Origin: Spirochaetota bacterium
GTDB lineage: Bacteria > Spirochaetota > UBA4802 > UBA5550
DNA: 64,000 bases
Reading direction: 5' to 3'
Assembly: GCA_003246895.1 (NCBI GenBank)
Contig: QKCL01000036.1
Span: 62,001 to 126,000, forward strand
The position numbers were made by a program, and so were the translations under genes. The notes beneath the pieces are model-generated. The model had not been told where the DNA came from. It saw only the letters and a list, made by a program, of their open reading frames with translations, and searched no databases. How positions within the stretch are numbered: position 1 is the first letter of the stretch; each line of letters begins with the position of its first letter. This document shows, one piece after another, positions 1-64,000 of this stretch.

Positions 1-741
1 TACGGCAGCGATGAAGGCTTTAAGCCCAGCGAGCTGTCCCATGGTGGGGTAGACCTTGAATTCCATGGCAATAAGAATTCCTGCGACAGCTGCAAGTGCT
101 GACCCTATGGCAAATGTAAGGGATATTATGGAGTTGACGTTAATTCCCATGAGTGCGGCAACAGCCTGATTTTCACTTGTGGCGCGCATTGCCTTTCCAA
201 GCCTTGATCTATCGACAAACAGTTTCAGTGAAACCATCATTATAAGCCCGACAACAAGAATCATGATCTGATTTGGGGTGATGCTGGCATCTCCGAAGTG
301 TATTGGTGTGTTGTCAAAGGGGTAGTCGAATTTTTTTGATTTTGTGCCGAACATGAGAGATGCAAGATTCATGAGTATTATGGAAACACCTATGGCGCTC
401 AGAAGGGGAGCCAGTCTCGGCGCTTTTCTGAGGGGCTTGTAGGCGATTCGTTCGATTGTAATTCCGAGAATTGCACTGATTATCATTGCAAAGAGAAGTG
501 AAACAGCAAACGCTATGATTACATATGACCCTCCCTTTGTTGGGTCGCAAAGCATGTAGTAGAGAAAGTACCCGGAATATGTTCCGAGCATGAGTATTTC
601 GCCATGGGCGAAGTTTATAAATTTTAAAATTCCGTATACCATTGTGTATCCAAGGGCTATGAGAGAGTATATTGCCCCGAGGGTGAGTCCATTAATGAGG
701 TGCTGTATCAATTCATTCGCAGGTATGTTAAATAAATCCAT
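1..741 (-). CDS. livH: Branched-chain amino acid ABC transporter permease LivH (C-terminus cut by window edge)
   Basis: Translating the minus strand from the ATG at 741 gives an open frame of 247 codons that runs off the window start, so roughly the last 50 residues are missing. The N-terminus reads as a LivH-type permease: a first helix with LINGLTLGAIYSLIALGYTM, then YGILKFINFAHGEILMLG, and later the LGKAMRATSENQAVAALMGI loop that contacts the ATPase in this family. It is an inner-membrane channel subunit for leucine/isoleucine/valine-type import. The substrate-binding protein livK lies just upstream on the same strand with an intercistronic hairpin between them, so one operon is likely; livM, livG and livF would be expected beyond the edge. 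Confidence 0.93.
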   Translation of the reverse strand, partial: MDLFNIPANELIQHLINGLTLGAIYSLIALGYTMVYGILKFINFAHGEILMLGTYSGYFLYYMLCDPTKGGSYVIIAFAVSLLFAMIISAILGITIERIAYKPLRKAPRLAPLLSAIGVSIILMNLASLMFGTKSKKFDYPFDNTPIHFGDASITPNQIMILVVGLIMMVSLKLFVDRSRLGKAMRATSENQAVAALMGINVNSIISLTFAIGSALAAVAGILIAMEFKVYPTMGQLAGLKAFIAAV

Positions 742-761
742 TTTAGTTAGTCCTTAAACAG

Positions 762-788
762 GAAGCCGCAGAACACTTCTGCGGCTTC
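762..788 (-). promoter_or_regulatory. Perfect intercistronic hairpin between livK and livH
   Basis: A 12-bp perfect inverted repeat (GAAGCCGCAGAA / TTCTGCGGCTTC) has a 3-base loop and sits between the livK stop codon and the livH start. No clean T-run follows on the minus strand, so it is more likely an attenuator or mRNA-stabilising stem than a full terminator. Such stems commonly let the binding protein be made in excess over the permease. Confidence 0.7.
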
Positions 789-795
789 ACCTTTA

Positions 796-1983
796 TTATT
801 TAATCTCTACGAGTTTTTCTCCATCGAGTTTAAATGTCTTAATCTGTTTGTATTTTTTGTTTTCAACAGTATAGATTCCGATGTTTGCAACAAGGTCTCC
901 TTCAGCAGTGAAGGTGATGTTTCCGGAAACTCCGTCATAATCCTTTGTAACTGCAACAGCTTTCTGAATCGCAGCTCTGTCAATGGAAAGTGAGCCGTCA
1001 GACTCTTTTTTTACAGATTTTTTGATGGCTGCAAGGATAAGTTTTGCGCCGTCGTATGCGTTAAGGCTGAATGCATCAGGATTTTCTTTCCATTTGGAGG
1101 AGTATTTTTTCATAAACTCCACTTTCCCTTTGCTTGCCTTTCTTTCAGCCGCATTTGTGTATATTACACCGTTTGCAAGGTCTCCTGCAAGTTCGAATAT
1201 CTGCGGATTTGAGAAACCGTCAGCACTGTATATCTTTACTTTTATTCCAAGCTGTTTCGCCTGCTCAAGTATCTGGGCTATTTCAGCAACATAGTTTGGA
1301 ACATAAAGGGCTTCAGGATTTGTTCCTTTGATTTTTGTAAGCTGTGTCTTGAAGTCTTTGTCTCCCTGAAGCGCTGTTTCAACAGCCACAACAGTACCGC
1401 CGTTTTTTTCAAACTCGGTTTTGAAGTCAAGGGCAAGACCCTGACTGTAGTCATTTTTAACATATAGTATGGCAACTTTTTTTACTTTTTCAACCTGGGC
1501 AAGATATTTGCCGAATACAGTTGACTGCAGTGCATCACTCATTACATCCCTGAAAATGTATTTTCCTTTTCCGGGAAGATCCTTGTGAGTTGATGATGGA
1601 GAGATCATCACTATTTTGGATGCCTCTGCCTTGGGCGCTACTGCAAGTGAACAGGAACTGAAAACAGATCCTACAATTCCGAATACCTTGTCAACACCGG
1701 CAAGTTTTTCGATTGCAGGGTTGGCTTTCTCTACCTTGCCCTCTGTGTCTTCAACAATAAGTTGAATTTTGTGTCCCTCAATACCGCCGGCAGCATTCTG
1801 CTCTTCCACTGCAATTTTAACAGCCTGGCTCATGAGTTTTCCGTAGTTTCCTGCATCACCTGTCATTGGTCCGAGGAAACCGATCTTGATTGTGTCTCCG
1901 GGTTTAAGCTTATCGCCGCTCTTTCCGCAAGAGAATGCAAATAAGAGGGAGACAGACATGATTAGTAGTGTAAAACGCTTCAT
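796..1983 (-). CDS. livK: Branched-chain amino acid ABC transporter substrate-binding lipoprotein LivK
   Basis: A periplasmic Leu/Ile/Val-binding family protein (type I periplasmic fold), 395 residues. I chose the ATG at 1983 rather than an upstream in-frame start at 2004 because AAGGAG lies 7 bases before it and the protein then begins with a clean lipoprotein signal (MKRFTLLIM..., lipobox FAFSC, modified Cys19). Family motifs follow: IKIGFLGPMTGDAGNYGK near the N-terminus, then AVEEQNAAGGIEGHKIQLIVED, and a GIVGSVFSSCSLAVAP stretch. It delivers amino acids, or related solutes, to the LivH permease encoded downstream. The exact ligand cannot be read from the sequence. Confidence 0.94.
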   Translation of the reverse strand: MKRFTLLIMSVSLLFAFSCGKSGDKLKPGDTIKIGFLGPMTGDAGNYGKLMSQAVKIAVEEQNAAGGIEGHKIQLIVEDTEGKVEKANPAIEKLAGVDKVFGIVGSVFSSCSLAVAPKAEASKIVMISPSSTHKDLPGKGKYIFRDVMSDALQSTVFGKYLAQVEKVKKVAILYVKNDYSQGLALDFKTEFEKNGGTVVAVETALQGDKDFKTQLTKIKGTNPEALYVPNYVAEIAQILEQAKQLGIKVKIYSADGFSNPQIFELAGDLANGVIYTNAAERKASKGKVEFMKKYSSKWKENPDAFSLNAYDGAKLILAAIKKSVKKESDGSLSIDRAAIQKAVAVTKDYDGVSGNITFTAEGDLVANIGIYTVENKKYKQIKTFKLDGEKLVEIK

Positions 1984-2158
1984 CTCTTCACTCCTTATTG
2001 TCACCTGAGTGACTTGTAAAATAAATTATTGATAAAACAACGATGATTAATTTATTTGAATTAAATCTGAGATGTCAATTATATAACATTTCATTAAAGT
2101 TAAATTTAGGAAAAATAACATTACGCAGTTCTGTGTTCATAAAAAGATTACGGTACTG

Positions 2159-3169
2159 ATGTTGAAGGGGACTATGGGCAGGGTTGATTTTTTTAATGAA
2201 GGGAGGGTTCTGATGCTTGCTCCCATGGCCGAGCTTACTACACCACCTTTCCGGAGAGTGGTAAGGAAATTTTCAAAATCAGCGGTTCTGTTTTCCGAAA
2301 TGCTCAGCTCGCCGGCCGTTGTGGGGGGAGCTCTTTATAATGAACCATTTATGGTCAAAAACATTGATGATGAGCCATTTGTGTTTCAGATTCTGGGAGG
2401 AGATCCGGAATCCATGTCCCGGGCCTGCAGAATACTCGGAGACAGGGGCTGTTCCGGAGTAAACATAAACATGGGATGCTCATCCCCGACAATTATGAAG
2501 CAGGTACGCGGTGCAAGGCTTCTGAAGGAGTTTGAACTGTCCAGGGAAATTGTTGCCCGGTGCAGGGAGGCATACGGCGGAAATCTTTCCGTAAAACTAA
2601 GAACAGGTTTCGAGAAACACGATGAGGAGTTTCTCCTTGATTTCTGCCGTATGCTTGTTTCTGAAGGCGTTGACTTCATTATCCTTCACGGCCGCTTTGC
2701 AAAGCTTGCCTTCAAGAGAAAGGCTGACTGGAAAATGGTTAAACTCCTGAAGGAGTCCCTGCCTGTTCCTGTCGTGGGCAATGGTGATGTGGAGAATGCC
2801 GGTCAGATACTTCATCATTTTGAGAGTACGGGATGCGACGGGATAATGATCGGCCGTGAGGCCATGAAATCACCCTGGATTTTCGTCCTGGCCGATCATG
2901 CACTGGGCAGGGGAGGAGATGTTTCTGACATAGATCTCCTTGAAACTGCGGCGGATGTTCTGTGCGGGCTCGAAGATTTTCTCCCACCTGAGCTTCATAA
3001 AAGCAGGGCCCACAGATTCTGTTTCTATTACAGTAAAAATTTCAAATTCGACCATGAACTTTTCAGAAACATAAGAAATGTTGACAGGATTCCGGAAATG
3101 ATTAAGATTATCGAAGAATATCTGAATAGAAATCCCCATGAGAGGATAATAAAAATTCCGGAGATGTAA
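2159..3169 (+). CDS. dus: tRNA-dihydrouridine synthase (Dus family)
   Basis: An FMN-dependent TIM-barrel enzyme that reduces uridine to dihydrouridine in the tRNA D-loop. Visible family features are the N-terminal LAPMAELTTPPFRRVVR, the catalytic cysteine in NINMGCSSP (Cys107), the LSVKLRTG lysine (about 146), the FIILHGR histidine (about 177), and the FMN-phosphate motif GCDGIMIGREAMKSPWIF. Length (336 aa) fits the family. The start is uncertain: ATG 2174 has a nearer purine-rich site (AAGGGG) and would shorten the protein by five residues. The next gene begins one base after the stop, so the two are probably co-transcribed. Confidence 0.92.
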   Translation: MLKGTMGRVDFFNEGRVLMLAPMAELTTPPFRRVVRKFSKSAVLFSEMLSSPAVVGGALYNEPFMVKNIDDEPFVFQILGGDPESMSRACRILGDRGCSGVNINMGCSSPTIMKQVRGARLLKEFELSREIVARCREAYGGNLSVKLRTGFEKHDEEFLLDFCRMLVSEGVDFIILHGRFAKLAFKRKADWKMVKLLKESLPVPVVGNGDVENAGQILHHFESTGCDGIMIGREAMKSPWIFVLADHALGRGGDVSDIDLLETAADVLCGLEDFLPPELHKSRAHRFCFYYSKNFKFDHELFRNIRNVDRIPEMIKIIEEYLNRNPHERIIKIPEM

Positions 3170-3170
3170 T

Positions 3171-3476
3171 ATGGATTATATAAGAGTCTGGACCGAAATG
3201 GATGTCAGGGAAGTACAGGATCATATTATCATGGTGGAGGACAAGTTCGGGCACTGCCCGGGATGCAGGCAGATCGGAATAAAACTCACTGAACTTGACA
3301 AGTGCCCGGGATGCGGCAGGGAGTTCAGGTATGTCACATCAAAGGATGCCTCAGGGGGAAAGTCCGATGTTGTTATGAGAACCAGGAAAAAACTGCCTGA
3401 TCTGGTATTTGTTGATTATGATGATTATATAAGGATTACCGGCAAGAAGAAGGCGGAAAACCTCTTTAATGTATAA
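3171..3476 (+). CDS. Small zinc-ribbon protein, function unknown
   Basis: A 101-residue soluble protein. Two CPGC knuckles (Cys29/Cys32 and Cys45/Cys48) form a probable zinc ribbon in the middle third. The rest is charged and has no signal peptide or membrane segment. The ATG lies one base after the dus stop codon, so translational coupling and co-expression with the tRNA-modifying enzyme are likely. That suggests, but does not show, a link to RNA or tRNA metabolism. I do not recognise a named family. Confidence 0.75.
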   Translation: MDYIRVWTEMDVREVQDHIIMVEDKFGHCPGCRQIGIKLTELDKCPGCGREFRYVTSKDASGGKSDVVMRTRKKLPDLVFVDYDDYIRITGKKKAENLFNV

Positions 3477-3627
3477 CTTTCAGGTTTAGCTTATGCGGGT
3501 GCTGTAGTGTCTTTCCGGTACAGAGATTATGCATTCAGACTGAAATGAGGGATCCATGAGCTTTTACTTATCGCTGTGGATTCATCCGGCAAAAAATTAT
3601 TATCAGGAAACTTAAAGGTGAAGGATT

Positions 3628-4137
3628 TCAGAATTCAGTTTCTTTCTTCTTTCCGATGGCTTTGAAATATGCCCTGTAGTAGGTAAATGCCCTGTAGTCC
3701 TTTAAAAGGTATTCGTGAATGACACCCATGTTGTAGAGGGATTCGGTGAGGGTGGAATCAGTGCTGTAGGCCTTTTCAAACGAGTGAAGTGCGCCGATAT
3801 GATCACCGCTGAACAGCTGGGCCATTCCAAGATAAAAGTAACCCTTTCCGAATGACTGGTCAAGGTGGACTGATTTTTTTAGATGAATAATGGAATCGTT
3901 TATTTTTCCCCGTGAGGACAGGTAGACCCGTCCCAGCCCGTAGTGTGCCAGGCAGTAGTACTGATTTGCCGCAACAGACTGTTTAAAATAGGATTCGGCA
4001 TCGGCCATATTGCCGGCCCTGAAACTCTCTCTTCCCTTGTTGTAGAGTTCCGTAGAATTTTCTGCCGTGCAGGGATGATTGAGACACAGAAGCATGGCGG
4101 CAGATACAAGAAACAGCGATGCAAACTTTTGTTTCAT
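3628..4137 (-). CDS. Exported tetratricopeptide-repeat protein
   Basis: 169 residues with a signal peptide (MKQKFASLFLVSAAMLLCLN..., cleavage probably after CTA) followed by three to four TPR units: LYNKGRESFRAGNMADAESYF, CLAHYGLGRVYLS with a following KKSV helix, GYFYLGMAQLFSGDHIGALHS, and LYNMGVIHEYLLKDYRAF. The TPR fold is a periplasmic protein-protein interaction scaffold. Its start overlaps the stop of the upstream membrane gene by four bases (ATGA), so the two are translationally coupled and probably act together. Confidence 0.85.
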   Translation of the reverse strand: MKQKFASLFLVSAAMLLCLNHPCTAENSTELYNKGRESFRAGNMADAESYFKQSVAANQYYCLAHYGLGRVYLSSRGKINDSIIHLKKSVHLDQSFGKGYFYLGMAQLFSGDHIGALHSFEKAYSTDSTLTESLYNMGVIHEYLLKDYRAFTYYRAYFKAIGKKKETEF

Positions 4138-4580
4138 TTGGCCTTTGGAATGAGTTTCTTCAGGTCTTCATAGAGGAATGAATCAATCCCTTCACTGAAG
4201 AAATAATAGATAATGAATACTATCCATAAGACCAATGTGAGAATGCAGAGAAATTTCAGAAGCCTTTCCGCTCCCATATCGTTTGCCTTGTAAAAAATAA
4301 GTACAAGGGAAACGGGCCATATTATGAACATTGTAACAAAGACTATGCTCAGCAGTTCCTTCAGAAAGGCCAGGACGGCTGTGTACCACTGGGCAATGAA
4401 CTGTCCGTATCCTTTAACAAGCTCTTCATGGAAAAACCATACATAGAATGCAAAGATAACTGTTGCTATTATCTTCCAGAAGATTTCAATTCTCGGCCTG
4501 AACCAGAGCATGATAATTGCAATGGCCCATAGACAGAAAATAAGAAAAGTAGATTTTATCATTAAAATGCTTGTATCCAT
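4134..4580 (-). CDS. Four-helix membrane protein, function unknown
   Basis: 148 residues with four predicted membrane spans (about residues 4-26, 33-50, 75-98 and 107-127) and a short charged C-terminus (EDLKKLIPKAK). No recognised family motif. It is the first gene of a two-gene minus-strand unit and overlaps the exported TPR gene by four bases. A membrane anchor or partner for that TPR protein is the simplest inference. Confidence 0.72.
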   Translation of the reverse strand: MDTSILMIKSTFLIFCLWAIAIIMLWFRPRIEIFWKIIATVIFAFYVWFFHEELVKGYGQFIAQWYTAVLAFLKELLSIVFVTMFIIWPVSLVLIFYKANDMGAERLLKFLCILTLVLWIVFIIYYFFSEGIDSFLYEDLKKLIPKAK

Positions 4581-4653
4581 ATTTAAATCCGTTTAACTGT
4601 GTATGATTATTCAATTTATTATCGAAAAAAATTAAATTCAACCTTACTAAAAT

Positions 4654-5088
4654 ATGAACGATATGAAAAAAAGAAATATAACGGTGCCCGTATTGGCTCT
4701 AATGATATGCCTTGCTGTATCGTGTACAGGGAGAAATATCAGATACAGTGAAATGAGCTACAGGTCTGTTCGTTTTGAAGTACCGGAATCAATAGGTCAC
4801 AGTGAGAAGGAATTTGAAGAAATAGAGCTGAAATACAGAAAGGACCCAGCCAGCAGTTATGAAATTGTCATTAAACCCTACAGTTTTACAGGCGGCAAGG
4901 AGAGAATTATTATGAATCCGGAAAAGGGGTTCAGTACAAAGCTCTACAGCGGTTCCCTGAAGGCTGCTGTTCTTCTGGTGAAAAACGGCAGCCTTGAAAA
5001 TACTGAATTTATTGAAGTAAAAGGCCGGGATTCGGCTGAACTCCTTAAAAATCTCGGTGAAAAGATAAACAGGGTTCTGTCAGATTAG
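4654..5088 (+). CDS. Small lipoprotein, function unknown
   Basis: 144 residues, or 141 if the second ATG (4663) is used. The N-terminus is a lipoprotein signal: MKKRNITVPVLALMICLAVSCTG with lipobox LAVSC. The mature part is mostly beta-prone and charged and ends in a short helix (LLKNLGEKINRVLS). No clear ribosome binding site precedes either ATG. Its stop overlaps the stop of the convergent bactofilin gene by a few bases. I see no family signature. Confidence 0.7.
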   Translation: MNDMKKRNITVPVLALMICLAVSCTGRNIRYSEMSYRSVRFEVPESIGHSEKEFEEIELKYRKDPASSYEIVIKPYSFTGGKERIIMNPEKGFSTKLYSGSLKAAVLLVKNGSLENTEFIEVKGRDSAELLKNLGEKINRVLSD

Positions 5089-5537
5089 GCTTTTTTTACG
5101 ACTGCTTTCTTTGCCGCGCTGTTAAAAAGCATTTCCGGATCAATCTTGTTCTTCTCGTATTCAGCCTTTATGACATCACCAGCAGATGTGCGCAGGTCAT
5201 TGGCGATTGTGCATCTGCCCTCAAGAAGTACTCCGTTCTGAATTATCAGTTCCGGGGTTCTTATATCGCCGAATACCTTTGCAGTTGGCATGAGCAGAAC
5301 GCGGCTTGTGGAGTTTATATTGCCTACTATGAGGCCTTCAACTATTACAGAAACTGCATCTATGTTTGTCTTAACCTTGCCGCCCACACCAACGTAAAGC
5401 TGTTCAGCTTTCAATGACTTTCCTTCAAAGCGTCCGTCAATTCTCAGGGACCCGTTTATGTTGAATGTGCCGGTAAAGAAAGAATTTTCGCCAATGGTGT
5501 TTAATGAATTATCACCTGTTATTTTCTGTATAGCCAT
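5085..5537 (-). CDS. Bactofilin (polymer-forming cytoskeletal protein)
   Basis: 150 residues with the central beta-helical bactofilin domain (DUF583). The glycine-spaced pattern reads SFFTGTFNINGSLRIDGRFE, then LYVGVGGKVKTNID, VIVEGLIVGNI, VFGDIRTPELIIQNGVLLEG. Short unstructured tails flank the core, as is typical. Bactofilins self-assemble into membrane-associated filaments; in spirochaetes and other bacteria they affect cell shape and cell-wall synthesis. It overlaps the end of the convergent lipoprotein gene by four bases and is followed upstream by a 13-bp inverted repeat. Confidence 0.92.
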   Translation of the reverse strand: MAIQKITGDNSLNTIGENSFFTGTFNINGSLRIDGRFEGKSLKAEQLYVGVGGKVKTNIDAVSVIVEGLIVGNINSTSRVLLMPTAKVFGDIRTPELIIQNGVLLEGRCTIANDLRTSAGDVIKAEYEKNKIDPEMLFNSAAKKAVVKKA

Positions 5538-5579
5538 GGGAACCTCGTTATAAATAATGGAAACTTGAAATAGGATTTA

Positions 5580-5617
5580 CCGCCATATAAAAATTGTCAA
5601 TTAGTTTTATATGGCGG
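5580..5617. promoter_or_regulatory. 13-bp perfect inverted repeat upstream of the bactofilin gene
   Basis: CCGCCATATAAAA and TTTTATATGGCGG pair perfectly around a 12-base loop. On the minus strand the loop region contains TTGACA, a possible -35 element for the bactofilin gene, so the palindrome could be an operator. It also lies downstream of nspC and could end that operon, although no T-run follows on that strand. Confidence 0.5.
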
Positions 5618-5782
5618 CATTTATCCATATCGGCAGTGAAACAAAAAAATATGAGAAATGAAAAAGGGGCCCCGGCGGGATTGTATTATTGTGTTAAAGT
5701 GCCGGAGAAGCCGTGTTAATGGCGGGTGCAGGTGTGCAGTTCCCCCTGGTGCTTTTCAGCAGAGGAGGGAGGTAATCCTTTC

Positions 5783-6943
5783 TCAGGATAGCCTGCCCCT
5801 GAAGTCCCCGTAGCCGAATGTCTTTTCGTGAAGAATAACATTCTCCTTTGAATCATAGAAATATATTGAAGGAAGCTGTATGCCGTTGAAGGTGTTTGTC
5901 TTGACCATGGAATAGTGGGCCATGTCTGTGAACGTGAGCCTGTCCCCGACTTTCAGTTCCTCGGTGAAGGAGTAGTCTCCGATTATATCCCCGGCTAGGC
6001 ATGAGGGCCCGCCCAGACGGTATGTATGGTTTAATTCACCCGGTTTGCCTGAGCCGATGATGTATGGCCTGTACGGCATCTCAAGGACATCGGGCATGTG
6101 TGTGGCAGCCGATGTATCGAGTATGGCGATATTCATTCCGTTGTTTATTACATCAAGAACCGTTGCGTGGAGAAAACCTGTGTTCAGTGCAATTCCTTCC
6201 CCCGGTTCAATGTATACCTGAAGGTCATATTTTTCCATGAATCTGTTAATAAGCGAGCAGAGGAGGTCAAGGTCGTAGTCCTCCCGGCTGATATGGTGGC
6301 CTCCGCCGAAGTTCATCCATTTGCAGTTACCGAGAAGGTGTCCGAAATTTTTCTCAACCGCTGCAAGTGTTCTTTCAAGGGAGTCTGAATTTTTCTCGCA
6401 GAGGCTGTGAAAGTGCAGGCCCTCTATGTACCCGGGCAGTCTTTCTGGAAAGTTTGATAGAGTAATTCCCAGTCTTGAATTGGGGGCGCATGGGTCATAT
6501 ATTTCGGTGTCGCTTTCGCTGTGTCCGGGATTTATTCTCAGTCCGAAACTCACTCTGCCCTGGGACTGTTTTATGAGTGGCAGAAACCTTTCGTACTGTG
6601 AAATTGAGTTCAGCGAAACATGGTCAGAAAGAGTAACTATCTCCTCCATGTCTGCCATGCTGAAAGCCGCGGCATAGCTGTGGACCTCTCCTGCAAAATC
6701 TTCTTTCGAAAGCCTTGCCTCGTGAGGTGAACTGGCGCAGCTGCCGTCCAGTGTTTCCCTTAAAAATGGAAAAGTGGAGAACATGGCAAAACCCTTGAGA
6801 GCCAGAAGAACCCTGGCCCCGGAATTCTGCTTTATGTATCTGACCACATCCATGTTTTTCTGAAGAAGCACCCTGTCCACTGCGAAGAAGGGGGTCTTTT
6901 TAGAATCAAGAACAGGCTGTGTCAAAGTGCGGTCTCCTTCCAT
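5783..6943 (-). CDS. nspC: Carboxynorspermidine/carboxyspermidine decarboxylase
   Basis: A fold-III PLP-dependent decarboxylase (alanine racemase/ornithine decarboxylase superfamily), 386 residues. It removes CO2 from carboxyspermidine or carboxynorspermidine to give spermidine or norspermidine. The PLP lysine is in LALKGFA (Lys50), the glycine-rich phosphate loop is NFGGGHH (about 211-217), EPGE is at 247-250, and the active-site cysteine is in GGPSCLAGD (Cys315), which marks the NspC subgroup rather than diaminopimelate decarboxylase. Its start overlaps the end of the upstream dehydrogenase gene by 22 bases, which fits a coupled operon encoding consecutive steps. Confidence 0.92.
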   Translation of the reverse strand: MEGDRTLTQPVLDSKKTPFFAVDRVLLQKNMDVVRYIKQNSGARVLLALKGFAMFSTFPFLRETLDGSCASSPHEARLSKEDFAGEVHSYAAAFSMADMEEIVTLSDHVSLNSISQYERFLPLIKQSQGRVSFGLRINPGHSESDTEIYDPCAPNSRLGITLSNFPERLPGYIEGLHFHSLCEKNSDSLERTLAAVEKNFGHLLGNCKWMNFGGGHHISREDYDLDLLCSLINRFMEKYDLQVYIEPGEGIALNTGFLHATVLDVINNGMNIAILDTSAATHMPDVLEMPYRPYIIGSGKPGELNHTYRLGGPSCLAGDIIGDYSFTEELKVGDRLTFTDMAHYSMVKTNTFNGIQLPSIYFYDSKENVILHEKTFGYGDFRGRLS

Positions 6944-8100
6944 GGGAGTCCGTGAATGTTCAGTGCTTCCATGAAGGGGTCAGGGTCCATCTGTTCCATG
7001 TTGAATACGCCCTTTCCTGTCCATTTGCCTGTCATCATCATCTTGGCGCCGATCATTGCAGGCACACCTGTTGTGTAGGAGATTGCCTGTGACTGAACCT
7101 CTCTGTATGCCTCTTCGTGATCGCATATATTGTAAATGTAGCGTGTGATTTCCTTTCCGTCCTTTGTCCCCTTGCAGACGCAGCCTATGCATGTTCTGCC
7201 CTTTGTTGTTGCCCCGAGAGATGCAGGTTCAGGCAGAACCGCCTTGAGAAACTGGAGAGGGACAATTTCAATACCCTGATACATGACAGGGTCGATCCTT
7301 GTCATTCCCACGTTCTGGAGAACCTCAAGGTGTTTCAGGTAATTGTCAGAGAAGCTCATCCAGAACTGTGCCTTTTTTATTGAAGGGATATGTTTTACCA
7401 GAGACTCAAGCTCCTCATGGTACATTCTGTATATGTTGTATGTGCCCACATTTTCAGGGCATTCGAACTTTCTGTTCATGGACATGGCGTCGGTTTCAAC
7501 AAAATCACCGTTTTCCCAGTGGCGGCAGGGGGCTGTGACCTCCCTGATGTTTATCTCGGGGTTGAAGTTTGTTGCAAAGGCCTGTCCGTGGTCGCCGCCG
7601 TTTACGTCTATGATATCGAGTTCGGTAATCTCATCGAAGTGGTGCTTCAGCTGGTATGCGGTGAAGATATTCGTAACACCCGGGTCAAATCCAGATCCAA
7701 GAAGGGCCATGAGACCTGCCTCTTCGAATTTCTTCTGATAGTCCCACTGCCATTTGTAGCAGAATCTGGCCTCGTCAAGAGGTTCGTAATTTGCGGTGTC
7801 AAGGTAGTTTACGCCTGTTTCAAGGCATGCATCCATTATATGGAGATCCTGATAGGGGAGTGCAACGTTTATGACAAGTTCAGGCTTAAAGTCGTTAATG
7901 AGCCTGACCAGTTCAGGTACATTATCCGCGTCAACGGCTGCTGTTCTTATGGGCCTCTTTATCTGTGAGGCTATCTTTTCGCATTTGGAAACAGTACGGC
8001 TTGCCAGACAGATTTCACTGAAAACTTCAGGAACCTGCGCACATTTATGTGCCACAACCTGTCCCACTCCGCCTGCACCAATTATAAGTACTTTACCCAT
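6922..8100 (-). CDS. Carboxynorspermidine (carboxyspermidine) dehydrogenase, saccharopine-dehydrogenase family
   Basis: 392 residues with an N-terminal Rossmann fold (VLIIGAGGVGQVVAHKCAQ, GxGGxG at about 8-13) and the saccharopine-dehydrogenase-like core (NVALPYQDLHIMDACLETGVNYLDTANYE; GSGFDPGVTNIFTAY). In the alternative polyamine pathway the enzyme reductively condenses aspartate semialdehyde with putrescine (or diaminopropane) using NADPH. The neighbours, nspC downstream with overlap and speA upstream after 9 bases, make this role much more likely than lysine metabolism. Confidence 0.92.
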   Translation of the reverse strand: MGKVLIIGAGGVGQVVAHKCAQVPEVFSEICLASRTVSKCEKIASQIKRPIRTAAVDADNVPELVRLINDFKPELVINVALPYQDLHIMDACLETGVNYLDTANYEPLDEARFCYKWQWDYQKKFEEAGLMALLGSGFDPGVTNIFTAYQLKHHFDEITELDIIDVNGGDHGQAFATNFNPEINIREVTAPCRHWENGDFVETDAMSMNRKFECPENVGTYNIYRMYHEELESLVKHIPSIKKAQFWMSFSDNYLKHLEVLQNVGMTRIDPVMYQGIEIVPLQFLKAVLPEPASLGATTKGRTCIGCVCKGTKDGKEITRYIYNICDHEEAYREVQSQAISYTTGVPAMIGAKMMMTGKWTGKGVFNMEQMDPDPFMEALNIHGLPWKETAL

Positions 8101-8109
8101 TGAATTCTC

Positions 8110-10029
8110 CTATTCTTCGAAATATGTATAACCGCTCAGGCCCTGACTGTAGGCCTTTACTATCTCTGTTCTTTCTTTAACTGTGATTCTCTTCTCCCGG
8201 ATTGCCTCTTCGGCTGTTTCACGGAAGCTTGTGAGCATCTGTCTTGGGTCGTATTCAACGTATGAGAGAACGTCCGCCACAGTGTCCCCCTCTATTTCAC
8301 GGACAAAGTCGTATCCTCCGTCTGGGTGTATGCGGATTGAAACAACATTGGTGTCACCGAAAAGGTTATGGAGATCTCCAAGTGTCTCCTGATATGCTCC
8401 CACAAGGAAAACACCCAGATAGTAGTCTTCACGGGTAGTCAGCTCATGGAGACGCAGTGATGTTCTCACGTCGTGGAGGTCTATGAATTTGTCTATCTTT
8501 CCGTCGCAGTCGCATGTTATGTCTGCAATTACGCCCATTCTGTTTGGGCATTCCTTAAGCCTGTGTATGGGCATTATCGGAAAGAGCTGGTCAATTGCCC
8601 AGCTGTCAGGTACAGACTGGAACAGTGAAAAGTTCGAGTAGTATATATCTGAAATTGCCGATTCAATCTCGTCCAGTTCAGGGGGAGACTGTTTCAGAGA
8701 ACTCTTGCAGTGGACTATGTTGCTCATTATCTTCCAGAAGATCGCCTCGGCCTGGGACCTTTCTCTAAGGGAGATCTTCCCGTGCCTGAAAAGTTCCCTC
8801 ACCTCGTCCCTGTAGTAGAGTGCGTCATTGTAGCACTCCTGAATCTTCTTTGTGGAAAGGGTCTTGAGAACCTCGTCCAGATTCTTTATGAGGTCGTGTG
8901 AATCCTCTTTCGGAGCCTGTGCATCCGACATTGTGTCGAATTTTGCCACATCCAGAACATTGAAAAGAAGCACAGAGTAGTAAGCAACTGTTGATCTTCC
9001 CGATTCGGTAATTATGGTTGGGTGCTCAATTGAAGATTCATCCATAACCGACTGTACAACCTCCACTATGTCCGAGCAGTACTCGTCTGTGGTGTAGTTC
9101 CGGCTTGACTGGAAGTTTGTCTTTGAACCGTCATAGTCAACGGCGAGTCCGCCGCCAAGGTCAAGGTAGCCCATCTTTGCACCTTCCTTGACAAGTTCAG
9201 AATATACGCGTGAAGCCTCAACAACGGCTGAACGTATGTCCCTGATATTGGGGATCTGTGAACCGAGATGGTAGTGGAGAAGCTTCAGAACGTGGAGCCT
9301 GTCGCTTTTCTTGAGCTGGTCAACCACTTCAATTAGCTGGGATGTGTTGAGACCGAAGATGCTTCTGTCTCCGCCCGATTCAGTCCAGTGGCCTCCGGCC
9401 TTGGAGGAAAGTTTTATCCGGACTCCGATATTTGGTTCAATTTCATGTATTTCGGCCCTGCGCAGAATGAGGTCAAGCTCGCCGGGCATCTCTATTACGA
9501 AGAAGCACTGGAATCCCATTTTCAGGGCATTGAGGCCAAGGTCAATGAACTCCTCGTCCTTGTATCCGTTGCAGATGAGGCACGCTTCCTTGTCCTTCAG
9601 TATGGAAAGGGCCGCGATGAGTTCAGCTTTGCTGCCCACTTCAAGTCCGTGATGGTATCTCTGGCCGAATTTTGCCACCTCTTCAATTACCTGCTGCTGC
9701 TGGTTTACCTTGATTGGGTAGACTCCCCGGAACTTTCCCTTGTACCCAAGTTCAGTGATGGCCTTGTTAAAGGCGTTGTTTATGGAGGAGATCTGTGAAT
9801 CCAGAAGGTTTTCAACCCTGAGGAGAACCGGCATGTCCATGCCGCGTTCCTTTATGCCTGAAATCACGTCCATGATACTGACCTGGGCCTTCTCATTGTT
9901 AGAGTATGGGCTGATTGTTACCTCGCCCTTTTTGTTGATATTAAAGTATCCGGAACTCCAGTTTTTAATTCCGTAGAGCTCCTCTGAATTTTCAACGGTC
10001 CATCGGTTGAGAACTTCAGGTTTAATCAT
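8110..10029 (-). CDS. speA: Biosynthetic arginine decarboxylase SpeA
   Basis: A PLP-dependent enzyme converting arginine to agmatine, about 640 residues, the usual size for SpeA. The N-terminal signature WTVENSEELYGIKNWSSGYF, the PLP lysine in GVYPIKVNQQQQV, HYHLGSQIPNI, YLDLGGGLAVDYDGS and TESGRSTVAYYSV are all present. I take ATG 10029 as the start; an in-frame TTG five codons upstream has no better ribosome site. It is the first gene of the polyamine operon. The agmatine-to-putrescine step is not encoded in the window. Confidence 0.95.
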   Translation of the reverse strand: MIKPEVLNRWTVENSEELYGIKNWSSGYFNINKKGEVTISPYSNNEKAQVSIMDVISGIKERGMDMPVLLRVENLLDSQISSINNAFNKAITELGYKGKFRGVYPIKVNQQQQVIEEVAKFGQRYHHGLEVGSKAELIAALSILKDKEACLICNGYKDEEFIDLGLNALKMGFQCFFVIEMPGELDLILRRAEIHEIEPNIGVRIKLSSKAGGHWTESGGDRSIFGLNTSQLIEVVDQLKKSDRLHVLKLLHYHLGSQIPNIRDIRSAVVEASRVYSELVKEGAKMGYLDLGGGLAVDYDGSKTNFQSSRNYTTDEYCSDIVEVVQSVMDESSIEHPTIITESGRSTVAYYSVLLFNVLDVAKFDTMSDAQAPKEDSHDLIKNLDEVLKTLSTKKIQECYNDALYYRDEVRELFRHGKISLRERSQAEAIFWKIMSNIVHCKSSLKQSPPELDEIESAISDIYYSNFSLFQSVPDSWAIDQLFPIMPIHRLKECPNRMGVIADITCDCDGKIDKFIDLHDVRTSLRLHELTTREDYYLGVFLVGAYQETLGDLHNLFGDTNVVSIRIHPDGGYDFVREIEGDTVADVLSYVEYDPRQMLTSFRETAEEAIREKRITVKERTEIVKAYSQGLSGYTYFEE

Positions 10030-10044
10030 TGGCGGTACCTGCAA

Positions 10045-10378
10045 ATACTTAAAATATATCTTTACTTAGATGTTGCATTTTTGGCAAAACCGGCATTTTG
10101 ACAATCAAAAAATAGTTAAATAACTGGTCAAAGTAAAAAAATAATTAAGCAGGTTGAAAGTGGAAGAGGATCACCACAGATGGGGGAAGCCCCCGGCGCG
10201 AGACATCTGCAGTTTTTAGTTAATGAGAAACCCGCCACCCCCGGTGTGGGTTCAGGAACAGGACTTTGTCATTCCCATGAAAATGGGAATCTCATTCAGG
10301 CAAAAAGCCCCTTAAGAGATTCCCGATCGGGGTCGTGAATGAAAGCGGACTTTCCATGTTCATCTGGCGCAGGGGATG
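10045..10378. other. Intergenic region with a REP-like hairpin
   Basis: No convincing gene. It holds the AT-rich leader of speA, a short GGGGG-AAG-CCCCC hairpin near 10180, and at 10271-10290 the hairpin ATTCCCAT-GAAA-ATGGGAAT, which recurs in a variant form near 49000 (ATTCCCGT-GAAA-ACGGGAAC). Both copies are preceded by GTC. Confidence 0.55.
10271..10290. repeat. REP-like GAAA-loop hairpin, copy 1
   Basis: An 8-bp perfect stem closed by GAAA, preceded by GTC. The same architecture with compensatory stem changes lies at 48998-49017, which marks it as a dispersed repeat family rather than chance. Confidence 0.55.
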
Positions 10379-10687
10379 TTAATCATTTATCTCCGATTCG
10401 AGCAGGTCCATTCTTTCCATGAGCCCGGCAAGTTCTGTCTGCATCAGTTTTACCTTCTCCCGGATCTTTTTCAGTTCAGCTGCAGGGTCTTTATTTATTT
10501 CCGGCTGCCTGAAGTTTTTGCCGTGATTCTGCCATGCGGGCCAGTCATCGGCATTGAGTCTGCTCTGGAGCTGTACACCTCCGGTGCTTGTGGGAACAAG
10601 GCCGTTGTTTGCCTGCTTTATCTTCATTTTGCCCTTCGGGGTATTTATGGTTTTCCCTGAGGGGTTATCTCTGTTATTGCCTGACAT
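10379..10687 (-). CDS. Small coiled-coil protein, function unknown
   Basis: 102 residues. The N-terminal half is basic and Gly/Asn-rich without a signal peptide. The C-terminal 35 residues form a heptad-like helix (LKKIREKVKLMQTELAGLMERM, then a short acidic end), a likely coiled coil. AGGGAGACC precedes the ATG. A central HGKNFRQPEINKDPAAE segment links the two halves. No family recognised; small cytosolic dimer or adaptor proteins often look like this. Confidence 0.6.
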   Translation of the reverse strand: MSGNNRDNPSGKTINTPKGKMKIKQANNGLVPTSTGGVQLQSRLNADDWPAWQNHGKNFRQPEINKDPAAELKKIREKVKLMQTELAGLMERMDLLESEIND

Positions 10688-10784
10688 TCTTGGTCTCCCT
10701 GAAGAGTGGATTCGTCTTTTTTTAAAGAGGTGAGATTTTAGGTCAATACATTAATGGTGAGGTATATGTACCGGATCATAGGCA

Positions 10785-11588
10785 TCAGAACAGGTGAATT
10801 CCCGTGGCCGAGAGAACTGCCAGTGAGAAAACGGTAAAGAAAAACCAGGCCCTGTTGCTTCTGTCGCCGGGACTGTCAATGAAATAGTGTATCCTTGCGG
10901 GCATGTATATCAGTACAATGAGCATCATGGCTGCAAGAACAACGAAGGGCCTCAGGTACCAGTCCATGGCCCCTTCATTCTCCAGCCTGTTTATGTTGTA
11001 GTAGACAAATGTCAGCATGTACATGGACATGAGAAAAATTCCAAATCCTGAGAGTGACCTCACAAGGACGACAGCTGTTTTATTCTCAGCAAGTTTTTTT
11101 ATGCGTTCGGGGCCTGCGCCTCTCCATGTGAAAAAATAGAATGTCATGGGATAGAGCGGAATGAGGACGAGTATGGCAGGGACGCCAATGGCGGCAGGCA
11201 TTGTCCCCTGAATCTTCAGTAAATGGAGCAGGCTCCCCAGAGCAAAACCACCCAGTACCGGGCTTAAAAAATATACAAAAACCGGGATCAGGATGCTGAA
11301 CCAGGTGCCCTCACGGGCTTTCTTCTGTTTTATCCATTCTATGCCTGAAAGATATACAGGGTCATAGCGCTTGAGAAATATGGACAGGCAGAAAATGATA
11401 TAAACAAAAATGTATGTGTCCAGCCAGTATGTCTGATAGTTTTCTGTGAGAATACCGAAAAACAGTATTTCGGTAATTATTACGGCAAGGTCAAATGCCA
11501 GATACGGCGAAGGATGCCTCAGGGCATTTATGAGGCTGCCGGGCATTTCCGCCAGAAACCGGAGTATGTTGCTGTAACTGAAGATCAT
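10785..11588 (-). CDS. Multi-pass membrane protein A of a three-gene membrane cluster
   Basis: 267 residues with about seven membrane spans, beginning SPYLAFDLAVIITEILFFGIL. A short basic loop (WIKQKKAREG) follows the second span. There are no charged catalytic-looking residues in the spans. The opening pattern, Asp-Leu-small-hydrophobic in the first helix, resembles the next gene on the same strand and the following plus-strand gene, so the three look like diverged paralogues. Function unknown; no Yip1, transporter or enzyme signature that I can name. Confidence 0.75.
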   Translation of the reverse strand: MIFSYSNILRFLAEMPGSLINALRHPSPYLAFDLAVIITEILFFGILTENYQTYWLDTYIFVYIIFCLSIFLKRYDPVYLSGIEWIKQKKAREGTWFSILIPVFVYFLSPVLGGFALGSLLHLLKIQGTMPAAIGVPAILVLIPLYPMTFYFFTWRGAGPERIKKLAENKTAVVLVRSLSGFGIFLMSMYMLTFVYYNINRLENEGAMDWYLRPFVVLAAMMLIVLIYMPARIHYFIDSPGDRSNRAWFFFTVFSLAVLSATGIHLF

Positions 11589-11620
11589 TTCTCCTCCCTG
11601 AACCGGAACGGCTGCATCGC

Positions 11621-12544
11621 TTAATGATGAAAGTTTTTATAGAGATAAAAAATGTAATATGCCACGGCACATGCGCCTATAAGTGTATTTGTCAGTTTCC
11701 ATGGCGGAGCCATTGCCGAAAGAATCCTGACCGGTACTATGCCGCTCCAGATAAGGGCCCGGAAGATCACACCCATGTCGGGCGGCTGTTTCCAGTTGGC
11801 ATAGGCCTGATAGAACATCTCTACGGTTATTTTCTGCCACAGTATGATTCCAAGGGCGGTAAATACAGGAAACATGAAACTTCCCCATGCGGTTTTAAGT
11901 ACCCTTAAACCGCTGTTACTGCTCAGTGCCCCGGACACACTTCTGCTTATTCGTCCCGCTGCATAGCCCGGCCCTGTTAAAAGAACAATGAGTATGATAA
12001 AGACAGGCAGCGCAAGCCACCAGCTTATATGGTAACCCACTATGGCTGAATAAACCGGAATCATGGCAAAGGACATCATACCGGGAACATAGAGTGTGTA
12101 CTTTACCTCCCTGATGTCGCCTGCAAATCCCACCGTGAGCCCCCATACAATGGGGTAGACCGGAATGAGTAAAAATATCATGTCCATTTCGCGGTGTACC
12201 GGCATGTTCCATGGCAGAATGTGAAGGGAACTGTAGAAAGTCAGGGTCACAAGATAAATCGCGGTTACTGAAAGAAAGAATATGATTTTTATCAGTACCA
12301 TGAGGAAAGAGTTACCGGTATTGCCGGTATAGGCCTTATATATATCAGCCAAAAAAAGCATGAGGAAAAAGATTGATATGAGGACAATGCCGTAGAGGGC
12401 TCCGGGGCTGTAAAGTTCAATGAGACTTCTCCCGCCGGGCAGAATATAGTCAATGCCGTACCCCAGAACAATGAGCACTGCCAGATCAAATACCAGTTCA
12501 TTGATGTTGAAATATCTTTTTATGCCGGTAACAGGGTTTTTCAT
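11621..12544 (-). CDS. Multi-pass membrane protein B of a three-gene membrane cluster
   Basis: 307 residues with about nine membrane spans. The first span reads LVFDLAVLIVLGYGIDYILP, similar to the first span of the neighbour downstream (LAFDLAVIITEILF) and to the divergent neighbour (LTIDLGIIIYARFM). It starts at the ATG at 12544 and ends 32 bases before the next minus-strand gene, so the two are probably co-transcribed. No enzyme motif is visible. Confidence 0.75.
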   Translation of the reverse strand: MKNPVTGIKRYFNINELVFDLAVLIVLGYGIDYILPGGRSLIELYSPGALYGIVLISIFFLMLFLADIYKAYTGNTGNSFLMVLIKIIFFLSVTAIYLVTLTFYSSLHILPWNMPVHREMDMIFLLIPVYPIVWGLTVGFAGDIREVKYTLYVPGMMSFAMIPVYSAIVGYHISWWLALPVFIILIVLLTGPGYAAGRISRSVSGALSSNSGLRVLKTAWGSFMFPVFTALGIILWQKITVEMFYQAYANWKQPPDMGVIFRALIWSGIVPVRILSAMAPPWKLTNTLIGACAVAYYIFYLYKNFHH

Positions 12545-12728
12545 CCATTAAACATAGTACGGGATTGCGTCTGTTTCAAGAAAAAGGCCCGGGACTGATA
12601 AAAGGCATATAACAGATAGATTAAGATGAAGGTTGAACGGTGAAAGTTGAAGGAGACCCGGGCTCCTGCGGACTTGAATAAGACAGGGGAATATATATAT
12701 TTATGGGGAATACCTTCCGAGGTGAAGA

Positions 12729-13613
12729 ATGAAAAAATGGCTCAGAATAAATATTACCTCTTTAACCATTGACCTGGGAATAATAATATATGCCCGGTTC
12801 ATGCTTTACGGAATTTTTGCGGGAAAGGACGGCATTGTAAAAAGCAGTTCAGCCCTTGGAGGCATTGTGCTGGTCTTTCTTATGGAGACGGTTTTTCCGC
12901 TCTACATGGGAAAAATCAGGGCAGCATATGAACCCTATTATGAAAAACCCTTGGGCGGGGTGCTTCAGTCTGCCATGGGTTTCTTCTTTTACCTTATGAT
13001 GTTTTTTGTTTTTGTTGCGGGCTTCAGCACAATGGGAATCTATAAGCTGGAAAGTTCGGGCCTGGTGGTGACTCCGATGATTTTCAGCACAGTCTTTGCA
13101 ATGACATCAGGGGGATTCGGAGGAGATTACCTCTATAAACAGCGGCTTTCCCGGGACCTGTTGCCTCAGGCAAAAACAGCATTCAGGTTTACCATATGGA
13201 TAGCGGGGATACTGTGCGGCTATGCCGGAATAATGGCAATTGCACTGGACGTCCTCTCTGCTGCGGCAGGAGTCATAGTCTTTGCCGTTTCAGTTACTTC
13301 AATGATTATTATGGAGGCGCTTTCAGGGAAACTGCTTTCGGGCCTGAAGGAGACATCCTTTCCTGTGAAACATTTTCCCGTTATCAGGGACTTTGCCCTT
13401 TCCCTGATACTGGTGACAGTGCTGGGATTCTATATGGAGGTTCTTTCCCTGTCCATGAAAATCTCATCGGGCCTGGAGAGTATCATCGTACTTACCGCAG
13501 CGGGTTATCTCCCTTTCCGCATATGGGTAGAATTCGAGCCCCCCTTTACTCCGGTTACAATAGTCACCGGGGTCTGTTCAACAGGGTTCTTTATCTACCG
13601 CCTGACTGTTTAA
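12729..13613 (+). CDS. Multi-pass membrane protein C of a three-gene membrane cluster
   Basis: 294 residues, about nine spans, divergent from the two similar membrane genes on the minus strand and separated from them by a 184-base gap likely to hold both promoters. GAGGTGAAG precedes the ATG. The N-terminal helix and overall layout match genes A and B. A cytoplasmic loop GGDYLYKQRLSRDLLPQAK sits at about residue 137-155. Function not recognised. Confidence 0.75.
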   Translation: MKKWLRINITSLTIDLGIIIYARFMLYGIFAGKDGIVKSSSALGGIVLVFLMETVFPLYMGKIRAAYEPYYEKPLGGVLQSAMGFFFYLMMFFVFVAGFSTMGIYKLESSGLVVTPMIFSTVFAMTSGGFGGDYLYKQRLSRDLLPQAKTAFRFTIWIAGILCGYAGIMAIALDVLSAAAGVIVFAVSVTSMIIMEALSGKLLSGLKETSFPVKHFPVIRDFALSLILVTVLGFYMEVLSLSMKISSGLESIIVLTAAGYLPFRIWVEFEPPFTPVTIVTGVCSTGFFIYRLTV

Positions 13614-13728
13614 AAGAAAAGCCGAAATATGAGACATTAAAGGAGCCCGGGCCCGTTATTTTATTACCCTGAAGTGGGGCAGAATCTGTTAATTTCTTTT
13701 AAGCCCATAGTGAAACAGGCGGTTGCTG

Positions 13729-14172
13729 TCAGGTATCTGCAGAAAAAGAAGGTGAACAGATGCTGTACAGAAGCGGCAACGGCGTGGCAACGGAGGGGAT
13801 GGCTTTATTAAGACCGGATAAAGGCCGGGAAAGGGCTTTCTGAATATGTGCAATGCATTGCGTATCTGCGTGATTCCCAAAATTTCCGGTTTCTCCCTTC
13901 ATGTAAAGTGACAGAAAGAGGTTGTAGCCCCTTCCCCTGCCTCTGCGAATTGCCAGAGAGTTATAAGTTGTCTTTTCTTCTATTGAAAGGGCCTGCCATG
14001 CCTTAACGGCATCTTTAAAGAGAAAACGGTTTTCTCTCTGCTTTTCAGTGTCCGGGTTGCGGGGAACAACATAATTTCTGACATAGGTTTTGTCTTTTAC
14101 CTTGTAGACAACAAGGTTTCCCACTCTTCCTTTAAAGCTTCTCGCTATGGGGTTTAGTTCAACGTTTGCCAT
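13729..14172 (-). CDS. Small basic protein of a family with the motif RNP-x-T-x(n)-AV-x-AW-x-x-LS; function unknown
   Basis: 147 residues, started at ATG 14172 because GGAGG lies just upstream; a longer frame exists but has no ribosome site. The N-terminus (MANVELNPIARSFKGRVGNL) and the pattern KTYVRNYVVPRNPDTEKQR, then FKDAVKAWQALS and GYNLFLSLYMKG, match a family I recall as widespread in spirochaetes and Bacteroidetes, often in phage-like or accessory loci. Family members usually end soon after the GYNLF-x(4)-YM segment. Here about 50 further residues follow, and their DNA contains a GCAATGCATTGC palindrome, so the tail may be acquired. Confidence 0.65.
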   Translation of the reverse strand: MANVELNPIARSFKGRVGNLVVYKVKDKTYVRNYVVPRNPDTEKQRENRFLFKDAVKAWQALSIEEKTTYNSLAIRRGRGRGYNLFLSLYMKGETGNFGNHADTQCIAHIQKALSRPLSGLNKAIPSVATPLPLLYSICSPSFSADT

Positions 14173-14439
14173 GGCGGCCTCCTTTTTCTGTATATACGAT
14201 ATATTGGAGTGGAAAGTGAAGTAAAAAATAGAGATTGTGAGGATTTTTTTGGTGAGAGGAGAGGGGGGTTGGTGGATGATGTTCCGCGGCCTCCGGGTCA
14301 GGAGGTTATGGGCGATGATGGTTGAAGGTAACACAGATGGACACGGATTTTTAAGGGAGATTGGGAGTGGATGGGCGGGTTAAGGGGATTAAAAGAGTGT
14401 TGACTTTTGATGAGATTGTGCTCTATTCTGAGGGAGTCA

Positions 14440-14508
14440 CATAAGCGCAATGCGTATTTGTACCCTTTTAAGGTTCATATCCGCATTGCGCTTATGAACT
14501 AGTTGTGC
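14440..14508 (+). other. attC-like site, left end of the cassette array (R'' box missing)
   Basis: The arms CATAAGCGCAATGCG (14440-14454) and CGCATTGCGCTTATG (14482-14496) pair perfectly over 15 bp around a 27-base loop. They are followed after five bases by GTTGTGC (14502-14508), an R'-type core (G^TT...). The R'' box expected about three bases before the left arm is absent, as if the array end was formed by a deletion. The GTTGTGCGC here is complementary to GCGCACAAC at the end of the same cassette (16178-16186). Confidence 0.65.
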
Positions 14509-14530
14509 GCAAATTTATTAAGGATATTTT

Positions 14531-14947
14531 ATGCAATCATTAAATGGTATAAAATCAAGTCGAGATAAAAAAGACCCTTTATTGGATATATCCAGAAAAA
14601 TTTATTTATCATATAAAACTGAGGTCTTTAGGGATGATGAAGAAATAGAATTTTATATCATAAATTCTATTTCAAAATATTTTAATGTACCATTTTCTTC
14701 GGTACAGGTTTGTGGTTCAGCAAAAACAGGTTTAAGCTTCCATAAAGAAAAAAAATTTATTACTTGCGAGTCTGATTTGGACATTGCAGTAATATCTCTG
14801 GAACTATTTAATAAGTTTGCTGAATCAGCAAATGAGATATCAAAAGGTTATAGCGATTTATCTTGTTTTCCTTTGTATAGGGGAAATCGAACAGATAAAC
14901 AGTTCAAATGGAATTTTTTAAAAGGTTTTTTTTATGCCGAAATGTGA
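14531..14947 (+). CDS. Nucleotidyltransferase-fold protein, N-terminal part (cassette 1)
   Basis: 138 residues. The pattern QVCGSAKTGLSF ... ESDLDIAVIS (GSx-n-DxD) marks the polymerase-beta-type nucleotidyltransferase superfamily, seen in antitoxin, toxin and defence proteins. AAGGATATTTT precedes the ATG. The frame ends just after a run of eight T. Removing one T would continue it into the next frame (14934-15128), giving about 199 residues with a C-terminal helical region, which looks like the complete protein. Base composition is far more AT-rich than the surroundings. It is followed by an overlapping DUF262 gene in the same integron-type cassette. Confidence 0.65.
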   Translation: MQSLNGIKSSRDKKDPLLDISRKIYLSYKTEVFRDDEEIEFYIINSISKYFNVPFSSVQVCGSAKTGLSFHKEKKFITCESDLDIAVISLELFNKFAESANEISKGYSDLSCFPLYRGNRTDKQFKWNFLKGFFYAEM

Positions 14948-15128
14948 ATTAAAATCAAAATGGATCGATTATTTCAATTCATTGTCAAATAAATATATTT
15001 CAACATTTAAAAGTATAACTGGATGTATATATTCATCAGAATATTTCTATGAATTCAAACAAAAAGATAATATTGATAAGTATCTAAGTGATGAGGAAAA
15101 ATATGATAAAATATGTGGTTCGATCTAA
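14934..15128 (+). CDS. Downstream frame of the cassette-1 nucleotidyltransferase (frameshifted C-terminal part)
   Basis: 64 codons starting MPKCELKSKWIDYFNSLSNK and continuing through FKSITGCIYSSEYFYEFK. It has its own ATG with AAGG upstream, but the content reads as the continuation of the nucleotidyltransferase: the two frames join smoothly if the T8 tract at 14927-14934 were T7. It overlaps the start of the DUF262 gene by 26 bases. Either a genuine frameshift, a slippage-controlled switch or a sequencing error. Confidence 0.5.
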   Translation: MPKCELKSKWIDYFNSLSNKYISTFKSITGCIYSSEYFYEFKQKDNIDKYLSDEEKYDKICGSI

Positions 15129-16170
15129 AGAATTATTAGATATCGTAAATGAAATAAAAAGTAAAAGATTGGTGATGTCACCTTATTTTCAAAGAAATCT
15201 AGTATGGCGTCAAATCCACAAGATTGATTTTATTAAAACAATCTTGATGGAATATCCAATACCTCAAATATTTATTGCAAAAGGTTCTATTGATTTAGAT
15301 AAAATGCTAAATACTTCCTGTATTGTTGATGGACAACAACGTTTAAATTCAATCATGGAATATATTTCAGGTGAATATAAAGTTGATAATGTTTCTTTTT
15401 CAGATTTAGATCCCTTGATAAAAGAAAAATTTTTAAAATATCAAATTCCAATTATTGATTTAGATATTGATAATAATGATCCTCAAGTTAAGGAAATTTT
15501 CAAACGACTAAATAGAACTTTTTACTCTTTGACAACGATTGAAAAATTATCAACAGAGTACGCTCCTTCCGAGTTGATGTTATTATCTAAACTTTTAATT
15601 AATGAAATTACACCCGAAACAGATTTGCTTATAGATTATGATACACCTTTACAGGTTGATCCATTGATTCCGGATTCTTTTATTGATTGGTCAAAAGACA
15701 AAGAGATTAAATATTTTAATAGGCTTATATTAAATGAAGGTATTTTTACTCCTTATGAAATATCACGGCAAGTTCATTTAATGTTTACTCTAAACCTTGT
15801 TACGACAATAAAAAGTGATTTCTATAATAGAAATGAGTTTTTAGAAAGATATTTGGATGATTTAGCAGAAACCTTCGATGATAAAGATCAAATACTTGAA
15901 TCAATAGAAAAGACGGCTAATTTTATTTTAAAAATGAAATTTAAAAAATCTTCCTATTGGTACAATAAAGCAAATTTGTTTACTATTATTATCTTATTTT
16001 TTAGAAATATTGACAGTATTCAGCAAAACGAATTATCAAACATGAAATCAAAACTTGAAGAATTTGAAAAAAATTTACCAGATGAATATAGGCAAGCAGC
16101 TAAAGAAGGAGTTAACAACAAAAAAGAGCGTTTGATACGATTTAACAGTTTGAACGAATTATTGTTTTAA
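15103..16170 (+). CDS. DUF262 (GmrS-type, ParB/Srx-like) protein of cassette 1
   Basis: 355 residues from ATG 15103, chosen because GAGGA sits a few bases before it; an ATG five codons upstream has no such site. The N-terminal DUF262 domain is clear: SPYFQRNLVWRQIHKIDFIK, ILMEYPIPQIFIAK, the signature IVDGQQRLNSI, and FKRLNRTFYSLTTIEK. This is the nucleotide-binding GmrS half of GmrSD-type type IV restriction systems and of stand-alone defence proteins. The C-terminal DUF1524 HNH nuclease half (GmrD) is not seen, so if nuclease activity exists it lies elsewhere. The preceding nucleotidyltransferase overlaps it, which suggests a two-gene defence or toxin-type module. Confidence 0.85.
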   Translation: MIKYVVRSKELLDIVNEIKSKRLVMSPYFQRNLVWRQIHKIDFIKTILMEYPIPQIFIAKGSIDLDKMLNTSCIVDGQQRLNSIMEYISGEYKVDNVSFSDLDPLIKEKFLKYQIPIIDLDIDNNDPQVKEIFKRLNRTFYSLTTIEKLSTEYAPSELMLLSKLLINEITPETDLLIDYDTPLQVDPLIPDSFIDWSKDKEIKYFNRLILNEGIFTPYEISRQVHLMFTLNLVTTIKSDFYNRNEFLERYLDDLAETFDDKDQILESIEKTANFILKMKFKKSSYWYNKANLFTIIILFFRNIDSIQQNELSNMKSKLEEFEKNLPDEYRQAAKEGVNNKKERLIRFNSLNELLF

Positions 16171-16179
16171 TAAATCTGC

Positions 16180-16335
16180 GCACAACAAAGGGTAAACGCT
16201 CCGGGCGCTCCTCGCAAGCTGCGGTGCGTCCTCGGCCCTGCGGGCACATTGCATTTTGTCACGCTTTTTGCATGCGCAAAAAACGCGCCAACCGCTGAAG
16301 CGGACATGCAACGTCGTTTACCCAAGACGTTATGC
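16180..16335 (+). other. attC site 1 (integron-type recombination site)
   Basis: The R'' core GCACAAC (16180-16186) and L'' GGGTAAACG (16190-16198) pair with L' CGTTTACCC (16315-16323) and R' GTTATGC (16329-16335). The GC-rich imperfect palindrome in between (about 156 bp in all) contrasts with the AT-rich flanking genes. Cassette boundaries would be between G and TT of the R' cores. Confidence 0.82.
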
Positions 16336-16389
16336 AAAATAGCGCGACATGGTTTAACTCGAATTCACATAATCTTTGGATGAAATATA

Positions 16390-16980
16390 ATGGAAAAAAA
16401 ATATAAAAATCAGATTTTAGATATTTTACCATTTCATAATGAAAAAATAAAAAACCAAATATTAGAATCAATTCGAATTATAGAAATTCCATCAAAGAAA
16501 ATACTGTTATTTGAAGGTGATATTGCTATCAACTTATTTTTAGTCTTGAAAGGTTGTTTGCGTACATATTTTATCAAAGATAATGGCAATGAAATTACAT
16601 CGCAATTTTTCATTGAAAATCATATGGTAGCTTCCTTTGAAAGTGCACTTACCAAAACGCCAAGTAGACAATATATTGATACTATTGAAGACTCTATCAT
16701 AGGAATTATAAATTTTGATAATATTACTAAGCTTATGAATGAATCCGACACCGCTAATAAATATATCAATGAATATTTGGTGTCTCGTCTTATTTATTAC
16801 ATGCATAACAGAGAATCCTTTATTCTTGATAAACCTGAAAAAAGGTACATTAAATTGATCAAGGAAAATCCAGGGATAATTTCACGAATACCTCAGCAAT
16901 ATATTGCTTCATATCTTGGTATTACACCTGTTTCTTTATCAAGGATCAGAGCTAGATTACAACAAATTAACAAAAGATAA
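16390..16980 (+). CDS. Crp/Fnr-family transcriptional regulator (cassette 2)
   Basis: 196 residues with an N-terminal cyclic-nucleotide-binding-type beta-roll (IPSKKILLFEGDIAINLFLV, LKGCLRTYFIKDNGNEITSQ) and a C-terminal helix-turn-helix (IPQQYIASYLGITPVSLSRIR). No iron-sulfur cysteine cluster is visible, so it is not a classical Fnr. It is AT-rich and carried in an integron-type cassette with the NAD(P)H oxidoreductase gene 78 bases downstream, which it may regulate. Confidence 0.87.
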   Translation: MEKKYKNQILDILPFHNEKIKNQILESIRIIEIPSKKILLFEGDIAINLFLVLKGCLRTYFIKDNGNEITSQFFIENHMVASFESALTKTPSRQYIDTIEDSIIGIINFDNITKLMNESDTANKYINEYLVSRLIYYMHNRESFILDKPEKRYIKLIKENPGIISRIPQQYIASYLGITPVSLSRIRARLQQINKR

Positions 16981-17058
16981 TTACAAATCATTAATTATCT
17001 CTTAGTATAATGTATAGGTATACACTTTTGCCAATATTTTAATTATTCAGAGGTAATA

Positions 17059-17652
17059 ATGAAAACAGTAATTGTATTTAATCATCCCTATGAAGGAAGT
17101 TTCTGTAATGCTATTTTACAGGCAGTAATACTTGGCCTTCAGAAAGCTAATCATGAAATTGACCTTATTCATTTAGATAAAGAAAATTTCAATCCAGTTA
17201 TGACAAAAGAAGATTTAAAGGCCTTTGTTGAAAAAAAGCCAATTGATCCAAAAGTAATTGAGTATAAGAATAGATTGAATGAAGCAAATCATCTTATTTT
17301 CATCTTTCCTATTTGGTGGGAAGTCATGCCAGCTTTAACAAAGGGATTCATCGATAAAGTTATCTTCCCTGGTGTTGCATACGATTATACTTCTAATGGA
17401 ATAGGGATGGTTCCATTATTTAAAAAATTAAATGGTGTAACGGTTATTACAACGATGAATACACCTAAGATTTTGTACCGTTTTATTTTTGCAAATGCAA
17501 TACAAAAAGCATTATTAATTGGTACTTTCTGGAAAATGGGATATAAAAAAAATAATTGGATAAATATGGCAATGGTTAAAATGTCCTCAGATAAAAAACG
17601 CAAGAAATGGCTTCAGAAAATTGAGAGAAGATTTTCATTATTGAATAAATAA
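17059..17652 (+). CDS. NAD(P)H oxidoreductase, flavodoxin-like fold (cassette 2)
   Basis: 197 residues of the NQO/MdaB/KefF-type flavodoxin-like family. Features are an N-terminal strand and phosphate loop (VIVFNHPYEGSFCNAIL), then FIFPIWWEVMPALTKGFIDKV, and a GVAYDY segment near the flavin. GAGGTAATA precedes the ATG. Such FMN/FAD proteins reduce quinones or protect against electrophiles. It is a distant paralogue of the chromosomal gene at 60992-61573 in this window, with the same INGHP/WWxxMPA layout. It travels with a Crp-like regulator in one cassette. Confidence 0.87.
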   Translation: MKTVIVFNHPYEGSFCNAILQAVILGLQKANHEIDLIHLDKENFNPVMTKEDLKAFVEKKPIDPKVIEYKNRLNEANHLIFIFPIWWEVMPALTKGFIDKVIFPGVAYDYTSNGIGMVPLFKKLNGVTVITTMNTPKILYRFIFANAIQKALLIGTFWKMGYKKNNWINMAMVKMSSDKKRKKWLQKIERRFSLLNK

Positions 17653-17676
17653 ATATTGTATTTGTCGCGCTACTTC

Positions 17677-17852
17677 ATATAACTAAGCATACCCGCTCCG
17701 CTCCTCGGTGCCTAAAGGCGCCTGCGGTGCTCGGCACTCGCGCTTTCCTCATTCGCGGCGCGGGACTTGGGGACGGTTCCATTCGCGCCGCTCATTTCGG
17801 GCGCTCGGCAAATGCGGCTGGGCCGCACTTCGGGTATGCTTGTACGTTATGT
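17677..17852 (+). other. attC site 2
   Basis: R'' ATATAAC (17677-17683), L'' GCATACCCG (17687-17695), L' CGGGTATGC (17831-17839) and R' GTTATGT (17846-17852). The first 20 bases of the cassette (from 16329) are complementary to its end (to 17683) at 16 of 20 positions, as expected for a cassette that was once a circle. Confidence 0.82.
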
Positions 17853-17986
17853 GTAATTGCCACTTGAATGCCGGGGACATCGGTAACGAAATAACGTCAC
17901 GACATAGCTAACACTTAATTTACTATTTATTATAAAATTTGTTTTTACTGTACATCAATTTATTTTAATAAATAGGAGGTGTGCAA

Positions 17987-18622
17987 ATGAAAAATTTTTT
18001 TAATGACAAAGATGAAATCATTAATACACTCAGAGATGCAAAAGAATTTGCTGAACATATTATTGAAACTATACGTGAACCATTAGTAGTATTGAATTTA
18101 GAATTGCGGGTGATTTTCGCAAACAGTTCATTTTATAAAAAATTTAATGTTTCTAAAGAAGAAACTGAAGGAGAATTATTATATAGTCTTGGTAATAATC
18201 AATGGGATATACCAGAGTTGAGAGAATTGCTTGAAAAAATTATTCCAAATAATATGATCTTTAATGATTTTGAAGTACAACATGACTTTAATTATATAGG
18301 AAAAAGAATTATGCATCTAAATGCTAGAAGGATTAATAATAGCAAAATAATTCTTTTAGCTATTGAAGATGTCACTACGCGTATAACTTATGAAAATGAA
18401 TTAAAATTAAAAAATAAAGAGCTAGAAATCGCATTGTCAGAAATAAAAGAGTTAAGAGGCATTTTGCCAATTTGTTCTTTTTGCAAAAAAATAAGAAATG
18501 ACAAAGGTTATTGGGAACAAATTGAAGTATACATTCATAATCATACTGATGCAGATTTTAGTCATAGCATATGCCCAGATTGTTTAAAGAAAAATTATCC
18601 TGATTTTGATTTAAAAGAATAA
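17987..18622 (+). CDS. PAS-domain protein with C-terminal CxxC module (cassette 3)
   Basis: 211 residues, ATG 17987 with AGGAGG seven bases upstream. Residues about 20-125 are a PAS sensor domain (REPLVVLNLELRVIFANSSF). A short coiled coil (LKNKELEIALSEIKELRG) then leads to a compact ILPICSFCKKIRNDKGYW module ending SHSICPDCLKK. The four cysteines in two CxxC pairs form a small metal- or redox-type domain that is common at the ends of histidine kinases and response regulators. No kinase or output domain is present, so it may be an adaptor or stand-alone sensor. AT-rich; sole gene of its cassette. Confidence 0.8.
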   Translation: MKNFFNDKDEIINTLRDAKEFAEHIIETIREPLVVLNLELRVIFANSSFYKKFNVSKEETEGELLYSLGNNQWDIPELRELLEKIIPNNMIFNDFEVQHDFNYIGKRIMHLNARRINNSKIILLAIEDVTTRITYENELKLKNKELEIALSEIKELRGILPICSFCKKIRNDKGYWEQIEVYIHNHTDADFSHSICPDCLKKNYPDFDLKE

Positions 18623-18671
18623 GTAAATAGTATTAATAATCGGTTCATTTTTATTAAAAAGTGGCAACTAC

Positions 18672-18764
18672 ACATAACAAAGCTTATGCGCTTCACTCGC
18701 TGTCGCTCGTTCGGGCTACGCCAAATCGCGGCGGTGAGGCTGCCGCGACTTCGCATAAGCAAAA
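18672..18764 (+). other. attC site 3, interrupted by an insertion sequence
   Basis: R'' ACATAAC (18672-18678), L'' GCTTATGCG (18682-18690) and L' CGCATAAGC (18752-18760) are intact, but the expected R' core is missing because an IS3-type element begins at 18765. The cassette start (17846 on) and the cassette end (to 18678) are complementary at 19 of 20 positions. Confidence 0.78.
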
Positions 18765-18836
18765 TGACCTGACCCCCAAAAACTAATCCACTTGCAATTA
18801 GAGACTTAATGAATATAATAAGTCCTGGAGGTTGCA

Positions 18837-19100
18837 ATGAAACGCAAACGATTTACAGAGAATCAAATTTTTACAATCCTTAAAGAAGCTGAATCAGGAA
18901 TTAAAGTTCAAGATCTATGTCGTAAACATGGAATAAGTGATGCTACTTTTTATAACTGGCGTTCCAAGTATGGCGGTATGGAAATATCTGATATGAAACG
19001 TCTTAAAGAACTTGAAGAAGAAAATTTAAGATTAAAGAAAATCGTAGCAGATCAGGTTCTTGATATCGATGCCCTAAAATCCGTAATAAAAAAGTACTGA
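18837..19100 (+). CDS. IS3-family transposase OrfA
   Basis: 87 residues: an N-terminal helix-turn-helix (TENQIFTILKEAESGIKVQD, then GISDATFYNWRSKYGGM) and a C-terminal leucine-zipper helix (MKRLKELEEENLRLKKIVAD). This is the DNA-binding half of an IS3-type transposase. An AAAAAAG slippery run (19088-19094) near its end fits the -1 frameshift that makes the OrfAB fusion in this family; in the shifted frame the reading continues as KVLTPETKRESVLYL. Confidence 0.92.
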   Translation: MKRKRFTENQIFTILKEAESGIKVQDLCRKHGISDATFYNWRSKYGGMEISDMKRLKELEEENLRLKKIVADQVLDIDALKSVIKKY

Positions 19101-19942
19101 CGCCTGAAACGAAACGGGAATCTGTATTATATTTGATAGATCGTTTCGGGTTAAGTCAGCGACGAGCATGTTCTCTTGTCAGTTTTAGCCGTTCAACTTT
19201 TAGATATCATCCCAGGGAGAAAGATGATAATGTCTTGCGGGCAAGGATGAAGGAAATTTCCCAAAAGAATAAAAGATTCGGATATAGAAGAATTCATATT
19301 TTATTAAAAAGAGAAGGTCTTGTATGTAATCAAAAAAGAACTGAAAGAATATACAAAGAAGAAGATTTATCTATTAAAAAACGCAGCAAGAAACGTTTTA
19401 AATGTTCGTTGAGAATATCCCTGTCCCAACCCAAAAATATAAATGAGATTTGGGCTATGGATTTTGTATCTGACAGTCTTTATAATGGCAGGAGATTCAG
19501 AACTCTTAATATTATTGATATAAAAAGCCGTGAATGCCTTGATATTGAGGTGGATACTTCGATTTAAGGAAAAAGAGTATCCAGAGTTTTGGATAAATTA
19601 ATATATCTCAGAGGGAAATCGAAATATATTATGTGTGATAATGGTCCTGAATTTACAAGTATTTCCATGGATCAGTGGGCTTATAAAGAGAAAATTAAAC
19701 TTCAATTTATTACTCCTGGAAAGCCAGTTGAGAATGCTTTTATCGAAAGTTTTAATGGTAAATTTAGGGATGAATGTTTAAATGAGCATTGGTTCAGCAG
19801 CATAGATGATGCTAAAAGAAAAATTGATCTATGGCGTCACGAATATAATACAGAACGACCTCATAGCTCATTGGGAAATCTAACTCCCTTTGAATATGCT
19901 GAAAAATTAAAATACGAAATGAATAATGCAATAATTCTCTAA
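19091..19942 (+). pseudogene. IS3-family transposase OrfB with an in-frame stop
   Basis: The -1 frame encodes the integrase-type catalytic half: RFGLSQRRACSLVSFSRSTF, WAMDFVSDSL (first Asp), MCDNGPEF (second Asp) and [17 protein letters not shown] (catalytic Glu), ending [22 protein letters not shown] at 19565-19567, after DTSI and before GKRVSRVLD, cuts the frame between the first and second catalytic Asp. The rest is intact, so the loss is recent and the copy is probably unable to move on its own. Confidence 0.85.
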
Positions 19943-19973
19943 TTAAAAGTGGGCGAAAACAGGGGTCAGGTCA

Positions 19974-20215
19974 AAGGTATCAAAAAGGGTAGGTGGGAAT
20001 ATCACTGTGAATAGTAGAGGCTTGTAAATTTAACCATGTATTTTGCTGACTTATTCTATTTGCATCGCCATGGCATCCACCAATTCTTAACTAACTCAAA
20101 ATTCTTAAATGCCCCAGAAAGATTAGATTACCAAAAAAGTATTGATATTCCCTGAATTTATTTTATCATCAGCTCAATGGGCGAGAAGATGCCCACGGCA
20201 GTTGCAGAGCGTCAT
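19974..20215. other. Gene-free remnant between the IS and the next cassette
   Basis: No gene of convincing length. It may be the rest of a decayed cassette: it ends in a small hairpin (GGGC-GAGAAGAT-GCCC near 20180) shortly before a GTTGTGT core at 20216. The expected R' of the interrupted attC was not found directly right of the IS. Confidence 0.4.
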
Positions 20216-20280
20216 GTTGTGTGAAACGGTCATATTGGCTTTGAACGGGCATCCTGCCCGGCTTAGATGGAGGATATATA

Positions 20281-21123
20281 TTGAAAGACAATAATGAAAA
20301 CAAATTATTCGATATATTAAACAATGAATTATTTACATATGAATTTATTTCTGGTATTGCGGGAGATCGCATTTTAACAGATAATGAAAAACTTATTTAT
20401 GATAAATTATTAAATGAATCAGGCGATGATTTATACGTTAAACTACTTTTCTATATTACACATCAAATATTCTCTGAGAAAAATTCCAAGTTGTTATGGA
20501 ATGATATTTTAGAACATAAGAATAAAATTTCTGAAATTCTAAATAGAAATGTCGAAATTTCTGTTGCTACTTTAGATTACTTAACTAATATCAAGAAAGA
20601 AATAAAAAATCCAAAATTGATTGGAGAGGCTTTTATTGGAAAAATTGCTGAAATTGCCTCTATAGATCCATTAACAAAACTATACAATAGGCAGTATTTA
20701 TTTTTAAAATTGAAAGAAGAAATAAATAGATATTCAAGATATGAAACTACTTTTTCTGTTTTAATGATTGATTTAGATAATTTCAAAGTTATTAATGATT
20801 CTTTTGGGCATCAAAAAGGTGATGAAATATTATCTGAGTTTGGTAATATTTTAGATGCATCAAAACGAGAATTAGATATTTGTGCGAGATATGGCGGAGA
20901 AGAATTTATTATTATTTTACCTCATACAGATAGAAGTGAATCATACAAAATTGCTGAAAGACTCAGATTATTAATAATTGATAAATTCAAAAATGATAAT
21001 TTAACTGCCAGCATAGGAATATCAAATTGTCCTGAAAACGGAAAAACAATAGAATCGTTAATAAAAAAAGCTGATGATTCTCTTTATAAATCAAAAAAAA
21101 TGGGAAAAAACAGAGTATCATAA
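20281..21123 (+). CDS. GGDEF-domain diguanylate cyclase (last cassette)
   Basis: 280 residues from a TTG start, preceded by GGAGG at good spacing. The N-terminal 120 residues are an all-helical region of unknown type. The C-terminal GGDEF domain has LTKLYNRQYLF, the metal-binding MIDLDNFKVINDSFGH, the active-site loop GGEEF (about 205-209) and an upstream RELD inhibitory I-site exactly five residues before it. It should therefore make cyclic di-GMP and be product-inhibited. AT-rich. The bases after GTTGTGT at 20216 are complementary to the cassette end near 21184-21204, so it is an integron-type cassette. Confidence 0.9.
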   Translation: MKDNNENKLFDILNNELFTYEFISGIAGDRILTDNEKLIYDKLLNESGDDLYVKLLFYITHQIFSEKNSKLLWNDILEHKNKISEILNRNVEISVATLDYLTNIKKEIKNPKLIGEAFIGKIAEIASIDPLTKLYNRQYLFLKLKEEINRYSRYETTFSVLMIDLDNFKVINDSFGHQKGDEILSEFGNILDASKRELDICARYGGEEFIIILPHTDRSESYKIAERLRLLIIDKFKNDNLTASIGISNCPENGKTIESLIKKADDSLYKSKKMGKNRVS

Positions 21124-21197
21124 TTTACTAAACACTTCCCGTTTTTCGACATCCATGTCTCAAAACGGTGAAAACTTATTGTAAATATGTCCGCATC

Positions 21198-21230
21198 ATA
21201 CAACTAATAGAAGTCTTGACGTAGTTGTCC
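21198..21230 (+). other. Short or degenerate attC-like site, right end of the array
   Basis: R''-like ATACAAC (21198-21204) and R'-like GTTGTCC (21224-21230) enclose only about 20 bases, too short for a normal attC. Pairing of the cassette start (20216 on) with the cassette end (17 of 21 positions) still supports a cassette origin. Confidence 0.45.
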
Positions 21231-21239
21231 AAAAAAATA

Positions 21240-21270
21240 CCGCTGATGTTACTCAGTGGTTTATTTTTTT
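21240..21270 (+). terminator. Rho-independent terminator
   Basis: A seven-pair stem, CCGCTGA/TCAGTGG with one G-T pair, a six-base loop and then TTTATTTTTTT. It closes the cassette array on the plus strand. Confidence 0.7.
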
Positions 21271-21438
21271 AAAGGTGAATATCTTTATCTTGTTCATAAA
21301 CAACTATGCTAAGACTTTGTTGAACAGGCCTTCTGTATTTGCAGAAAGCATCAGTAATTGCCTATGATGCCCATGCAGCTTTGGCTATGGAAACCGCATG
21401 GCATAATTAAAAGAAAGGATAATGTTAACTTTTAACTT

Positions 21439-21981
21439 ATGATAATAAAAAGAAAACATGTATATATTGGACTGATTCTGATCGTCACTGCTTGTTTTGC
21501 TCTTGATAATCGGTTGAATAAAGAATACAGGGATTACAAAACAGTTAAGGTCAGGGACAATGAATTAATTATATTAAAGCGTAATGATTATTATGGAATA
21601 CTGAAATTTGAAAATCAGACACTAAGCCCTCAGAGAGCAAATTACAGTTGGATATTAAGTAAAAATAAGATTATTCGGTTAGAGGATAAATCGTCATGTA
21701 CTTATGGTCATGGGGTAACCGGCGATGACGTTTCAAAGGGCAGGCTGACACCTGTTGAGTTTGGCTCATTTAAATTTTACTGGTCACCCAAAACAGAAAG
21801 TTTGGGATATGTATATCTAAACTATTATCCGGAAAATAATGAGCAAAACGGCCCGTTATTTTGGACGATATCAACAGATAAAGATATCAATGCCTCAACT
21901 TTGATTAAAGCAGAATCAAAATTTCAACTATTGAGTGTAAAGAAAAGGAATGTAGTAACCTGGTTCTTCAAAAAAGATTAA
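21439..21981 (+). CDS. Lipoprotein of unknown function
   Basis: 180 residues. The N-terminus is a lipoprotein signal (MIIKRKHVYIGLILIVTACF, lipobox VTAC, Cys19). The mature domain is beta-rich with many aromatic residues (LKRNDYYGILKFENQTL, FKFYWSPKTESLGYVYLNYY). No ribosome site is close to the ATG. I recognise no family. It lies just right of the cassette array and shares its fairly AT-rich composition, so it may belong to the same accessory region. Confidence 0.65.
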   Translation: MIIKRKHVYIGLILIVTACFALDNRLNKEYRDYKTVKVRDNELIILKRNDYYGILKFENQTLSPQRANYSWILSKNKIIRLEDKSSCTYGHGVTGDDVSKGRLTPVEFGSFKFYWSPKTESLGYVYLNYYPENNEQNGPLFWTISTDKDINASTLIKAESKFQLLSVKKRNVVTWFFKKD

Positions 21982-22054
21982 AAGAGACAACCATGATCAA
22001 TCTTGTACTCTACTATACTCAAAGATTGTTTGTATCATCCGGCTCATAAGCAGA

Positions 22055-22094
22055 GACCTTGCACTTACAGTATGGACCTTGCACCTACAGTACA
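22055..22094. repeat. 20-bp tandem duplication before the NimA-like gene
   Basis: GACCTTGCACTTACAGTATG is followed directly by GACCTTGCACCTACAGTACA, 17 of 20 bases identical. It lies immediately upstream of a 20-bp perfect palindrome. Confidence 0.6.
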
Positions 22095-22113
22095 TACGTT
22101 GCATGCAACGTAT
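22094..22113. promoter_or_regulatory. 20-bp perfect palindrome, candidate operator
   Basis: ATACGTTGCATGCAACGTAT is fully self-complementary and lies 20 bases before the probable TTG start of the NimA-like gene. Its position suits a repressor-binding site over the promoter or leader. Confidence 0.5.
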
Positions 22114-22132
22114 CAACGACAGGAGAAAACAA

Positions 22133-22614
22133 TTGGAAAGATATCACATCAGAAGATCGGACAGGGAAATAAAAGACGAAGAGGAAATAAGATCCATTCT
22201 TGAAAAAGGCAGATTCGTCACTCTGGCCCTTGCAAATGAAAACATGCCCTACGCTGTTACTCTGAGCTACGGCTTTGACAGGGCAGGTAACTGCCTCTAC
22301 ATGCACTGCGCCAAAGAGGGCAAAAGATAGATTTCATTAAAAACAATAAAACTGTCTGCGGAACAATTGTCGAAGACCACGGCTATGTTCAGGAGAACTG
22401 CAAGCACAGATACAGAACTCTGGTCTTCTACGGTGAAGTCTCCTTTGTCACAGAGGAAGATGAAAAAGCGAAAGCAATCGACACAATAATAAGGCACCTT
22501 GAAGAGAACCCCGATGTGATGATCCAAAAAGTAATGGCCAGTGCCGGCCGCATGGGCGCAGCAACTGTCCTTCGCATGGACATTAAAAACATCTGCGCCA
22601 GGCAGGGGGAATGA
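22133..22614 (+). pseudogene. NimA-like pyridoxamine 5'-phosphate oxidase family protein, frameshifted
   Basis: Starting at TTG 22133 (AGGAG seven bases upstream) the frame reads HIRRSDREIKDEEEIRSILE, then RFVTLALANENMPYAVTLSY and LYMHCAKEGK, the N-terminal half of the NimA/PNPOx-like flavin-binding split barrel. It then hits TAG. Adding one A to the AAAA run near 22321 restores the family sequence (IDFIKNNKTVCGTIVED, HRYRTLVFYGEVSFV, RMDIKNICARQGE) to a stop at 22614. This is a one-base deletion in a homopolymer, so either a recent pseudogene or a sequencing error. Relatives bind FMN and include nitroimidazole-resistance proteins. Confidence 0.82.
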
Positions 22615-22701
22615 AACCTGTATTGTATACGGAGAGGTCGGTTCAGGAGATGAACTGTTTCAGGATAATAAATAATTTAAAAAAATAGAAGCCTGTTTCG
22701 T

Positions 22702-23265
22702 ATGTATAACATGGCAGAGAAATTCAGAAAAAGATACAGGATAGAATCAGTCCGGTTAAAGGGCTGGGATTACAGTCGATGTGGTGCATATTTTATAACT
22801 ATTTGTACCCGGGATATGGAAAATTATTTTGGCAGTATAGAAGATGGTAACATGGTTTTGTCCGATGTGGGTAAAATCGCAAACCGCGAATGGTTTAAAA
22901 CACCGGATATTCGTTCCGATATGAATTTGACATTAGGGGAATTTATTGTAATGCCGAACCATGTTCATGGGATCATAATCATTGGTGAAAATCGTTATAA
23001 TTCCCGAACCGGCACGGGTAGAGACGCAATGCATTGCGTCTCTACCCGTGCCGACGCAAACGTCGGTCGTTTCGGACCGCAATCGAAAAACATTGCATCA
23101 ATAATCCGTGGATATAAATCGGCCGTAACGATTCATTCCCGTAAAATCAAATCCGATTTCGCATGGCAGGCACGTTATTACGACCACATAATCCGTGATG
23201 AAAAAACGTTCAGAAAAATATCATGTTATATCCGCAATAACCCTTCTAAATATGCAGGAACATAA
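22702..23265 (+). CDS. REP-associated tyrosine transposase (RAYT, Y1/IS200-like)
   Basis: 187 residues with the Y1 HUH-nuclease pattern: RLKGWDYSRCGAYFITICTR, the metal-binding MPNHVHGI (HUH) and the catalytic tyrosine in WQARYYDHIIRDE, followed by KISCYIRNNPSKYAG. RAYTs are single-copy relatives of IS200 transposases that mobilise REP palindromes. Here a 42-bp perfect palindrome lies inside the gene and is read through in frame (NSRTGTGRDAMHCVSTRADA), between the HUH motif and the tyrosine. No family ends (IS200-type hairpins) flank the gene. Confidence 0.9.
   Translation: MYNMAEKFRKRYRIESVRLKGWDYSRCGAYFITICTRDMENYFGSIEDGNMVLSDVGKIANREWFKTPDIRSDMNLTLGEFIVMPNHVHGIIIIGENRYNSRTGTGRDAMHCVSTRADANVGRFGPQSKNIASIIRGYKSAVTIHSRKIKSDFAWQARYYDHIIRDEKTFRKISCYIRNNPSKYAGT
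23011..23066. repeat. REP-like element: 42-bp perfect palindrome plus a second hairpin, within the RAYT gene
   Basis: Positions 23011-23052 are a perfect palindrome whose left arm is GGCACGGGTAGAGACGCAAT plus G. It is followed, overlapping by two bases, by CCGACG-CAAA-CGTCGG (23051-23066). A palindrome with GTAGAGACGCAATG arms next to a smaller stem is the layout of REP elements. Confidence 0.8.
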
Positions 23266-23390
23266 TGTTATCCCTGTAAATGTTCAGTATGTTGCGCGTT
23301 TACAGGGCAAATTGAACCATTGTCTGTGCATAAAAAGAGTCTTGACCTCTGCCTTCCCCGTTGCTGCACATGGTACTGAAGAGGGTGTAA

Positions 23391-23530
23391 GACATCTCCT
23401 CCAATATACCAAACGAAAATATTACTTTATTTATTATACAGATTGTAGTAATACTATTATAAGAATCTGAAGGATGGGCTGTGAACCTTAAAGAAAATAT
23501 GAACATCTTTTCTCCATAGAAAGAAGCTGC
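23391..23530 (+). repeat. Direct repeat A: duplicated leader and first codons of the hybrid kinase gene
   Basis: About 140 bases nearly identical to 27524-27670, including the GAAGGATGGGCT ribosome-site region, the GTG start and codons for NLKE-MNIF. In this copy the frame stops after a few more codons (CCATAG), so it is a dead 5' fragment of the kinase gene. Confidence 0.85.
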
Positions 23531-23583
23531 AGTCTCTATCCACTTCATGTGAAATCGCAGAATGATGACCAGAATATAAATAG

Positions 23584-26500
23584 ATGGGTGAAGCAATAAT
23601 GGAAAATCAGATTACACTATCTCAACCGCTGATAGAACAGATTACCGGCCTTATTGAATCCAGTGAAGCAGTCAGTAAGAGCTATGGAGGAGAAGTAAAG
23701 GCGGAAATTATCCAGGCCCTGCAGCCGGATTTTCTGCTTACAAAAAGCATACTGCTTTTTGTAAGGCTGAAAACTGAGGAGAAAGTTTTTACCGATACCC
23801 TGCTCTGTACAGAAAAACCCCGGTTAGATGAAGACGAAAGCGGCCCGTGCTCTGATTATCATATTTCTGTTTTTGATCAGAGGTCTTATACAGCTTTTTC
23901 AGCTGCAGAGAGGGAGTTTGAAACACCTTTTCTGCCAATGAAAGAGTTTCAGACTCCTTTGCTGAAAATAGACAATGAGACGGTTATTGAATATTTCAGA
24001 TATTTTCTGCCCGCATTGATCTCACCGGCACTTCTGGTTGAGTCAATAAGCGATATTTCAACCTATAGCCCTAAAGAGAACTTTGAACAGAAAGAGGGTT
24101 TTGAGAAAAAGATTAATTTTTATACGCCGCTGCTGGAAGAAGAGATAGAGAAGATTGAAAAAGCATTGGAACAAAATATACTTCGGATTGTTGAAGAGAC
24201 TCCGGATTCTTTCATCATAGAATCCTGTATCCTCGAGCATAACAGTCTTGATGTTATCAGGTATCAGGTTTTTAAGGAGAACCAGGCCGCTTCTCTGGGG
24301 GCTGAAAATCCCAAAATTAAAGGCCAGATCGAGTATGTCGAAACGGTTAAAACGCCTGTCCGGGGGATACCGGATAACTACATAGTATCAAGGCACCCTG
24401 CCCCGGGACTGTACTGGACTGATGAGGCTGTAGATAATATTGATGGTGACAGAGGGTTTGAATCTGTTCGTATTTTTGAGCAGACATGTATTCTCGATGA
24501 TGTCGGACGCAATTTAAGGCCCCTCATAAGCAAGGCGGCCAGGTTTCAGAGAAGGTATCTCTCAATATATGAAATGGACCTTCTGGAAATTTCAGCACAG
24601 GTCGATTGCCGGGAAGCGGTAATTTGCCTGCTCTGGAAGCCGGGAATAGCAATATGCCTGGACGGTTCCTCAGCCCCGATACACGAATTAAATGAGTCTA
24701 TATTTCCTATGCTTGACCGTGAAAGACTATTCGGTACCTTCGAAGAGGTTGCCGAGTACTGCCGGTTTTTCTGTGAATATGTCTGGGGAGAAGAGGGCCC
24801 CTTTCATATTGTTGAAAGTTCGGAAGACCCTTTCTTTCAGGACGGGTTGGATGAGTGGCATGAAGAAAAATTCACTTCAGCAGAAGATGTGCTGAATGCT
24901 GTTGCACCGCTTAAAGATGAAGGCGAACCGGAAGAAAATACACGGGAACTGTCAGCAATTATAGCATACGGCAATGCTCTGTTCAGCGTGAAATTTGCTG
25001 TGACTGGAAACGGCATGGTTGAAATGACAGACGATGCCCCCCTTGCAATAAGAAAGGGGTGGTCCATGCCGGAGAGACCTGAGCAGTTCCAGTTACTGCT
25101 CAGGAACACCGATCTCGGCATCTGTGAAGCAGACTCCATGGAAAGCTCAGCTCTGGAGAATAAAATCATTCTGGGAAATCTGAAGCCCGAAACCCTGACA
25201 TTAAAGACAATTAAAAACTGCCGATTCAGGGGGGAAGTTGACTTCAGCGGGCTTAACAGTGAAACGGGACTGGAAATAATTAACTGTATTTTTGAAAACG
25301 GCTTTTCCATTAACAACAGCTCACTAAGTGGAGATATGATTATCAGGGAATGTCTTGTCCTCCGCAACTATTCTCATAGCTGCAGTAATCTCGAAATGCA
25401 GAACCTCTCATGTAAAAATATAGAAATCGATGGTTTATGTTACAATGGCCCTCTTGATATGTCGAACCTCAGTGCAGACAGCTGTTTCATTTATGGACTT
25501 TCCCTGCAGGATTCACTCTATATGTATCGGTCAGTGATGTTGAAATTTTGTTCGATAAATAACATAGCTATCGATGGAGATTGTGCATTGTGGGGGAATG
25601 CTGTTAGTCAGGGACCCCTGGGAATCTATGAGCATTTTATCATAACCGGAGATCTTGGTATTGACGGTATCAAGACACTTCAAAATATACAGATTGTTTC
25701 CTCTAAGGGGCAGGGCAGAGTGGGTGGAGAGCTCTCACTCTCCGGAGCAGAGTCAGGGAGTTCTATTTTTCTGGAAAACATCAAGGTGGGGAAAAAAGTT
25801 GATTTAAGTTACTCCAGGGCCAGAAATATACGGGTGTCCAGTTCAAGGTTTCTCAGGAATGAATCAGGGGGCGACGCAGAGAATCAGGGCCCCTTCACAG
25901 TGTCTGACTGTATAGATATCTCCTGCTCAAAAATAGAAAACAACCTTTACCTCTTTGATGTCGTTGTTGAACCTGATGCCGGCAACTCCTGTGACAGGGC
26001 ATCACTAATCCTTCAGAACACTGAAATAAACAATGACCTCAGGCTCTTTGCATCGAAAGAATGGCTTGGTCAAAATGGATATATCATCAAAGTGGATACC
26101 CCCTGCACCTCCAGTTTTGCGGGAGGCATTGATTTGAGCAAGGCCAAGATCGGAGGAGAAGCTGATCTGACAGGTGTTCAGTGCAGTATGGGAGGTATTA
26201 ATCTCGACGATATCCTCGTATCTCATGATTTGAAAATTGTTCATATGGATCAGGATGGGGCTGCAAGGGCCGGTTATTTAACCATGAATAACTCTGTCTG
26301 TGAGGGTAATGCAGTTTTCACCGGGTTGGAGATAGCCCCGGGTTGTGAATGCTGTAACGGTATCTCCGCACAGCACAGCAGGTTTCTGAAGTCCCTGATA
26401 GTTGCTCAAATTATTGATGAATCAAAGGAGGAAGTATGCTGCAGGATATTTCAGTTCCTGGACCTCTCAGGAAGCGAAATCTTCGAGCTTTCTATTTCCA

Positions 26501-27411
26501 ACAGGATCTTCGAAGTCCATGAATGCGCTGCGGAGGAGGGACTTGCCCTTTCTGAAGAAGCCGGAAAAGAACAGACGGGCCCTGCAGCGGCAGCTTCCAG
26601 AAACGGTATCATCCTGAATCAGGCAACAGTGAACAAATTGACAACCATACTTTACCGGAATGAGTACCCCAGGCCGCTGGACCTGAGATTTGCCGAGATT
26701 AAATGGTGGAGTTTTATAACAAAAGATGGAGTGCACAGCGGATATACTGAAGATTTTATCAAAATGCTTGCCTGCGATCCGAATCCCCAAAGGCATACCT
26801 TCCGTTCAATAGAGAAAAATCTGATTGATCAGGGTAATGAAGAGGCAGCTGATGCAGTGCACAAGCAGATGCGGAAATGGCTCCGTAAACAGAAAAGAAC
26901 CAGGCATGCAAATCCTGTCATGGACAAGTTCTTTATTGTACCTCATCTGGTTCGAAAAGTATCGCTCTGGTTTCTAGACAGCGTCACCGGTTCCATGACA
27001 ACACCAAACTATCTTCTGGCCATTGTCGCGGTCTGGCTGACTGTTTCCGTATTTTTCTTCAGCAAACCCGAGAACATAGAACCTTCATCTGAAGCTATCC
27101 AGACCTACGGAGCTGAACTGAAGCCGCACCAGACTCCGGGCAAAGGGCAGTGGAAGGGACTCTCAAGCTTCTGGCTGTCTCTGCAATGCCATGTTCCAGT
27201 CGTAACAATTGCTGCAAATCAGCAGTGGAAGCCTTCAGGCAGCAGAAATCTCCTGCTTTTTAAAAGCGGAAAGGAGAAAACAGAAAAAACTTTTTATGCC
27301 CCTGTTTCCGCGGAAGATTATGCGAACATTGTCATGGGCCTTCACTGGATACTGTGGCCCTTGATCATAGCACTGGCTTCACGGAAAATATTCAGAAGAA
27401 ATGAAAAATAG
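23584..27411 (+). CDS. Very large protein with pentapeptide-like helical repeats and C-terminal membrane helices
   Basis: 1275 residues; ATG 23599 is an alternative start. Residues 1 to about 530 are acidic, mixed, and match no family I know. Residues about 530-1010 have the short-period pattern of right-handed beta-helical or pentapeptide-like repeats (LENIKVGKKVDLSYSRARNI; AGGIDLSKAKIGGEADLTGV). A linker, HTFRSIEKNLIDQGNEEAAD, then precedes two membrane spans (about 1141-1158, NYLLAIVAVWLTVSVFFF; and about 1245-1265, NIVMGLHWILWPLIIALAS). Pentapeptide proteins with this EKxLxDQGxxxxA linker and terminal helices occur in membrane-associated families. The gene sits exactly between two copies of the neighbouring kinase gene's 5' end, so it was probably inserted or duplicated in. 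Confidence 0.75.
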   Translation: MGEAIMENQITLSQPLIEQITGLIESSEAVSKSYGGEVKAEIIQALQPDFLLTKSILLFVRLKTEEKVFTDTLLCTEKPRLDEDESGPCSDYHISVFDQRSYTAFSAAEREFETPFLPMKEFQTPLLKIDNETVIEYFRYFLPALISPALLVESISDISTYSPKENFEQKEGFEKKINFYTPLLEEEIEKIEKALEQNILRIVEETPDSFIIESCILEHNSLDVIRYQVFKENQAASLGAENPKIKGQIEYVETVKTPVRGIPDNYIVSRHPAPGLYWTDEAVDNIDGDRGFESVRIFEQTCILDDVGRNLRPLISKAARFQRRYLSIYEMDLLEISAQVDCREAVICLLWKPGIAICLDGSSAPIHELNESIFPMLDRERLFGTFEEVAEYCRFFCEYVWGEEGPFHIVESSEDPFFQDGLDEWHEEKFTSAEDVLNAVAPLKDEGEPEENTRELSAIIAYGNALFSVKFAVTGNGMVEMTDDAPLAIRKGWSMPERPEQFQLLLRNTDLGICEADSMESSALENKIILGNLKPETLTLKTIKNCRFRGEVDFSGLNSETGLEIINCIFENGFSINNSSLSGDMIIRECLVLRNYSHSCSNLEMQNLSCKNIEIDGLCYNGPLDMSNLSADSCFIYGLSLQDSLYMYRSVMLKFCSINNIAIDGDCALWGNAVSQGPLGIYEHFIITGDLGIDGIKTLQNIQIVSSKGQGRVGGELSLSGAESGSSIFLENIKVGKKVDLSYSRARNIRVSSSRFLRNESGGDAENQGPFTVSDCIDISCSKIENNLYLFDVVVEPDAGNSCDRASLILQNTEINNDLRLFASKEWLGQNGYIIKVDTPCTSSFAGGIDLSKAKIGGEADLTGVQCSMGGINLDDILVSHDLKIVHMDQDGAARAGYLTMNNSVCEGNAVFTGLEIAPGCECCNGISAQHSRFLKSLIVAQIIDESKEEVCCRIFQFLDLSGSEIFELSISNRIFEVHECAAEEGLALSEEAGKEQTGPAAAASRNGIILNQATVNKLTTILYRNEYPRPLDLRFAEIKWWSFITKDGVHSGYTEDFIKMLACDPNPQRHTFRSIEKNLIDQGNEEAADAVHKQMRKWLRKQKRTRHANPVMDKFFIVPHLVRKVSLWFLDSVTGSMTTPNYLLAIVAVWLTVSVFFFSKPENIEPSSEAIQTYGAELKPHQTPGKGQWKGLSSFWLSLQCHVPVVTIAANQQWKPSGSRNLLLFKSGKEKTEKTFYAPVSAEDYANIVMGLHWILWPLIIALASRKIFRRNEK

Positions 27412-27523
27412 CATAAATTGTATTAATGACTGAGGGTTTTAGCCCGGTTGAAGGGCCGGGCTTATGGAAAAGCCGGGTGCATATTTCATCACAATATGTA
27501 CCCGTAACAGGGAAGAAGAGAAG

Positions 27524-27670
27524 GACATCTCCTCCAATATGCCAAATCAAAATATTACTTTATTTATCATACAGATTGTAGTAAAATACTATTATAAGAA
27601 TCTGAAGGATGGGCTGTGAACCTTAAAGAATATATGAACATCTTTTACTCTTCATCGGAAGAGGCTGCGG
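27524..27670 (+). repeat. Direct repeat B: intact leader and 5' end of the hybrid kinase gene
   Basis: The source copy of direct repeat A (23391-23530). The identity covers about 90 bases of untranslated leader and the first codons of the kinase, then fades. Confidence 0.85.
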
Positions 27671-29880
27671 CACTGGTTGAGGATAACCTCATCACCAATA
27701 CGAATCAGGCGTGGGATTCTTTTTTTTCACATATAGATGAATCCCGCAAAACAGAACCAGGTGCATGGCGTACAGTTTTTTTACAGAGCAGCTGCCCGCA
27801 CTATGAGGGTCTTCTGTCTATGGATGATGCCGAAGGTGAATTCACCACTCCTGAACTTCTGATTCAGGACAGCTCGGGCAGCACTCAGTGGTTTCACGCT
27901 AGGCTGCAGGCTGTTGCTGTTTCAGGGGAAAGTGCAGTCGTTATCAGAATAAACAGGGCATATAAACTTGAACAGATCAACGCCAGGCAGGCCCAGGCCC
28001 AGAGAATTGCCCATTTCGGGTACTGGGACTGGCATGTTCCAAGCGGGAATGTTACATGGTCCGATGAGGTCTATAATATATTCGGAGTAACAAAAGAAAA
28101 TTTCACTCCTGACATAGAAGGAGTATTAAGTTTTTCGAAGGAGGAGGACAGGGGTATCGGACAGGAACTGATACAGAGATCCGTTGATAAACGTCAGCCC
28201 GGCTTGTATGAGATGCGTATATTCCGCCCCGACGGTGAGGAACGGTGGTATGAGTCGAACTTCGAGCCCATATTTAATGAAGACGGCTCCCTGGAATACA
28301 TTAAGGGTACTGCCCATGATATTACCAGAATGAAAAGGGCGGAGCAGAAGACTCTTGAAAGGGAAGAGTGGCTGCGTACAGTACTTAATTCCATAGGCGA
28401 TGCAGTTGTCGCAACCGATGTGGAAGGAAAAATTCTCCAGATGAATCCTTCTGCTGAACAGTTGACGGGCTGGAGTACTGCCGAGGCTCAGGGGCTGGCA
28501 TATTCTGAGGTGATGCGGATTGTTGATGCCGACACAGGAGATGCAGTTGACGGCCCTGTCCGGAAAGTTCTCTCCACAGGCGAAATACAGTATCTGTCGG
28601 GTAACCTGACATTGATCTCAAGAAATGGAAAGGATTTCCGTATCGCAGACAGTGCCGCACCGATACTCACCCGTCATGGGGAAATGACAGGTGTTGTCAT
28701 TGTTTTCCGGGATATTTCAAGAGAGATAATTCTCAGGGAGGAGCTCAGACAGAGTCAGAAACTGGAAGCAATCGGCAGACTGGCAGGAGGTGTGGCCCAT
28801 GATTTTAACAATATGCTCGGAGGTATTGTCGGCGGTGCAGAGCTGCTCGAAAGTTTTATTTCGGAAAATTCTGAGGCGATGAAATATTACGGGATCATCA
28901 GGAATGCTGCAAGGCAGGCCGCTGAACTGACTTCAAATCTGCTTTCATTCTCCAGAAAACAGATACGGTCCATGGGGCCCGTAAGTTTTCATGAATGCGT
29001 TCACAGAACTGTATCAATTCTGAAAAGCACAATAGACCGAAGGATAAAAATAGAGATGAATCTGGAAGCGCAGCCGGATATCGTAAACGGTGACAGTGCC
29101 CAGCTTCAAAGTGCTCTGCTGAACCTTGGCATAAATGCCTCCCATGCAATGAAAGAGGGCGGTACACTTTATATTTTAACAGCAAATGTTGAACTTGACC
29201 GGATGTACTGTGACTCCTGCCCCTTTGAACTGAAGCCGGGGAACTATCTGTATATAGAAGTCCGGGACGAGGGGGAGGGTATTGATCCTAAATTTCTGCC
29301 ATATATATTTGATCCCTTCTTTACCACAAAGGAAAAGGGGCGCGGAACAGGGATGGGACTGTCCGCGGTCTACGGCACTGTTCAGGAGCATAAGGGAACC
29401 ATCACTGCATACAGTGAACCGGGTAATGGAACGAGTTTTCATATACAGCTTCCCCTGTCTGAATCTGCTGCTCCCGAGGTCAGGGAAAGTGAAGTACCTG
29501 TTAAGGGAGAGGGGCATATTCTCCTTATTGATGATGAAGAGGTAATCCGTTCAACAGGCAGGTCCATGCTTGAACGTCTGGGGTATACGGTAACTGCAGC
29601 AGATTCTCCTCTGGAGGCTCTTGGGGAATTTCAAAAGGACACGGGTCGTTACGATCTTGTTATAATTGATATGATCATGCCGGTAATGAACGGGAAAGAG
29701 TTCTTCTACAGACTCAGGGATATGGATCCACATGTCAGGGCCATTGTGGCATCGGGGTTTTTAAAAGAGGATGATATAAAGGAGATGAAAACTGACGGCC
29801 TGCTTGGATTTATTCAGAAGCCCTTCAGACTTACAGATCTGAGCCATGCTGTCCATGACGCGCTTGCTGCAAAATCATAG
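27616..29880 (+). CDS. Hybrid sensor histidine kinase with PAS domains and a receiver
   Basis: 754 residues from GTG 27616 (AAGGAT upstream). The order is: N-terminal region to about 125; PAS/PAC one (HFGYWDWHVPSGNVTWSDEV to DITRMKRAEQK, about 130-245); PAS two (about 253-370); HisKA with phospho-acceptor His395 in GRLAGGVAHDFNNML; an ATPase domain with DEGEGIDP and GTGMGLSAVYG; then a receiver domain with LLIDDEEVI and phospho-acceptor Asp685 in DLVIIDMIMP. No membrane span, so it is a cytosolic sensor. Its own 5' end is duplicated upstream of the 1275-residue gene. Confidence 0.93.
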   Translation: MNLKEYMNIFYSSSEEAAALVEDNLITNTNQAWDSFFSHIDESRKTEPGAWRTVFLQSSCPHYEGLLSMDDAEGEFTTPELLIQDSSGSTQWFHARLQAVAVSGESAVVIRINRAYKLEQINARQAQAQRIAHFGYWDWHVPSGNVTWSDEVYNIFGVTKENFTPDIEGVLSFSKEEDRGIGQELIQRSVDKRQPGLYEMRIFRPDGEERWYESNFEPIFNEDGSLEYIKGTAHDITRMKRAEQKTLEREEWLRTVLNSIGDAVVATDVEGKILQMNPSAEQLTGWSTAEAQGLAYSEVMRIVDADTGDAVDGPVRKVLSTGEIQYLSGNLTLISRNGKDFRIADSAAPILTRHGEMTGVVIVFRDISREIILREELRQSQKLEAIGRLAGGVAHDFNNMLGGIVGGAELLESFISENSEAMKYYGIIRNAARQAAELTSNLLSFSRKQIRSMGPVSFHECVHRTVSILKSTIDRRIKIEMNLEAQPDIVNGDSAQLQSALLNLGINASHAMKEGGTLYILTANVELDRMYCDSCPFELKPGNYLYIEVRDEGEGIDPKFLPYIFDPFFTTKEKGRGTGMGLSAVYGTVQEHKGTITAYSEPGNGTSFHIQLPLSESAAPEVRESEVPVKGEGHILLIDDEEVIRSTGRSMLERLGYTVTAADSPLEALGEFQKDTGRYDLVIIDMIMPVMNGKEFFYRLRDMDPHVRAIVASGFLKEDDIKEMKTDGLLGFIQKPFRLTDLSHAVHDALAAKS

Positions 29881-30206
29881 GAACAGTATTATAACCGCAT
29901 AACAACAGTACGGAAAATATCAATTACCATATTATTATTTCTTGACAGTTCATTCTGTTATAAGGAAAATACTGGATAATACAACAGCAAGGAGATGCCG
30001 ACCCGGCTCTTTATCCCATAAAGACGGCCCGGAACCGAAAATAACTGATTCACTAAATATCTTTTTCAATAATAAAATTCAACTATTTTTAAAATTGAAA
30101 GGGGGTGAGTTATGTTTTCCGGCATTTTCTATAGTATAAGTTTTTCCCAGCCATGGTTCTATTGAATTCCCGACATTCCGCCTCTTTTCAGTAACATGGA
30201 GGCAAT
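29881..30206. other. Intergenic region without a gene
   Basis: I see no gene, terminator or structured repeat here. It is AT-rich and probably holds the promoter of the methyltransferase gene. Confidence 0.4.
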
Positions 30207-30998
30207 ATGCTAATCTCTTTTGAACAGAGAAATGAATTAAATCAGCTTTTCGAAAAACTGCGTTTAACACAGAAACAGGGGAAGAAAAGCGGTGCAAAGA
30301 TCAATCAGATTCTATCATATCTTGAAGTACTGGCTTCAAACTGCAGAAAACTGTCACGGAAAAGGGCACTGGTTCTTGTTGATTCCTGCTGCGGCAACTG
30401 TTATCTGAGTTTTCTGGCTTATTATTACTTTACCTTTGTAGAAAAACGCGGCGTAGAGGTTCACTGCGTGGATCATAACAGCAGGCTCATGGATAAGTGT
30501 GAAGGGCTGGCCGCTGATCTGGGTTTTGATAATATCTATTTTCATAGATGCAGAATTGATGAATATACTACCGGTGAAAGAGTGGATATAGTATACTCTT
30601 TGCACGCATGTGATACTGCAACGGATGCTACACTATACTTCGGAATTAAACACAATGTTAAGACTGTTTTGTCTGTTTCATGCTGCCAGTTTTCCATTAG
30701 AAAGAAATTCAGAAATTCTCAATACAGGGGAATCACAAGACACAGTGTCTTTAAGGAGAAACTGGTTTACATGGTCGGTGATTCATTGAGGGCACTGCTG
30801 CTTGAAATGAACGGCTACAAGGCGGATATTTTTGAATTTACTTCATCAAGATACACCGATAAGAATACAATGCTGAGGGCTCAAAAAAATTCCAATGTGA
30901 TCAATAATCAGCTTCTTGAGGACTATTGTAAAATCAGCAGGGAATTCAGGGTTAAGCCCAAACTGGAAAGTTTTTTAAATGCTGATTTTGAAGAGTAA
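30207..30998 (+). CDS. SAM-dependent methyltransferase of the METTL25/GSTCD-like (Methyltransf_32) type
   Basis: 263 residues, with GGAGG before the ATG. A class I Rossmann methyltransferase core is visible: motif I VLVDSCCGNCYLSF (Asp59), then EVHCVDHNSRLMDKCEGLA, and a VYSLHACDTATDATLYFGI segment that corresponds to the HACxDxTD motif of this family. The C-terminal region carries another pair of cysteines (SVSCCQFSI). Substrate unknown; relatives are suspected RNA or protein methylases. It stands alone, between the kinase gene and a MotA-like fragment. Confidence 0.82.
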   Translation: MLISFEQRNELNQLFEKLRLTQKQGKKSGAKINQILSYLEVLASNCRKLSRKRALVLVDSCCGNCYLSFLAYYYFTFVEKRGVEVHCVDHNSRLMDKCEGLAADLGFDNIYFHRCRIDEYTTGERVDIVYSLHACDTATDATLYFGIKHNVKTVLSVSCCQFSIRKKFRNSQYRGITRHSVFKEKLVYMVGDSLRALLLEMNGYKADIFEFTSSRYTDKNTMLRAQKNSNVINNQLLEDYCKISREFRVKPKLESFLNADFEE

Positions 30999-31149
30999 AC
31001 TGACAATTATCTTCAGCCTTTGTCATAGAGGTATGGCAAGGGCTGAAACTCCGGATTCTCAGTAATTGGCAAAGGTACATTGATGGCCTCTGAGAATCCG
31101 GATTTAATCAAACTTTACGAAACATAAAATACAGAATGGGAGAGTTCCT

Positions 31150-31416
31150 GTGATATTTATAACATTCTCCATGATTACGGGGTTGCTGCTGCTTTCGGCT
31201 TTCCTTGCCGGAGATGTCAGTACATTTATAAATCCCGATAGTATTCTCATTGTTATTTCAGGTACTGTAATTTATGCACTTGGTGTAAACTTGGGAAAGT
31301 ATCGATCTCTGTTAAAGGGATTGAAGGATGTTTTTTCGTTTAACAGGAATATCGAAAAAGATGCGGATACGAAAAGTATTTGTCCGTTTCGACGCGCGGG
31401 ATGGATTTGGCAATAA
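31150..31416 (+). pseudogene. N-terminal fragment of a MotA/PomA-like flagellar stator protein
   Basis: 88 codons from GTG 31150 with GGGAGAG upstream. The first 65 residues resemble the start of MotA-type stators: a first membrane helix (MITGLLLLSAFLAGDVSTFI), then DPDSILIVISGTV-type sequence (here NPDSILIVISGTVIYALGVN) and a basic LLKGLKDVF helix. The frame then becomes unlike the family (CPFRRAGWIWQ) and stops, and no further helices or the MotA cytoplasmic loop follow. Probably a decayed copy; a short real membrane protein cannot be excluded. Confidence 0.5.
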
Positions 31417-31550
31417 AGGTCTAAGGAAGGAGGCGTACAGTCTGGGGTTCATAAAAAAATACTATATTTTTTTGAGAACAATATTCCATCATGGATAGTC
31501 TGATTTTCATAATTAAACATCAGCGCCTCATGTATAAAGTGGAGAAAGAA

Positions 31551-32480
31551 ATGAAAAAATATTTTGCTTGTCTTTTATGTTTCATCACTCTTTTCGGCAT
31601 TAAAGAGAGCCGGGCATCGGGCTGTGAGCAGGCATATATGGATATGGAAATAATCGATATAATCACACCCCCCCAGGAAAATAAATCTAATTACCCATGC
31701 AAGCTGAAGGTAAAGATCAAAAAAATCCATAAAAATGAATCGTATCAATTTTTTAAGAGTCTGCTGAATAAGACAGTGGAGAGCACATTTGAACTCCAAT
31801 ACGAATCATTAAAGCAGGCAATACGAAGGGGTAATAATGTCTATGTCTCAGTAAATCAATGTGGCTATTCATTTATTCTGCTTGATCCTTCCAGTTGGCA
31901 CTGCCAGATAAATAGAGTGATCGTTGATTATGCAAAACACAAGCCTGTTCTTTTTAAAGATAAATCGCTCTATGGCTATAAGGATCACATGGGCAATATC
32001 GTAATAGGCCCTGGTTATAAGGATGCACATCCATTCCTTGATACAGGCATTGCAGCAGTTAAAGGAAATTACGGATGGGAATATATAAATTATTTCGGCA
32101 AAAGTATAATCACTCCACATGTGGAAAACGGCAGGCCCGATGCTTTTAAAGAAGGTCTTGCCCGTTATCAGGTACAGTTTGGCAATATCCATAGCCCCAC
32201 TACTCTTATTGGTTTTATGAATCAGAAGGGGGAGGCTGTCATTAAGGCCGGATACAAAAACGCATACCCCTTTTCAGAAGGCCTTGCGGCAGTCCTTGTT
32301 GAAAGTCATGGAGGGGAACTCGGTGAACGCAGCAGATGGGGTTACATAGATAAAAAGGGTATTATGGTGATAAAACCATATTTTGTAAAAGTATCTGCCT
32401 TCAAAAACGGACGTGCCGTTGTGTACACAAAGGAAGGACAGCAGGCTGTCATAAACAGGTACGGTGAAATTATTGAATAA
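31551..32480 (+). CDS. Secreted WG-repeat protein (first of a tandem pair)
   Basis: 309 residues from ATG 31551, chosen over an upstream in-frame ATG because GGAGAAAG precedes it and a signal peptide then leads (MKKYFACLLCFITLFGIKES). The C-terminal half consists of WG/KWG-type beta repeats: YGYKDHMGNIVIGPGYKDA, YGWEYINYFGKSIITPH, GFMNQKGEAVIKAGYKNAYP, RWGYIDKKGIMVIKPYF. The repeat family is frequent in spirochaetes and Bacteroidetes; function unknown. The next gene starts 13 bases later and is clearly a paralogue. Confidence 0.85.
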   Translation: MKKYFACLLCFITLFGIKESRASGCEQAYMDMEIIDIITPPQENKSNYPCKLKVKIKKIHKNESYQFFKSLLNKTVESTFELQYESLKQAIRRGNNVYVSVNQCGYSFILLDPSSWHCQINRVIVDYAKHKPVLFKDKSLYGYKDHMGNIVIGPGYKDAHPFLDTGIAAVKGNYGWEYINYFGKSIITPHVENGRPDAFKEGLARYQVQFGNIHSPTTLIGFMNQKGEAVIKAGYKNAYPFSEGLAAVLVESHGGELGERSRWGYIDKKGIMVIKPYFVKVSAFKNGRAVVYTKEGQQAVINRYGEIIE

Positions 32481-32493
32481 CACAGGGGGGCTT

Positions 32494-33456
32494 ATGAAAA
32501 AAACAGCTGTTCTGATTTTTATAACGTTATTACTTATCACGGTTTCACGGGTACATGCATCATCTTATATTATCTGTGATGTGGAAGCAACTGTTCAGGA
32601 AATTGTAAAACCTGTGAAATTGAATAAAGAAAGGTATTACGCCACTGTCAGGGTTAATGTCGATAAACTGATTTTTCACGAGGGTCTGAAAGAGAGTTCT
32701 GCATATTTTAAAAAGTATCTTCAGGGAACCAGAACCATTGAGGTCATCATAAAGGATAAATCAAAGGCCGGGCTTGTTAAAAAGAACAGCCCCGTTATTC
32801 TCAGTATGCGTAAATCTTCAGGCAAAGGCCGCAGCGGAAACTCCTATAGCAGCACAGTCTGGGTGTTGATGCGGGAGAGAGTAGACCTGATGAAAAATAA
32901 ACCGGTTTCCTTTGAGGAGAGCACACCTTCCGGTATCAGGTACGGATATAAGGATAAAAGCGGTAACATCATTGTGCACCCCTTTTATAGTAAGGCAGGA
33001 GATTTCAGCGAAACCGGAATTGCCCTGGTAATTGACAACCAGTTCTACTATTACATCAATGTCTACGGCCAGAAGCTGGTTCGCCCCTATCCTGTAAATT
33101 ATAATCCCGATGGATTCTCTCAAGGCCTGTCACGATATATTGATTATTCCATATTGAAAACAGGTTTTATAAATAATAAAGGAGAGATCGTCATTAAGGC
33201 TCAATATTTCGATGCTTTGCAATTTTCAGAGGGTCTGGCAGGAGTATGTACATATACATCATCAAACGGTTTCAGCAACAGGGGAGTTTATTCAGAGAGT
33301 GATTACATGAAATGGGGGTTTGTAAATAAAAAGGGGGAGATGGTCATACCGGCCCTGTATTATAAAGTAACTCCATTTAAAAACGGAAAGGCAGTAGTCT
33401 ATTCAAAGACAAAGGGGAAGTTGATCATAGATAAACAGGGCCGCGTCATTGAGTAA
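32494..33456 (+). CDS. Secreted WG-repeat protein (second of a tandem pair)
   Basis: 320 residues from ATG 32494 with GGGGGG just upstream. Signal peptide MKKTAVLIFITLLLITVSRV. A middle domain is shared with its neighbour (DKLIFHEGLKESSAYFKKYL), followed by WG repeats: YGYKDKSGNIIVHPFYSKAG, GFINNKGEIVIKAQYFDALQ, WGFVNKKGEMVIPALYYKV. The same architecture and position indicate a tandem duplication of the preceding gene, so they are probably co-expressed. Confidence 0.85.
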   Translation: MKKTAVLIFITLLLITVSRVHASSYIICDVEATVQEIVKPVKLNKERYYATVRVNVDKLIFHEGLKESSAYFKKYLQGTRTIEVIIKDKSKAGLVKKNSPVILSMRKSSGKGRSGNSYSSTVWVLMRERVDLMKNKPVSFEESTPSGIRYGYKDKSGNIIVHPFYSKAGDFSETGIALVIDNQFYYYINVYGQKLVRPYPVNYNPDGFSQGLSRYIDYSILKTGFINNKGEIVIKAQYFDALQFSEGLAGVCTYTSSNGFSNRGVYSESDYMKWGFVNKKGEMVIPALYYKVTPFKNGKAVVYSKTKGKLIIDKQGRVIE

Positions 33457-33914
33457 ATAGCTGGTTCTGTAATCTGAAATCTATAATGCCATATCTTTTT
33501 CTTTTATAAAATCCTGTTTGCTGCGGTTAGGCATCTCCTTGCTGAAAGATAAAATTCATAAATACCTGAATCAACCCTGACCGTGACGTTAAAAGAGGTG
33601 CCTGCTCACCTGTTATTCCGGACAGATGTGAGGAATCTTTATCATTCCTGTAAGATTCTTCACCCCCATGGGGTTCGGAACGACATTTTAATTAACTATA
33701 CGCTGCCCCCTGCCGTTGCAGATTCGCTGCACAATAAACGTGATGTATCCAAAAAAGAATTGTATTTTGCGCAGATTCATCATAATAGCATTGGCATGCA
33801 TGGCTGCTTAAAATCGTGCTCTATGTTCTGACAGGAAGTGTATCAATGCATTTCCGGGGCGGTATATCTTTGCATGAGAATGGAAAAATGAAAAACACAC
33901 AACGAGGTTATTAA
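33457..33914. other. Intergenic region with a dispersed-repeat-like segment
   Basis: No gene that I believe. Near 33650-33690 a stretch like ATTCTTCACCCCCATGGGG resembles the GGAATCTTC/CATTCC-type dispersed repeats seen in many genomes. A short open frame here is judged spurious. Confidence 0.4.
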
Positions 33915-34601
33915 ATGTTTAAGTTCCGACACAATGTTTATATGGCGGCAATACTCATGGCGATGCTGTTTTCCGGATGCGCATCCCGAAATACTGTGAG
34001 CGATTCATCAAAAACTGATTCAGGCAGGGCCTTTGCCTCTGTGAACACTCCCGGAGGGCTCGTTCTGCGCAGAGAGGCGCGTGTGAAATCTCAACGAATG
34101 TTCACGCTAATCAACAAAACAAATGTACTGGTCCTGGAAAAGGGCCCTAAGGAAAAAATAAAGGACAGTGAAGATTACTGGTATAAAGTTAAGCTCGGTG
34201 ACAATGAAGGATGGGTTTTCGGAAAATACCTGTCCCGTCCGGTGCCGGGTGATGCTGAAACGGAATATACCTATGTGACAGGGCCGAATAATTTTGCTGT
34301 TTCATATTTGAGTTTATATCATAACGGGCGCTTTGACCTGTACCTTGAAATTATGGAAGAGAAGAAGACCCCTGTCATAATAATGAGCGGCAAGTGGAGT
34401 GTGACTAAGGGCCTAATAACCATTGCATTTGACAAAAAGCAGAAATTCTGCAAACCATGCGATTTTACAGCACTCTTTGTTAAACCCGAAGGCGGAATGT
34501 GGAATGAAAACATCAGGAAGATCAATGATTCCACTTACAGCTTCAGTAAGGATTTGACTCAGATAGCGATCTGGGGTAACCCATGCGACCTCTTCAGGTA
34601 G
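33915..34601 (+). CDS. Lipoprotein with a bacterial SH3 domain
   Basis: 228 residues. Lipoprotein signal MFKFRHNVYMAAILMAMLFS with lipobox FSGC (Cys22). A bacterial SH3 (SH3b) domain follows: GGLVLRREARVKSQRMFTLI with the KVKLGDNEGWVFGKYL ending. The C-terminal half is a beta-rich domain (LYHNGRFDLYLEIMEEKK, GKWSVTKGLITIAF) of the type that reports lipocalin-like or metabolite-binding folds. Such SH3b lipoproteins often bind peptidoglycan. Function unknown. Confidence 0.8.
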   Translation: MFKFRHNVYMAAILMAMLFSGCASRNTVSDSSKTDSGRAFASVNTPGGLVLRREARVKSQRMFTLINKTNVLVLEKGPKEKIKDSEDYWYKVKLGDNEGWVFGKYLSRPVPGDAETEYTYVTGPNNFAVSYLSLYHNGRFDLYLEIMEEKKTPVIIMSGKWSVTKGLITIAFDKKQKFCKPCDFTALFVKPEGGMWNENIRKINDSTYSFSKDLTQIAIWGNPCDLFR

Positions 34602-34618
34602 GGAACATGTTCCCTGTA

Positions 34619-35362
34619 TTATTGGGCATGAGACTTCAGGGATGAGTCTTCTTCATAGGCGAACCTGAAGACTGCATTTGGGTATTCCGGATAAATATGT
34701 TTTTCAGTGAATGCTTCAATTTCCCTGACCTTTTCTTTAAGTTCAGGTGACGGACTTCCCCCGTAACGGGAGATGTGAATAATAAAATTAAACTGCATTT
34801 TCGGATGCCTGGTCACATTATTTACCGTGTCAAAGATCAGGCGCTGAATATCATACAGCAGCCGTTCCTCATCCATATGGCCCATGAAGAATACAATTTC
34901 CTTTCCCTTTTCAATTACCTCATCTGTCTCCATGGCATTGCAGGAACTCTCTTCCGCCTGGGGAGCATCAACTGTGTAGAAAATGTTTTCCTCCAGGTTG
35001 CTGAAATGAAGGGGCCCCACAGGTGCAGGAGTTTCCTTCTCGATGACCTGGTAAAAGACCATTCCCTTGTCAACGGCGGAATGATATCCCTTATAGAGGA
35101 TATAATCAATCTCCTTCCCCTCGATAATCATTGATGCCAGATCAGTCATTACAAATGCCTTCGGCATGGCCAGGTCTTTCAGTGCGGTATTGACGAAATC
35201 ATTACTGAAGGTATCCATCATGATTTCCTGTGTGCTCCCTTTATCTGTTTCTACCAGCATCCGGTTGGGGCTTTTAAGAAACTCTTCTGTTTTTAGAAGC
35301 ATGGCTGTGTTTGTCTGCCTGATTAAGGCGCTCAGTGCAACTGCTGAATCCAGATATTTCAT
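34619..35362 (-). CDS. Conserved-looking protein of unknown function
   Basis: 247 residues, cytosolic (no signal or membrane span). The N-terminal third is helical (YLDSAVALSALIRQTNTAML), the middle carries VFYQVIEKETPAPVGPLHFS, and the C-terminal third is mixed (FIIHISRYGGSPSPELKEKV, then FRFAYEEDSSL). No catalytic motif recognised. It is convergent with the SH3 lipoprotein gene and lies upstream of and divergent from the CooA-like regulator gene. Confidence 0.6.
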   Translation of the reverse strand: MKYLDSAVALSALIRQTNTAMLLKTEEFLKSPNRMLVETDKGSTQEIMMDTFSNDFVNTALKDLAMPKAFVMTDLASMIIEGKEIDYILYKGYHSAVDKGMVFYQVIEKETPAPVGPLHFSNLEENIFYTVDAPQAEESSCNAMETDEVIEKGKEIVFFMGHMDEERLLYDIQRLIFDTVNNVTRHPKMQFNFIIHISRYGGSPSPELKEKVREIEAFTEKHIYPEYPNAVFRFAYEEDSSLKSHAQ

Positions 35363-35642
35363 AGTAAATCTTTTCCCTTATTTAGTACAGGTCCACACAG
35401 ATATCTTCACAGGAGTTTTCCCTGGGAAGGTACTGCATGAACAGGGTAAAATTTCTGCCTAAGACCGTACATATCAAGCAGAAAAGGGCTTATTGAAGGT
35501 GAAATATGCCGCCGTATGGGCTTATTGACCAAAATTTTACATGAATAATACATAAGATCATCAGCAGACCCATAACTTCTGTTGATTTAATTTTTAAAGT
35601 CAATTTATCTGGGGCAAAATAAAGCAGCGGTAAAGGTGAATA

Positions 35643-36302
35643 GTGAAATTTGTTGAAGAAAACCTTCTGGATCACCTGCAGCGTAATGAATTCGCTGAAC
35701 TCTACGCTTCCCTGACAAGGCGCAGTTATCCCAAAGGGGCCTTTGTGTGCCGGCCCGGGGACGAAGAGAATCGTGTCTTCATTGTGGCCAGGGGGCGGGC
35801 CAGGGTCTATCTGGGATATGAAGACAAGGAGTTTAATCTTGGAATTCTGTCCAGGGGGGATATCTATTCTACCCATACACGGGCATTCGTTCAGTCTCTG
35901 GAGGAGATTGAAGTTCTCATTGCCGATACTGAAACATTCAGGCAGAAAATGCTGGATGACCCGGAAGTGGCAAAGGCCATGGTCGTGGTCCTGGGCAGCA
36001 TGCTCAAAACTTCATTCACTATAATTGAGGGCCTGGTTTTCAAAGATGTAAAGAGCCGTCTTGCGGCGCTGTTGGCAGGAGAGGCCAGAAGGCACGGTAT
36101 CTCCTCAGAAGAAGGCATTATTGTCCGGATTGATCTTTCCGTGGAACAGATTGCCAATCTTGTCGGTTCCACGCGGCAGACCGTATCCACCCTTCTCAAT
36201 GACTTCTCCCGTGAGGGACTGGTTAAAAGGCTTGAACGGGGCAGGTTTCTTGTCACCGATGCTGCCGCTCTGGAAGCAGCGAATGATGACAGTTCTGTCT
36301 AA
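35643..36302 (+). CDS. cooA-like: CooA-like Crp/Fnr-family regulator (putative CO/heme sensor)
   Basis: 219 residues from GTG 35643 with AAAGGTGA upstream. The sensor domain follows Rhodospirillum CooA closely: KGAFVCRPGDEENRVFIV, GRARVYLGYEDKEFNLG, then RGDIYSTHTRAFV, where the CooA heme ligands lie. His78 matches CooA His77, but CooA Cys75 is Ser76 here, and Pro2 is Lys2. The rest (DVKSRLAALLAGEA, VEQIANLVGSTRQTVSTLLN) is the CooA-type dimer helix and helix-turn-helix. It is convergent with a CooS-derived gene. By family it should bind heme and CO and activate transcription; retained heme binding needs proof. Confidence 0.82.
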   Translation: MKFVEENLLDHLQRNEFAELYASLTRRSYPKGAFVCRPGDEENRVFIVARGRARVYLGYEDKEFNLGILSRGDIYSTHTRAFVQSLEEIEVLIADTETFRQKMLDDPEVAKAMVVVLGSMLKTSFTIIEGLVFKDVKSRLAALLAGEARRHGISSEEGIIVRIDLSVEQIANLVGSTRQTVSTLLNDFSREGLVKRLERGRFLVTDAAALEAANDDSSV

Positions 36303-36332
36303 TCCGTAAGGCCCTGACCCGAACCTGATCTC

Positions 36333-36974
36333 CTATGAAAAGGGGGAGAAACGGGTTCCGCAGCGGTCACTCCAGCCGAGTTCCAGCCGTTTATTATGTA
36401 TATGTTCATGGGCCTGGTCTGCTGTTTTCACGGGATCTCCTGCCATTGAAAAGACTGCACCCGGAACTGCTGTGTCATTCTGCTGATCATGAGATTTAAT
36501 TACAGCTAAAGGCAGAACTGCAGCATCACCGGAGACATGGACTGCCAGGGAACTGCAGAAATCAGCTATGGCCGGGTTTTTCATACCCTTTGTATGTATG
36601 ACCGGAGCTATGTTCAGAAAACTGCAGAATTCAGACAATCCGTCTCCGGTCCATTTGAATGCACCTGACCCGGCCAGCCCCGCTTTTTCTATTTCCTCAA
36701 CAGGGTAACCGTATGTTATTACGAACATGTCGTCTTTGATCAGTTCCTTCAGCAGCTCTATGTGGTCCCCGTCACTGCTGCCTGTGGAGCCGGCAATGGT
36801 GACTATTCCGCGGATACGCCCCAGCTGAAGCGACTTAAAGAACAGATCTGCGGATTCTGTGCATGTCTCCAGGGCGTCATCTTTATAGTTCAGAAAGTTC
36901 ACTCCGTCAATGATGGCGCAGCCTTCTGTGTTACTGCTGTCTGAAACATCGGTAAAGTCTATATCTCTGTTCAT
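36333..36974 (-). CDS. CooS (CO dehydrogenase) C-terminal-domain protein lacking the metal-ligand cysteines
   Basis: 213 residues with AGGAG before the ATG. The sequence matches the end of the CO dehydrogenase catalytic subunit: LKELIKDDMFVITYGYPVEE (CooS-type LIKNDILVLTTGCSAHA), then GDGLSEFCSFLNIAPVIHTK (LGIPPVLHMGSC type) and DPVKTADQAHEHIHNKRLEL at the end. At the cluster positions the cysteines are gone: Ser63 in VTIAGST (expected GC), Tyr90 in ITYGY, and TKGM in place of MGSC. It therefore cannot bind the C-cluster as CooS does. The upstream region holds a CooA-consensus-like operator, and the CooA-like gene faces it. Probably a repurposed, CO-regulated domain; decay is the alternative. 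Confidence 0.72.
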   Translation of the reverse strand: MNRDIDFTDVSDSSNTEGCAIIDGVNFLNYKDDALETCTESADLFFKSLQLGRIRGIVTIAGSTGSSDGDHIELLKELIKDDMFVITYGYPVEEIEKAGLAGSGAFKWTGDGLSEFCSFLNIAPVIHTKGMKNPAIADFCSSLAVHVSGDAAVLPLAVIKSHDQQNDTAVPGAVFSMAGDPVKTADQAHEHIHNKRLELGWSDRCGTRFSPFS

Positions 36975-37094
36975 GTTTTCTCTCCTGCTTTTCCCCGGCG
37001 AAGTTGCCGGGAAGATGCTCTATGGCTGACCGGACATATTTCAATGTATTGTCCCGGATATGAGCTTACCATACAGGAAAGGGCCGGATCTGTC

Positions 37095-37110
37095 TGTCGG
37101 CTGGCTGACA
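37095..37110. promoter_or_regulatory. CooA-consensus-like operator upstream of the CooS-like gene
   Basis: On the minus strand the site reads TGTCA-GCCAGC-CGACA, the two half-sites of the known CooA box (TGTCA-N6-CGACA) with the expected six-base spacer. It lies about 120 bases upstream of the CooS-like start, on the same side as the CooA-like gene's partner. Confidence 0.65.
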
Positions 37111-37127
37111 TATGCGGCATCGGTGAA

Positions 37128-37141
37128 ATGTAAATTTACAT
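37128..37141. promoter_or_regulatory. 14-bp perfect palindrome
   Basis: ATGTAAATTTACAT, fully self-complementary, 17 bases beyond the CooA-like box and upstream of the CooS-like gene. It may be a second operator; no protein can be named. Confidence 0.4.
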
Positions 37142-37240
37142 GGACTTAATATATCTCAGGAGATATATACAATTCCGGGGCAGGGAATGACAGTGAGGCG
37201 GAATGTCCCCGATGTTAAACCGGGGACCTGTTAAAACATC

Positions 37241-37441
37241 TTAACCTACTCTTTTTATTGAACCGTTTGAAATCATCTCCTGAAGCTGGGAAAGAAGGCT
37301 TCTCTCCTGCTGGTCAATATGGCCGTCTTCATCGGCAATCATCAGTATTTTGTCATATTCAAGTGTTGTTATCTGGCCGTCGTCCATGGCCTTTTTGATC
37401 ATTTCCATGAGCCTCGCGGCGGATTCGCTTGGTTTCTGCAT
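37241..37441 (-). CDS. Small EF-hand-like/TerB-like protein
   Basis: 66 residues from ATG 37441 (GGAGAAA upstream); a longer in-frame start has no such site. It is all-helical with a short acidic loop, ADEDGHIDQQERSLLSQLQE, that looks like a single EF-hand loop, preceded by GQITTLEYDKILMI. Proteins of this pattern (GxITxxEYxxIL... ADxDGxIDxxE) occur widely in spirochaetes and are related to the TerB domain. Function unknown. Confidence 0.65.
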   Translation of the reverse strand: MQKPSESAARLMEMIKKAMDDGQITTLEYDKILMIADEDGHIDQQERSLLSQLQEMISNGSIKRVG

Positions 37442-37483
37442 TGATATTTCTCCGTATGATTTTTTAAGATTACTTATTATCAC

Positions 37484-37800
37484 AGGTACGCAATGATGAA
37501 AAAAAGTAAATAAAAATTAATAATTTATTGGCTCAAACCGGATGGATTTTGAAGCAGTGCAGATCTGTTTGTTCGCTTCTTCCAGGTGATGAGGCTTCGA
37601 GACATCCGCGGAGATGGTGATCTTACGGGAATGTAAATGTAGTTTATGCAGTCCCGGGCGTGTCATTGCGGGAAATTAAAGTTTCTACAGAACAGCTGTT
37701 CCTGAAAAAGTGTTGATATTCCCCGGGAATGTTTTATCAATTTCCGGTGCAGATCGCGGTACTGCGTTATATGCTGTTTATAGATATGGGGGGAGATTTT
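37484..37800. other. Intergenic region without a gene
   Basis: No gene or stable hairpin recognised. The open frame that extends into it from the racemase gene has no ribosome site. Confidence 0.4.
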
Positions 37801-38508
37801 ATGAAAACCTTAGGACTGCTCGGGGGGATCGGGCCTGAATCAACAATAAACTATTACAGGGATATAATAGGCCTGTACAGAACCCTAACCGGGAAAGACG
37901 AATACCCAAATATACTTATTAACAGTATTAACATGACGGGGATGCTTGACCTGGTCGGCAAAAAAAAGTTTTCTGAACTGGCAGATTATCTTGCCTCTGA
38001 AATAAACAGGCTCATTGCAGCAGGAGCTGATATCTGCGCCGTCTGTTCCAACACTCCCCACATCGTATTTGACCGGTTAAAAGACAGGGTTCCGGTTCCT
38101 CTTTTAAGTATTGTGGAAGCGGCAGCCCAGGAGGCGGAGTCAAAGGGACTCAGAAAACTGCTTCTCACAGGCACAGCCTTTACAATGGAAAATGACTTTT
38201 ACTCAAAGAGCTTTATGGACAGGGGGATTGAAATAATTGTTCCTGACCGGGATGCCCGGAAAGTTATTCATGATACAATTTTCCCGGAACTTGAGGCCGG
38301 TATAGTAATTCCCGAAAAGAAGGCAAGGCTCATTGAACTATGTACAGAGATAATCAGTGAAAATAGTCTGGACGGTATTATTCTGGGGTGTACTGAACTG
38401 CCCCTCATGGTTTCGGATGATGACTTTGATGTGAAGGTTCTTGATACAGTCACCATTCACGTAAGAAAAATAGTAAGCACGGCCATGGAGAATGCTGCGG
38501 AGAAGTAA
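37801..38508 (+). CDS. Aspartate/glutamate racemase family protein
   Basis: 235 residues from ATG 37801, chosen because GGGGGAG precedes it; a longer frame starts 72 bases upstream without a ribosome site. The two catalytic cysteines lie in CAVCSNTPHIVFDRL (Cys82) and GIILGCTELPLMV (Cys197), with the N-terminal GLLGGIGPESTINYYRDI loop of the family. PLP-independent racemases of this type make D-aspartate or D-glutamate. The substrate cannot be told from the sequence. Confidence 0.92.
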   Translation: MKTLGLLGGIGPESTINYYRDIIGLYRTLTGKDEYPNILINSINMTGMLDLVGKKKFSELADYLASEINRLIAAGADICAVCSNTPHIVFDRLKDRVPVPLLSIVEAAAQEAESKGLRKLLLTGTAFTMENDFYSKSFMDRGIEIIVPDRDARKVIHDTIFPELEAGIVIPEKKARLIELCTEIISENSLDGIILGCTELPLMVSDDDFDVKVLDTVTIHVRKIVSTAMENAAEK

Positions 38509-38581
38509 AGAAGTCCTGCCGTGCTGCATCATCTGCAGACGGCAGAGTGACGGTTGAGAAATTTCTTCTTTGTTTTTTATG

Positions 38582-39079
38582 TCAGTAGGCAATACGGGCT
38601 ACGAGAAGCCTGCCTGTAACTTCATCGTAATAGACAGATGTCACAGTTTTGGCATTGGTGTTCTCCCCCCTGACCCTTCTATAATATAGGGGTTTCTTCA
38701 TGGACTTCAGGTCCCAGAGCTTTTCGTTCTCAATACCTGAAGAGGAATATGTATTCTTCAGGGGCCTGAAATCCTTTCTTGATTTGCCGGTGTATTTTTT
38801 TATAAAGGGCCATGCCTCATCCGGAGGTATTGTAATTCCCACATTGGATATGGAATCCATGAAGCCTTCTTCATTATAGTAGAGGTCCCGGGCAGATGGA
38901 GGGAGTTTCATTGAGAAAAAGCCCTCGAGACTGTGTCTGGCTTCTTCCCCTCTGAATACCTGTGGTTCAAATCCCCTGCCGAAGTCGTAGCAGAAGTGGA
39001 TCGTAAAGATCAGCAGGGCCGCGAACATAATACCGAAAACAGTAAGGGCTATTTTTGCCGCTGATATTCTTCTTCCCAT
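38582..39079 (-). CDS. Membrane-anchored exported protein, function unknown
   Basis: 165 residues with a single N-terminal membrane helix (IALTVFGIMFAALLIFTIHF) followed by an extracytoplasmic domain that is mostly charged (YYNEEGFMDSISNVGITIPP, LYYRRVRGENTNAKTVTSVY). Its start lies four bases after the stop of the upstream WG-repeat gene on the same strand, which makes co-translation likely. No family recognised. Confidence 0.7.
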   Translation of the reverse strand: MGRRISAAKIALTVFGIMFAALLIFTIHFCYDFGRGFEPQVFRGEEARHSLEGFFSMKLPPSARDLYYNEEGFMDSISNVGITIPPDEAWPFIKKYTGKSRKDFRPLKNTYSSSGIENEKLWDLKSMKKPLYYRRVRGENTNAKTVTSVYYDEVTGRLLVARIAY

Positions 39080-39083
39080 GGGG

Positions 39084-39584
39084 TTACCTTATTTTAAGTA
39101 TAATTTTCTTTTTATCCAGATAGACAACGGCTGTACCGGATTCCTTTGAGTAGTCTGCAATGGAATCGTATTTCATGGGCACAACGATCCTGCCGTATCT
39201 GTTAACAAGCCCGTATTTTCCGCCCTTCACGGCAGTGTGTTCTCCCATCTTTTCATAGACCGGATCTTTTATGACAACACTGAATCCGCCCCCGAACGGA
39301 AAGGCAAAATCAAACTGAGGCTTTACCGCTATTCTGTTCTTTCTGTTAATGAATCCGATTTTGCCGTTTTCCACGATTCTTCGAAGTCCTTCGGAGTAGT
39401 AGTCAGGGCCGTTGTCAAAGAAGAATATGTTGGCTATTTTTCTGCCCTTCAGGCTGTAGTATTCAAAATATTTCTTTTCAGAGTTGAACCTGCAGGTGCC
39501 GTTTTTTTCCTTTATTACCCAGTCCTCTGCATAGAGGCTCATGGAAAAAATAAGCAGAAGTGATGCGGCAAGTATTCTTTTCAT
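39084..39584 (-). CDS. Secreted WG-repeat protein
   Basis: 166 residues with a signal peptide (MKRILAASLLLIFSMSLYAE). The body contains WG-type repeats (KIGFINRKNRIAVKPQFDFA, KYGLVNRYGRIVVPMKYDSI), as in the tandem pair at 31.5-33.4 kb but shorter. Together with the adjacent anchored protein it looks like a small exported-protein operon. Function unknown. Confidence 0.82.
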   Translation of the reverse strand: MKRILAASLLLIFSMSLYAEDWVIKEKNGTCRFNSEKKYFEYYSLKGRKIANIFFFDNGPDYYSEGLRRIVENGKIGFINRKNRIAVKPQFDFAFPFGGGFSVVIKDPVYEKMGEHTAVKGGKYGLVNRYGRIVVPMKYDSIADYSKESGTAVVYLDKKKIILKIR

Positions 39585-39637
39585 TTCATTCCTCCTGTAT
39601 GATTAATTGTTAAACCTGAATCCGGGAGCCTCAGGGA

Positions 39638-40219
39638 TTACTGAAGCCCCTTCCGTGCTTTTATTTTAGCCCTCAGGGCTTTGAAGGCCGAAACAAGCAG
39701 GTAAACAAGAACAGTCATAAAAACGAAGTATATACGGGGGCCTGCGTTGCTGATTGCTCCTTCACTGAGCAGATTCTTCAGGGGTGTTTCCAGAATGACT
39801 ACGGGGTAAAAATAAATATATACGGCAATTTGTCTTAATATTTCAGGGAAATAGGGGTACAGAAGTGAAGTGCTGAAGAGAAGTGATAGTATTACGCCGA
39901 TGAAAGCAAGCCTTCTCAGGTCTGTCTTCTTTCTGTTTTTCAGAAATGCAAGAAGCCATGACAGGGCAAAGATAAAGGCAATATTCAAGGGAGCTCCGTA
40001 TTTAATGTTTTCCCATGAATCCGCTGAATAGAGGGCTTTCCCTTCAGGGGTTTCCTTTATTTCAAAATCGAAATAGGGCGCAGGGAAGCCGCAGGAAACA
40101 GTCAGTTTGCCCCATTTCAGGGGAACGTTGCTCTTGTTGTCCTGGCATCCGTTGCACTGGGTCAGGAAACATGTGAATGATATGAGAAACAGAATGAAAA
40201 GTCTTTTAATATTAAGCAT
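39638..40219 (-). CDS. Membrane protein with an exported N-terminal part
   Basis: 193 residues. An N-terminal hydrophobic segment (LFILFLISFTCFLTQC) is followed by a short polar region rich in cysteine, then about four membrane spans (APLNIAFIFALSWLLAFL; RRLAFIGVILSLLFSTSLLY; IAVYIYFYPVVILETPL; IYFVFMTVLVYLLVSAF) and a basic tail. No lipobox of the standard type is present. No family recognised. Probably transcribed with the WG-repeat gene downstream. Confidence 0.68.
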   Translation of the reverse strand: MLNIKRLFILFLISFTCFLTQCNGCQDNKSNVPLKWGKLTVSCGFPAPYFDFEIKETPEGKALYSADSWENIKYGAPLNIAFIFALSWLLAFLKNRKKTDLRRLAFIGVILSLLFSTSLLYPYFPEILRQIAVYIYFYPVVILETPLKNLLSEGAISNAGPRIYFVFMTVLVYLLVSAFKALRAKIKARKGLQ

Positions 40220-40466
40220 ATTCTACTCCTGTGAAACAATATTATGAGAGTTTGTTGTAATTGACGCAGGTACAACATAAAAAGTTCTCATTTTTTTGCA
40301 AAAAAAATACCGGCACAACGGGCTCTGGTGCTGAAAAAAAAATGATTCCGGCGGTTTATATTTAAAGGCATTTGTGCAGGAGATTTTCTTTCTGTACCGG
40401 AACCGGTTAATGTACAGAAAAAACTGAAATTTCCCGGGACTTATGCCGCCACTGCTGAACATTTTT

Positions 40467-41384
40467 CTAATTTCTGCTGTACCGGTTCCCCTGCTTTACG
40501 AGGTATGCCACGCCGGAATTGCTGAACGGTGAATTTACGGTAATATCCAGAAGGTTTCTGGTTACCTTTTCCGCGGCCTCTTTTTTCCCGGGAACCACTG
40601 AGCCTGTTATGTATTCCTTGAGATTCCCCTTTGCCGGGCCTGTTATGAGCGAAGCCGGATTGGTGAAAAAAGGCGTAAAGGTAAGGCTCGTGAAAACCAT
40701 CTGCGCCATTTCCGATGTGCGGACAGCTGTGTTCATTTTTCCGCTTATGAGCATCTGTTCCATTACAGTCCTGAACATGGCCCTGTCGCTGACATACTTT
40801 ATGGAAATTTCATCATAGATATTGTTCTGGTTAACAAAAAGGCTCTTCACGGAGTAACCTCTTTTTGCCCTGGAGTATGCGGGCCTTACGGTAAATTTGC
40901 CGGCATCAACCTCGGCAACTGTTGATTTTCCAAGGTCATTGTACTCCATGTAGCCGTTCTCGCCTTTCAGGGCAATCTGTTTCTTTACGCCGTTGTCATT
41001 GATTCCTGTTATCCTTCCATCGGGTTTCATTGTGATGTAGCGTGTTATTGGAGGGGATGGAGAAACCTGCATGAGGGATGACCCTCCCTCCTTCACAACT
41101 CTGTCTGTTGTATAGTATTCCCTGACAAGAATGGTGCCGTTGTTTACGGAATATATATCAACAATCTTCTTTCCTTCCCAGTAGCAGTTTACCTCAACTG
41201 TGCCTCCCACAACGGTTCTTCCGATAATGCGGTATTCTGCAAAGTCTCCGGCTTTGGGATTATCATGGAGGAGATATATTCCACCGACCTTCCACCCTTC
41301 CTGTTTTACCTCGGGAATAATTGTGCCCATGCAGCATCCTGTGACCATTAGAAGCATTAAAAAAACTGGGATGTACCTTTTCAT
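40467..41384 (-). CDS. Lipoprotein of unknown function
   Basis: 305 residues from ATG 41384 (AGGAG seven bases upstream; the ATG two codons earlier lies almost on top of it). Lipoprotein signal MKRYIPVFLMLLMVTGCC with lipobox VTGC. The mature part is beta-rich (GDFAEYRIIGRTVVGGTVEV, KPDGRITGINDNGVKKQIAL) and has a helical C-terminal region (MFRTVMEQMLISGKMN). No family recognised. Confidence 0.72.
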   Translation of the reverse strand: MKRYIPVFLMLLMVTGCCMGTIIPEVKQEGWKVGGIYLLHDNPKAGDFAEYRIIGRTVVGGTVEVNCYWEGKKIVDIYSVNNGTILVREYYTTDRVVKEGGSSLMQVSPSPPITRYITMKPDGRITGINDNGVKKQIALKGENGYMEYNDLGKSTVAEVDAGKFTVRPAYSRAKRGYSVKSLFVNQNNIYDEISIKYVSDRAMFRTVMEQMLISGKMNTAVRTSEMAQMVFTSLTFTPFFTNPASLITGPAKGNLKEYITGSVVPGKKEAAEKVTRNLLDITVNSPFSNSGVAYLVKQGNRYSRN

Positions 41385-41390
41385 TTCCAT

Positions 41391-41678
41391 TCTCCTGCTG
41401 TAACTGCAGCGTATATGTAATTATAGTGCATCTGCCCCGGCCGGTCAATTCTTTTCCATTCCGTAAATTTATGAAGGCACCGGATAAAAATTGATGACAG
41501 GAAATGATGAAACTGTGACAGGCTATGTTTATGCCGGGAAATACAGCACTATTGCTGATTACTGATCTCCTGCATAAAAGAGGGAAACAGCCTGAAAGGC
41601 AGTTATATTATTAATACAGAGAGCAGGTCAATACATCGGGTCTAATGGTGTGTTAATTTTTTTACAGGGACTACAGAT
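41391..41678. other. Intergenic region, no gene
   Basis: Divergent promoters for the lipoprotein gene and the Amt-GGDEF gene are expected here; I cannot assign clear boxes or hairpins. Confidence 0.35.
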
Positions 41679-43553
41679 ATGAAAGACATCGCGGATCATT
41701 TATGGGTCATTATCTCGGCAATGCTTGTATTTCTAATGCAGCCGGGTTTCATGGCTCTGGAGACGGGACTGACCCGGGCAAAGAACTCGATAAATGTGGC
41801 CATAAAAAACATGTCCGATTTTATAGTGTCTGTTGCCGCCTTCTGGTTCATAGGCTTCGGGATCATGTTCGGGAAAACACTTTACGGCATAACAGGGGTT
41901 ACCGACTTTTTTGTAAACTTTGACGTTGATAACTGGAAAGCGGCCTTCTTTGTGTTTCAGGCGGTATTTGCAGGTACTGCGGCAACAATAGATTCAGGGG
42001 CGGTTGCGGAAAGGGCAAAGTTCAGCACATACCTCATAATGTCCTTTATTACATCGGCCTTTATCTACCCGGTTTTCGGTCACTGGGCATGGGGAGGGCT
42101 CTTCTATCCGGAGAATCAGGGCTGGCTCCAGAAACTGGGGTTCCTTGATTTTGCAGGTTCCTCTGTGGTTCACTCAATCGGGGCATGGGTCGCCCTTTCG
42201 GGCGTAATCATTATCGGCCCCAGAATCGGAAGGTTCACCGAAGACGGCAGGGTAAACAAAATAAGGGGCCATAACCTGGTCTTTGCATACCTTGGGGTCT
42301 GCATCCTGTTCTTCGCATGGTTCGGGTTCAATGCAGGGAGCACACTTGCCGCATCCCCAAAAGTGGCAAACATACTGGCAAACACCATCATTTCCGCATC
42401 CTTCGGCGGCCTGACAACATTATTTGTAAGCTGGCTCTTTAGTGATAACCATCTCCCTGAACCTGAAATGATAATAAACGGAATACTCGGCGGACTGGTG
42501 GGAATAACCGCCGGGTGCTACTATGTGGGGGAAGCGGGCGCTCTTATCATCGGCATTGTTTCAGGATTCATAGTGTTCTCCGGCACACATTTACTGGAAA
42601 AACTCAGACTCGATGATGCAGTGGGCGCAATCCCTGTCCATGGATTTACGGGCGTATGGGGCACAATCGCCACGGGCATTTTTATCAGGGAGAGCTTCCT
42701 CGTTGAAATGGGGACCACCCGGAGCCATCAGATACTTGTTCAGGCCCTGGGGTCATTCACAGCCCTTGCCTGGGCTCTGGGCATGTCATTTATACTCATG
42801 AAGATAATCAACCGGTTCTCTCCCATGAGGGTTTCACGGGCATATGAGGAGATCGGTCTGAACATAGCCGAACACGGAGCAAGTTCAAGCATACTTGAAC
42901 TTTCAAGTTCTGTTAGAAAAATAATAGAAAGCAGAAACATCAAAACAGCACAGAAGATAGATGTGGAGTACGGAACTGAAATCGGTGAACTCACAGGCTA
43001 CTTCAATACCATGATAGACGACCTCAAGGCAAAGGAGGAGGCTGCTGAAGAGGCTCTGGAATCCCTGCACTGCATGGCAGTAACCGACGGGCTCACACAG
43101 ATATCCAACAGAAAAAATATTACAGATACTCTTGAAAAGGAAATTTCACGGTCAATACGGTACGGCAAAAAGCTATCCATACTGCTATTTGACGTGGACT
43201 TTTTTAAACAGGTCAATGACACATACGGTCACATCGCCGGGGACAAGGTTCTGGTTGATATCTCCGGGGCCGTGGGTGATGTCCTCAGGGAATCGGATTA
43301 TATGGGAAGGTATGGAGGAGAGGAGTTCCTGATTATCTTTCCCGAAACAGAACTTGCCGGCGCATATATAATTTCAAACCGCATCAGGGAAACCGTTGAA
43401 AAGATGATGTGGGATTTCTGCGACGGTTTCCGGGTAACCATAAGCGGAGGAGTTGTGGAAAACTGCGGAGAGGACCTCACGCGCATGATAAAAAGAGCAG
43501 ACTCCCTGCTTTACCATGCAAAGGGAAGCGGAAGAAACAGAATAGAGAAATAG
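41679..43553 (+). CDS. Ammonium transporter (Amt) fused to a GGDEF diguanylate cyclase
   Basis: 624 residues. Residues 1 to about 380 are a full Amt/Rh-type channel with eleven expected spans, the twin histidines (His165 in SSVVHSIGAW, His321 in PVHGFTGVWG) and Amt signatures such as GTAATIDSGAVAERAKF. A HAMP-like linker and coiled coil (SVRKIIESRNIKTAQ to SLHCMAVTDG) leads to a GGDEF domain: LTQISNRKN, FDVDFFKQVNDTYGH, GGEEF at 546-550, and an RESD I-site (537-540) exactly five residues before it. The protein should couple ammonium availability to cyclic di-GMP synthesis. Related Amt-kinase and Amt-GGDEF fusions have been noted elsewhere. Confidence 0.93.
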   Translation: MKDIADHLWVIISAMLVFLMQPGFMALETGLTRAKNSINVAIKNMSDFIVSVAAFWFIGFGIMFGKTLYGITGVTDFFVNFDVDNWKAAFFVFQAVFAGTAATIDSGAVAERAKFSTYLIMSFITSAFIYPVFGHWAWGGLFYPENQGWLQKLGFLDFAGSSVVHSIGAWVALSGVIIIGPRIGRFTEDGRVNKIRGHNLVFAYLGVCILFFAWFGFNAGSTLAASPKVANILANTIISASFGGLTTLFVSWLFSDNHLPEPEMIINGILGGLVGITAGCYYVGEAGALIIGIVSGFIVFSGTHLLEKLRLDDAVGAIPVHGFTGVWGTIATGIFIRESFLVEMGTTRSHQILVQALGSFTALAWALGMSFILMKIINRFSPMRVSRAYEEIGLNIAEHGASSSILELSSSVRKIIESRNIKTAQKIDVEYGTEIGELTGYFNTMIDDLKAKEEAAEEALESLHCMAVTDGLTQISNRKNITDTLEKEISRSIRYGKKLSILLFDVDFFKQVNDTYGHIAGDKVLVDISGAVGDVLRESDYMGRYGGEEFLIIFPETELAGAYIISNRIRETVEKMMWDFCDGFRVTISGGVVENCGEDLTRMIKRADSLLYHAKGSGRNRIEK

Positions 43554-43741
43554 AAACATATTCATTCACCTGAATGCCTGTTGTATTCTTCAGGGAACAG
43601 AACTCCATGACTGACAAACCATTCAAAAAAAGTTGTATTCAACAGGGCCGGCCCGGTATATTATTTCACGGTAAGGTTTTTACATCTGCTGCAGGCAGAG
43701 TTCAGCAGGTTTATCTTGATATAAAATTACGGATATCATTT

Positions 43742-44122
43742 ATGAAGAGACTGTTAATAGTACTGGCTGTTATAATTCTGAACGCACCATTTATATCAGC
43801 CAAAAGGTCGGGGCCCAAAGAGGTTAAACCTGCAGTATATAAGGGCGTAAAATATATTGTTGTGCATTTCCCTGATGGTACAGATCAGAGGGGCGGGTTT
43901 ATTGAGGCCCGGGACATGAAGACAGGAAAGAGGCTCCGGCTCTTTCAGGTATATAAAATCAGTTACAGCGAGTCCCTGGAATCGGATGTGCAGGATATTT
44001 TTATAACGAAGATTCATGTCAGAAAGGGCATGCTCCATGTTGTGAATGAAAGAAAAGACAGGTTTGTTATAGACCTTGAAAGCGGAATAATCTCCCCCAA
44101 GGATAAAACCTATACAAAGTAA
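43742..44122 (+). CDS. Small secreted protein, function unknown
   Basis: 126 residues from ATG 43742, which gives a signal peptide (MKRLLIVLAVIILNAPFISA). An upstream in-frame ATG at 43574 lacks one, and the ribosome site is weak for both. The mature part is a beta-rich domain (VYKGVKYIVVHFPDGTDQRG, LFQVYKISYSESLESDVQDI). Family not recognised. Confidence 0.65.
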   Translation: MKRLLIVLAVIILNAPFISAKRSGPKEVKPAVYKGVKYIVVHFPDGTDQRGGFIEARDMKTGKRLRLFQVYKISYSESLESDVQDIFITKIHVRKGMLHVVNERKDRFVIDLESGIISPKDKTYTK

Positions 44123-44277
44123 ATGCAGGGGTATTTGATATCTTTCCGGATATGGTTATGCCGTGAAGGCCCGGGGACATGGTTTCCGGAAAAGGAGAAA
44201 TGTATCGCGCAGGGGTCATTGACGGGCCGGCCTGTGCCGATAGATTATATAGCTTTATATATATCTGTGTTGTGAAA

Positions 44278-44682
44278 ATGGAAAATCTGAATATGCCTGA
44301 AAATCAAAAAACAGAAAACTACTGGGAACTTCTCTATGACGGTGAATGCCCCCTGTGCACGAGGTTTGCCGCGCAGTTGAGGAAATTTGACAGGCACGGG
44401 GAGATCTCCATAATACCGCTTCAGGATTATGAAATATCAGATGAGGCGGCTGTGAGTTACCATGACCTCATGGAGGATGTACACATGCTGGGCAGGAACG
44501 GGGAATGCCTTGTGGGCGGAGATGTTGTTCAGCAGATTCTTTTAATGGTGCCCCAGATGAAGCCATTCAGGTGGATGCTGAAGACCAATGCCGGCAGGGG
44601 GCTTTCAAGGGCCCTGTACTCTTCCCTGAGTTTTGCAAGGGGCTGCAGCCGGTGCCGCAGGAAAGAGATCAGGAAAGTGTAG
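44278..44682 (+). CDS. DCC-family (DUF393) thiol-disulfide oxidoreductase-like protein
   Basis: 134 residues from ATG 44278, set so that the family motif YDGECPLCTRF lies near the start as usual; in-frame starts up to 44179 are possible and the ribosome site is unclear. DxxCPLC followed by a thioredoxin-like helix is the DCC signature. Other family features are HMLGRNGECLVGGDVVQQIL and a C-terminal CSRCRRKEIRK, which adds a second CxxC. Probably a small redox protein in the cytosol. Confidence 0.82.
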   Translation: MENLNMPENQKTENYWELLYDGECPLCTRFAAQLRKFDRHGEISIIPLQDYEISDEAAVSYHDLMEDVHMLGRNGECLVGGDVVQQILLMVPQMKPFRWMLKTNAGRGLSRALYSSLSFARGCSRCRRKEIRKV

Positions 44683-44712
44683 TTGTGTTTGTATCTGGAG
44701 TATTGATTCTTC

Positions 44713-44938
44713 CCTGTAAAAGGCTGACCACAGATAGACACAGATAAAGGATCGGATTTTCACAGATAGATTTTTCAAACGATTCAGCAGATATCCGGAA
44801 TAATGGTTTTATTGTGGAAATAGTGATGGTATAAAATATTTTTTTTAAACAAACTGACCAAAAACCATCTGTGTTCATCTTCTTTTGAAATCTGTGTACC
44901 CAAAGGGCATGATATGCATCTAACGAAGCGGATGGAGA
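44713..44938. repeat. Long dispersed repeat, copy 1
   Basis: It begins CCTGTAAAAGGCTGACCACA and contains ACACAGATAAAGGATCGGAT and a GATGGTATAAAATATT stretch. It is about 85-90% identical to the copy right of vapBC (45754-45960). Together with a truncated copy at 44944-44990 it flanks the toxin-antitoxin module. Confidence 0.8.
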
Positions 44939-44943
44939 TTTAC

Positions 44944-44990
44944 GGTAAAAGGCTGACCACACATAGACACAGATAAAGGATTGGATCTTA
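44944..44990. repeat. Truncated copy of the dispersed repeat
   Basis: GGTAAAAGGCTGACCACACA to AAAGGATTGGATCTT repeats the start of the copy at 44713, then breaks off where the vapBC module begins. Confidence 0.7.
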
Positions 44991-45014
44991 ATAAAGAATC
45001 GTGTTTTAATAGAC

Positions 45015-45043
45015 TTGACTGGATATATATCCTGATATATATT
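45015..45043 (+). promoter_or_regulatory. Promoter of vapBC with palindromic core
   Basis: TTGACT (45015-45020), a 17-base spacer and TATATT (45038-45043) make a good sigma-70-type promoter. The spacer contains GATATATATC, a perfect palindrome, a likely autoregulation site for the antitoxin. Confidence 0.6.
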
Positions 45044-45063
45044 ATAAGTGTGAGGTGATTATC

Positions 45064-45294
45064 ATGCAAAGTGCAAAACTTTTTATAAACGGCAGAAGCC
45101 AGGCAGTCCGCCTGCCTAAGGAATTTCAATTTTCCGGCAGTGATGTGCTTATTCATAAAGTTGGAGATGCCGTAATTCTTCTCCCCCATGATAAATCATG
45201 GGAAGTGTTTCTTAATGGCTTAAACAATTTCACCGATGATTTTCTTGACGAAGGCCGTGATCAGGGTGAAAATCAAAAAAGAGAAGATTTCTGA
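45064..45294 (+). CDS. vapB: VapB antitoxin (AbrB/SpoVT swapped-hairpin type)
   Basis: 76 residues from ATG 45064 with GAGGTGATT upstream. The N-terminus (SAKLFINGRSQAVRLPKEF) is the AbrB-like DNA-binding beta-hairpin of VapB antitoxins; the C-terminal acidic part wraps the toxin. The stop overlaps the toxin start (ATGA), which ensures antitoxin is made first. An upstream promoter contains a palindromic operator candidate, consistent with autorepression. It is flanked by long direct repeats. Confidence 0.9.
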   Translation: MQSAKLFINGRSQAVRLPKEFQFSGSDVLIHKVGDAVILLPHDKSWEVFLNGLNNFTDDFLDEGRDQGENQKREDF

Positions 45295-45695
45295 TGTATC
45301 TGCTTGATACAAATATCTGCATTTATATCATCAGGAAGAAGCCGGTTGATGTTTTAAAAACATTAAAAACAAAATTAAAGAAAGATATATATATTTCATC
45401 AATAACGATTGCTGAATTGGAATATGGAGTCGCAAAGAGTCAATATCCTGAAAAAAATAAGATAGCTCTCATTGAATTTTTATCAATCTTCAATCTCCTG
45501 CCTTTTGATGATACTGATGCTGCTGAGTTTGGAATAATAAAAACAGATCTGGAAAGGAAAGGTAAAATAATCGGCCCAATGGATTTATTAATTGCAGGCC
45601 AGGCAAAAGCAAAAAAGCTGATTCTTGTTACCAATAATATAAAAGAATTCGAAAGAGTAGAAGGAATCAAAATAGAGAATTGGGTAAAGGAATAA
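45294..45695 (+). CDS. vapC: VapC toxin (PIN-domain ribonuclease)
   Basis: 133 residues. PIN-domain acidic residues are in MYLLDTNICIYII (Asp5), SITIAELEYG (Glu41) and IGPMDLLIAG (Asp97), followed by the LVTNNIKEF segment. VapC toxins cut RNA, often initiator tRNA or rRNA, when the VapB antitoxin is lost. Its ATG overlaps the vapB stop by one base. The pair sits between direct-repeat copies, suggesting it is or was mobile. Confidence 0.92.
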   Translation: MYLLDTNICIYIIRKKPVDVLKTLKTKLKKDIYISSITIAELEYGVAKSQYPEKNKIALIEFLSIFNLLPFDDTDAAEFGIIKTDLERKGKIIGPMDLLIAGQAKAKKLILVTNNIKEFERVEGIKIENWVKE

Positions 45696-45753
45696 AAAAG
45701 AAGTTATCATATATTACTATAACAAGCGAAGCGGGTGGGGATCTTTTTAAATT

Positions 45754-45960
45754 TCCTGTAAAAGGCTGACCACAGATAGACACAGATAAAGGATCGGATT
45801 TTCACAGATAGATTTTTCAATCGATTCAGGATATATCCGGAATATCGATTTTATTATGAAAATAGTGATGGTATAAAATATATTTTTTTAAACAAACTGA
45901 CAGAGAACCATCTGTGTTCATCTTCTTTTTAAATCTGTGTATATCTATCGAAGCGGGTGG
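45754..45960. repeat. Long dispersed repeat, copy 2 (right of vapBC)
   Basis: Matches the copy at 44713-44938 across CCTGTAAAAGGCTGACCACA, the ACAGATAGACACAGAT core, and ends near AAATCTGTGTATATCTATCG, then CGAAGCGGGTGG. Confidence 0.8.
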
Positions 45961-46029
45961 TAGTCCTTTAAAATCCCGGGAAAAACCATGTGTAGACATG
46001 AAACTCACTATAATCCCATATTCCCATGA

Positions 46030-46085
46030 CCAGCTGAAGGCCAGCTGAAGACCAGCTGAAGGCCATCAAAGGCCGGCGAAAGCCA
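46030..46085. repeat. 11-bp tandem repeat
   Basis: CCAGCTGAAGG, CCAGCTGAAGA, CCAGCTGAAGG, then diverged CCATCAAAGG and CCGGCGAAAG. Three near-identical 11-bp units and two 10-bp variants. Confidence 0.65.
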
Positions 46086-46129
46086 TTACATGGCGCATAT
46101 TGGCTGTTGAATAAAATTGAATAAAGTTT

Positions 46130-46465
46130 ATAGTCGTGAGTATAAACTTTAAGGTCAAGACCATAAAAATTATGATCGTGAGTATAAAAACCATGGTCGA
46201 GAGTATAAATTTTATGATCTTGAGCATCAGATTCATGGTCGGGAGTATAAGATTCATGGTCGAGAGCATCAGATTCATGGTCGAGAGCATCAGATTCATG
46301 GTCGAGAGCATCAGATTCATGGTCGAGAGCATCAGATTCATGGTCGAGAGCATCAGATTCATGGTCGAGAGCATCAGATTCATGGTCCGGAGCATCAGAT
46401 TCATGGTCCCGAGAGTCGATTTAATACTCCCGAGTGTCGTTTTAATACTCTGGAGAGTTGATTTA
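46130..46465. repeat. 21-bp minisatellite array (about 16 units)
   Basis: Every 21 bases the pattern CATGGTCGAGAGCATCAGATT recurs, with a core of about six near-perfect units (46256-46402) and diverged units on both sides. 21 bp is seven codons, so both strands stay open for over 300 bases: + gives a repeated MVESIRF heptapeptide, - gives a repeated STMNLML heptapeptide. Neither strand has a convincing start or ribosome site, so I list it as a repeat, not a gene. Confidence 0.85.
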
Positions 46466-46827
46466 ACGCGGCCTTGTGTTGAATAGACGATTCACTGCAT
46501 CGAAGAGACGCGGCCCGAGGGTGTGCCGGGAGGAGAGGAAGTTCAGGGCAGGGGTTTTTTAAGTGAACTGAATTTATTGATTCTCGGGGTTCCGGGAAAG
46601 ATTCCTTGACTTTTTGAATTTCAGGTGTATAGCGGGAATTGCTGGGCATGAAAGTTCTTAACCGGAAAGCGCATTTGTACCTGTCTGGGATCATATCCAA
46701 GAGGAGGGTACGAAGTAGTTGTATGCAATAAGCCATTGAATGCCGCAATATATAGAAGTTGAGGATTGAAGATTGTCCTCAAAAAGAATTTGATATGTTT
46801 ACGGGAATAATATTGAATTCGGGCTGA

Positions 46828-47255
46828 TTACCTCATTGATGATATTAAATGTACAGTGATGGTATTTCTCTGAGACTCCCCTGAAATTCCATCAGCGCTT
46901 CTATGCGGCTGGTTTACCTTTTGATGTATTTTTTTTCCTTTTGTAAAAGCCTGGATCGGCGTTTTGCCATGCATATTTCTGCCCTGACAAGATCTTTTGT
47001 TGTTATAAAATTCGAAATAAATTTCAAGGTCTTCCTGCATTTCAGAAATAGACTCGTGGAATTTTTTACGCCCTTTAATTCTGAAGTGCTCATCAAGTAG
47101 AGTTCTGTTAAGTCGTTCAACATACCCATTACTTTGAGGTTTTCTGCCTTTAGTTGTTCTATGCTCAATATCTTCAGGTTGCAGAAAAGGTTCAGCATGA
47201 AATCTTAAATCGTCAAAAAAAGAGTTGAAGTTCCAGTAGTTTACTCTATATCTAT
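46828..47255 (-). pseudogene. C-terminal remnant of an IS481-family transposase
   Basis: Reading the minus strand without requiring a start gives HAEPFLQPEDIEHRTTKGRK, then PQSNGYVERLNRTLLDEHF, then a helical stretch and NNKRSCQGRNMHGKTPIQAF, ending in a stop at 46828. This is the end of the IS481-type integrase core (the GxVERxNRTLxDEH region contains the catalytic Glu). The first half and the element ends are missing. A remnant in repeat-rich DNA. Confidence 0.8.
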
Positions 47256-47410
47256 TTGATGGTAAATCAAAGGATATAAAGATTTTGAATCTTTCAGTTT
47301 AAAGATAGTTCAGCAGTTTAATCTAAGCGAAATTGAATCACTTTTTGATGGAAATCCTGAAAGAGTGTTTTTTATTTAAATAAAAATTTGTACAAATTTA
47401 AGGAGATTTT

Positions 47411-47863
47411 ATGAAAAAAGCTAAAAGAATTACTGTATTTCTCTTAATGATTATGGGGATATTCTCCAGTGTGTTTGCCGATAGTATGGTTAAAAGATTA
47501 CCATGGAATTACACTTTTTACAGAGTAACCGTATGCGATCCAGGCTGTAGAAATGCGCATTGGATTGATCTTAAGCAAACAGTCCAGTTATGGGATGTAA
47601 TGGGTTCCGGTGGTATTAAAGGGAAGGCGTATCGATTTGTCAGAGTGGGGGGTGGCAGCTGTCCAATTCTAACACTTTATAAGGGAAAATTTCTTGGGCC
47701 GAAGGAGAATAATGTGGTACGCTATTCTGAGGCGCATTGGCTAAATGGTCTCAAAGTTGAGAGTAGTGGATGGGCAATCGAGGAAAGAAAGACTAAAACA
47801 ATCAAGTATTTCTATACGTCATCGAATGGCAGAAATTGCACTATCGTTGGGAATTGGCGTTAA
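47411..47863 (+). CDS. Small secreted protein, function unknown
   Basis: 150 residues with AAGGAG before the ATG. Signal peptide MKKAKRITVFLLMIMGIFSS then VFADS. The mature part has four cysteines and a beta-rich pattern (NYTFYRVTVCDPGCRNAHWI, GGGSCPILTLYKGKFLGP). Probably a periplasmic or extracellular protein. No family recognised. Confidence 0.72.
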   Translation: MKKAKRITVFLLMIMGIFSSVFADSMVKRLPWNYTFYRVTVCDPGCRNAHWIDLKQTVQLWDVMGSGGIKGKAYRFVRVGGGSCPILTLYKGKFLGPKENNVVRYSEAHWLNGLKVESSGWAIEERKTKTIKYFYTSSNGRNCTIVGNWR

Positions 47864-48373
47864 AGTTGACTGATTCATCCCCAGGTAAATTAAATTTCGG
47901 AAATATGTGAAATATACTCGTTTTCTGCTCACCCAGAGAAAATGGGTATATTTTTGATTTCCTGTCAATTCCCTTCAGTGAAGATGTTTATGCCAACCGC
48001 TGCACACACCCTCTATGTCAAGCTGCAGTGGCTATGTGTTTCTCCCTGAATTCATGGCTGAACTTTCTCAGGCAGATTTACCTTTTCGTCTGTAAGAGCT
48101 GTTTTTACCCCTATGATGTTCCTCAAGGTGTAGAAGTCGTTGATGCCTTGTTTCAAGTTTATGCCGAATTCTGCTGCCGCCTTATAACTGTTCCCAACTA
48201 CCGGAAAACTTCTCGATTTCCTAAAATGAAGTAGCCTGAAAAGAGTTGATTCTCATGTAAATTTAATCTACTATTCACTCAATGCTGAAAAAATATCCGT
48301 TGCAGTTATGGACATAGCGCCATACTCAACAAAATCTGCCACCCTAGGCAAATCATAATTTTAAGAGGTAATC
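47864..48373. other. Intergenic region with a possible decayed minus-strand fragment
   Basis: No intact gene. Around 48045-48210 the minus strand reads NSYKAAAEFGINLKQGINDF and VKTALTDEKVNLPEKVQP without a start codon, perhaps the remains of a gene. A weak hairpin (CCCA/TGGG followed by TATATTTTT) near 47930 might end transcription. Confidence 0.3.
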
Positions 48374-48949
48374 ATGAAAAGAGTTCTATTACTATTGGCA
48401 GAGGGTTTTGAAACTTTTGAAGCCAGTGTCTTCATTGATGTAATGGGATGGAACCTGATCGATGGTGACGGGTCAACTGAACTGAAAACATGCGCTTTAA
48501 AAAAAGAAATTAAAACCTCCTTTGATCAGAGGTTTATTGCTGATTACCTCGTTGATGATATTGACCCCGACTCTTTTGATGCGCTGGCTGTTCCCGGCGG
48601 ATTTGAAGAATACGGATTCTATAATGATGCCTATGATGAAAAGTTCCTTGATCTCATAAGACTGTTTCGAGACAGAAACAAAATAATCGCTTCCATATGC
48701 GTTGGGGCTTTGCCTTTGGGCAGGAGCGGTATTTTAAAAAACAGAAAGGGAACAACTTTCAATAGCCCGACAAGGCGCAATGCACTGGAAAGCTTTGGTG
48801 TTAATGTGGTGAATCAGCCCATTGTGGCTGATGATAATATAATAACCTCATGGAATCCCTCAACAGCCATGGATGTGGCTCTTCTGCTGCTTGAATTACT
48901 TACCTCCGGAGAGAATGCAGATAAAATACGCCGGTTAATGGGATTTTGA
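48374..48949 (+). CDS. DJ-1/PfpI family protein
   Basis: 191 residues. A class I glutamine-amidotransferase-like fold with the nucleophile-elbow cysteine in IIASICVGALPLG (Cys109) and Glu16 in the FETFEASVFIDVMGW helix, as in DJ-1/ThiJ/PfpI proteins. GxFEEYGF-type sequence (GGFEEYGFYNDAY) precedes it. Members are proteases, deglycases or chaperones. Function here unknown. An AGAGGTAATC precedes the ATG. Confidence 0.88.
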   Translation: MKRVLLLLAEGFETFEASVFIDVMGWNLIDGDGSTELKTCALKKEIKTSFDQRFIADYLVDDIDPDSFDALAVPGGFEEYGFYNDAYDEKFLDLIRLFRDRNKIIASICVGALPLGRSGILKNRKGTTFNSPTRRNALESFGVNVVNQPIVADDNIITSWNPSTAMDVALLLLELLTSGENADKIRRLMGF

Positions 48950-48997
48950 ATCTGAATTTATTGATTCTCGGGACTCCGGTAAAGATTCCGCTTCGTC

Positions 48998-49017
48998 ATT
49001 CCCGTGAAAACGGGAAC
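48998..49017. repeat. REP-like GAAA-loop hairpin, copy 2
   Basis: ATTCCCGT-GAAA-ACGGGAAC, preceded by GTC, is the counterpart of the hairpin at 10271-10290. A TTTATTGATTCTCGGG segment shortly upstream also recurs at about 46570, so a longer dispersed repeat is likely. Confidence 0.6.
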
Positions 49018-49195
49018 CCGCAATAAACAGAGTGATGTTCCATGAACATGGATTCCCGGTCAGGCCGTAGATGACAAAAATTGAGAAGTTACGGAAAGGC
49101 GGCTTGCGCTTTAGAGTGATCGGCAGATCATGAATCCAATGTGCCGCCGCCTGTCCGGTACTAAACTTTAATATTCGATCCTGCTTACTTTTATT

Positions 49196-49456
49196 TTACT
49201 TCAGACCGAATTTTGCATAGCACTTCTTTTTTGCCTGATCGCAAGGCAAATTGAGTCTGTTTTGACAACTTGCTGGTGACTCTCCCCGCTTAAGTTCCTT
49301 ACTGGGCGTGCACCTGACAGCTGCATTCACACTCTTTTTGCATTTTGCAAATTCGGTATCGCATGATCTTTGTGCTCTTCCAGGTGCGGCAGATAGAGCG
49401 ACCGCCACGGACATCACCAATATTCCGGAAATTACAGATTTAATAAACATCTTCAT
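49196..49456 (-). CDS. Small secreted cysteine-rich protein
   Basis: 86 residues with a ribosome site (GAGGTATTAAC) before the ATG. Signal peptide (MKMFIKSVISGILVMSVAVA, then LSAAPGRA). The mature part has six cysteines (CDTEFAKCKKSV, RCTPSKEL, CQNRLNLPCDQAKKKCYAKF), likely three disulfides. No family recognised. Confidence 0.75.
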   Translation of the reverse strand: MKMFIKSVISGILVMSVAVALSAAPGRAQRSCDTEFAKCKKSVNAAVRCTPSKELKRGESPASCQNRLNLPCDQAKKKCYAKFGLK

Positions 49457-49700
49457 GTTAATACCTCTCGTCTGGTTATTTTTGTTTTATTCTGTAAATA
49501 CATGATGCAGGGGATTTTGTATCATTTAAATCGCCGGTGCGATTAATAATTTCTGGTCCACCTATATGAAACATAATTCTGCGGTTATGGAAGTATCGCA
49601 ATCTATCTCATATTCATCATGGTTTTATTTACTGCAAAATTTATGCTATTTTGGTACAGATCAGTATGATGCAGTTTGCATCATACTGATTATTTTGTCC

Positions 49701-50354
49701 CTAGTTGGTAATTGTGAAGCTGTATCTGTTGTTTATTTTACCGGTAGTTTTTCCATTGCTGTAGGTTCCGGTCCAGGTTTCATTCCATTTTTTATTGTAG
49801 ATGTAGATTGTGCCGCTTTTAACTTCGCCTTCAAGTTTTGTTGTTCCTGCAGCTTTATTTCTGAAATTAACCTGATCAATTGTAAATTTTGCTCCCGATA
49901 CTCCTGTTACCAGAAATGTGCCGTTCTGCCCTGCGCTTGTTGACCATTTCAGGGTTTTACCCTTTACAAAGGGTTCAGTGGAAGATGTTGATACTGATAC
50001 TGAATCTGTTATTTTGAAAGTATATTTTGCTGAACCGGCTGCAAGTTTTCCGGAAACACTGTTTGATGAAATGTCCCCTTCCCAGATTTCTTTCCATTGC
50101 CCTGTATTTATCAGTACCATTTTGCTGCCGTTTTCTACCAGCGCGCCGTAAAGTTTAACAGTGCCTGCCGAGGTATTTCTGCTGTTTTTCTGAGCAGCTT
50201 CAAAGTAATTTCCTTTTACTGTAAGGATTGTCAGTGTTCCATTCTGTCCGGCACTTGTTGACCATGACAATACCTTCCCCTGTTTTACCATTTCAGCTGA
50301 AAGTGGTGAAACAAGTACAAGAAAAGCGAGTAAAGCCAGTAAGTATTTCTTCAT
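49701..50354 (-). CDS. Secreted protein with an internally duplicated beta domain
   Basis: 217 residues from ATG 50354 (AAGGAG upstream), signal peptide MKKYLLALLAFLVLVSPLSA. The mature part is two copies of a domain of about 85 residues. Copy one begins QGKVLSWSTSAGQNGTLTIL and has NSRNTSAGTVKLYGALVENG; copy two begins KGKTLKWSTSAGQNGTFLVT and has NFRNKAAGTTKLEGEVKSG, each ending in a TFKIT or SFTIT strand. Probably an extracellular adhesive or binding module; no named family. Confidence 0.8.
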   Translation of the reverse strand: MKKYLLALLAFLVLVSPLSAEMVKQGKVLSWSTSAGQNGTLTILTVKGNYFEAAQKNSRNTSAGTVKLYGALVENGSKMVLINTGQWKEIWEGDISSNSVSGKLAAGSAKYTFKITDSVSVSTSSTEPFVKGKTLKWSTSAGQNGTFLVTGVSGAKFTIDQVNFRNKAAGTTKLEGEVKSGTIYIYNKKWNETWTGTYSNGKTTGKINNRYSFTITN

Positions 50355-50561
50355 TTGAGTCTCCTTTGATTTTGTATTAAGGAATAGTGTGATCCATGTA
50401 CTATTCACTCAATTTATTAAGGTCACGTCGGCATGGGAAGATTATCATTGGAACAAACCCTTATGTTTTTAAACCGGTTTATACTCACCACGCCTCCGGA
50501 TTTAACCCGGTATTCATAATTGAAGAAAAGGAGGGTGTCAATAGCAATTGAATATTTGCAC

Positions 50562-50588
50562 CTTAACTGTTCCTTAATTGTCCCTTAA
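50562..50588 (+). promoter_or_regulatory. Phased CTTAA direct repeats upstream of the histidine kinase gene
   Basis: CTTAA starts at 50562, 50573 and 50584, exactly 11 bp apart, followed after a further 11 bp by TTGACA (50595). Head-to-tail repeats with 11-bp period are the classical OmpR/PhoB-type activator box. Confidence 0.7.
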
Positions 50589-50628
50589 TTTACATTGACA
50601 AAAAATGACCTTGAGAACTCTTTAAATA

Positions 50629-52323
50629 ATGAGCAATTCTAAAAATATCATCAGAATTTCAAGATACATCATCCTGTCGGGGTGTCTCTGTTTTCTTGTT
50701 TATTTCTGTTTTCTTCTGGTTTCATATTTTTACGGCATTGACCGTCAGAAAAAAAAATTTGAGGATATTGTTTTTCCTGAACTGAAAGAAAAAGTTGATG
50801 CCAGGACCGAACTTTTTTTCAGGCCCATAACCACAGGGCTGTCTCTCCTCTCCGAAACACTTGACTGGAACACTGTTATGCGGAATGCGGCATCGGGCCA
50901 CGGCCGCCTGAAGTCTGACATGAAAAAATGGGCTGAGAAACTTGGTGTAACCTCGGTCGGGGTTTCAGACAGGGACAGAAAAATCGTCTGGGATTACTGG
51001 TCAGATGATCCCATTGCCCTTGATCCTGAAAATCCGCGTGACGGGTGGTTTTTTGATTTCTGGAAAAGAGATAAAATACCGGACTGGACATATACCCTCT
51101 ATTCAGAAGACTCGGCAAAGGGCTATCAGCTATATCTTGACCGGTTAATACGCAGCAGAAAGGGGCGTCCAATCGGAAGCGTTGCAGCACAGATTTCCCT
51201 TAACAGGTTCAAGGAACAGCTGCTGGAAATAATCTCCGGAAATGAACGGATTTTCATTCTTGATGGAAAAGATAATATCCTCATCGATCTTTCCCGCAAT
51301 GAAATCGGGGACAAAGTAAAGAGTTTCGGATTTTCCAAATCCGGCATAGACCAAAATATAAAAAAAACGAGTGACCCCTTAATAAAAAAGATCCTGTCAC
51401 AGACTCATGACAATGTTTATCTTGATGCTGCCTATGAAAATATTTTTTACAATAAAACCTCTTTGTTTAACGGAGAGATATCAGTCTTTACCATCCTGGA
51501 TTCTGATCAATTTCTCCAGAAAGAAAGGAATAGATTAATAAAAGATCTTATTGTTCTGTTCGGCTCGTTCTCCATCTTCATAGGGGGAATGCTCATAAAC
51601 ATGATGCTCTATTCTCAAAAGCTTAAATCCCATGCCATGAGCCTTAATAAGGGCAAATCAAAATTTGAAGACCTGCTGTTTATTATTACCCATGGTATAG
51701 GGAGTGAAATCCTGGCGCTTCAGAAAAACATGGAAGCATTACCCCCTGAAGTCTCTTCCGGGCTGAATCTGCGTTTCAATGAAATGTCCCTCATGATACA
51801 GAATGCAGTTAATGCTGCACGGCTGGATGAGAGTAAGAATCTCATCGTATTCAAGAATTATGATTTTTCATGGCAGTGGAAGAAACTGGCAGGCAGTTTC
51901 AGGCAGTTGTCTGTAAACAAGGGGCAGACATTTTCTGTTTCCCCTGATGTTCACTGCATAATCAATAATGATGAAGAGATGGTCTATCAGATTCTTGAAA
52001 ACCTTGTTTCAAACGCCATAAAATTTGCCCCCCGTAATGGAGAGGTGAAACTTGACTGCCGCATAGATGGAGACATTCTTTTAATCACAATAAGCGATTC
52101 CGGTTCCGGTTTTCTTCCCGAAGAAAGGAAGGACATGTTTCTAAAATTTAAAAAACTGAGCACCAAGCCCACCGGAGGGGAACGTTCAACGGGTCTTGGC
52201 CTCTATATCACAAAGCAGCTTGCCGATGCATGCGGTATCAGATTAGTACTTTCTGAAGATTCAGAGGGCCATTCAGGGGCGGTATGGATGCTTGAACTGA
52301 AGACAGCTCAGTCCGGGATATAA
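50629..52323 (+). CDS. Membrane sensor histidine kinase
   Basis: 564 residues. TM1 (about 12-33) and TM2 (about 306-328) enclose an extracytoplasmic sensor domain of about 270 residues (LFFRPITTGLSLLSETLDWN ... LFNGEISVFTILDSDQF) of the CHASE4/Cache-like kind. Then a dimerisation region with probable phospho-acceptor His355 in FIITHGIGSEIL, and an ATPase domain: N-box NLVSNAIKFAP, DSGSGFLPEE and GGERSTGLGLYI. It is convergent with an OmpR-type regulator gene, overlapping by 16 bases, and both promoters carry the same phased repeats, so the two form one system. No ribosome site precedes the ATG. Confidence 0.9.
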   Translation: MSNSKNIIRISRYIILSGCLCFLVYFCFLLVSYFYGIDRQKKKFEDIVFPELKEKVDARTELFFRPITTGLSLLSETLDWNTVMRNAASGHGRLKSDMKKWAEKLGVTSVGVSDRDRKIVWDYWSDDPIALDPENPRDGWFFDFWKRDKIPDWTYTLYSEDSAKGYQLYLDRLIRSRKGRPIGSVAAQISLNRFKEQLLEIISGNERIFILDGKDNILIDLSRNEIGDKVKSFGFSKSGIDQNIKKTSDPLIKKILSQTHDNVYLDAAYENIFYNKTSLFNGEISVFTILDSDQFLQKERNRLIKDLIVLFGSFSIFIGGMLINMMLYSQKLKSHAMSLNKGKSKFEDLLFIITHGIGSEILALQKNMEALPPEVSSGLNLRFNEMSLMIQNAVNAARLDESKNLIVFKNYDFSWQWKKLAGSFRQLSVNKGQTFSVSPDVHCIINNDEEMVYQILENLVSNAIKFAPRNGEVKLDCRIDGDILLITISDSGSGFLPEERKDMFLKFKKLSTKPTGGERSTGLGLYITKQLADACGIRLVLSEDSEGHSGAVWMLELKTAQSGI

Positions 52324-52991
52324 CAGTAACCTGTGCCTCGGTGAGTTTCAATCCTTCCTGCACAGTCTCCATGATTTGTAAGGAGATTTTTTACTTTGTT
52401 TATATGTACCCATATGGAGTTATCGCTTACATAAAATCCCTGCCAGATAATCTGTCCTATTTTTTCTTTACTGTAGACCTTTCCCGGATTTTGAGCAAGA
52501 AGGTAGATTATATCAAATGTTTTGCCGCCAAGGTCAAAGACCTGGTCTCCGGAAAGTATCTGGCGGGTATTGGGGTCAAGTATGAGATTGCCGCAGTGAA
52601 TCTGCTTCGATTTGCATGATTCAAACTTGCGCAGAGAACGTTTAATGCGCGCAAGTGTCTCACCGGCGTGATAGGGCTTTGTTATGAAGTCTTCCGCTCC
52701 AAGTTTGAAACATTCAAGGCGTTCCTGCATGTCCAGTGTGGTGGATACTATGATTATACAGAGTTCAGGGTCAATCTCCAGAAGCTGGGATATGATGAAC
52801 CGTCCGTTTATATCGGGAAGGTCCAGATCCAGAAGAATAAGTGATATTTTACCTGATTTGACAGCCTCAATGGCAGGTAATGCCGCAGATGCCTCGATAT
52901 AGTTGTATCCCTCATTCTTGAGAATTACAGCAAGAGATTCCCGGTCAGCATCCTGGTCATCTACAATCAAAATAACAGGTTTATATTCCAT
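52308..52991 (-). CDS. OmpR-family response regulator
   Basis: 227 residues from ATG 52991 (a TTG two codons upstream is possible). Receiver domain: ILIVDDQDADRESLAVIL, phospho-acceptor Asp55 in LLDLDLPDINGR, and the FITKPYHAGET switch. Winged-helix domain: LILDPNTRQILSGDQVFDLG, KTFDIIYLLAQNPGKVYS, and VHINKVKNLL ending RGTGYCYIPD. Partner of the convergent kinase. Phased repeats at 53043-53069 lie in its promoter. No ribosome site is visible; -35 TTGACA is close to the ATG, so the message may be leaderless. Confidence 0.92.
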   Translation of the reverse strand: MEYKPVILIVDDQDADRESLAVILKNEGYNYIEASAALPAIEAVKSGKISLILLDLDLPDINGRFIISQLLEIDPELCIIIVSTTLDMQERLECFKLGAEDFITKPYHAGETLARIKRSLRKFESCKSKQIHCGNLILDPNTRQILSGDQVFDLGGKTFDIIYLLAQNPGKVYSKEKIGQIIWQGFYVSDNSIWVHINKVKNLLTNHGDCAGRIETHRGTGYCYIPD

Positions 52992-53042
52992 TCGCAATTT
53001 ATTGCATTACAACAGTGTTTTTGTCAATGATACTTGCTGAAT

Positions 53043-53069
53043 TTAATCAAAAATTAAGTAAGAATTAAG
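53043..53069 (-). promoter_or_regulatory. Phased CTTAA-type direct repeats upstream of the response regulator gene
   Basis: On the minus strand CTTAA, CTTAA and a degenerate ATTAA are spaced exactly 11 bp apart, just upstream of a TTGACA (-35) for the regulator gene. The same box lies before the kinase gene (50562-50588). Confidence 0.68.
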
Positions 53070-53297
53070 GATAGTGCAGGTTCTGCCGTGATTCATTTAT
53101 TGACAGGGAATATTTGTGATATAATCTATAAAATCTATAAAAAAATGAATGCCGGAGAAATTCTTTCCAGGCCATGGATGCGGTCCCTGTGAAAGGGATG
53201 AAACATCATTGGCCTTAAAGTTTATTGAATACTCACCAGCACATACGCAGACCGACATTCAGATTTTTTATTCTTAAAATTTTAAATGAGGAAACAT

Positions 53298-53858
53298 ATG
53301 AAGAAAAGCACTATCCTGGTACTCATCGCAATAGTTTCGATTTCTTTCGCATCTACAGGCTCAGCCGTTCCAAAATTCATCAAAAATGCGAAAGATAAAA
53401 TAACAGGCAAAGAGAAAAAGAAGAGTAAAAAAAACGCCACAGTAGTTCTGGTCAAGGGACTGCAGCTCACCTGGTGCGGTAAAGAAGTAAAAGATAATGG
53501 TTCGGTAACTATTCCCGGCCTGAAGGGGGTCGCTCTTCCTGTTAAAGGCGGCAGGTTTGATCTGGCTGTACCTGTAAATCCTGTTTTTGGTGATGAATTC
53601 GGATTAAGTCAGCAGTCCCAGATGGCCGAACTGAGTTTCGGAAATGCCAAAGTATACCTGTTTTCAATTATATCCTTCGCAAACAGCAGTACCTCAGAAG
53701 TAAAAGCCGACGGCAGGGGAGGAATTGCTTTCAGGATTATTTATTCAGATAAAAATGTCAGGGGAACAATAGACGGTAAAGCCGCATCATTAAAAAAAGG
53801 GTGGAACATAATAGGGGATAAAAAGAATCGGGAAGCCTCTCTTATGTGTGCAGGCTGA
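53298..53858 (+). CDS. Secreted protein, function unknown
   Basis: 186 residues from ATG 53298 (GAGGAAACAT upstream). Signal peptide MKKSTILVLIAIVSISFAST, then a lysine-rich segment (NAKDKITGKEKKKSKKN) and a beta-rich domain with one cysteine pair across the chain (WCGKEVK ... MCAG). The basic patch may bind an acidic ligand. No family recognised. Confidence 0.7.
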   Translation: MKKSTILVLIAIVSISFASTGSAVPKFIKNAKDKITGKEKKKSKKNATVVLVKGLQLTWCGKEVKDNGSVTIPGLKGVALPVKGGRFDLAVPVNPVFGDEFGLSQQSQMAELSFGNAKVYLFSIISFANSSTSEVKADGRGGIAFRIIYSDKNVRGTIDGKAASLKKGWNIIGDKKNREASLMCAG

Positions 53859-53987
53859 TATCTGCCGCTGTCATATTTATGGGCCAGTTGAAAGGCTCTT
53901 CGTAATAACAGCCCTGTTTCATATCAGCCATTAAATGATATAACTCAGGGCAGACGTTTTTAAACTGAAATATATACAGGAGAATTT

Positions 53988-55943
53988 ATGAAAAGAATAT
54001 TTACCGCGGGAATACTTATGTTATCCCTTGTTATTTTTTCTCAAAGTCTGTCTGCAGCTACTGTGCATCCCTTCATGGATGCAATTCATAAAAAGGACAG
54101 AAATAAAGTCGCCCTCCTCATACGTCAGGGAGTGGATGTCAACATGAAGCATCAGGATACTGCACTGGTCGATGCAATTGATGCAATCCCAAAGGGCTTT
54201 GATATTGAAATTGTCAAGATGCTTATCAATGCAAAAAAAATCAATGTAAATAAATACAGCACACGCCCCATGGGAGCCTTCAGCTGGTACCGCACTCCGC
54301 TCATTGCCGCTGTCTGCACGGGAAGAATTGAAGTGGTAAAGCTCCTTCTTAAAAAGGGGGCAAAGGTCAACCTCACTGACCAGCATTTACCTGTCTCCAG
54401 TATTATCGGCCCTCAGCCTTTGAACACGGCACTTCATTACGCGGCTGAAAATGGATTCTATGAAATCGCGGAACTGCTTATTAATAACGGCGCGAAAATA
54501 GAACAGCTTAATTCCACAGGGATAACCCCGCTCATAGCGGCAGTGATGAAAATTTCCGACAGATCAAAGGAAGCAGAGAAGGAGAACGCCTGCAAAGTTA
54601 TTTCGCTTCTTCTGAAGAAAGGGGCGAAAGTGGATAACTGCCCATTCTCTCCCAATACAAAGTATCTTAAAGTAGATCTCCCCAAGGGGACAACTGCCGC
54701 AATTAATCCGAAAGTCATTGTCAGGGGTGGAGGAGGTGTAACCGCCCTTTACTATACTGCGAAGAATGGATTTGTTGAAGGGGCAAAGCTCCTGATCGAC
54801 GGAGGTGCGAAAATCGGGTTTCAGCACTACACTGCTAAAGCTACACCGATCATGGCCGCTGCAGGAGCTGATAAAACAGAAATGGTGAGGCTTCTTCTTG
54901 ACAGAGGGGCGGATATTGAATCGGCCGATGTACTGGGAACCAACTCGCTTCTTCTGACTGCGTCAGGCCTTCTGTATAATACAGCTTCTCTCCTCCTTGA
55001 AAGAAAAGCCAATGTTAACGCCTATGTTAAACCCTTAGGGGCTAATGCACTTATGTATGCAATCAATCAGGGCCGAAAGGACAAAGAGAAAGACAGTATA
55101 AGAATGATGAACCTTCTCATTGATAAGGGAATTAATATAAACTTCCAGGGGCCCCAGGGGAATACAGCCCTGATGTACGCATCGGGATGGGGAATTGTAA
55201 CCAGAAATCCTGAAAGGGCAAGGATACTTCTTGATAAAGGGGCAAAGGTAAACCTGAAGAACAGGAAAGGCGAAACAGCCCTGATGATGGCCGCAAACAG
55301 GGGTTATGTTGAGATAGCGAAACTGCTGATTGAGAAGGGCGCTGATCTTGAAATTAAGGATTCGAACGGCCGCACTGCCCTAATGAACGCATCAGCGGCA
55401 ACGATTGACCTGAAAGACAACAACAGCGACTTCCCTGAACTTGTAAAACTCCTCCTTGATAAAGGAGCCAATATCAACGCCAAGGACAAGAATAAAAGTA
55501 CAGCACTGTCGCTGGCAACAAAAAACGGGCATAAGAAAATTGTGGCAATTCTAAAGGCAAAGGGGGGTAAGACAGACTCCGCCGAAAAGAAGGATGAATC
55601 GGGTAAAGCAGTAATCGGTATCTGGGAAGGGTTTCAGAACTCCAATCCATATGACCTTCATCGTTTTATTTTTAAAAGTGATAATACATGGACCTATGAA
55701 ATTAAACCTACTGCAAAGATGCTGAAGCAGGTTCCGAAAGCACAGCAGAAGTACCTTGCAGATACTTATAAGAACAGGGCTAAACAGCTGGGTAATAAGG
55801 GAACTTATTCATTCAGGGAACAGTGGCTGGTTCTGAAAACAAACTCATTCTTCAGTCCAGATAGAGTATTCGCATGGAGCGTTAAAAAAACCAAACTGAA
55901 CCTGAACGGTACAGAGTACATTTTAAATAAAAAGAGTAAATAG
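53988..55943 (+). CDS. Secreted ankyrin-repeat protein
   Basis: 651 residues with a signal peptide (MKRIFTAGILMLSLVIFSQS, LSAATVHPF). About ten ankyrin repeats cover residues 25-530 (examples: GVDVNMKHQDTALVDAIDAI; YHAAENGFYEIAELLINNGA type; GETALMMAANRGYVEIAKLL; GRTALMNASAATIDLKDNN). The last 120 residues are a lipocalin-like beta domain (IGIWEGFQNSNPYDLHRFIF, WSVKKTKLNLNGTEYIL). CAGGAGAAT precedes the ATG. Exported ankyrin proteins mediate protein-protein contacts; whether it acts in the periplasm or outside is unknown. A strong hairpin follows the gene. Confidence 0.88.
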   Translation: MKRIFTAGILMLSLVIFSQSLSAATVHPFMDAIHKKDRNKVALLIRQGVDVNMKHQDTALVDAIDAIPKGFDIEIVKMLINAKKINVNKYSTRPMGAFSWYRTPLIAAVCTGRIEVVKLLLKKGAKVNLTDQHLPVSSIIGPQPLNTALHYAAENGFYEIAELLINNGAKIEQLNSTGITPLIAAVMKISDRSKEAEKENACKVISLLLKKGAKVDNCPFSPNTKYLKVDLPKGTTAAINPKVIVRGGGGVTALYYTAKNGFVEGAKLLIDGGAKIGFQHYTAKATPIMAAAGADKTEMVRLLLDRGADIESADVLGTNSLLLTASGLLYNTASLLLERKANVNAYVKPLGANALMYAINQGRKDKEKDSIRMMNLLIDKGININFQGPQGNTALMYASGWGIVTRNPERARILLDKGAKVNLKNRKGETALMMAANRGYVEIAKLLIEKGADLEIKDSNGRTALMNASAATIDLKDNNSDFPELVKLLLDKGANINAKDKNKSTALSLATKNGHKKIVAILKAKGGKTDSAEKKDESGKAVIGIWEGFQNSNPYDLHRFIFKSDNTWTYEIKPTAKMLKQVPKAQQKYLADTYKNRAKQLGNKGTYSFREQWLVLKTNSFFSPDRVFAWSVKKTKLNLNGTEYILNKKSK

Positions 55944-55960
55944 ATTAGTGAGTATTATAC

Positions 55961-56003
55961 CCCCCGTCCCCGGACAGGCTCTGAGCCTTTCCGGGGACGG
56001 GGG
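55961..56003 (+). terminator. Strong GC-rich hairpin after the ankyrin gene
   Basis: CCCCCGTCCCCGGA (55961-55974) pairs perfectly with TCCGGGGACGGGGG (55990-56003), a 14-bp stem with a 15-base loop. No T-run follows, so it may terminate imperfectly or stabilise the message end. Confidence 0.55.
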
Positions 56004-56414
56004 AAATCCCGCCGTCCGTAATAACATCTTTCATCCGTAGACCGAGACAGTTGCTGTGAAATGAATCTGTTGAATAAGCATAATAAAGTTCATGTTCAGT
56101 AACCGGAACCGTTATAATAATTTACCAGTCATTATATCTTCAGGATTCCCTTTTTAAAAAGAATACCCGCAAATACCGGTTCTGCAATCTCCATCAATAA
56201 GGCAAAGATTCTTTATGGTTTTTCCTGAACCAATTAGTGTTCTAAAAAGAGTTGATTTTCATACAAACTCAATCTACCATTCTGCTCAATGGCATGAATA
56301 AAGATATTGAGCAGATGCATGCAGAACGTTGTATAAAATGGCCAGTATCTTATTATGTCTTTTAGAAGAAATTTGAGATTAACATTAAATCTGAGAAAGA
56401 AGAAATTTTTAATT
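56004..56414. other. Intergenic region without a convincing gene
   Basis: No gene or structured element I can support beyond the hairpin at its left edge. Confidence 0.35.
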
Positions 56415-56537
56415 ATGAATAAATGGGGATTCTTGCGTGAAACATCTGATCTTGCAAAAAAAGCCGGTAAAGATGCAGATACCGGGCTGCACAGAACCGG
56501 ATTAGAAGATTATCTCGGAGTAATTTTTCATGAATAG
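56415..56537 (+). pseudogene. Short fragment resembling the N-terminus of a DUF559-like nuclease family
   Basis: 40 codons from ATG 56415: MNKWGFLRETSDLAKKAGKD and the tail TGLHRTGLEDYLGVIFHE. The pattern GxxxxTGLxRTGLxDYLxVIFP opens a family of restriction-like nucleases that I recall, but the DWIHD-type continuation is absent. The frame ends inside the start of the HNH gene (overlap 8 bases). Probably a truncated remnant; a tiny gene is the alternative. Confidence 0.45.
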
Positions 56538-56850
56538 ATGGAATATCCCTGAAGAAATGGAAAAGGAAATAATTGAACGGGACAGGTTTTGTATATATTG
56601 CGGGATTGAAATGATTGAAAAGGTTCCCCAAGGGCAGTCAAGGAAGTATGCAGCAACCTGGGAGCACATAATTAATGACGGAACTATTGTTACAAAAGAA
56701 AATATTGCAAGATGTTGTTCTTCATGTAATTCCAGCAAAGGTACAAAGAAATTATCATACTGGATAAATTCAAAGTACTGTATAGAAAAGAATATAAATA
56801 AAAATACGGTTGCACCTGTAGTTAAAAATGCTCTGGAAAAAGGGTTATAG
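56530..56850 (+). CDS. HNH endonuclease
   Basis: 106 residues, the size of small free-standing HNH nucleases. ERDRFCIYCGIEMIEK begins the domain with a CxxC; ATWEHIINDG carries the metal-binding His-Asn; and NIARCCSSCNSSKGTKKLSY completes the zinc ribbon. Nicking or restriction activity is expected. It lies next to a fragment of another nuclease family, which hints at a former defence or homing locus. Confidence 0.87.
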   Translation: MNRWNIPEEMEKEIIERDRFCIYCGIEMIEKVPQGQSRKYAATWEHIINDGTIVTKENIARCCSSCNSSKGTKKLSYWINSKYCIEKNINKNTVAPVVKNALEKGL

Positions 56851-56869
56851 AAATCTAATGGAGAAAGTT

Positions 56870-57352
56870 ATGAAATATTTAGTACTGATTGCCGTTTTAT
56901 CTTTTACCCAGGTTTCCTATTCAGCCACTGTTACGGGAGATAAAATAAACGTCCGTTCCGTGCCGTCTCTTAAGGCAAAGAAAACAGGGGTTCAGTTGTC
57001 AAGAGGCGACAAGGTTTCTCTGACCAACGACAGTTATCATGTAAAACCCAAAACTGAAAAGATAGTCCCATACGGAACACACCCCTGGTGGCATGTTAGT
57101 TTTGAAAAAAACGGTACTTCAAATGAAGGGTATGTTTTCGGCGCTTTTATGATCTGGGAGATAGTAAAGAACTGCGGCATCCATGTAAAGCCAGATGAGA
57201 AAAGTAAGAGAATAAAAAAACTAAAAACCGGGGATAAGGTGGAGGTGCTGGAGGTGACAGAACCTGTTGATGATACAGCGGTTCCCTACTGGTGTTTTGT
57301 TAAGGACAGCACAGGCGTAAAAGGCTGGGTCTACTTTGATTATGTGCAGTAG
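56870..57352 (+). CDS. Secreted protein with two SH3-type domains
   Basis: 160 residues from ATG 56870 (GGAGAAAGTT upstream); ATGs further upstream overlap the HNH gene and lack a site. Signal peptide MKYLVLIAVLSFTQVSYSAT. Two bacterial SH3 domains: GDKINVRSVPSLKAKKTGVQ with a long loop and NEGYVFGAFM, then CGIHVKPDEKSKRIKKLKTG with GVKGWVYFDYV. Such domains often bind peptidoglycan. A periplasmic wall-binding role is likely. Confidence 0.82.
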   Translation: MKYLVLIAVLSFTQVSYSATVTGDKINVRSVPSLKAKKTGVQLSRGDKVSLTNDSYHVKPKTEKIVPYGTHPWWHVSFEKNGTSNEGYVFGAFMIWEIVKNCGIHVKPDEKSKRIKKLKTGDKVEVLEVTEPVDDTAVPYWCFVKDSTGVKGWVYFDYVQ

Positions 57353-57485
57353 CAGATGACCAATTATTATCATATAGCAGGGAATGACAGTTTGTTTTTT
57401 CGTTGGAGACGGAATGCAGTGCCGGTTCTGGTGGACGTTCCCGGACTCAGTTTTATTTTAAGATTATTATTTACAGGATGTATCT

Positions 57486-58007
57486 ATGAAAAATTCCTTT
57501 GTATGTACTGCTTTTCTGGTTATGGTTCTTTCTTCTTTATGTTTTTCCCGGGAGAAAAATATTTCTAAATTCGATGACAACCATAACATCTATGTAAATC
57601 CCAGATTTGAATTCAGAGTGGTTTTCCCTAAAACATTGATCCCACAATCTCCGCCGGCCAATGATGATGGACGGGTATTTGAATCAGAACAGAAAGATTT
57701 CATCTTAACCGTTTGGGGCAGCAACAATGCGCTGTCTGAAACTTTAAAGGCAAAATTCAGGTCTGCCATTGCTGAATATAAAACCGGAAATATCAGGTAT
57801 AAAGCATGCAGATCAGACCGGTATGTGATTTCGGGAATCAGAAATGATAAAATATTTTATGCCAAATCTGTATATGTTTCAGAAGAAAACAGATTCATAA
57901 ATCTGCTCATTGAATACAATGTGAGCGCGAAAAAGAAGTATAACAAAATAGCACTGGCTGTTTCAAAATCATTCAGGGAAGTGACACATCCGGAAAGAAA
58001 AAAATAA
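57486..58007 (+). CDS. Secreted protein, function unknown
   Basis: 173 residues with signal peptide MKNSFVCTAFLVMVLSSLCF. The mature part has one domain with an NPRFEFRVVFPKTLI start, SEQKDFILTVWGSNNALSE, and a helix at the end (KYNKIALAVSKSF). AGGATGTATCT precedes the ATG. A similar layout of N-terminal PRFxFRVxFP strand and C-terminal helix occurs in PsbP/DUF1795-type proteins, but I would not name the family. It may bind the same partners as the SH3 protein upstream. Confidence 0.65.
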   Translation: MKNSFVCTAFLVMVLSSLCFSREKNISKFDDNHNIYVNPRFEFRVVFPKTLIPQSPPANDDGRVFESEQKDFILTVWGSNNALSETLKAKFRSAIAEYKTGNIRYKACRSDRYVISGIRNDKIFYAKSVYVSEENRFINLLIEYNVSAKKKYNKIALAVSKSFREVTHPERKK

Positions 58008-58101
58008 TCACCAGCAATGTTTATTTTTTAAAAAGGGTCCGGAAGAATGCAGATTTTGTTATTGAACAGGTTTCAGTAATTCTTTAAGAAGAGGAATAAA
58101 T

Positions 58102-58725
58102 ATGACCCCCTCAACAGATGAAGTTATGGGATGTCCGGCCTGCCAAAAGGGAAAGTATTCCGAATACTATCAGCCCAGGATTTCCCGACTGGAGTTTCTT
58201 CAAATATTTTCACCGGACAATTCCGATGCCAATGAGGTTTCCTGCCCCCGGTGCGGAATGTGCTGGGTGGTTGAACGTGACAGCAATGGGGAAACAATGG
58301 TACTATACCGTTTGGCCGGGGAAACCCCGGACTATGAGGGGGTATGGTTTTTCCACGAATGCGCACCCAGGGGTGATGGTGACTGCCATTCAATCGAGTT
58401 AACACTGACAGCCCGGGGCAGCCTCTTTGCCGGCCGGATAGAGGAGTCCAGATGGAATGAATATAATATGGAAGAAACCATGAAAAGGGATATTTGGCCT
58501 GTTTCTGCACACCGTGAAGATGAGATGGTTATCGTTGAAATCAGGGGAGGAGAGCTTTATTTCGGTTATCAGGGATATTCAACCCTCTTTGCAGTTAAGG
58601 CGGTCCGGGTATTTAATGAATATCCCCGCAGGGATGTGGCTGAGGATAAACTGTTTGTGGCTGCTTCATGTGATTATCTGCGTACCAACACCCCATTCAG
58701 GGTATGGGCCCGGAAAGATCAATAA
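58102..58725 (+). CDS. Zinc-ribbon cytosolic protein, function unknown
   Basis: 207 residues. The N-terminus has CPACQKGKYSEYY and CPRCGMCW (Cys11/Cys14 and a second CxxC about 35 residues later), a probable zinc ribbon. The rest is a beta-rich domain (GVWFFHECAPRGDGDCHSIE, LTLTARGSLFAGRIEESRWN). AGAGGAATAA precedes the ATG. No family recognised; single gene, no strong neighbour link. Confidence 0.62.
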   Translation: MTPSTDEVMGCPACQKGKYSEYYQPRISRLEFLQIFSPDNSDANEVSCPRCGMCWVVERDSNGETMVLYRLAGETPDYEGVWFFHECAPRGDGDCHSIELTLTARGSLFAGRIEESRWNEYNMEETMKRDIWPVSAHREDEMVIVEIRGGELYFGYQGYSTLFAVKAVRVFNEYPRRDVAEDKLFVAASCDYLRTNTPFRVWARKDQ

Positions 58726-58853
58726 TCCTGATGGATTGTTCTATCCGCTCCGGTATTATATTACTTCATTGACATTCTCTGTGTTTTATTGAAAAAATTC
58801 CGATGAGCTGCAGGTTGCTGAAAACCTAATTATCATGAGAGAGGAAAATAAAA

Positions 58854-59075
58854 ATGGACGTATCTTTTATTCAGATTGTTTTATTTATGCTCTTTGTACT
58901 GGCCATTTTCGGTGCAAAAGCCACATGGTCTATTGTCATAAAAGTTCCCGGATACATCGGTGTGGGAATAGACAGCATTGAAGGATTGGTCATATCTGTT
59001 ATTGTCTTTGCTGCGGCTTTTTTTATCATTGCTCCTGTCATGGGGGTAGTCACGCTGTTTAAAAAGTTTTTCTGA
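58854..59075 (+). CDS. Small two-helix membrane protein
   Basis: 73 residues with two membrane spans (FIQIVLFMLFVLAIFGAKA and VISVIVFAAAFFIIAPVMGV). No family recognised. A weak AGAGGAAAAT precedes the ATG. Confidence 0.5.
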   Translation: MDVSFIQIVLFMLFVLAIFGAKATWSIVIKVPGYIGVGIDSIEGLVISVIVFAAAFFIIAPVMGVVTLFKKFF

Positions 59076-59155
59076 CATGGAAACCGGATTAAGTGTCAGA
59101 ACAGAAAGGGGTAATCTCCTGATGCGGAATTATCCCTGCTGTTAAAAAGGATCTG

Positions 59156-59647
59156 TCAGGGCTGTATGTTGTTTCTTATCATGTGACACGAAAGTGCCAC
59201 GACTGCAATGCCGAAAAGGATTATTCCAATCATGGCGTATATTCTTGAGTTATCTCCTTCAACAATGAAGAGGTCGGGGTCTTCATAGCTGTACCGCACC
59301 TTAAGGGCAGTGCCCAGGGGATATTTACGGCGTGAACTGTTGAGCTGCTCCCTGCTGACTAATGTTTTGCCGTCTCTGGTGGTATACTCAACTTCCATTG
59401 TATAGAGCAGAACACTTGCAGTACTGTCACCTGTCTCAAAATGTTCCTGATACCCGGTTACCTTTCCGGCGGCAGTGTCAGAATTTCTCCTCCATTTCAT
59501 CTCCATGAAGAGGACAGCTATGCCTGTAATAATGATTGCCGCGCCAGTGAAGGCCATAATAATCCGCGGATCCACACCTCTGTAATACATGACAGCAGCA
59601 GCTGCCATAAAACTGCCGATAAAAATAAAAAGCCCTTTCGATTTCAT
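59156..59647 (-). CDS. DUF3592-type membrane protein
   Basis: 163 residues from ATG 59647, with GAGG nine bases upstream. Two N-terminal spans (IFIGSFMAAAAVMYYRG; IIMAFTGAAIIITGIAVLF) precede a beta domain with AAGKVTGYQEHFETGDS ... EVEYTTRDGKTLV and YPLGTALKVRYSYEDPDLFI, then a last span (IGIILFGIAVVALSCHMIR). VRY-x(3)-DP near the end is the DUF3592 hallmark. Function unknown. Confidence 0.82.
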   Translation of the reverse strand: MKSKGLFIFIGSFMAAAAVMYYRGVDPRIIMAFTGAAIIITGIAVLFMEMKWRRNSDTAAGKVTGYQEHFETGDSTASVLLYTMEVEYTTRDGKTLVSREQLNSSRRKYPLGTALKVRYSYEDPDLFIVEGDNSRIYAMIGIILFGIAVVALSCHMIRNNIQP

Positions 59648-59888
59648 GGAAAACCTCATGTTCAATATATTATTACAATACCTGTTCATGTTTTTTCAGG
59701 ATTTTCCACTGAATAATAACGAAGGGTAAAAAAAATTGCCGCTGCGGTGAACCGGTCAGGATGCAGTGAGGGTGTAATGAATATCAGGTTTTTAAGGTGT
59801 TAATATTATCCGTTAAAATTGAAATGCCTTTGCAAAAATAATGAAACTGTAATAGTATGTATTACAAAAGTTATAGGGGATAACTCCA

Positions 59889-60518
59889 ATGAAAAAACGT
59901 CATATGGGGAAGCAGGAGATGGAACTATCCGGTGAAAACAAGCCTGAAGAAATATTAACAAAAGAGGAACTTGGAAAACTCTACCCTGTAAAACTGGAGC
60001 CCTATAATGAGAAATGGCCAATCCTTTTTAACAGGGAAATGGCACATCTGAAGAATCTTTTTGGAATAGAGTTGAGAATTGAACATATAGGGAGCACCGC
60101 AGTGAAGGGGCTCTCTGCCAAGCCCACAATTGATATCCTCATGGAACTTCCCGTTGCATTGAGTAAAACAGATATTATAAAAAAGATGGAAGAAAACAGT
60201 TATATTTTCATGAAGGAGCAGACAGAACATCTGATGTTTGTAAAAGGCTACACATCAACAGGCCTTGCGGAGGAGTCCTTCCATGTACACATGGGGCCCT
60301 TATCCCTGAGCTGGCTTTGGGACAGAATCTTTTTCCGTGATTATCTCATAGAAAACCCTGAGGAAGCAGGTAATTATGAAAAGCTGAAAATGAATCTTGC
60401 CTTAAAGTATGAAAATGACAGGGAAGCCTATACCGATGGGAAAGGGGAGTATATTAAAATGGTTACAGAGAGGGCAAAAAGTAAACTGCACCAGCCGGAT
60501 CTGAGCAGGTTAGATTGA
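59889..60518 (+). CDS. GrpB family protein (UPF0157-like, nucleotidyltransferase fold)
   Basis: 209 residues. The GrpB core starts about residue 35: YNEKWPILFNREMAHLKNLF, the diagnostic EHIGSTAVKGLSAKPTIDIL, then HLMFVKGYTSTG. The family has a minimal nucleotidyltransferase fold with the GS...D.D pattern (GSTAV ... IDI). It stands before a MerR gene and an NAD(P)H oxidoreductase gene. Its role is poorly known; some relatives are dephospho-CoA-kinase neighbours. GGGGATAAC precedes the ATG. Confidence 0.88.
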   Translation: MKKRHMGKQEMELSGENKPEEILTKEELGKLYPVKLEPYNEKWPILFNREMAHLKNLFGIELRIEHIGSTAVKGLSAKPTIDILMELPVALSKTDIIKKMEENSYIFMKEQTEHLMFVKGYTSTGLAEESFHVHMGPLSLSWLWDRIFFRDYLIENPEEAGNYEKLKMNLALKYENDREAYTDGKGEYIKMVTERAKSKLHQPDLSRLD

Positions 60519-60551
60519 AGGTTATTTGATTTTTTTCAATTGAGAGGTGAT

Positions 60552-60944
60552 ATGCGCAGTAAAGAAATTTATTATATCGGCCAGATTTCAGTAAAAACAG
60601 GTGTGTCATGTAAGACAATAAGGTTCTATGAAGAGCTGGGTTTGATCTCTCCGCCAGAAAGACTGAATAAATACAGGGTCTATAATGATGGTCATATTCA
60701 GCAGATAAACCTTGTTAAGCAGGCCAAGGAACTTGGTTTTAAGTTATCCGAACTGAAGGGGTTATTTTATCATTCCAGTATCTGTTCCGATTTTCCATGG
60801 GAAAGGGTTATTGATATGATAAACGGGAAAATAAGGGAGAACAATGAGTTAATGGAAACTGTAAGTGCCCGGAATAACGAGCTGAAAAAATTTTTAAGGA
60901 AAATTGAAAAAAAATGTGATTCACCTATTGACTCTGCCCCTTAG
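60552..60944 (+). CDS. MerR-family transcriptional regulator
   Basis: 130 residues from ATG 60552 (GAGAGGTGAT upstream). The MerR winged-helix is typical: YYIGQISVKTGVSCKTIRFY, EELGLISPPERLNKYRVYND, then a long dimerisation helix (INLVKQAKELGFKLSELKGL) and a C-terminal Cys-containing tail. It resembles redox-, metal- or stress-sensing MerR proteins. The NAD(P)H oxidoreductase gene begins 48 bases downstream, so the regulator may control it. Confidence 0.9.
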   Translation: MRSKEIYYIGQISVKTGVSCKTIRFYEELGLISPPERLNKYRVYNDGHIQQINLVKQAKELGFKLSELKGLFYHSSICSDFPWERVIDMINGKIRENNELMETVSARNNELKKFLRKIEKKCDSPIDSAP

Positions 60945-60991
60945 GTCATAGTTTAGCATTTCTCCCGGCAGAATAAAAACAGGAGAAATGA

Positions 60992-61573
60992 ATGAAAAAA
61001 ATATTACTCATAAACGGACATCCCGATGAAAGCAGCTTCAATTCAGCACTGCTTGATGCATACAGAAGGGGTGCAATTGAATCAGGGAAGTCTGTGAAAG
61101 TTCTCAGCATAGGGGGACTGGATTTTAATCCCAATCTGAAACATGGTTATCAGGAAAGAATGGACCTCGAACCTGATTTACTCGATGCATGGGACAAGAT
61201 ATTGTGGTCTGATCATATTGTCTGGATCTACCCAATGTGGTGGGGATTCATGCCTGCAGTAATGAAGGGCTTCATTGACAGGCTGTTCCTTCCCGGCACT
61301 GCCTTTGTGGCAAATAGAAATTCATATAGAGTAACAAAAAAACTCTCCGGTAAAACTTCACATATCATGATGACAATGGATACTCCCATCTGGTACTATA
61401 AACTCTTTCTTCGCGAGCCCGGCATTAAAGTTATGAAGAAACACATACTGAAATTTGTCGGCATCAAGCCGGTCAAAACCAGTTGTTTCGGGCCCATTAA
61501 AAATTCAGGAGAGAGAGATCTGAATAAGTTTATGGAAAGGGCATTTGATCTGGGGAAAAGGAATATCAAGTGA
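60992..61573 (+). CDS. NAD(P)H oxidoreductase, flavodoxin-like fold
   Basis: 193 residues of the NQO/KefF type: ILLINGHPDESSFNSALLDA, IVWIYPMWWGFMPAVMKGFI, and a following GTAF segment at the flavin. The same layout as the cassette gene at 17059-17652, with which it shares about a third of its residues by eye. AGGAGAA precedes the ATG. Quinone or xenobiotic reduction is the likely job. MerR regulator gene upstream. Confidence 0.9.
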   Translation: MKKILLINGHPDESSFNSALLDAYRRGAIESGKSVKVLSIGGLDFNPNLKHGYQERMDLEPDLLDAWDKILWSDHIVWIYPMWWGFMPAVMKGFIDRLFLPGTAFVANRNSYRVTKKLSGKTSHIMMTMDTPIWYYKLFLREPGIKVMKKHILKFVGIKPVKTSCFGPIKNSGERDLNKFMERAFDLGKRNIK

Positions 61574-61737
61574 CAGGAGTTAAAGGTTGCGCCTGGCCAG
61601 GACTGCAGGGCTCTGCCTCAGAATAAAGAATAACTGACGAACAGTTTTTTTGGGCAGGCGTTTTCGGTGTGTAAATCTGATGCCCCAAAGCGTTTCAGGG
61701 ATTTAACTATTATAACTCAACCAGAGGAGACAGGCAA

Positions 61738-62105
61738 ATGATCAGTTTAACAGCAGTTTATTTAGGCGGAATCTTAACGATACTCCTGGCATTATTTCAT
61801 TCACAATTTTACAAATTATTTAAGTGGGAAGATGCATATGAAAAAATCGGCTATCCCAATAATAAAATATTTCATACCATTCATATCGCATTGCCTTTGA
61901 TTTTTCTGATGATTGGTATGCTTTCAGTTGTATATACCCATGAGTTGAGTCAATGTAACGGTTTGTCATTGGGATTCTGCCTGTGGAGGGGTCTCTGGCA
62001 GATAAAGGGAAGGCTCTCCGCCTAAAACTTATAATTACATTCTTTTTCTTATTTATAAGTTATATAATACCCGTTGCAGTTAAGTTGCTTAAAAATTTGT
62101 ATTAA
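61738..62105 (+). pseudogene. Integral membrane protein, frameshifted near the C-terminus
   Basis: The first frame gives 95 residues with three spans (YLGGILTILLALFHS; HIALPLIFLMIGMLSVVY) and reads LSQCNGLSLGFCLWRGLWQI before an abrupt end (KGRLSA). In another frame the sequence continues as GKALRLKLIITFFFLFISYI, then a last helix to a stop at 62105. The joined product looks like one membrane protein of about 120 residues. One base is probably missing around 61990-62015; a sequencing error is possible. AGAGGAGACAG precedes the ATG. Confidence 0.55.
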
Positions 62106-62186
62106 CATCGCGTGAAAATTCTGTGCTGTAATCTTCAAAAATAAATCTTGATAAAATGCGCCTCCGTTTTAGTCTAGCATTTTCGC

Positions 62187-63365
62187 ATGGAGGGCAAAAT
62201 GGAAGGCAAAGATAATCTTTTAACTGTGACAGTGAGACCTGATGTGGTAATGACCCGCGGATCAGGCATGTTTCTCTGGGACAGTGCCGGCAAAAAGTAT
62301 CTGGATTTTATCGGCGGCTGGGCTGTAAACTGTCTCGGGCATTCCCCGCAGGTACTTGTTGATGCAATTAGGGATCAGGCCGAAAGGCTGATAAATGCCA
62401 GCCCCTCTTTTTATAATGATGCAATGCTGAAATTGGCCGGAAAGCTTGCAGAAATTTCAGGCCTTTCCCGGGCTTTTTTTGTCTGCAGCGGGTCAGAGGC
62501 CAATGAAAGCGCGATCAAGCTTTCCAGAAAGTATGGGCAGAAAATGAAAAACGGCGCCTTTGAAATAATAACAAATCAGGGAAGTTTCCATGGAAGAACC
62601 CTTGCCACAATGTCTGCCTCGGGCAAGGCTGCTTTTGAAAACCTCTTTGAACCTAAAGTTCCGGGTTTCGTGAAGGTCCCACTGAATGATGTCGAAATGC
62701 TGAAGCGTTCAGTCAGTGAAAATACCTGTGCCGTAATGATTGAGTCCATTCAGGGAGAGGGGGGAGTAAACCCGGTCTCACAGGAATATGTTAATGCTGC
62801 AGAAAAACTGGCCCATGAAAACGGACTTCTTCTGATCTTTGATGAAGTCCAGACCGGCATAGGTAGAACAGGAACGCTCTTCGGTTTTGAACACTACGGC
62901 GTGGTTCCGGATATTGTAACGCTGGCAAAGGGGCTGGGCGGCGGATTCCCGGTCTCTGCAATGCTCTGCAGGGAGGAACTGAATATTTTCGAACCCGGCG
63001 ACCAGGGCGGAACCTATTCTGGGCAGCCTCTTGCCATGGCTGCGGGCCTGGCTGTTCTTGAAGAAATAGTGAAGCCGGGTTTTCTTGAACACGTTGTGGA
63101 AATGGAAAAGTACATTAAGGGCAGGCTGCAGAAACTTGAGTCTGAGCTCAATATAGAGAACATACGCGGCAAGGGCCTTCTCCTTGCTTTTAATCTTAAA
63201 AGCGGCGATTCAAAAAGAGTAGTGGATGCCTGTCTTGAAAAAGGGTTGATACTGAATGCACCCCAGCCCGGGGCAATCCGACTCATGCCGGCCCTTACTG
63301 TAAGCAGGGAAGAAATAGACATGATGTTTGAAATACTTATTCCTGTAATAAGTGAGTTTAAGTGA
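62187..63365 (+). CDS. argD: ArgD-type class III aminotransferase (acetylornithine aminotransferase family)
   Basis: 392 residues. A PLP enzyme with the class III signature: LIFDEVQTGIGRTGTLFGFE (about 216-235) and the PLP lysine in VTLAKGLGGGFPVSAM (Lys248). VCSGSEANESAIKLSRKYG and GSFHGRTLATMSASG are the usual substrate-loop regions. Such enzymes convert acetylornithine in arginine synthesis or act on related omega-amino acids; without other arginine genes here the exact substrate is open. Confidence 0.9.
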   Translation: MEGKMEGKDNLLTVTVRPDVVMTRGSGMFLWDSAGKKYLDFIGGWAVNCLGHSPQVLVDAIRDQAERLINASPSFYNDAMLKLAGKLAEISGLSRAFFVCSGSEANESAIKLSRKYGQKMKNGAFEIITNQGSFHGRTLATMSASGKAAFENLFEPKVPGFVKVPLNDVEMLKRSVSENTCAVMIESIQGEGGVNPVSQEYVNAAEKLAHENGLLLIFDEVQTGIGRTGTLFGFEHYGVVPDIVTLAKGLGGGFPVSAMLCREELNIFEPGDQGGTYSGQPLAMAAGLAVLEEIVKPGFLEHVVEMEKYIKGRLQKLESELNIENIRGKGLLLAFNLKSGDSKRVVDACLEKGLILNAPQPGAIRLMPALTVSREEIDMMFEILIPVISEFK

Positions 63366-63412
63366 TCTTACTTTACCATGAGTCCTGTTCCTTACTGCCG
63401 CAGCGGCAAAGA

Positions 63413-63685
63413 GGTTTGCTGAATAACAGAAAGCATACCAGTAATGACAAAGGATTCCTTGAAATGGTCTGTTCCGGATATAGCGGCGCTTCACTATATG
63501 TTGAGGAACCGGTTGTTGTTGATGAAAACCTGATTACTGCTACAGGGCTTGCCCCTCTGGAGTTTTTCCGTGAAGTTTTCAGAACGTTAAATGTCATGGA
63601 AGAAGATATTCTTGAGGCATGGTACCGCCTCTATGAAACAAAGGATTCAAAATACTTTTACAGCCTCATGGACTCTCTTAAATAG
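63413..63685 (+). pseudogene. C-terminal fragment of a DJ-1/PfpI-type protein
   Basis: The in-frame stretch GLLNNRKHTSNDKGFLEMVC, then SGASLYVEEPVVVDENLITA, and GLAPLEFFREVFRTLN matches the last third of a PfpI/YdeA-like glutamine-amidotransferase-fold protein. The nucleophile domain is missing: the preceding codons overlap the end of the argD gene and do not fit the family. A deletion has probably removed the start. Confidence 0.75.
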
Positions 63686-63811
63686 AAAAATGAATGAGTC
63701 TCAGGAAAGAGTCTGTTTATTTGTATGTTGTTAAAAGGTAAATCTCCGGGGCATTGAGAATGACAGACATGACCCTGTTGGAAATTAAGAATTATTTTCT
63801 TGACAAATAAC

Positions 63812-63830
63812 TGTAATTAATGCGATTACA
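63812..63830. promoter_or_regulatory. Inverted repeat upstream of the Rrf2 gene, candidate operator
   Basis: TGTAAT-TAATGCG-ATTACA, half-sites seven bases apart, seven bases downstream of a TTGACA (63800). Rrf2 regulators usually repress their own genes at such sites. Confidence 0.5.
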
Positions 63831-63854
63831 TTTATAAAATTGGTAAGGTGAGAG

Positions 63855-64000
63855 ATGAATAGTGAGTTCGCTTTGGCGCTTCATCTTGTGTTGATAATGA
63901 CATATTTTCCGGAAACGCTTTTTACCAGCAAACGTCTTTCGGAACTGCTGGGGGTTCATTCTGCCCGGATCAGAAAAATTCTGTCATTGTTAAGGCAGAA
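63855..64000 (+). CDS. Rrf2-family transcriptional regulator (cut by window end)
   Basis: 48 codons are visible: MNSEFALALHLVLIMTYFPE then TSKRLSELLGVHSARIRKIL, the Rrf2 winged-helix start with its recognition helix. AAGGTGAGAG precedes the ATG. The effector part (often three cysteines for an Fe-S cluster) lies beyond the edge. Confidence 0.85.
   Translation, partial: MNSEFALALHLVLIMTYFPETLFTSKRLSELLGVHSARIRKILSLLRQ

Follow-up and report, generated by a model that had tools for sequence, protein, structure and literature searches.

A RAYT gene of a Spirochaetota bacterium with an in-frame REP palindrome, and the joint divergence of such palindromes and their enzymes

TnpA-REP proteins, or RAYTs, are described in part of the text of PMC8266576 as binding and cleaving single-stranded REP hairpins at adjoining CT sites, with GTAG as a key element, and the same text indicates that the choice of REP by these enzymes has been worked out for only a few of them. 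The closest described relatives of the gene reported here belong to subclass 2.4 of Quentin et al. (2018; PMC6006769), which the sections of that paper on the subclass characterize by the motifs NH[IFV]H, WQ, and YIxNNP together with double-foot REPs. According to those sections, the REPs sit within the gene, inserted between HuH and Y without a frameshift, and the resulting extension is thought to be peripheral and of little effect. Two further systems are relevant. Nunvar et al. (2010; PMC2817692) described RAYT-REP coevolution in Stenotrophomonas and other gammaproteobacteria, and Di Nocera et al. (2013; PMC3733652) described intragenic GTAG/CGTC REPs, in a paper whose text also names the Rickettsia palindromic elements and notes that the REPs of some families lie within palindromes.

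The gene studied here lies at 22702..23265 on the forward strand of the window, by which we mean the whole 64,000-nucleotide stretch that was analysed. It is an intact open reading frame of 187 amino acids that is assigned to the RAYT/TnpA-REP-type Y1 HUH transposases on the basis of the reading frame itself, profile scores, an AlphaFold model, and a PDB match. Motif searches and alignment place the HUH motif NHVH at residues 86-89 (22957..22968, forward strand), a WQ motif at residues 155-156, and the catalytic tyrosine motif YIRNNP at residues 176-181 (23227..23244, forward strand), so that the RAYT call of the first-pass annotation is borne out. The protein resembles both the NCBIfam equivalog model NF047646 REP_Tyr_transpos (59.1 bits, E 4.3e-16; cut-off 80) and the Pfam model Y1_Tnp PF01797 (20.1 bits over residues 131-180; gathering cut-off 23) without passing either. 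With a profile built from 39 relatives, the top PDB sequence match is E. coli TnpA-REP 4er8 (E 1.5e-8), and the best PDB fold match of the AlphaFold model (mean pLDDT 86) is again 4er8, a structure of the E. coli enzyme with a REP hairpin; the fold match to this entry and to IS200-type transposases is clear. The only run of at least three residues with pLDDT below 50 covers residues 104-122 (23011..23067, forward strand), a predicted disordered loop that the model places between strand 87-94 and helix 131-146 and that coincides with the palindrome described below. Upstream of the gene, two 20-nt tandem repeats that are 85% alike occupy window positions 22055-22094.

An inverted-repeat search revealed, in frame between the HUH and tyrosine motifs, a perfect palindrome of 44 bp (23010..23053) made of two 22-nt arms with no loop. 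The longest arm in 20 Markov-shuffled windows was at most 13 nt, and the stretch folds with a z of -7.8 as DNA and with -50 kcal/mol and a z of -7.3 as RNA. The palindrome and its position had been correctly noticed in the first-pass annotation, but its length had been given there as 42 bp. At its centre is a 28-bp double-foot REP core, GTAG...CTAC (GTAGAGACGCAATG/CATTGCGTCTCTAC; 23018..23045), which is identical in the RAYT of a Bacteroidales MAG (L007), and this core is flanked by locus-specific outer arms of 8 bp on the left (CGGCACGG; 23010..23017) and on the right (CCGTGCCG; 23046..23053). An adjoining short hairpin (23051..23066, forward strand; 6-bp stem and 4-nt loop), which had also been called REP-like, was rejected as a second REP: it has no GTAG head and is indistinguishable from chance, as the window holds 38 hairpins of that size. 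The earlier observation is thus partly confirmed, and its interpretation, that the palindrome is of the kind on which the enzyme acts and that the gene may target its own message or DNA, is partly supported.

Judged by these features, the window gene fits a TnpA-REP (RAYT) of the subclass 2.4 type, a class for which in-gene REPs have already been published. It has the expected motifs, its core is of the double-foot form, with GT[AG]G on the 5′ side and C[TC]AC on the 3′ side, and the REP lies in frame within the variable insertion that separates HuH from Y. In contrast to the units described for subclass 2.4 in the available portions of that paper, however, the window gene has no flanking REP within 400 bp, its REP bears locus-specific outer arms, and its core is unique in the draft genome. 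Palindromes with an arm of at least 11 were sought within 400 bp on either side of the gene and none was found, and the gene is therefore not filed as a canonical REPtron.

The resemblance to the other systems is also partial. The elements described by Di Nocera et al. (PMC3733652) are GTAG-tagged palindromes in frame within genes, some families of which are reported within larger palindromes, but the host genes that their text describes are unrelated, whereas the host gene here is the presumed enzyme of the element. Joint divergence of enzyme and REP is shared with the RAYTs of Nunvar et al. (PMC2817692), in whose account the REPs flank the gene in REP-rayt-REP units, while here the REPs are inside the gene, the divergence spans phyla, and a residue-base rule emerges. 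The kind of gene is already described, and the parts worth following are the co-divergence across phyla and this rule. Rickettsia palindromic elements are likewise palindromic DNA found in frame in coding sequences, with many unrelated target genes, but, unlike the REP of the present gene, they are not known to have a transposase of their own.

When 198 genomes of the phylum were searched with a 14-row profile, RAYTs of the same kind turned up in 40 of them, as 59 ORF pieces of which 44 were of full length. When an internal palindrome was defined by an arm of at least 11 with at most one mismatch, 30 of the 44 full-length RAYTs had one between HUH and Y, compared with 6 of 2200 codon-shuffled regions, and the other 14 lacked it; in addition, 4 carried one ahead of HUH and 1 behind Y. 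The number of mismatches in the best 14-pair palindrome was bimodal (n = 44), with 0-1 in 29, 2-3 in 2, and 4-6 in 13 sequences, and these 13 resemble shuffled sequence, with recognisable relics in a few. Thus a gene has either an almost flawless palindrome or none, and this among proteins of which many share only half of their residues. The internal cores of this sample are read in frame 0 in 21 cases, in frame 1 in 8, and in frame 2 in 1, the choice of frames being limited by the TAG within the GTAG foot.

Several individual loci deserve mention. In L297, at position 2714, the stop codon of the ORF is the TAG of a REP GTAG foot. The RAYT of L208 (G181:C12:322700-325300) has two perfect internal palindromes, with lengths of 62 and 64 bp; one is placed between HUH and Y, the other behind the tyrosine motif. 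In the L055 RAYT, one internal REP encloses at its centre another that differs from it slightly. Spread on plasmids or phages was considered and rejected, as relatives were few (4 of 72,556 plasmid and 1 of 50,697 phage records), with 2 loci in viral contigs.

We show that, in these comparisons of sequences, core and enzyme vary together across phyla, and that they do so at the DNA level, whatever the reading frame. A second RAYT set had been fetched partly with the insert peptide TGRDAMHC, and the main statistics were therefore computed again on the phylum sample. Before pooling for the Mantel test and the residue-base rows, the window-locus repeats, L005, L086, L095, L010, and L054 were left out, and the Mantel test took the 54 of 66 core-bearing rows with a core of exactly 28 bp. 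Core similarity follows protein similarity with a Mantel r of 0.518 (n = 54 RAYTs), of 0.589 in the 24 RAYTs of the unbiased phylum sample, and of 0.517 in the 30 RAYTs of the set fetched partly with the peptide, none of which was reached in any of 2000 permutations. For pairs with a protein identity of 0.55-0.65 (n = 24), the identity of the core is 0.90, that of the gene is 0.63, and third codon positions agree in 44%. Moreover, identical cores occur in 7 protein pairs with 51-58% identity, and in two of these, the window gene (L177) with L007 and L178 with L179, they stand in different reading frames, which indicates that it is the DNA and not the peptide that is kept. Shared descent alone could be the source of this co-divergence.

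A more specific association appeared when the columns of the alignment of 66 RAYTs were scanned against the bases of the core. One column was outstanding: residue 14 (window numbering), which lies four residues N-terminal of the invariant Arg18 in the RAYT alignment, against base 5 of the core, which directly follows GTAG. The discovery rows comprised 27 with Ile and A, 29 with Arg and G, 3 with Asn and G, 5 in all with Thr, Lys, Leu, or Val and A, and 2 with a gap. The window gene has Ile14 (codon 22741..22743, forward strand), the residue that predicts A at base 5 across the family. Held-out loci were scored on the best palindrome inside the ORF or within 500 bp, which was feasible for 30 of 76 candidates, the unscored loci being those without a palindrome within 500 bp or without the residue 14 column; the rule was correct in 28 of 28 rows with Ile or Arg, and the other 2 rows had Val with A. 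A recount with one ORF per locus gave 29 held-out rows. For comparison, when any GT[AG][GA] site near the ORFs was taken as a control, the rule fitted 271 of 588.

Both traits are present in 93 rows, and in all of these they agree. On a tree from which the columns around residue 14 were omitted, each changes 9 times, and their distribution over the 93 rows is the same, so both change together; well-supported branches carry 3 of the 9 independent contrasts, which is too few for significance. Changes can be seen in several instructive pairs, for instance between L055 (Asn, G) and L052 (Ile, A), which are 62% identical, between L043 (Asn, G) and L011 (Ile, A), and between L182 (Asn, G) and L179 (Ile, A), both pairs being 56% identical. 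Columns 22, 157, and 158 also correlate with core bases, which may reflect descent. Guanine can be bonded by both arginine and asparagine. The rule is not stated in the accessible portions of PMC8266576 or PMC2817692, and among the titles and abstracts searched none announces it. These patterns suggest that the sequence of the enzyme can serve, across phyla, to predict the palindrome and even an individual base within it.

It is therefore pertinent to ask what the palindrome might be to the enzyme. We consider it probable that the internal double-foot REP is of the type that the enzyme itself recognises, that is, its cognate substrate. This had been proposed in the first-pass annotation, and it gains indirect support from the co-divergence of the internal cores, from the residue-base rule, and from copies outside the gene: of the 35 phylum loci that have an internal core, 15 also have a core-like copy outside the ORF, as against 2 of 103 swapped pairings. 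In the set fetched partly with TGRDAMHC the figures are 13 of 38 and 6 of 112, and the matches among these swapped pairings are a point on the other side. It is plausible that the gene targets its own DNA. For targeting of its own message, which had been suggested in the same breath, we find nothing in support; the enzyme class acts on single-stranded DNA in the account given in part of PMC8266576.

Copies in the host itself are a different matter. The window core is single-copy in its 3.57 Mb draft genome of 95 contigs, and the search for its arms that had been recommended at the outset recovered no other palindromic copy in the host, only one single-strand match with 1 mismatch; among relatives, G012 has 10 copies of the palindrome type. 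There is thus no second genomic copy, but neither do all homologues carry the insert as ordinary protein sequence, given that 14 of 44 lack the palindrome and that the same DNA is read in different frames. That the genome has neither a second copy of the core nor a REP flanking the gene counts against the substrate reading, as do the 14 relatives without the palindrome, and activity of the predicted enzyme in the window host is at most putative. A second RAYT relative in the same genome (contig C50) has an internal palindrome of another sequence, GTGGGGAACGCAGATCTGCGTTCCCTAC; members of the family of this palindrome are scattered over 12 places in the genome at up to 2 mismatches, variants included.

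A possible course of events may be outlined. The palindrome would have arrived through the activity of the enzyme class on single-stranded DNA, would be tolerated because the protein can do without this loop and because two of the three reading frames are open, and might be renewed or kept perfect by that same activity. Whenever the locus became single-stranded, as in replication, the gene's own palindrome would serve as a substrate. A lone gene entering a new genome, as here, would bring its substrate along and could act at its own locus in that state, either cutting there or being cut. A broader proposal, which we hold to be evenly balanced, is that this class of RAYT is self-labelled: each gene would maintain within its own frame a copy of the hairpin that its enzyme recognises, residue 14 would read base 5 as the one visible position of a code, and enzyme-substrate pairs could be read from single genes even where the genome has no other copy. 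If the internal palindromes are indeed cognate substrates, many such pairs become readable in this way, and a single transferred gene could found a REP family in a new genome.

The strongest rival, to which we give slightly less than even credence, is that the palindrome is a neutral passenger, a REP that settled in a permissive loop, as REPs do in other genes, and does nothing for the enzyme, a view also taken by Quentin et al. (2018). The loop is predicted to be disordered and dispensable, REPs in other genes have been reported in the available text of PMC3733652, and 14 of 44 relatives manage without the palindrome. However, two-thirds of the RAYTs carry it in nearly perfect form and almost always between HUH and Y, and the cores are far more alike than the genes around them, a pattern that recurrent landing by the cognate enzyme would nevertheless also produce. 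Rather unlikely, in our opinion, is the opposite extreme, in which the gene gains from its own substrate because enzyme and REP are transferred together and can seed a REP population. Consistent with such selection are the window gene itself, a lone copy with a perfect internal REP, the identical cores in RAYTs of different phyla, and G012, where the same core type has its 10 copies dispersed, but no seeded copies are present in the window genome. Selected and passive carriage rest on shared evidence.

An RNA hairpin that limits or regulates the expression of the transposase would agree with the very stable predicted fold of the transcript, but we think it very improbable, as the palindrome is located in the middle of the gene and such a role leaves its sequence match to the enzyme type and to the dispersed copies unexplained. 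Hardly credible is the view that GRDAMHCVST is simply a conserved peptide and the palindrome a by-product, which was rejected because, although translation runs through the palindrome without leaving the frame, both in the window gene and in the full-length phylum ORFs, the same 28-mer in different frames gives different peptides, palindromy is bimodal and far above that of codon shuffles, and the loop has low confidence in the AlphaFold model.

The core is not always the whole of the palindrome. In some genomes, locus-specific perfect inverted repeats flank the cores, with length limits that are specific to the genome and often sharp: the arms reach 14 bp before a sharp drop in G027 (21 copies), about 11 bp in G036 (11 copies), and 8 bp in the other REP family of the window genome (9 copies), whereas they are longer and less sharply limited in G012 (10 copies) and mixed in G193 (15 copies). 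Arms are absent in G035 (6 copies) and G028 (9 copies), apart from single copies of each with arms of no more than 6 bp, and in 19 of 20 RAYT-internal copies, the exception being the one G193 copy among them. A rule by which the length of core plus arm is a multiple of three was tried and fails in RAYT-internal copies. Besides the window palindrome, armed cores are found at L098, L106, L121-L136, and L172-L174 in G027, at L257-L267 in G036, and at L087, L090-L095, L137, and L138 in G012.

Three origins were weighed for these arms, namely insertion into existing hairpin loops, fold-back copying of the flank at insertion, and later template switching. Insertion into loops agrees with the presence in G012 of 57 REP-less CCCTCTCC hairpins, of the kind that flanks some of its REPs, with one G027 copy positioned at the loop of a hairpin repeat that is itself dispersed, and with an orthologous acyl-CoA dehydrogenase site at which G072 shows nothing but a terminator-like hairpin and each of three congeners has a REP core of its own. 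On the other hand, the arms abut the core without leftover loop bases, and their lengths stop sharply. An empty-site search for L093 found no same-genus locus outside its own genome, and a G036 locus orthologous to L126 lacks the REP, but its intergenic stretch fails to align. The acyl-CoA dehydrogenase site, behind the gene of that name, is represented by L295, L302, L303, and L304 in four species of one genus, of which G132 and G207 have common flanks and a different core. Finally, the dispersed hairpin family CCCTCTCC-loop-GGAGAGGG occurs in 57 places in G012 and in 14 places in G002, and some of its copies appear to be interrupted by a REP.

Follow-up and report, generated by a model that had tools for sequence, protein, structure and literature searches.

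A predicted CooA operator precedes the gene for a stand-alone CO dehydrogenase domain devoid of metal ligands

The genome of a Spirochaetota bacterium carries a palindrome that, by its sequence, looks like a genuine CooA binding site, placed in front of a gene for a small relative of the Ni-containing CO dehydrogenase (Ni-CODH) and close to a gene for a CooA orthologue. We interpret this locus as a dedicated switch through which CooA controls a functional, non-catalytic protein derived from CODH, and put the probability of this interpretation at about three in four. The locus lies in a window of 64 kb, i.e., the whole stretch of DNA that was analysed, to which all coordinates refer unless another locus is named. 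Its elements are:

35643..36302, plus strand: cooA, encoding a predicted CO-sensing activator of the CRP/FNR family (219 aa, GTG start), assigned by phmmer and by identity with orthologues
36333..36974, minus strand: gene for CooS-CTD, a 213-aa stand-alone C-terminal domain of Ni-CODH, assigned by TIGR01702, PF03063, alignment and its nine-member family
36982..36986, minus strand: Shine-Dalgarno sequence AGGAG before the CooS-CTD start codon
37068..37073, minus strand: predicted -10 element TATGGT, 21 bp after the box, assigned by comparison of spacings
37091..37094, minus strand: GACA abutting the box, invariant in 8/8 box-bearing CooS-CTD promoters
37095..37110, minus strand: predicted CooA operator (the box), TGTCAGCCAGCCGACA, assigned by sequence match and conservation before orthologous genes

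The CooS-CTD protein and its family

The CooS-CTD gene is convergent with cooA, from which it is separated by 30 bp. Its product matches TIGR01702 at positions 420-542 of 621 (E = 2e-16), with 59.3 bits against a cut-off of 478 bits for the full-length catalytic subunit, and it also matches PF03063 (6e-8). When aligned with full CooS, it begins just upstream of the C-terminal domain. The N-terminal domains and the B/D-cluster cysteines of Ni-CODH are absent, and each of the three cysteines that the C-terminal domain would contribute to the C-cluster is substituted in 9/9 members of the family. There is no conservation of the SPEWYSEKA segment, which we take to hold the catalytic lysine of CODH, and the domain is shorter by about 37 residues beyond this segment. 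The single-sequence AlphaFold model of the protein has a pLDDT of 36, too low to be of use. The original description of the gene as CooS-like is right as to the relationship with CooS, but should not be taken to mean a complete CO dehydrogenase: only the C-terminal domain is left, without the cluster cysteines. Judged by these losses, CooS-CTD does not oxidise CO, because it should be unable to hold the Ni-Fe-S C-cluster. We chose the name CooS-CTD because "mini-CooS" already stands for a short Ni-CODH whose metal motifs are complete (PMC8776680).

The nine known CooS-CTD genes encode proteins of 208-213 aa, come from bacteria of two phyla, and form a single clade against full CooS (support 100/100). 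All nine proteins start with MN, behind a GGAG ribosome site in the same place, and end in the tail W-(C/S)-D-R-C-..-F-S-(P/A)-F-S, which CooS lacks. The tail-to-tail pair of cooA and CooS-CTD was found in seven Desulfobacterales genomes (G674, G751, G692, G711, G745, G744, G714), and in all seven of these loci, where both genes are intact, a box with at most one mismatch precedes CooS-CTD. Of 291 genomes sampled within the order to which a Desulfobacter MAG belongs, two have full-length CooS-CTD relatives; inspection of the regions next to the closest orthologues of CooA, in 389 genomes, gave the seven loci. A sample of 395 genomes from the phylum that includes the Desulfobacterales contained a single full-length member, which was already known; the remaining matches were partial and mostly lay in long CODH-sized frames. 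The genome contig collection gave one match, a truncated copy, and the plasmid collection one weak match (27%). We found no paper describing the cooA/CooS-CTD pair. Published Ni-CODH surveys dropped proteins of less than 400 or 550 aa, and the family was probably filtered out as fragments because its 208-213 aa fall below these cut-offs.

Beyond the pair, tblastn revealed no neighbours common to the module loci except a GGDEF-domain match. At 41679-43553, the window encodes what appears to be an ammonium-transporter-like membrane domain fused to a GGDEF domain at its C-terminus (translation judged by eye); the C-terminal part of this protein matches sequences near CooS-CTD in loci L103 and L106. 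Elsewhere, the window contains a pair of neighbouring proteins, each about 330 aa long, apparent paralogues with WG-type repeats (WGYIDKKG/WGFVNKKG; 31491-33456), and an open frame of 1275 aa with no Pfam match (23584-27411).

In the Desulfobacterales, purifying selection seems to act on both proteins, less strictly on CooS-CTD: nearly all pairs give dN/dS values of about 0.15-0.36 for this protein (0.58 in one very close pair) and of 0.01-0.14 for CooA. The identity between the window and the Desulfobacterales is 33-37% for CooS-CTD and 69-73% for CooA, showing that CooS-CTD evolves much faster. These cross-phylum identities, and the failure to find CooA in 392 other sampled genomes of the host's phylum (E <= 1e-18), suggest that the pair was moved by an old horizontal transfer. 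The resolution of the CooA tree does not suffice to place the CooAs next to CooS-CTD in order relative to those next to cooS.

Most genomes with the module lack a complete CODH. No CODH above the TIGR01702 cut-off was found in 7/8 genomes with an intact module, the host included; the exception is G745, the other six of the seven Desulfobacterales being without one. The host genome has no other CooS, and the one further prismane-family gene that it carries looks like a normal, intact hcp at a separate locus (L075). Since the completeness of this genome is 95.7%, a CODH could lie on a missing contig; this objection is weak because six other genomes likewise have no full CODH. Three full CODHs are present in G673, where CooS-CTD is intact and no box precedes it; of the convergent cooA, only some 30 codons for the C-terminus remain (L072:9677-9800). 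Transposase-like genes flank this locus. In the Desulfobacter MAG G393 (QKDP01000361, L034:4580-4760), CooS-CTD is cut to 62 aa with its start codon retained, and no close CooA was found in the genome.

These last two lineages, in which decay has gone further, are what one might expect if the locus were a remnant, i.e., a former cooA-cooS unit in which deletion spared only the 3' end of cooS while the operator and the regulator lingered without function. The loss of all catalytic ligands and the lack of a CODH in the host also speak for such decay, as does G747 (L107:7871-10660), where a full-length cooS follows the gene for a CooA about 70% identical to that of the window, and each of the two genes has a CooA box in front of it. 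It is possible that this arrangement is the ancestral one. Yet decay accounts poorly for nine open genes of 208-213 aa that share their start, their ribosome site and a new conserved tail, for a single clade under purifying selection, for an operator kept at promoter spacing in 8/8 loci, and for the occurrence of the same form in two phyla. We thus consider a remnant unlikely. A simple pseudogene is disfavoured by the dN/dS values, the common start and the common tail.

The regulator and its signal

The regulator had been described as CooA-like, and its orthology to CooA extends over both the effector and the DNA-binding domains. In phmmer searches against structures, it matches 2fmy (CooA-1 of Carboxydothermus; E = 8e-51, residues 1-210), 2hkx (8e-50) and 1ft9 (CooA of Rhodospirillum rubrum; 7e-42), and it aligns almost end to end with the first and the last of these. 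It is 69-75% identical to the CooAs of the seven Desulfobacterales. The axial heme histidine, found in every CooA orthologue compared, is conserved as His78 (in THTRAF), equivalent to His77 of R. rubrum and His82 of C. hydrogenoformans, and the recognition helix is kept (RQTVS, within (S/T)RQTxS).

The redox cysteine of R. rubrum CooA (Cys75) is replaced by Ser76 in the window. This replacement, and the fact that most genomes with the module lack a CODH with which to exploit CO, would fit a real module in which this clade of CooA senses another signal (redox, NO or cyanide). Against this, the surroundings of His78 (GDIYSTHTRAF) closely match those of the CO-responsive CooA of C. hydrogenoformans (GDIFCTHTRAF), and the close relative in G747 adjoins a full cooS; a signal other than CO thus seems quite improbable. 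We infer that CO is the inducer and that CO-bound CooA would activate CooS-CTD.

The operator and the promoter

The original prediction rested on the pattern TGTCA-N6-CGACA, taken as a CooA box upstream of the CooS-like gene, and both points were borne out at the sequence level. The pattern occurs once in the 64-kb window, on the same strand as the CooS-CTD gene and 120 bp before its ATG. It lies in a gap of 266 bp, and it can serve the CooS-CTD gene alone because the gene across the gap (37241-37483) has the same orientation and ends there. The CooA consensus is TGTCGGCnnGCCGACA (PMC545781), and Table 10 of that study lists TGTCAGCCAGCCGACA as the predicted CooA site of Desulfovibrio desulfuricans cooSC. 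The host operator, which has the form TGTC-N8-GACA, is identical to the latter at 16/16 bases.

On its own, the short pattern is merely suggestive, because about 5% of shuffled windows contain it (0.05 per dinucleotide shuffle on average, 5/100 shuffles). The genome scan that had been proposed is more telling for the full palindrome TGTCRGCNNGCYGACA, whose lone perfect copy in the 3.57-Mb host genome is this site. A simple base-composition model derived from the window gives an expectation of 0.023 copies per 3.57 Mb and 2e-6 per 266-bp gap. The next best match, a single site with one mismatch, lies within a coding sequence, and neither this site nor the one inspected among the sites with two mismatches yielded a further member of the regulon in the host. 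A chance palindrome, with CooA, if active, acting elsewhere, would agree with the frequency of the short pattern, but it is extremely improbable given the expectation for the gap, the identity with a published site and the box that precedes the target's orthologue in each of seven other genomes, and we rejected it on the genome-wide uniqueness and cross-phylum conservation of the box.

Among the other genomes with the module, the box of CooS-CTD is the sole genome-wide match to TGTCRGNNNNCYGACA in G711, G745 and G714; elsewhere, the further matches lie within open reading frames, one of them near the start of its frame. A looser pattern retrieves TGTCCCCTGGCTGACA before the full cooS of G745, and the CooA of this genome may therefore have two targets, CooS-CTD and full cooS.

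All eight box-bearing CooS-CTD loci have a -10-like hexamer 19-21 bp past the box (TATATT at 19 bp in most Desulfobacterales, TATGGT at 21 bp in the window), and several promoters of full-length cooS have a TAnnnT-type hexamer about 21 bp after theirs. With this spacing, the centre of the box is predicted near -41.5, the class II activator position familiar from CRP-type regulators. The GACA that follows the box was seen in none of the full-length cooS promoters examined and may belong to a longer operator. In the predicted leader, a GC-rich hairpin (CCCGGC-AACTTC-GCCGGG on the minus strand, 36993-37011) lies immediately upstream of the ribosome site; it was not seen in the CooS-CTD leaders of the Desulfobacterales. 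The earlier suggestion of a CO-response module is upheld at the level of sequence, regulator, operator and target being conserved together.

Known systems and a possible function

The locus resembles the CooA-cooS(C) units of Desulfovibrio and the coo operons of R. rubrum in its regulator, its class II-like spacing and its operator. It differs from them in its target, a domain of 213 aa that is devoid of metal ligands and encoded convergently with cooA, with no adjoining cooF, cooC or hydrogenase genes and no full CODH in the host. Like the mini-CooS of Thermosinus carboxydivorans (clade G Ni-CODH), CooS-CTD is a small relative of CooS; unlike it, CooS-CTD has none of the cluster ligands of its domain and lacks the metal motif of clade G, which the published mini-CooS retains in complete form (PMC8776680). 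The hybrid-cluster protein Hcp with its regulator HcpR also combines the prismane superfamily with a CRP/FNR regulator. In contrast, CooS-CTD matches the CooS model TIGR01702 rather than Hcp, and its operator is of the CooA type.

The CooA-cowN modules of Rhodobacter capsulatus and Gluconacetobacter diazotrophicus provide a further parallel, in that CooA serves a small protein that is not a CODH. CowN keeps nitrogenase working under CO, and its gene has been linked to CooA (PMC8047169); some Rubrivivax strains have cooA and cowN and no genes for anaerobic CODH (PMC4257681). The proposed logic of protection against CO is a functional analogy only, and CowN, unlike CooS-CTD, has not been described as a CODH relative.

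In the dedicated switch that we propose, CO would bind the heme of CooA, and the active regulator would bind the palindrome and recruit RNA polymerase as a class II activator, leading to the transcription of a single gene. The product would be a non-catalytic protein drawn from the C-terminal, Rossmann-like domain of Ni-CODH, most likely working through the binding of another protein. That it is a CO-induced protective or adaptor protein is a tentative guess, made by analogy; it may instead be a regulatory partner. Its partner could equally be Hcp, a hydrogenase or CooA itself. Taken as a whole, we find it somewhat more probable than otherwise that this is a conserved and horizontally spread CO-response module, in which a metal-free protein derived from CODH has come to serve a new purpose other than catalysis (CO protection, adaptor or feedback), in hosts that are mostly unable to oxidise CO by Ni-CODH.

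The familiar role of CooA is to switch on the oxidation of CO. Its predicted operator in front of a catalytically dead relative of CODH points to a CO response other than CO metabolism. If this is true, CooS-CTD would be a second such protein beside CowN, and one would have to ask which part of the physiology of these anaerobes is at risk from CO.
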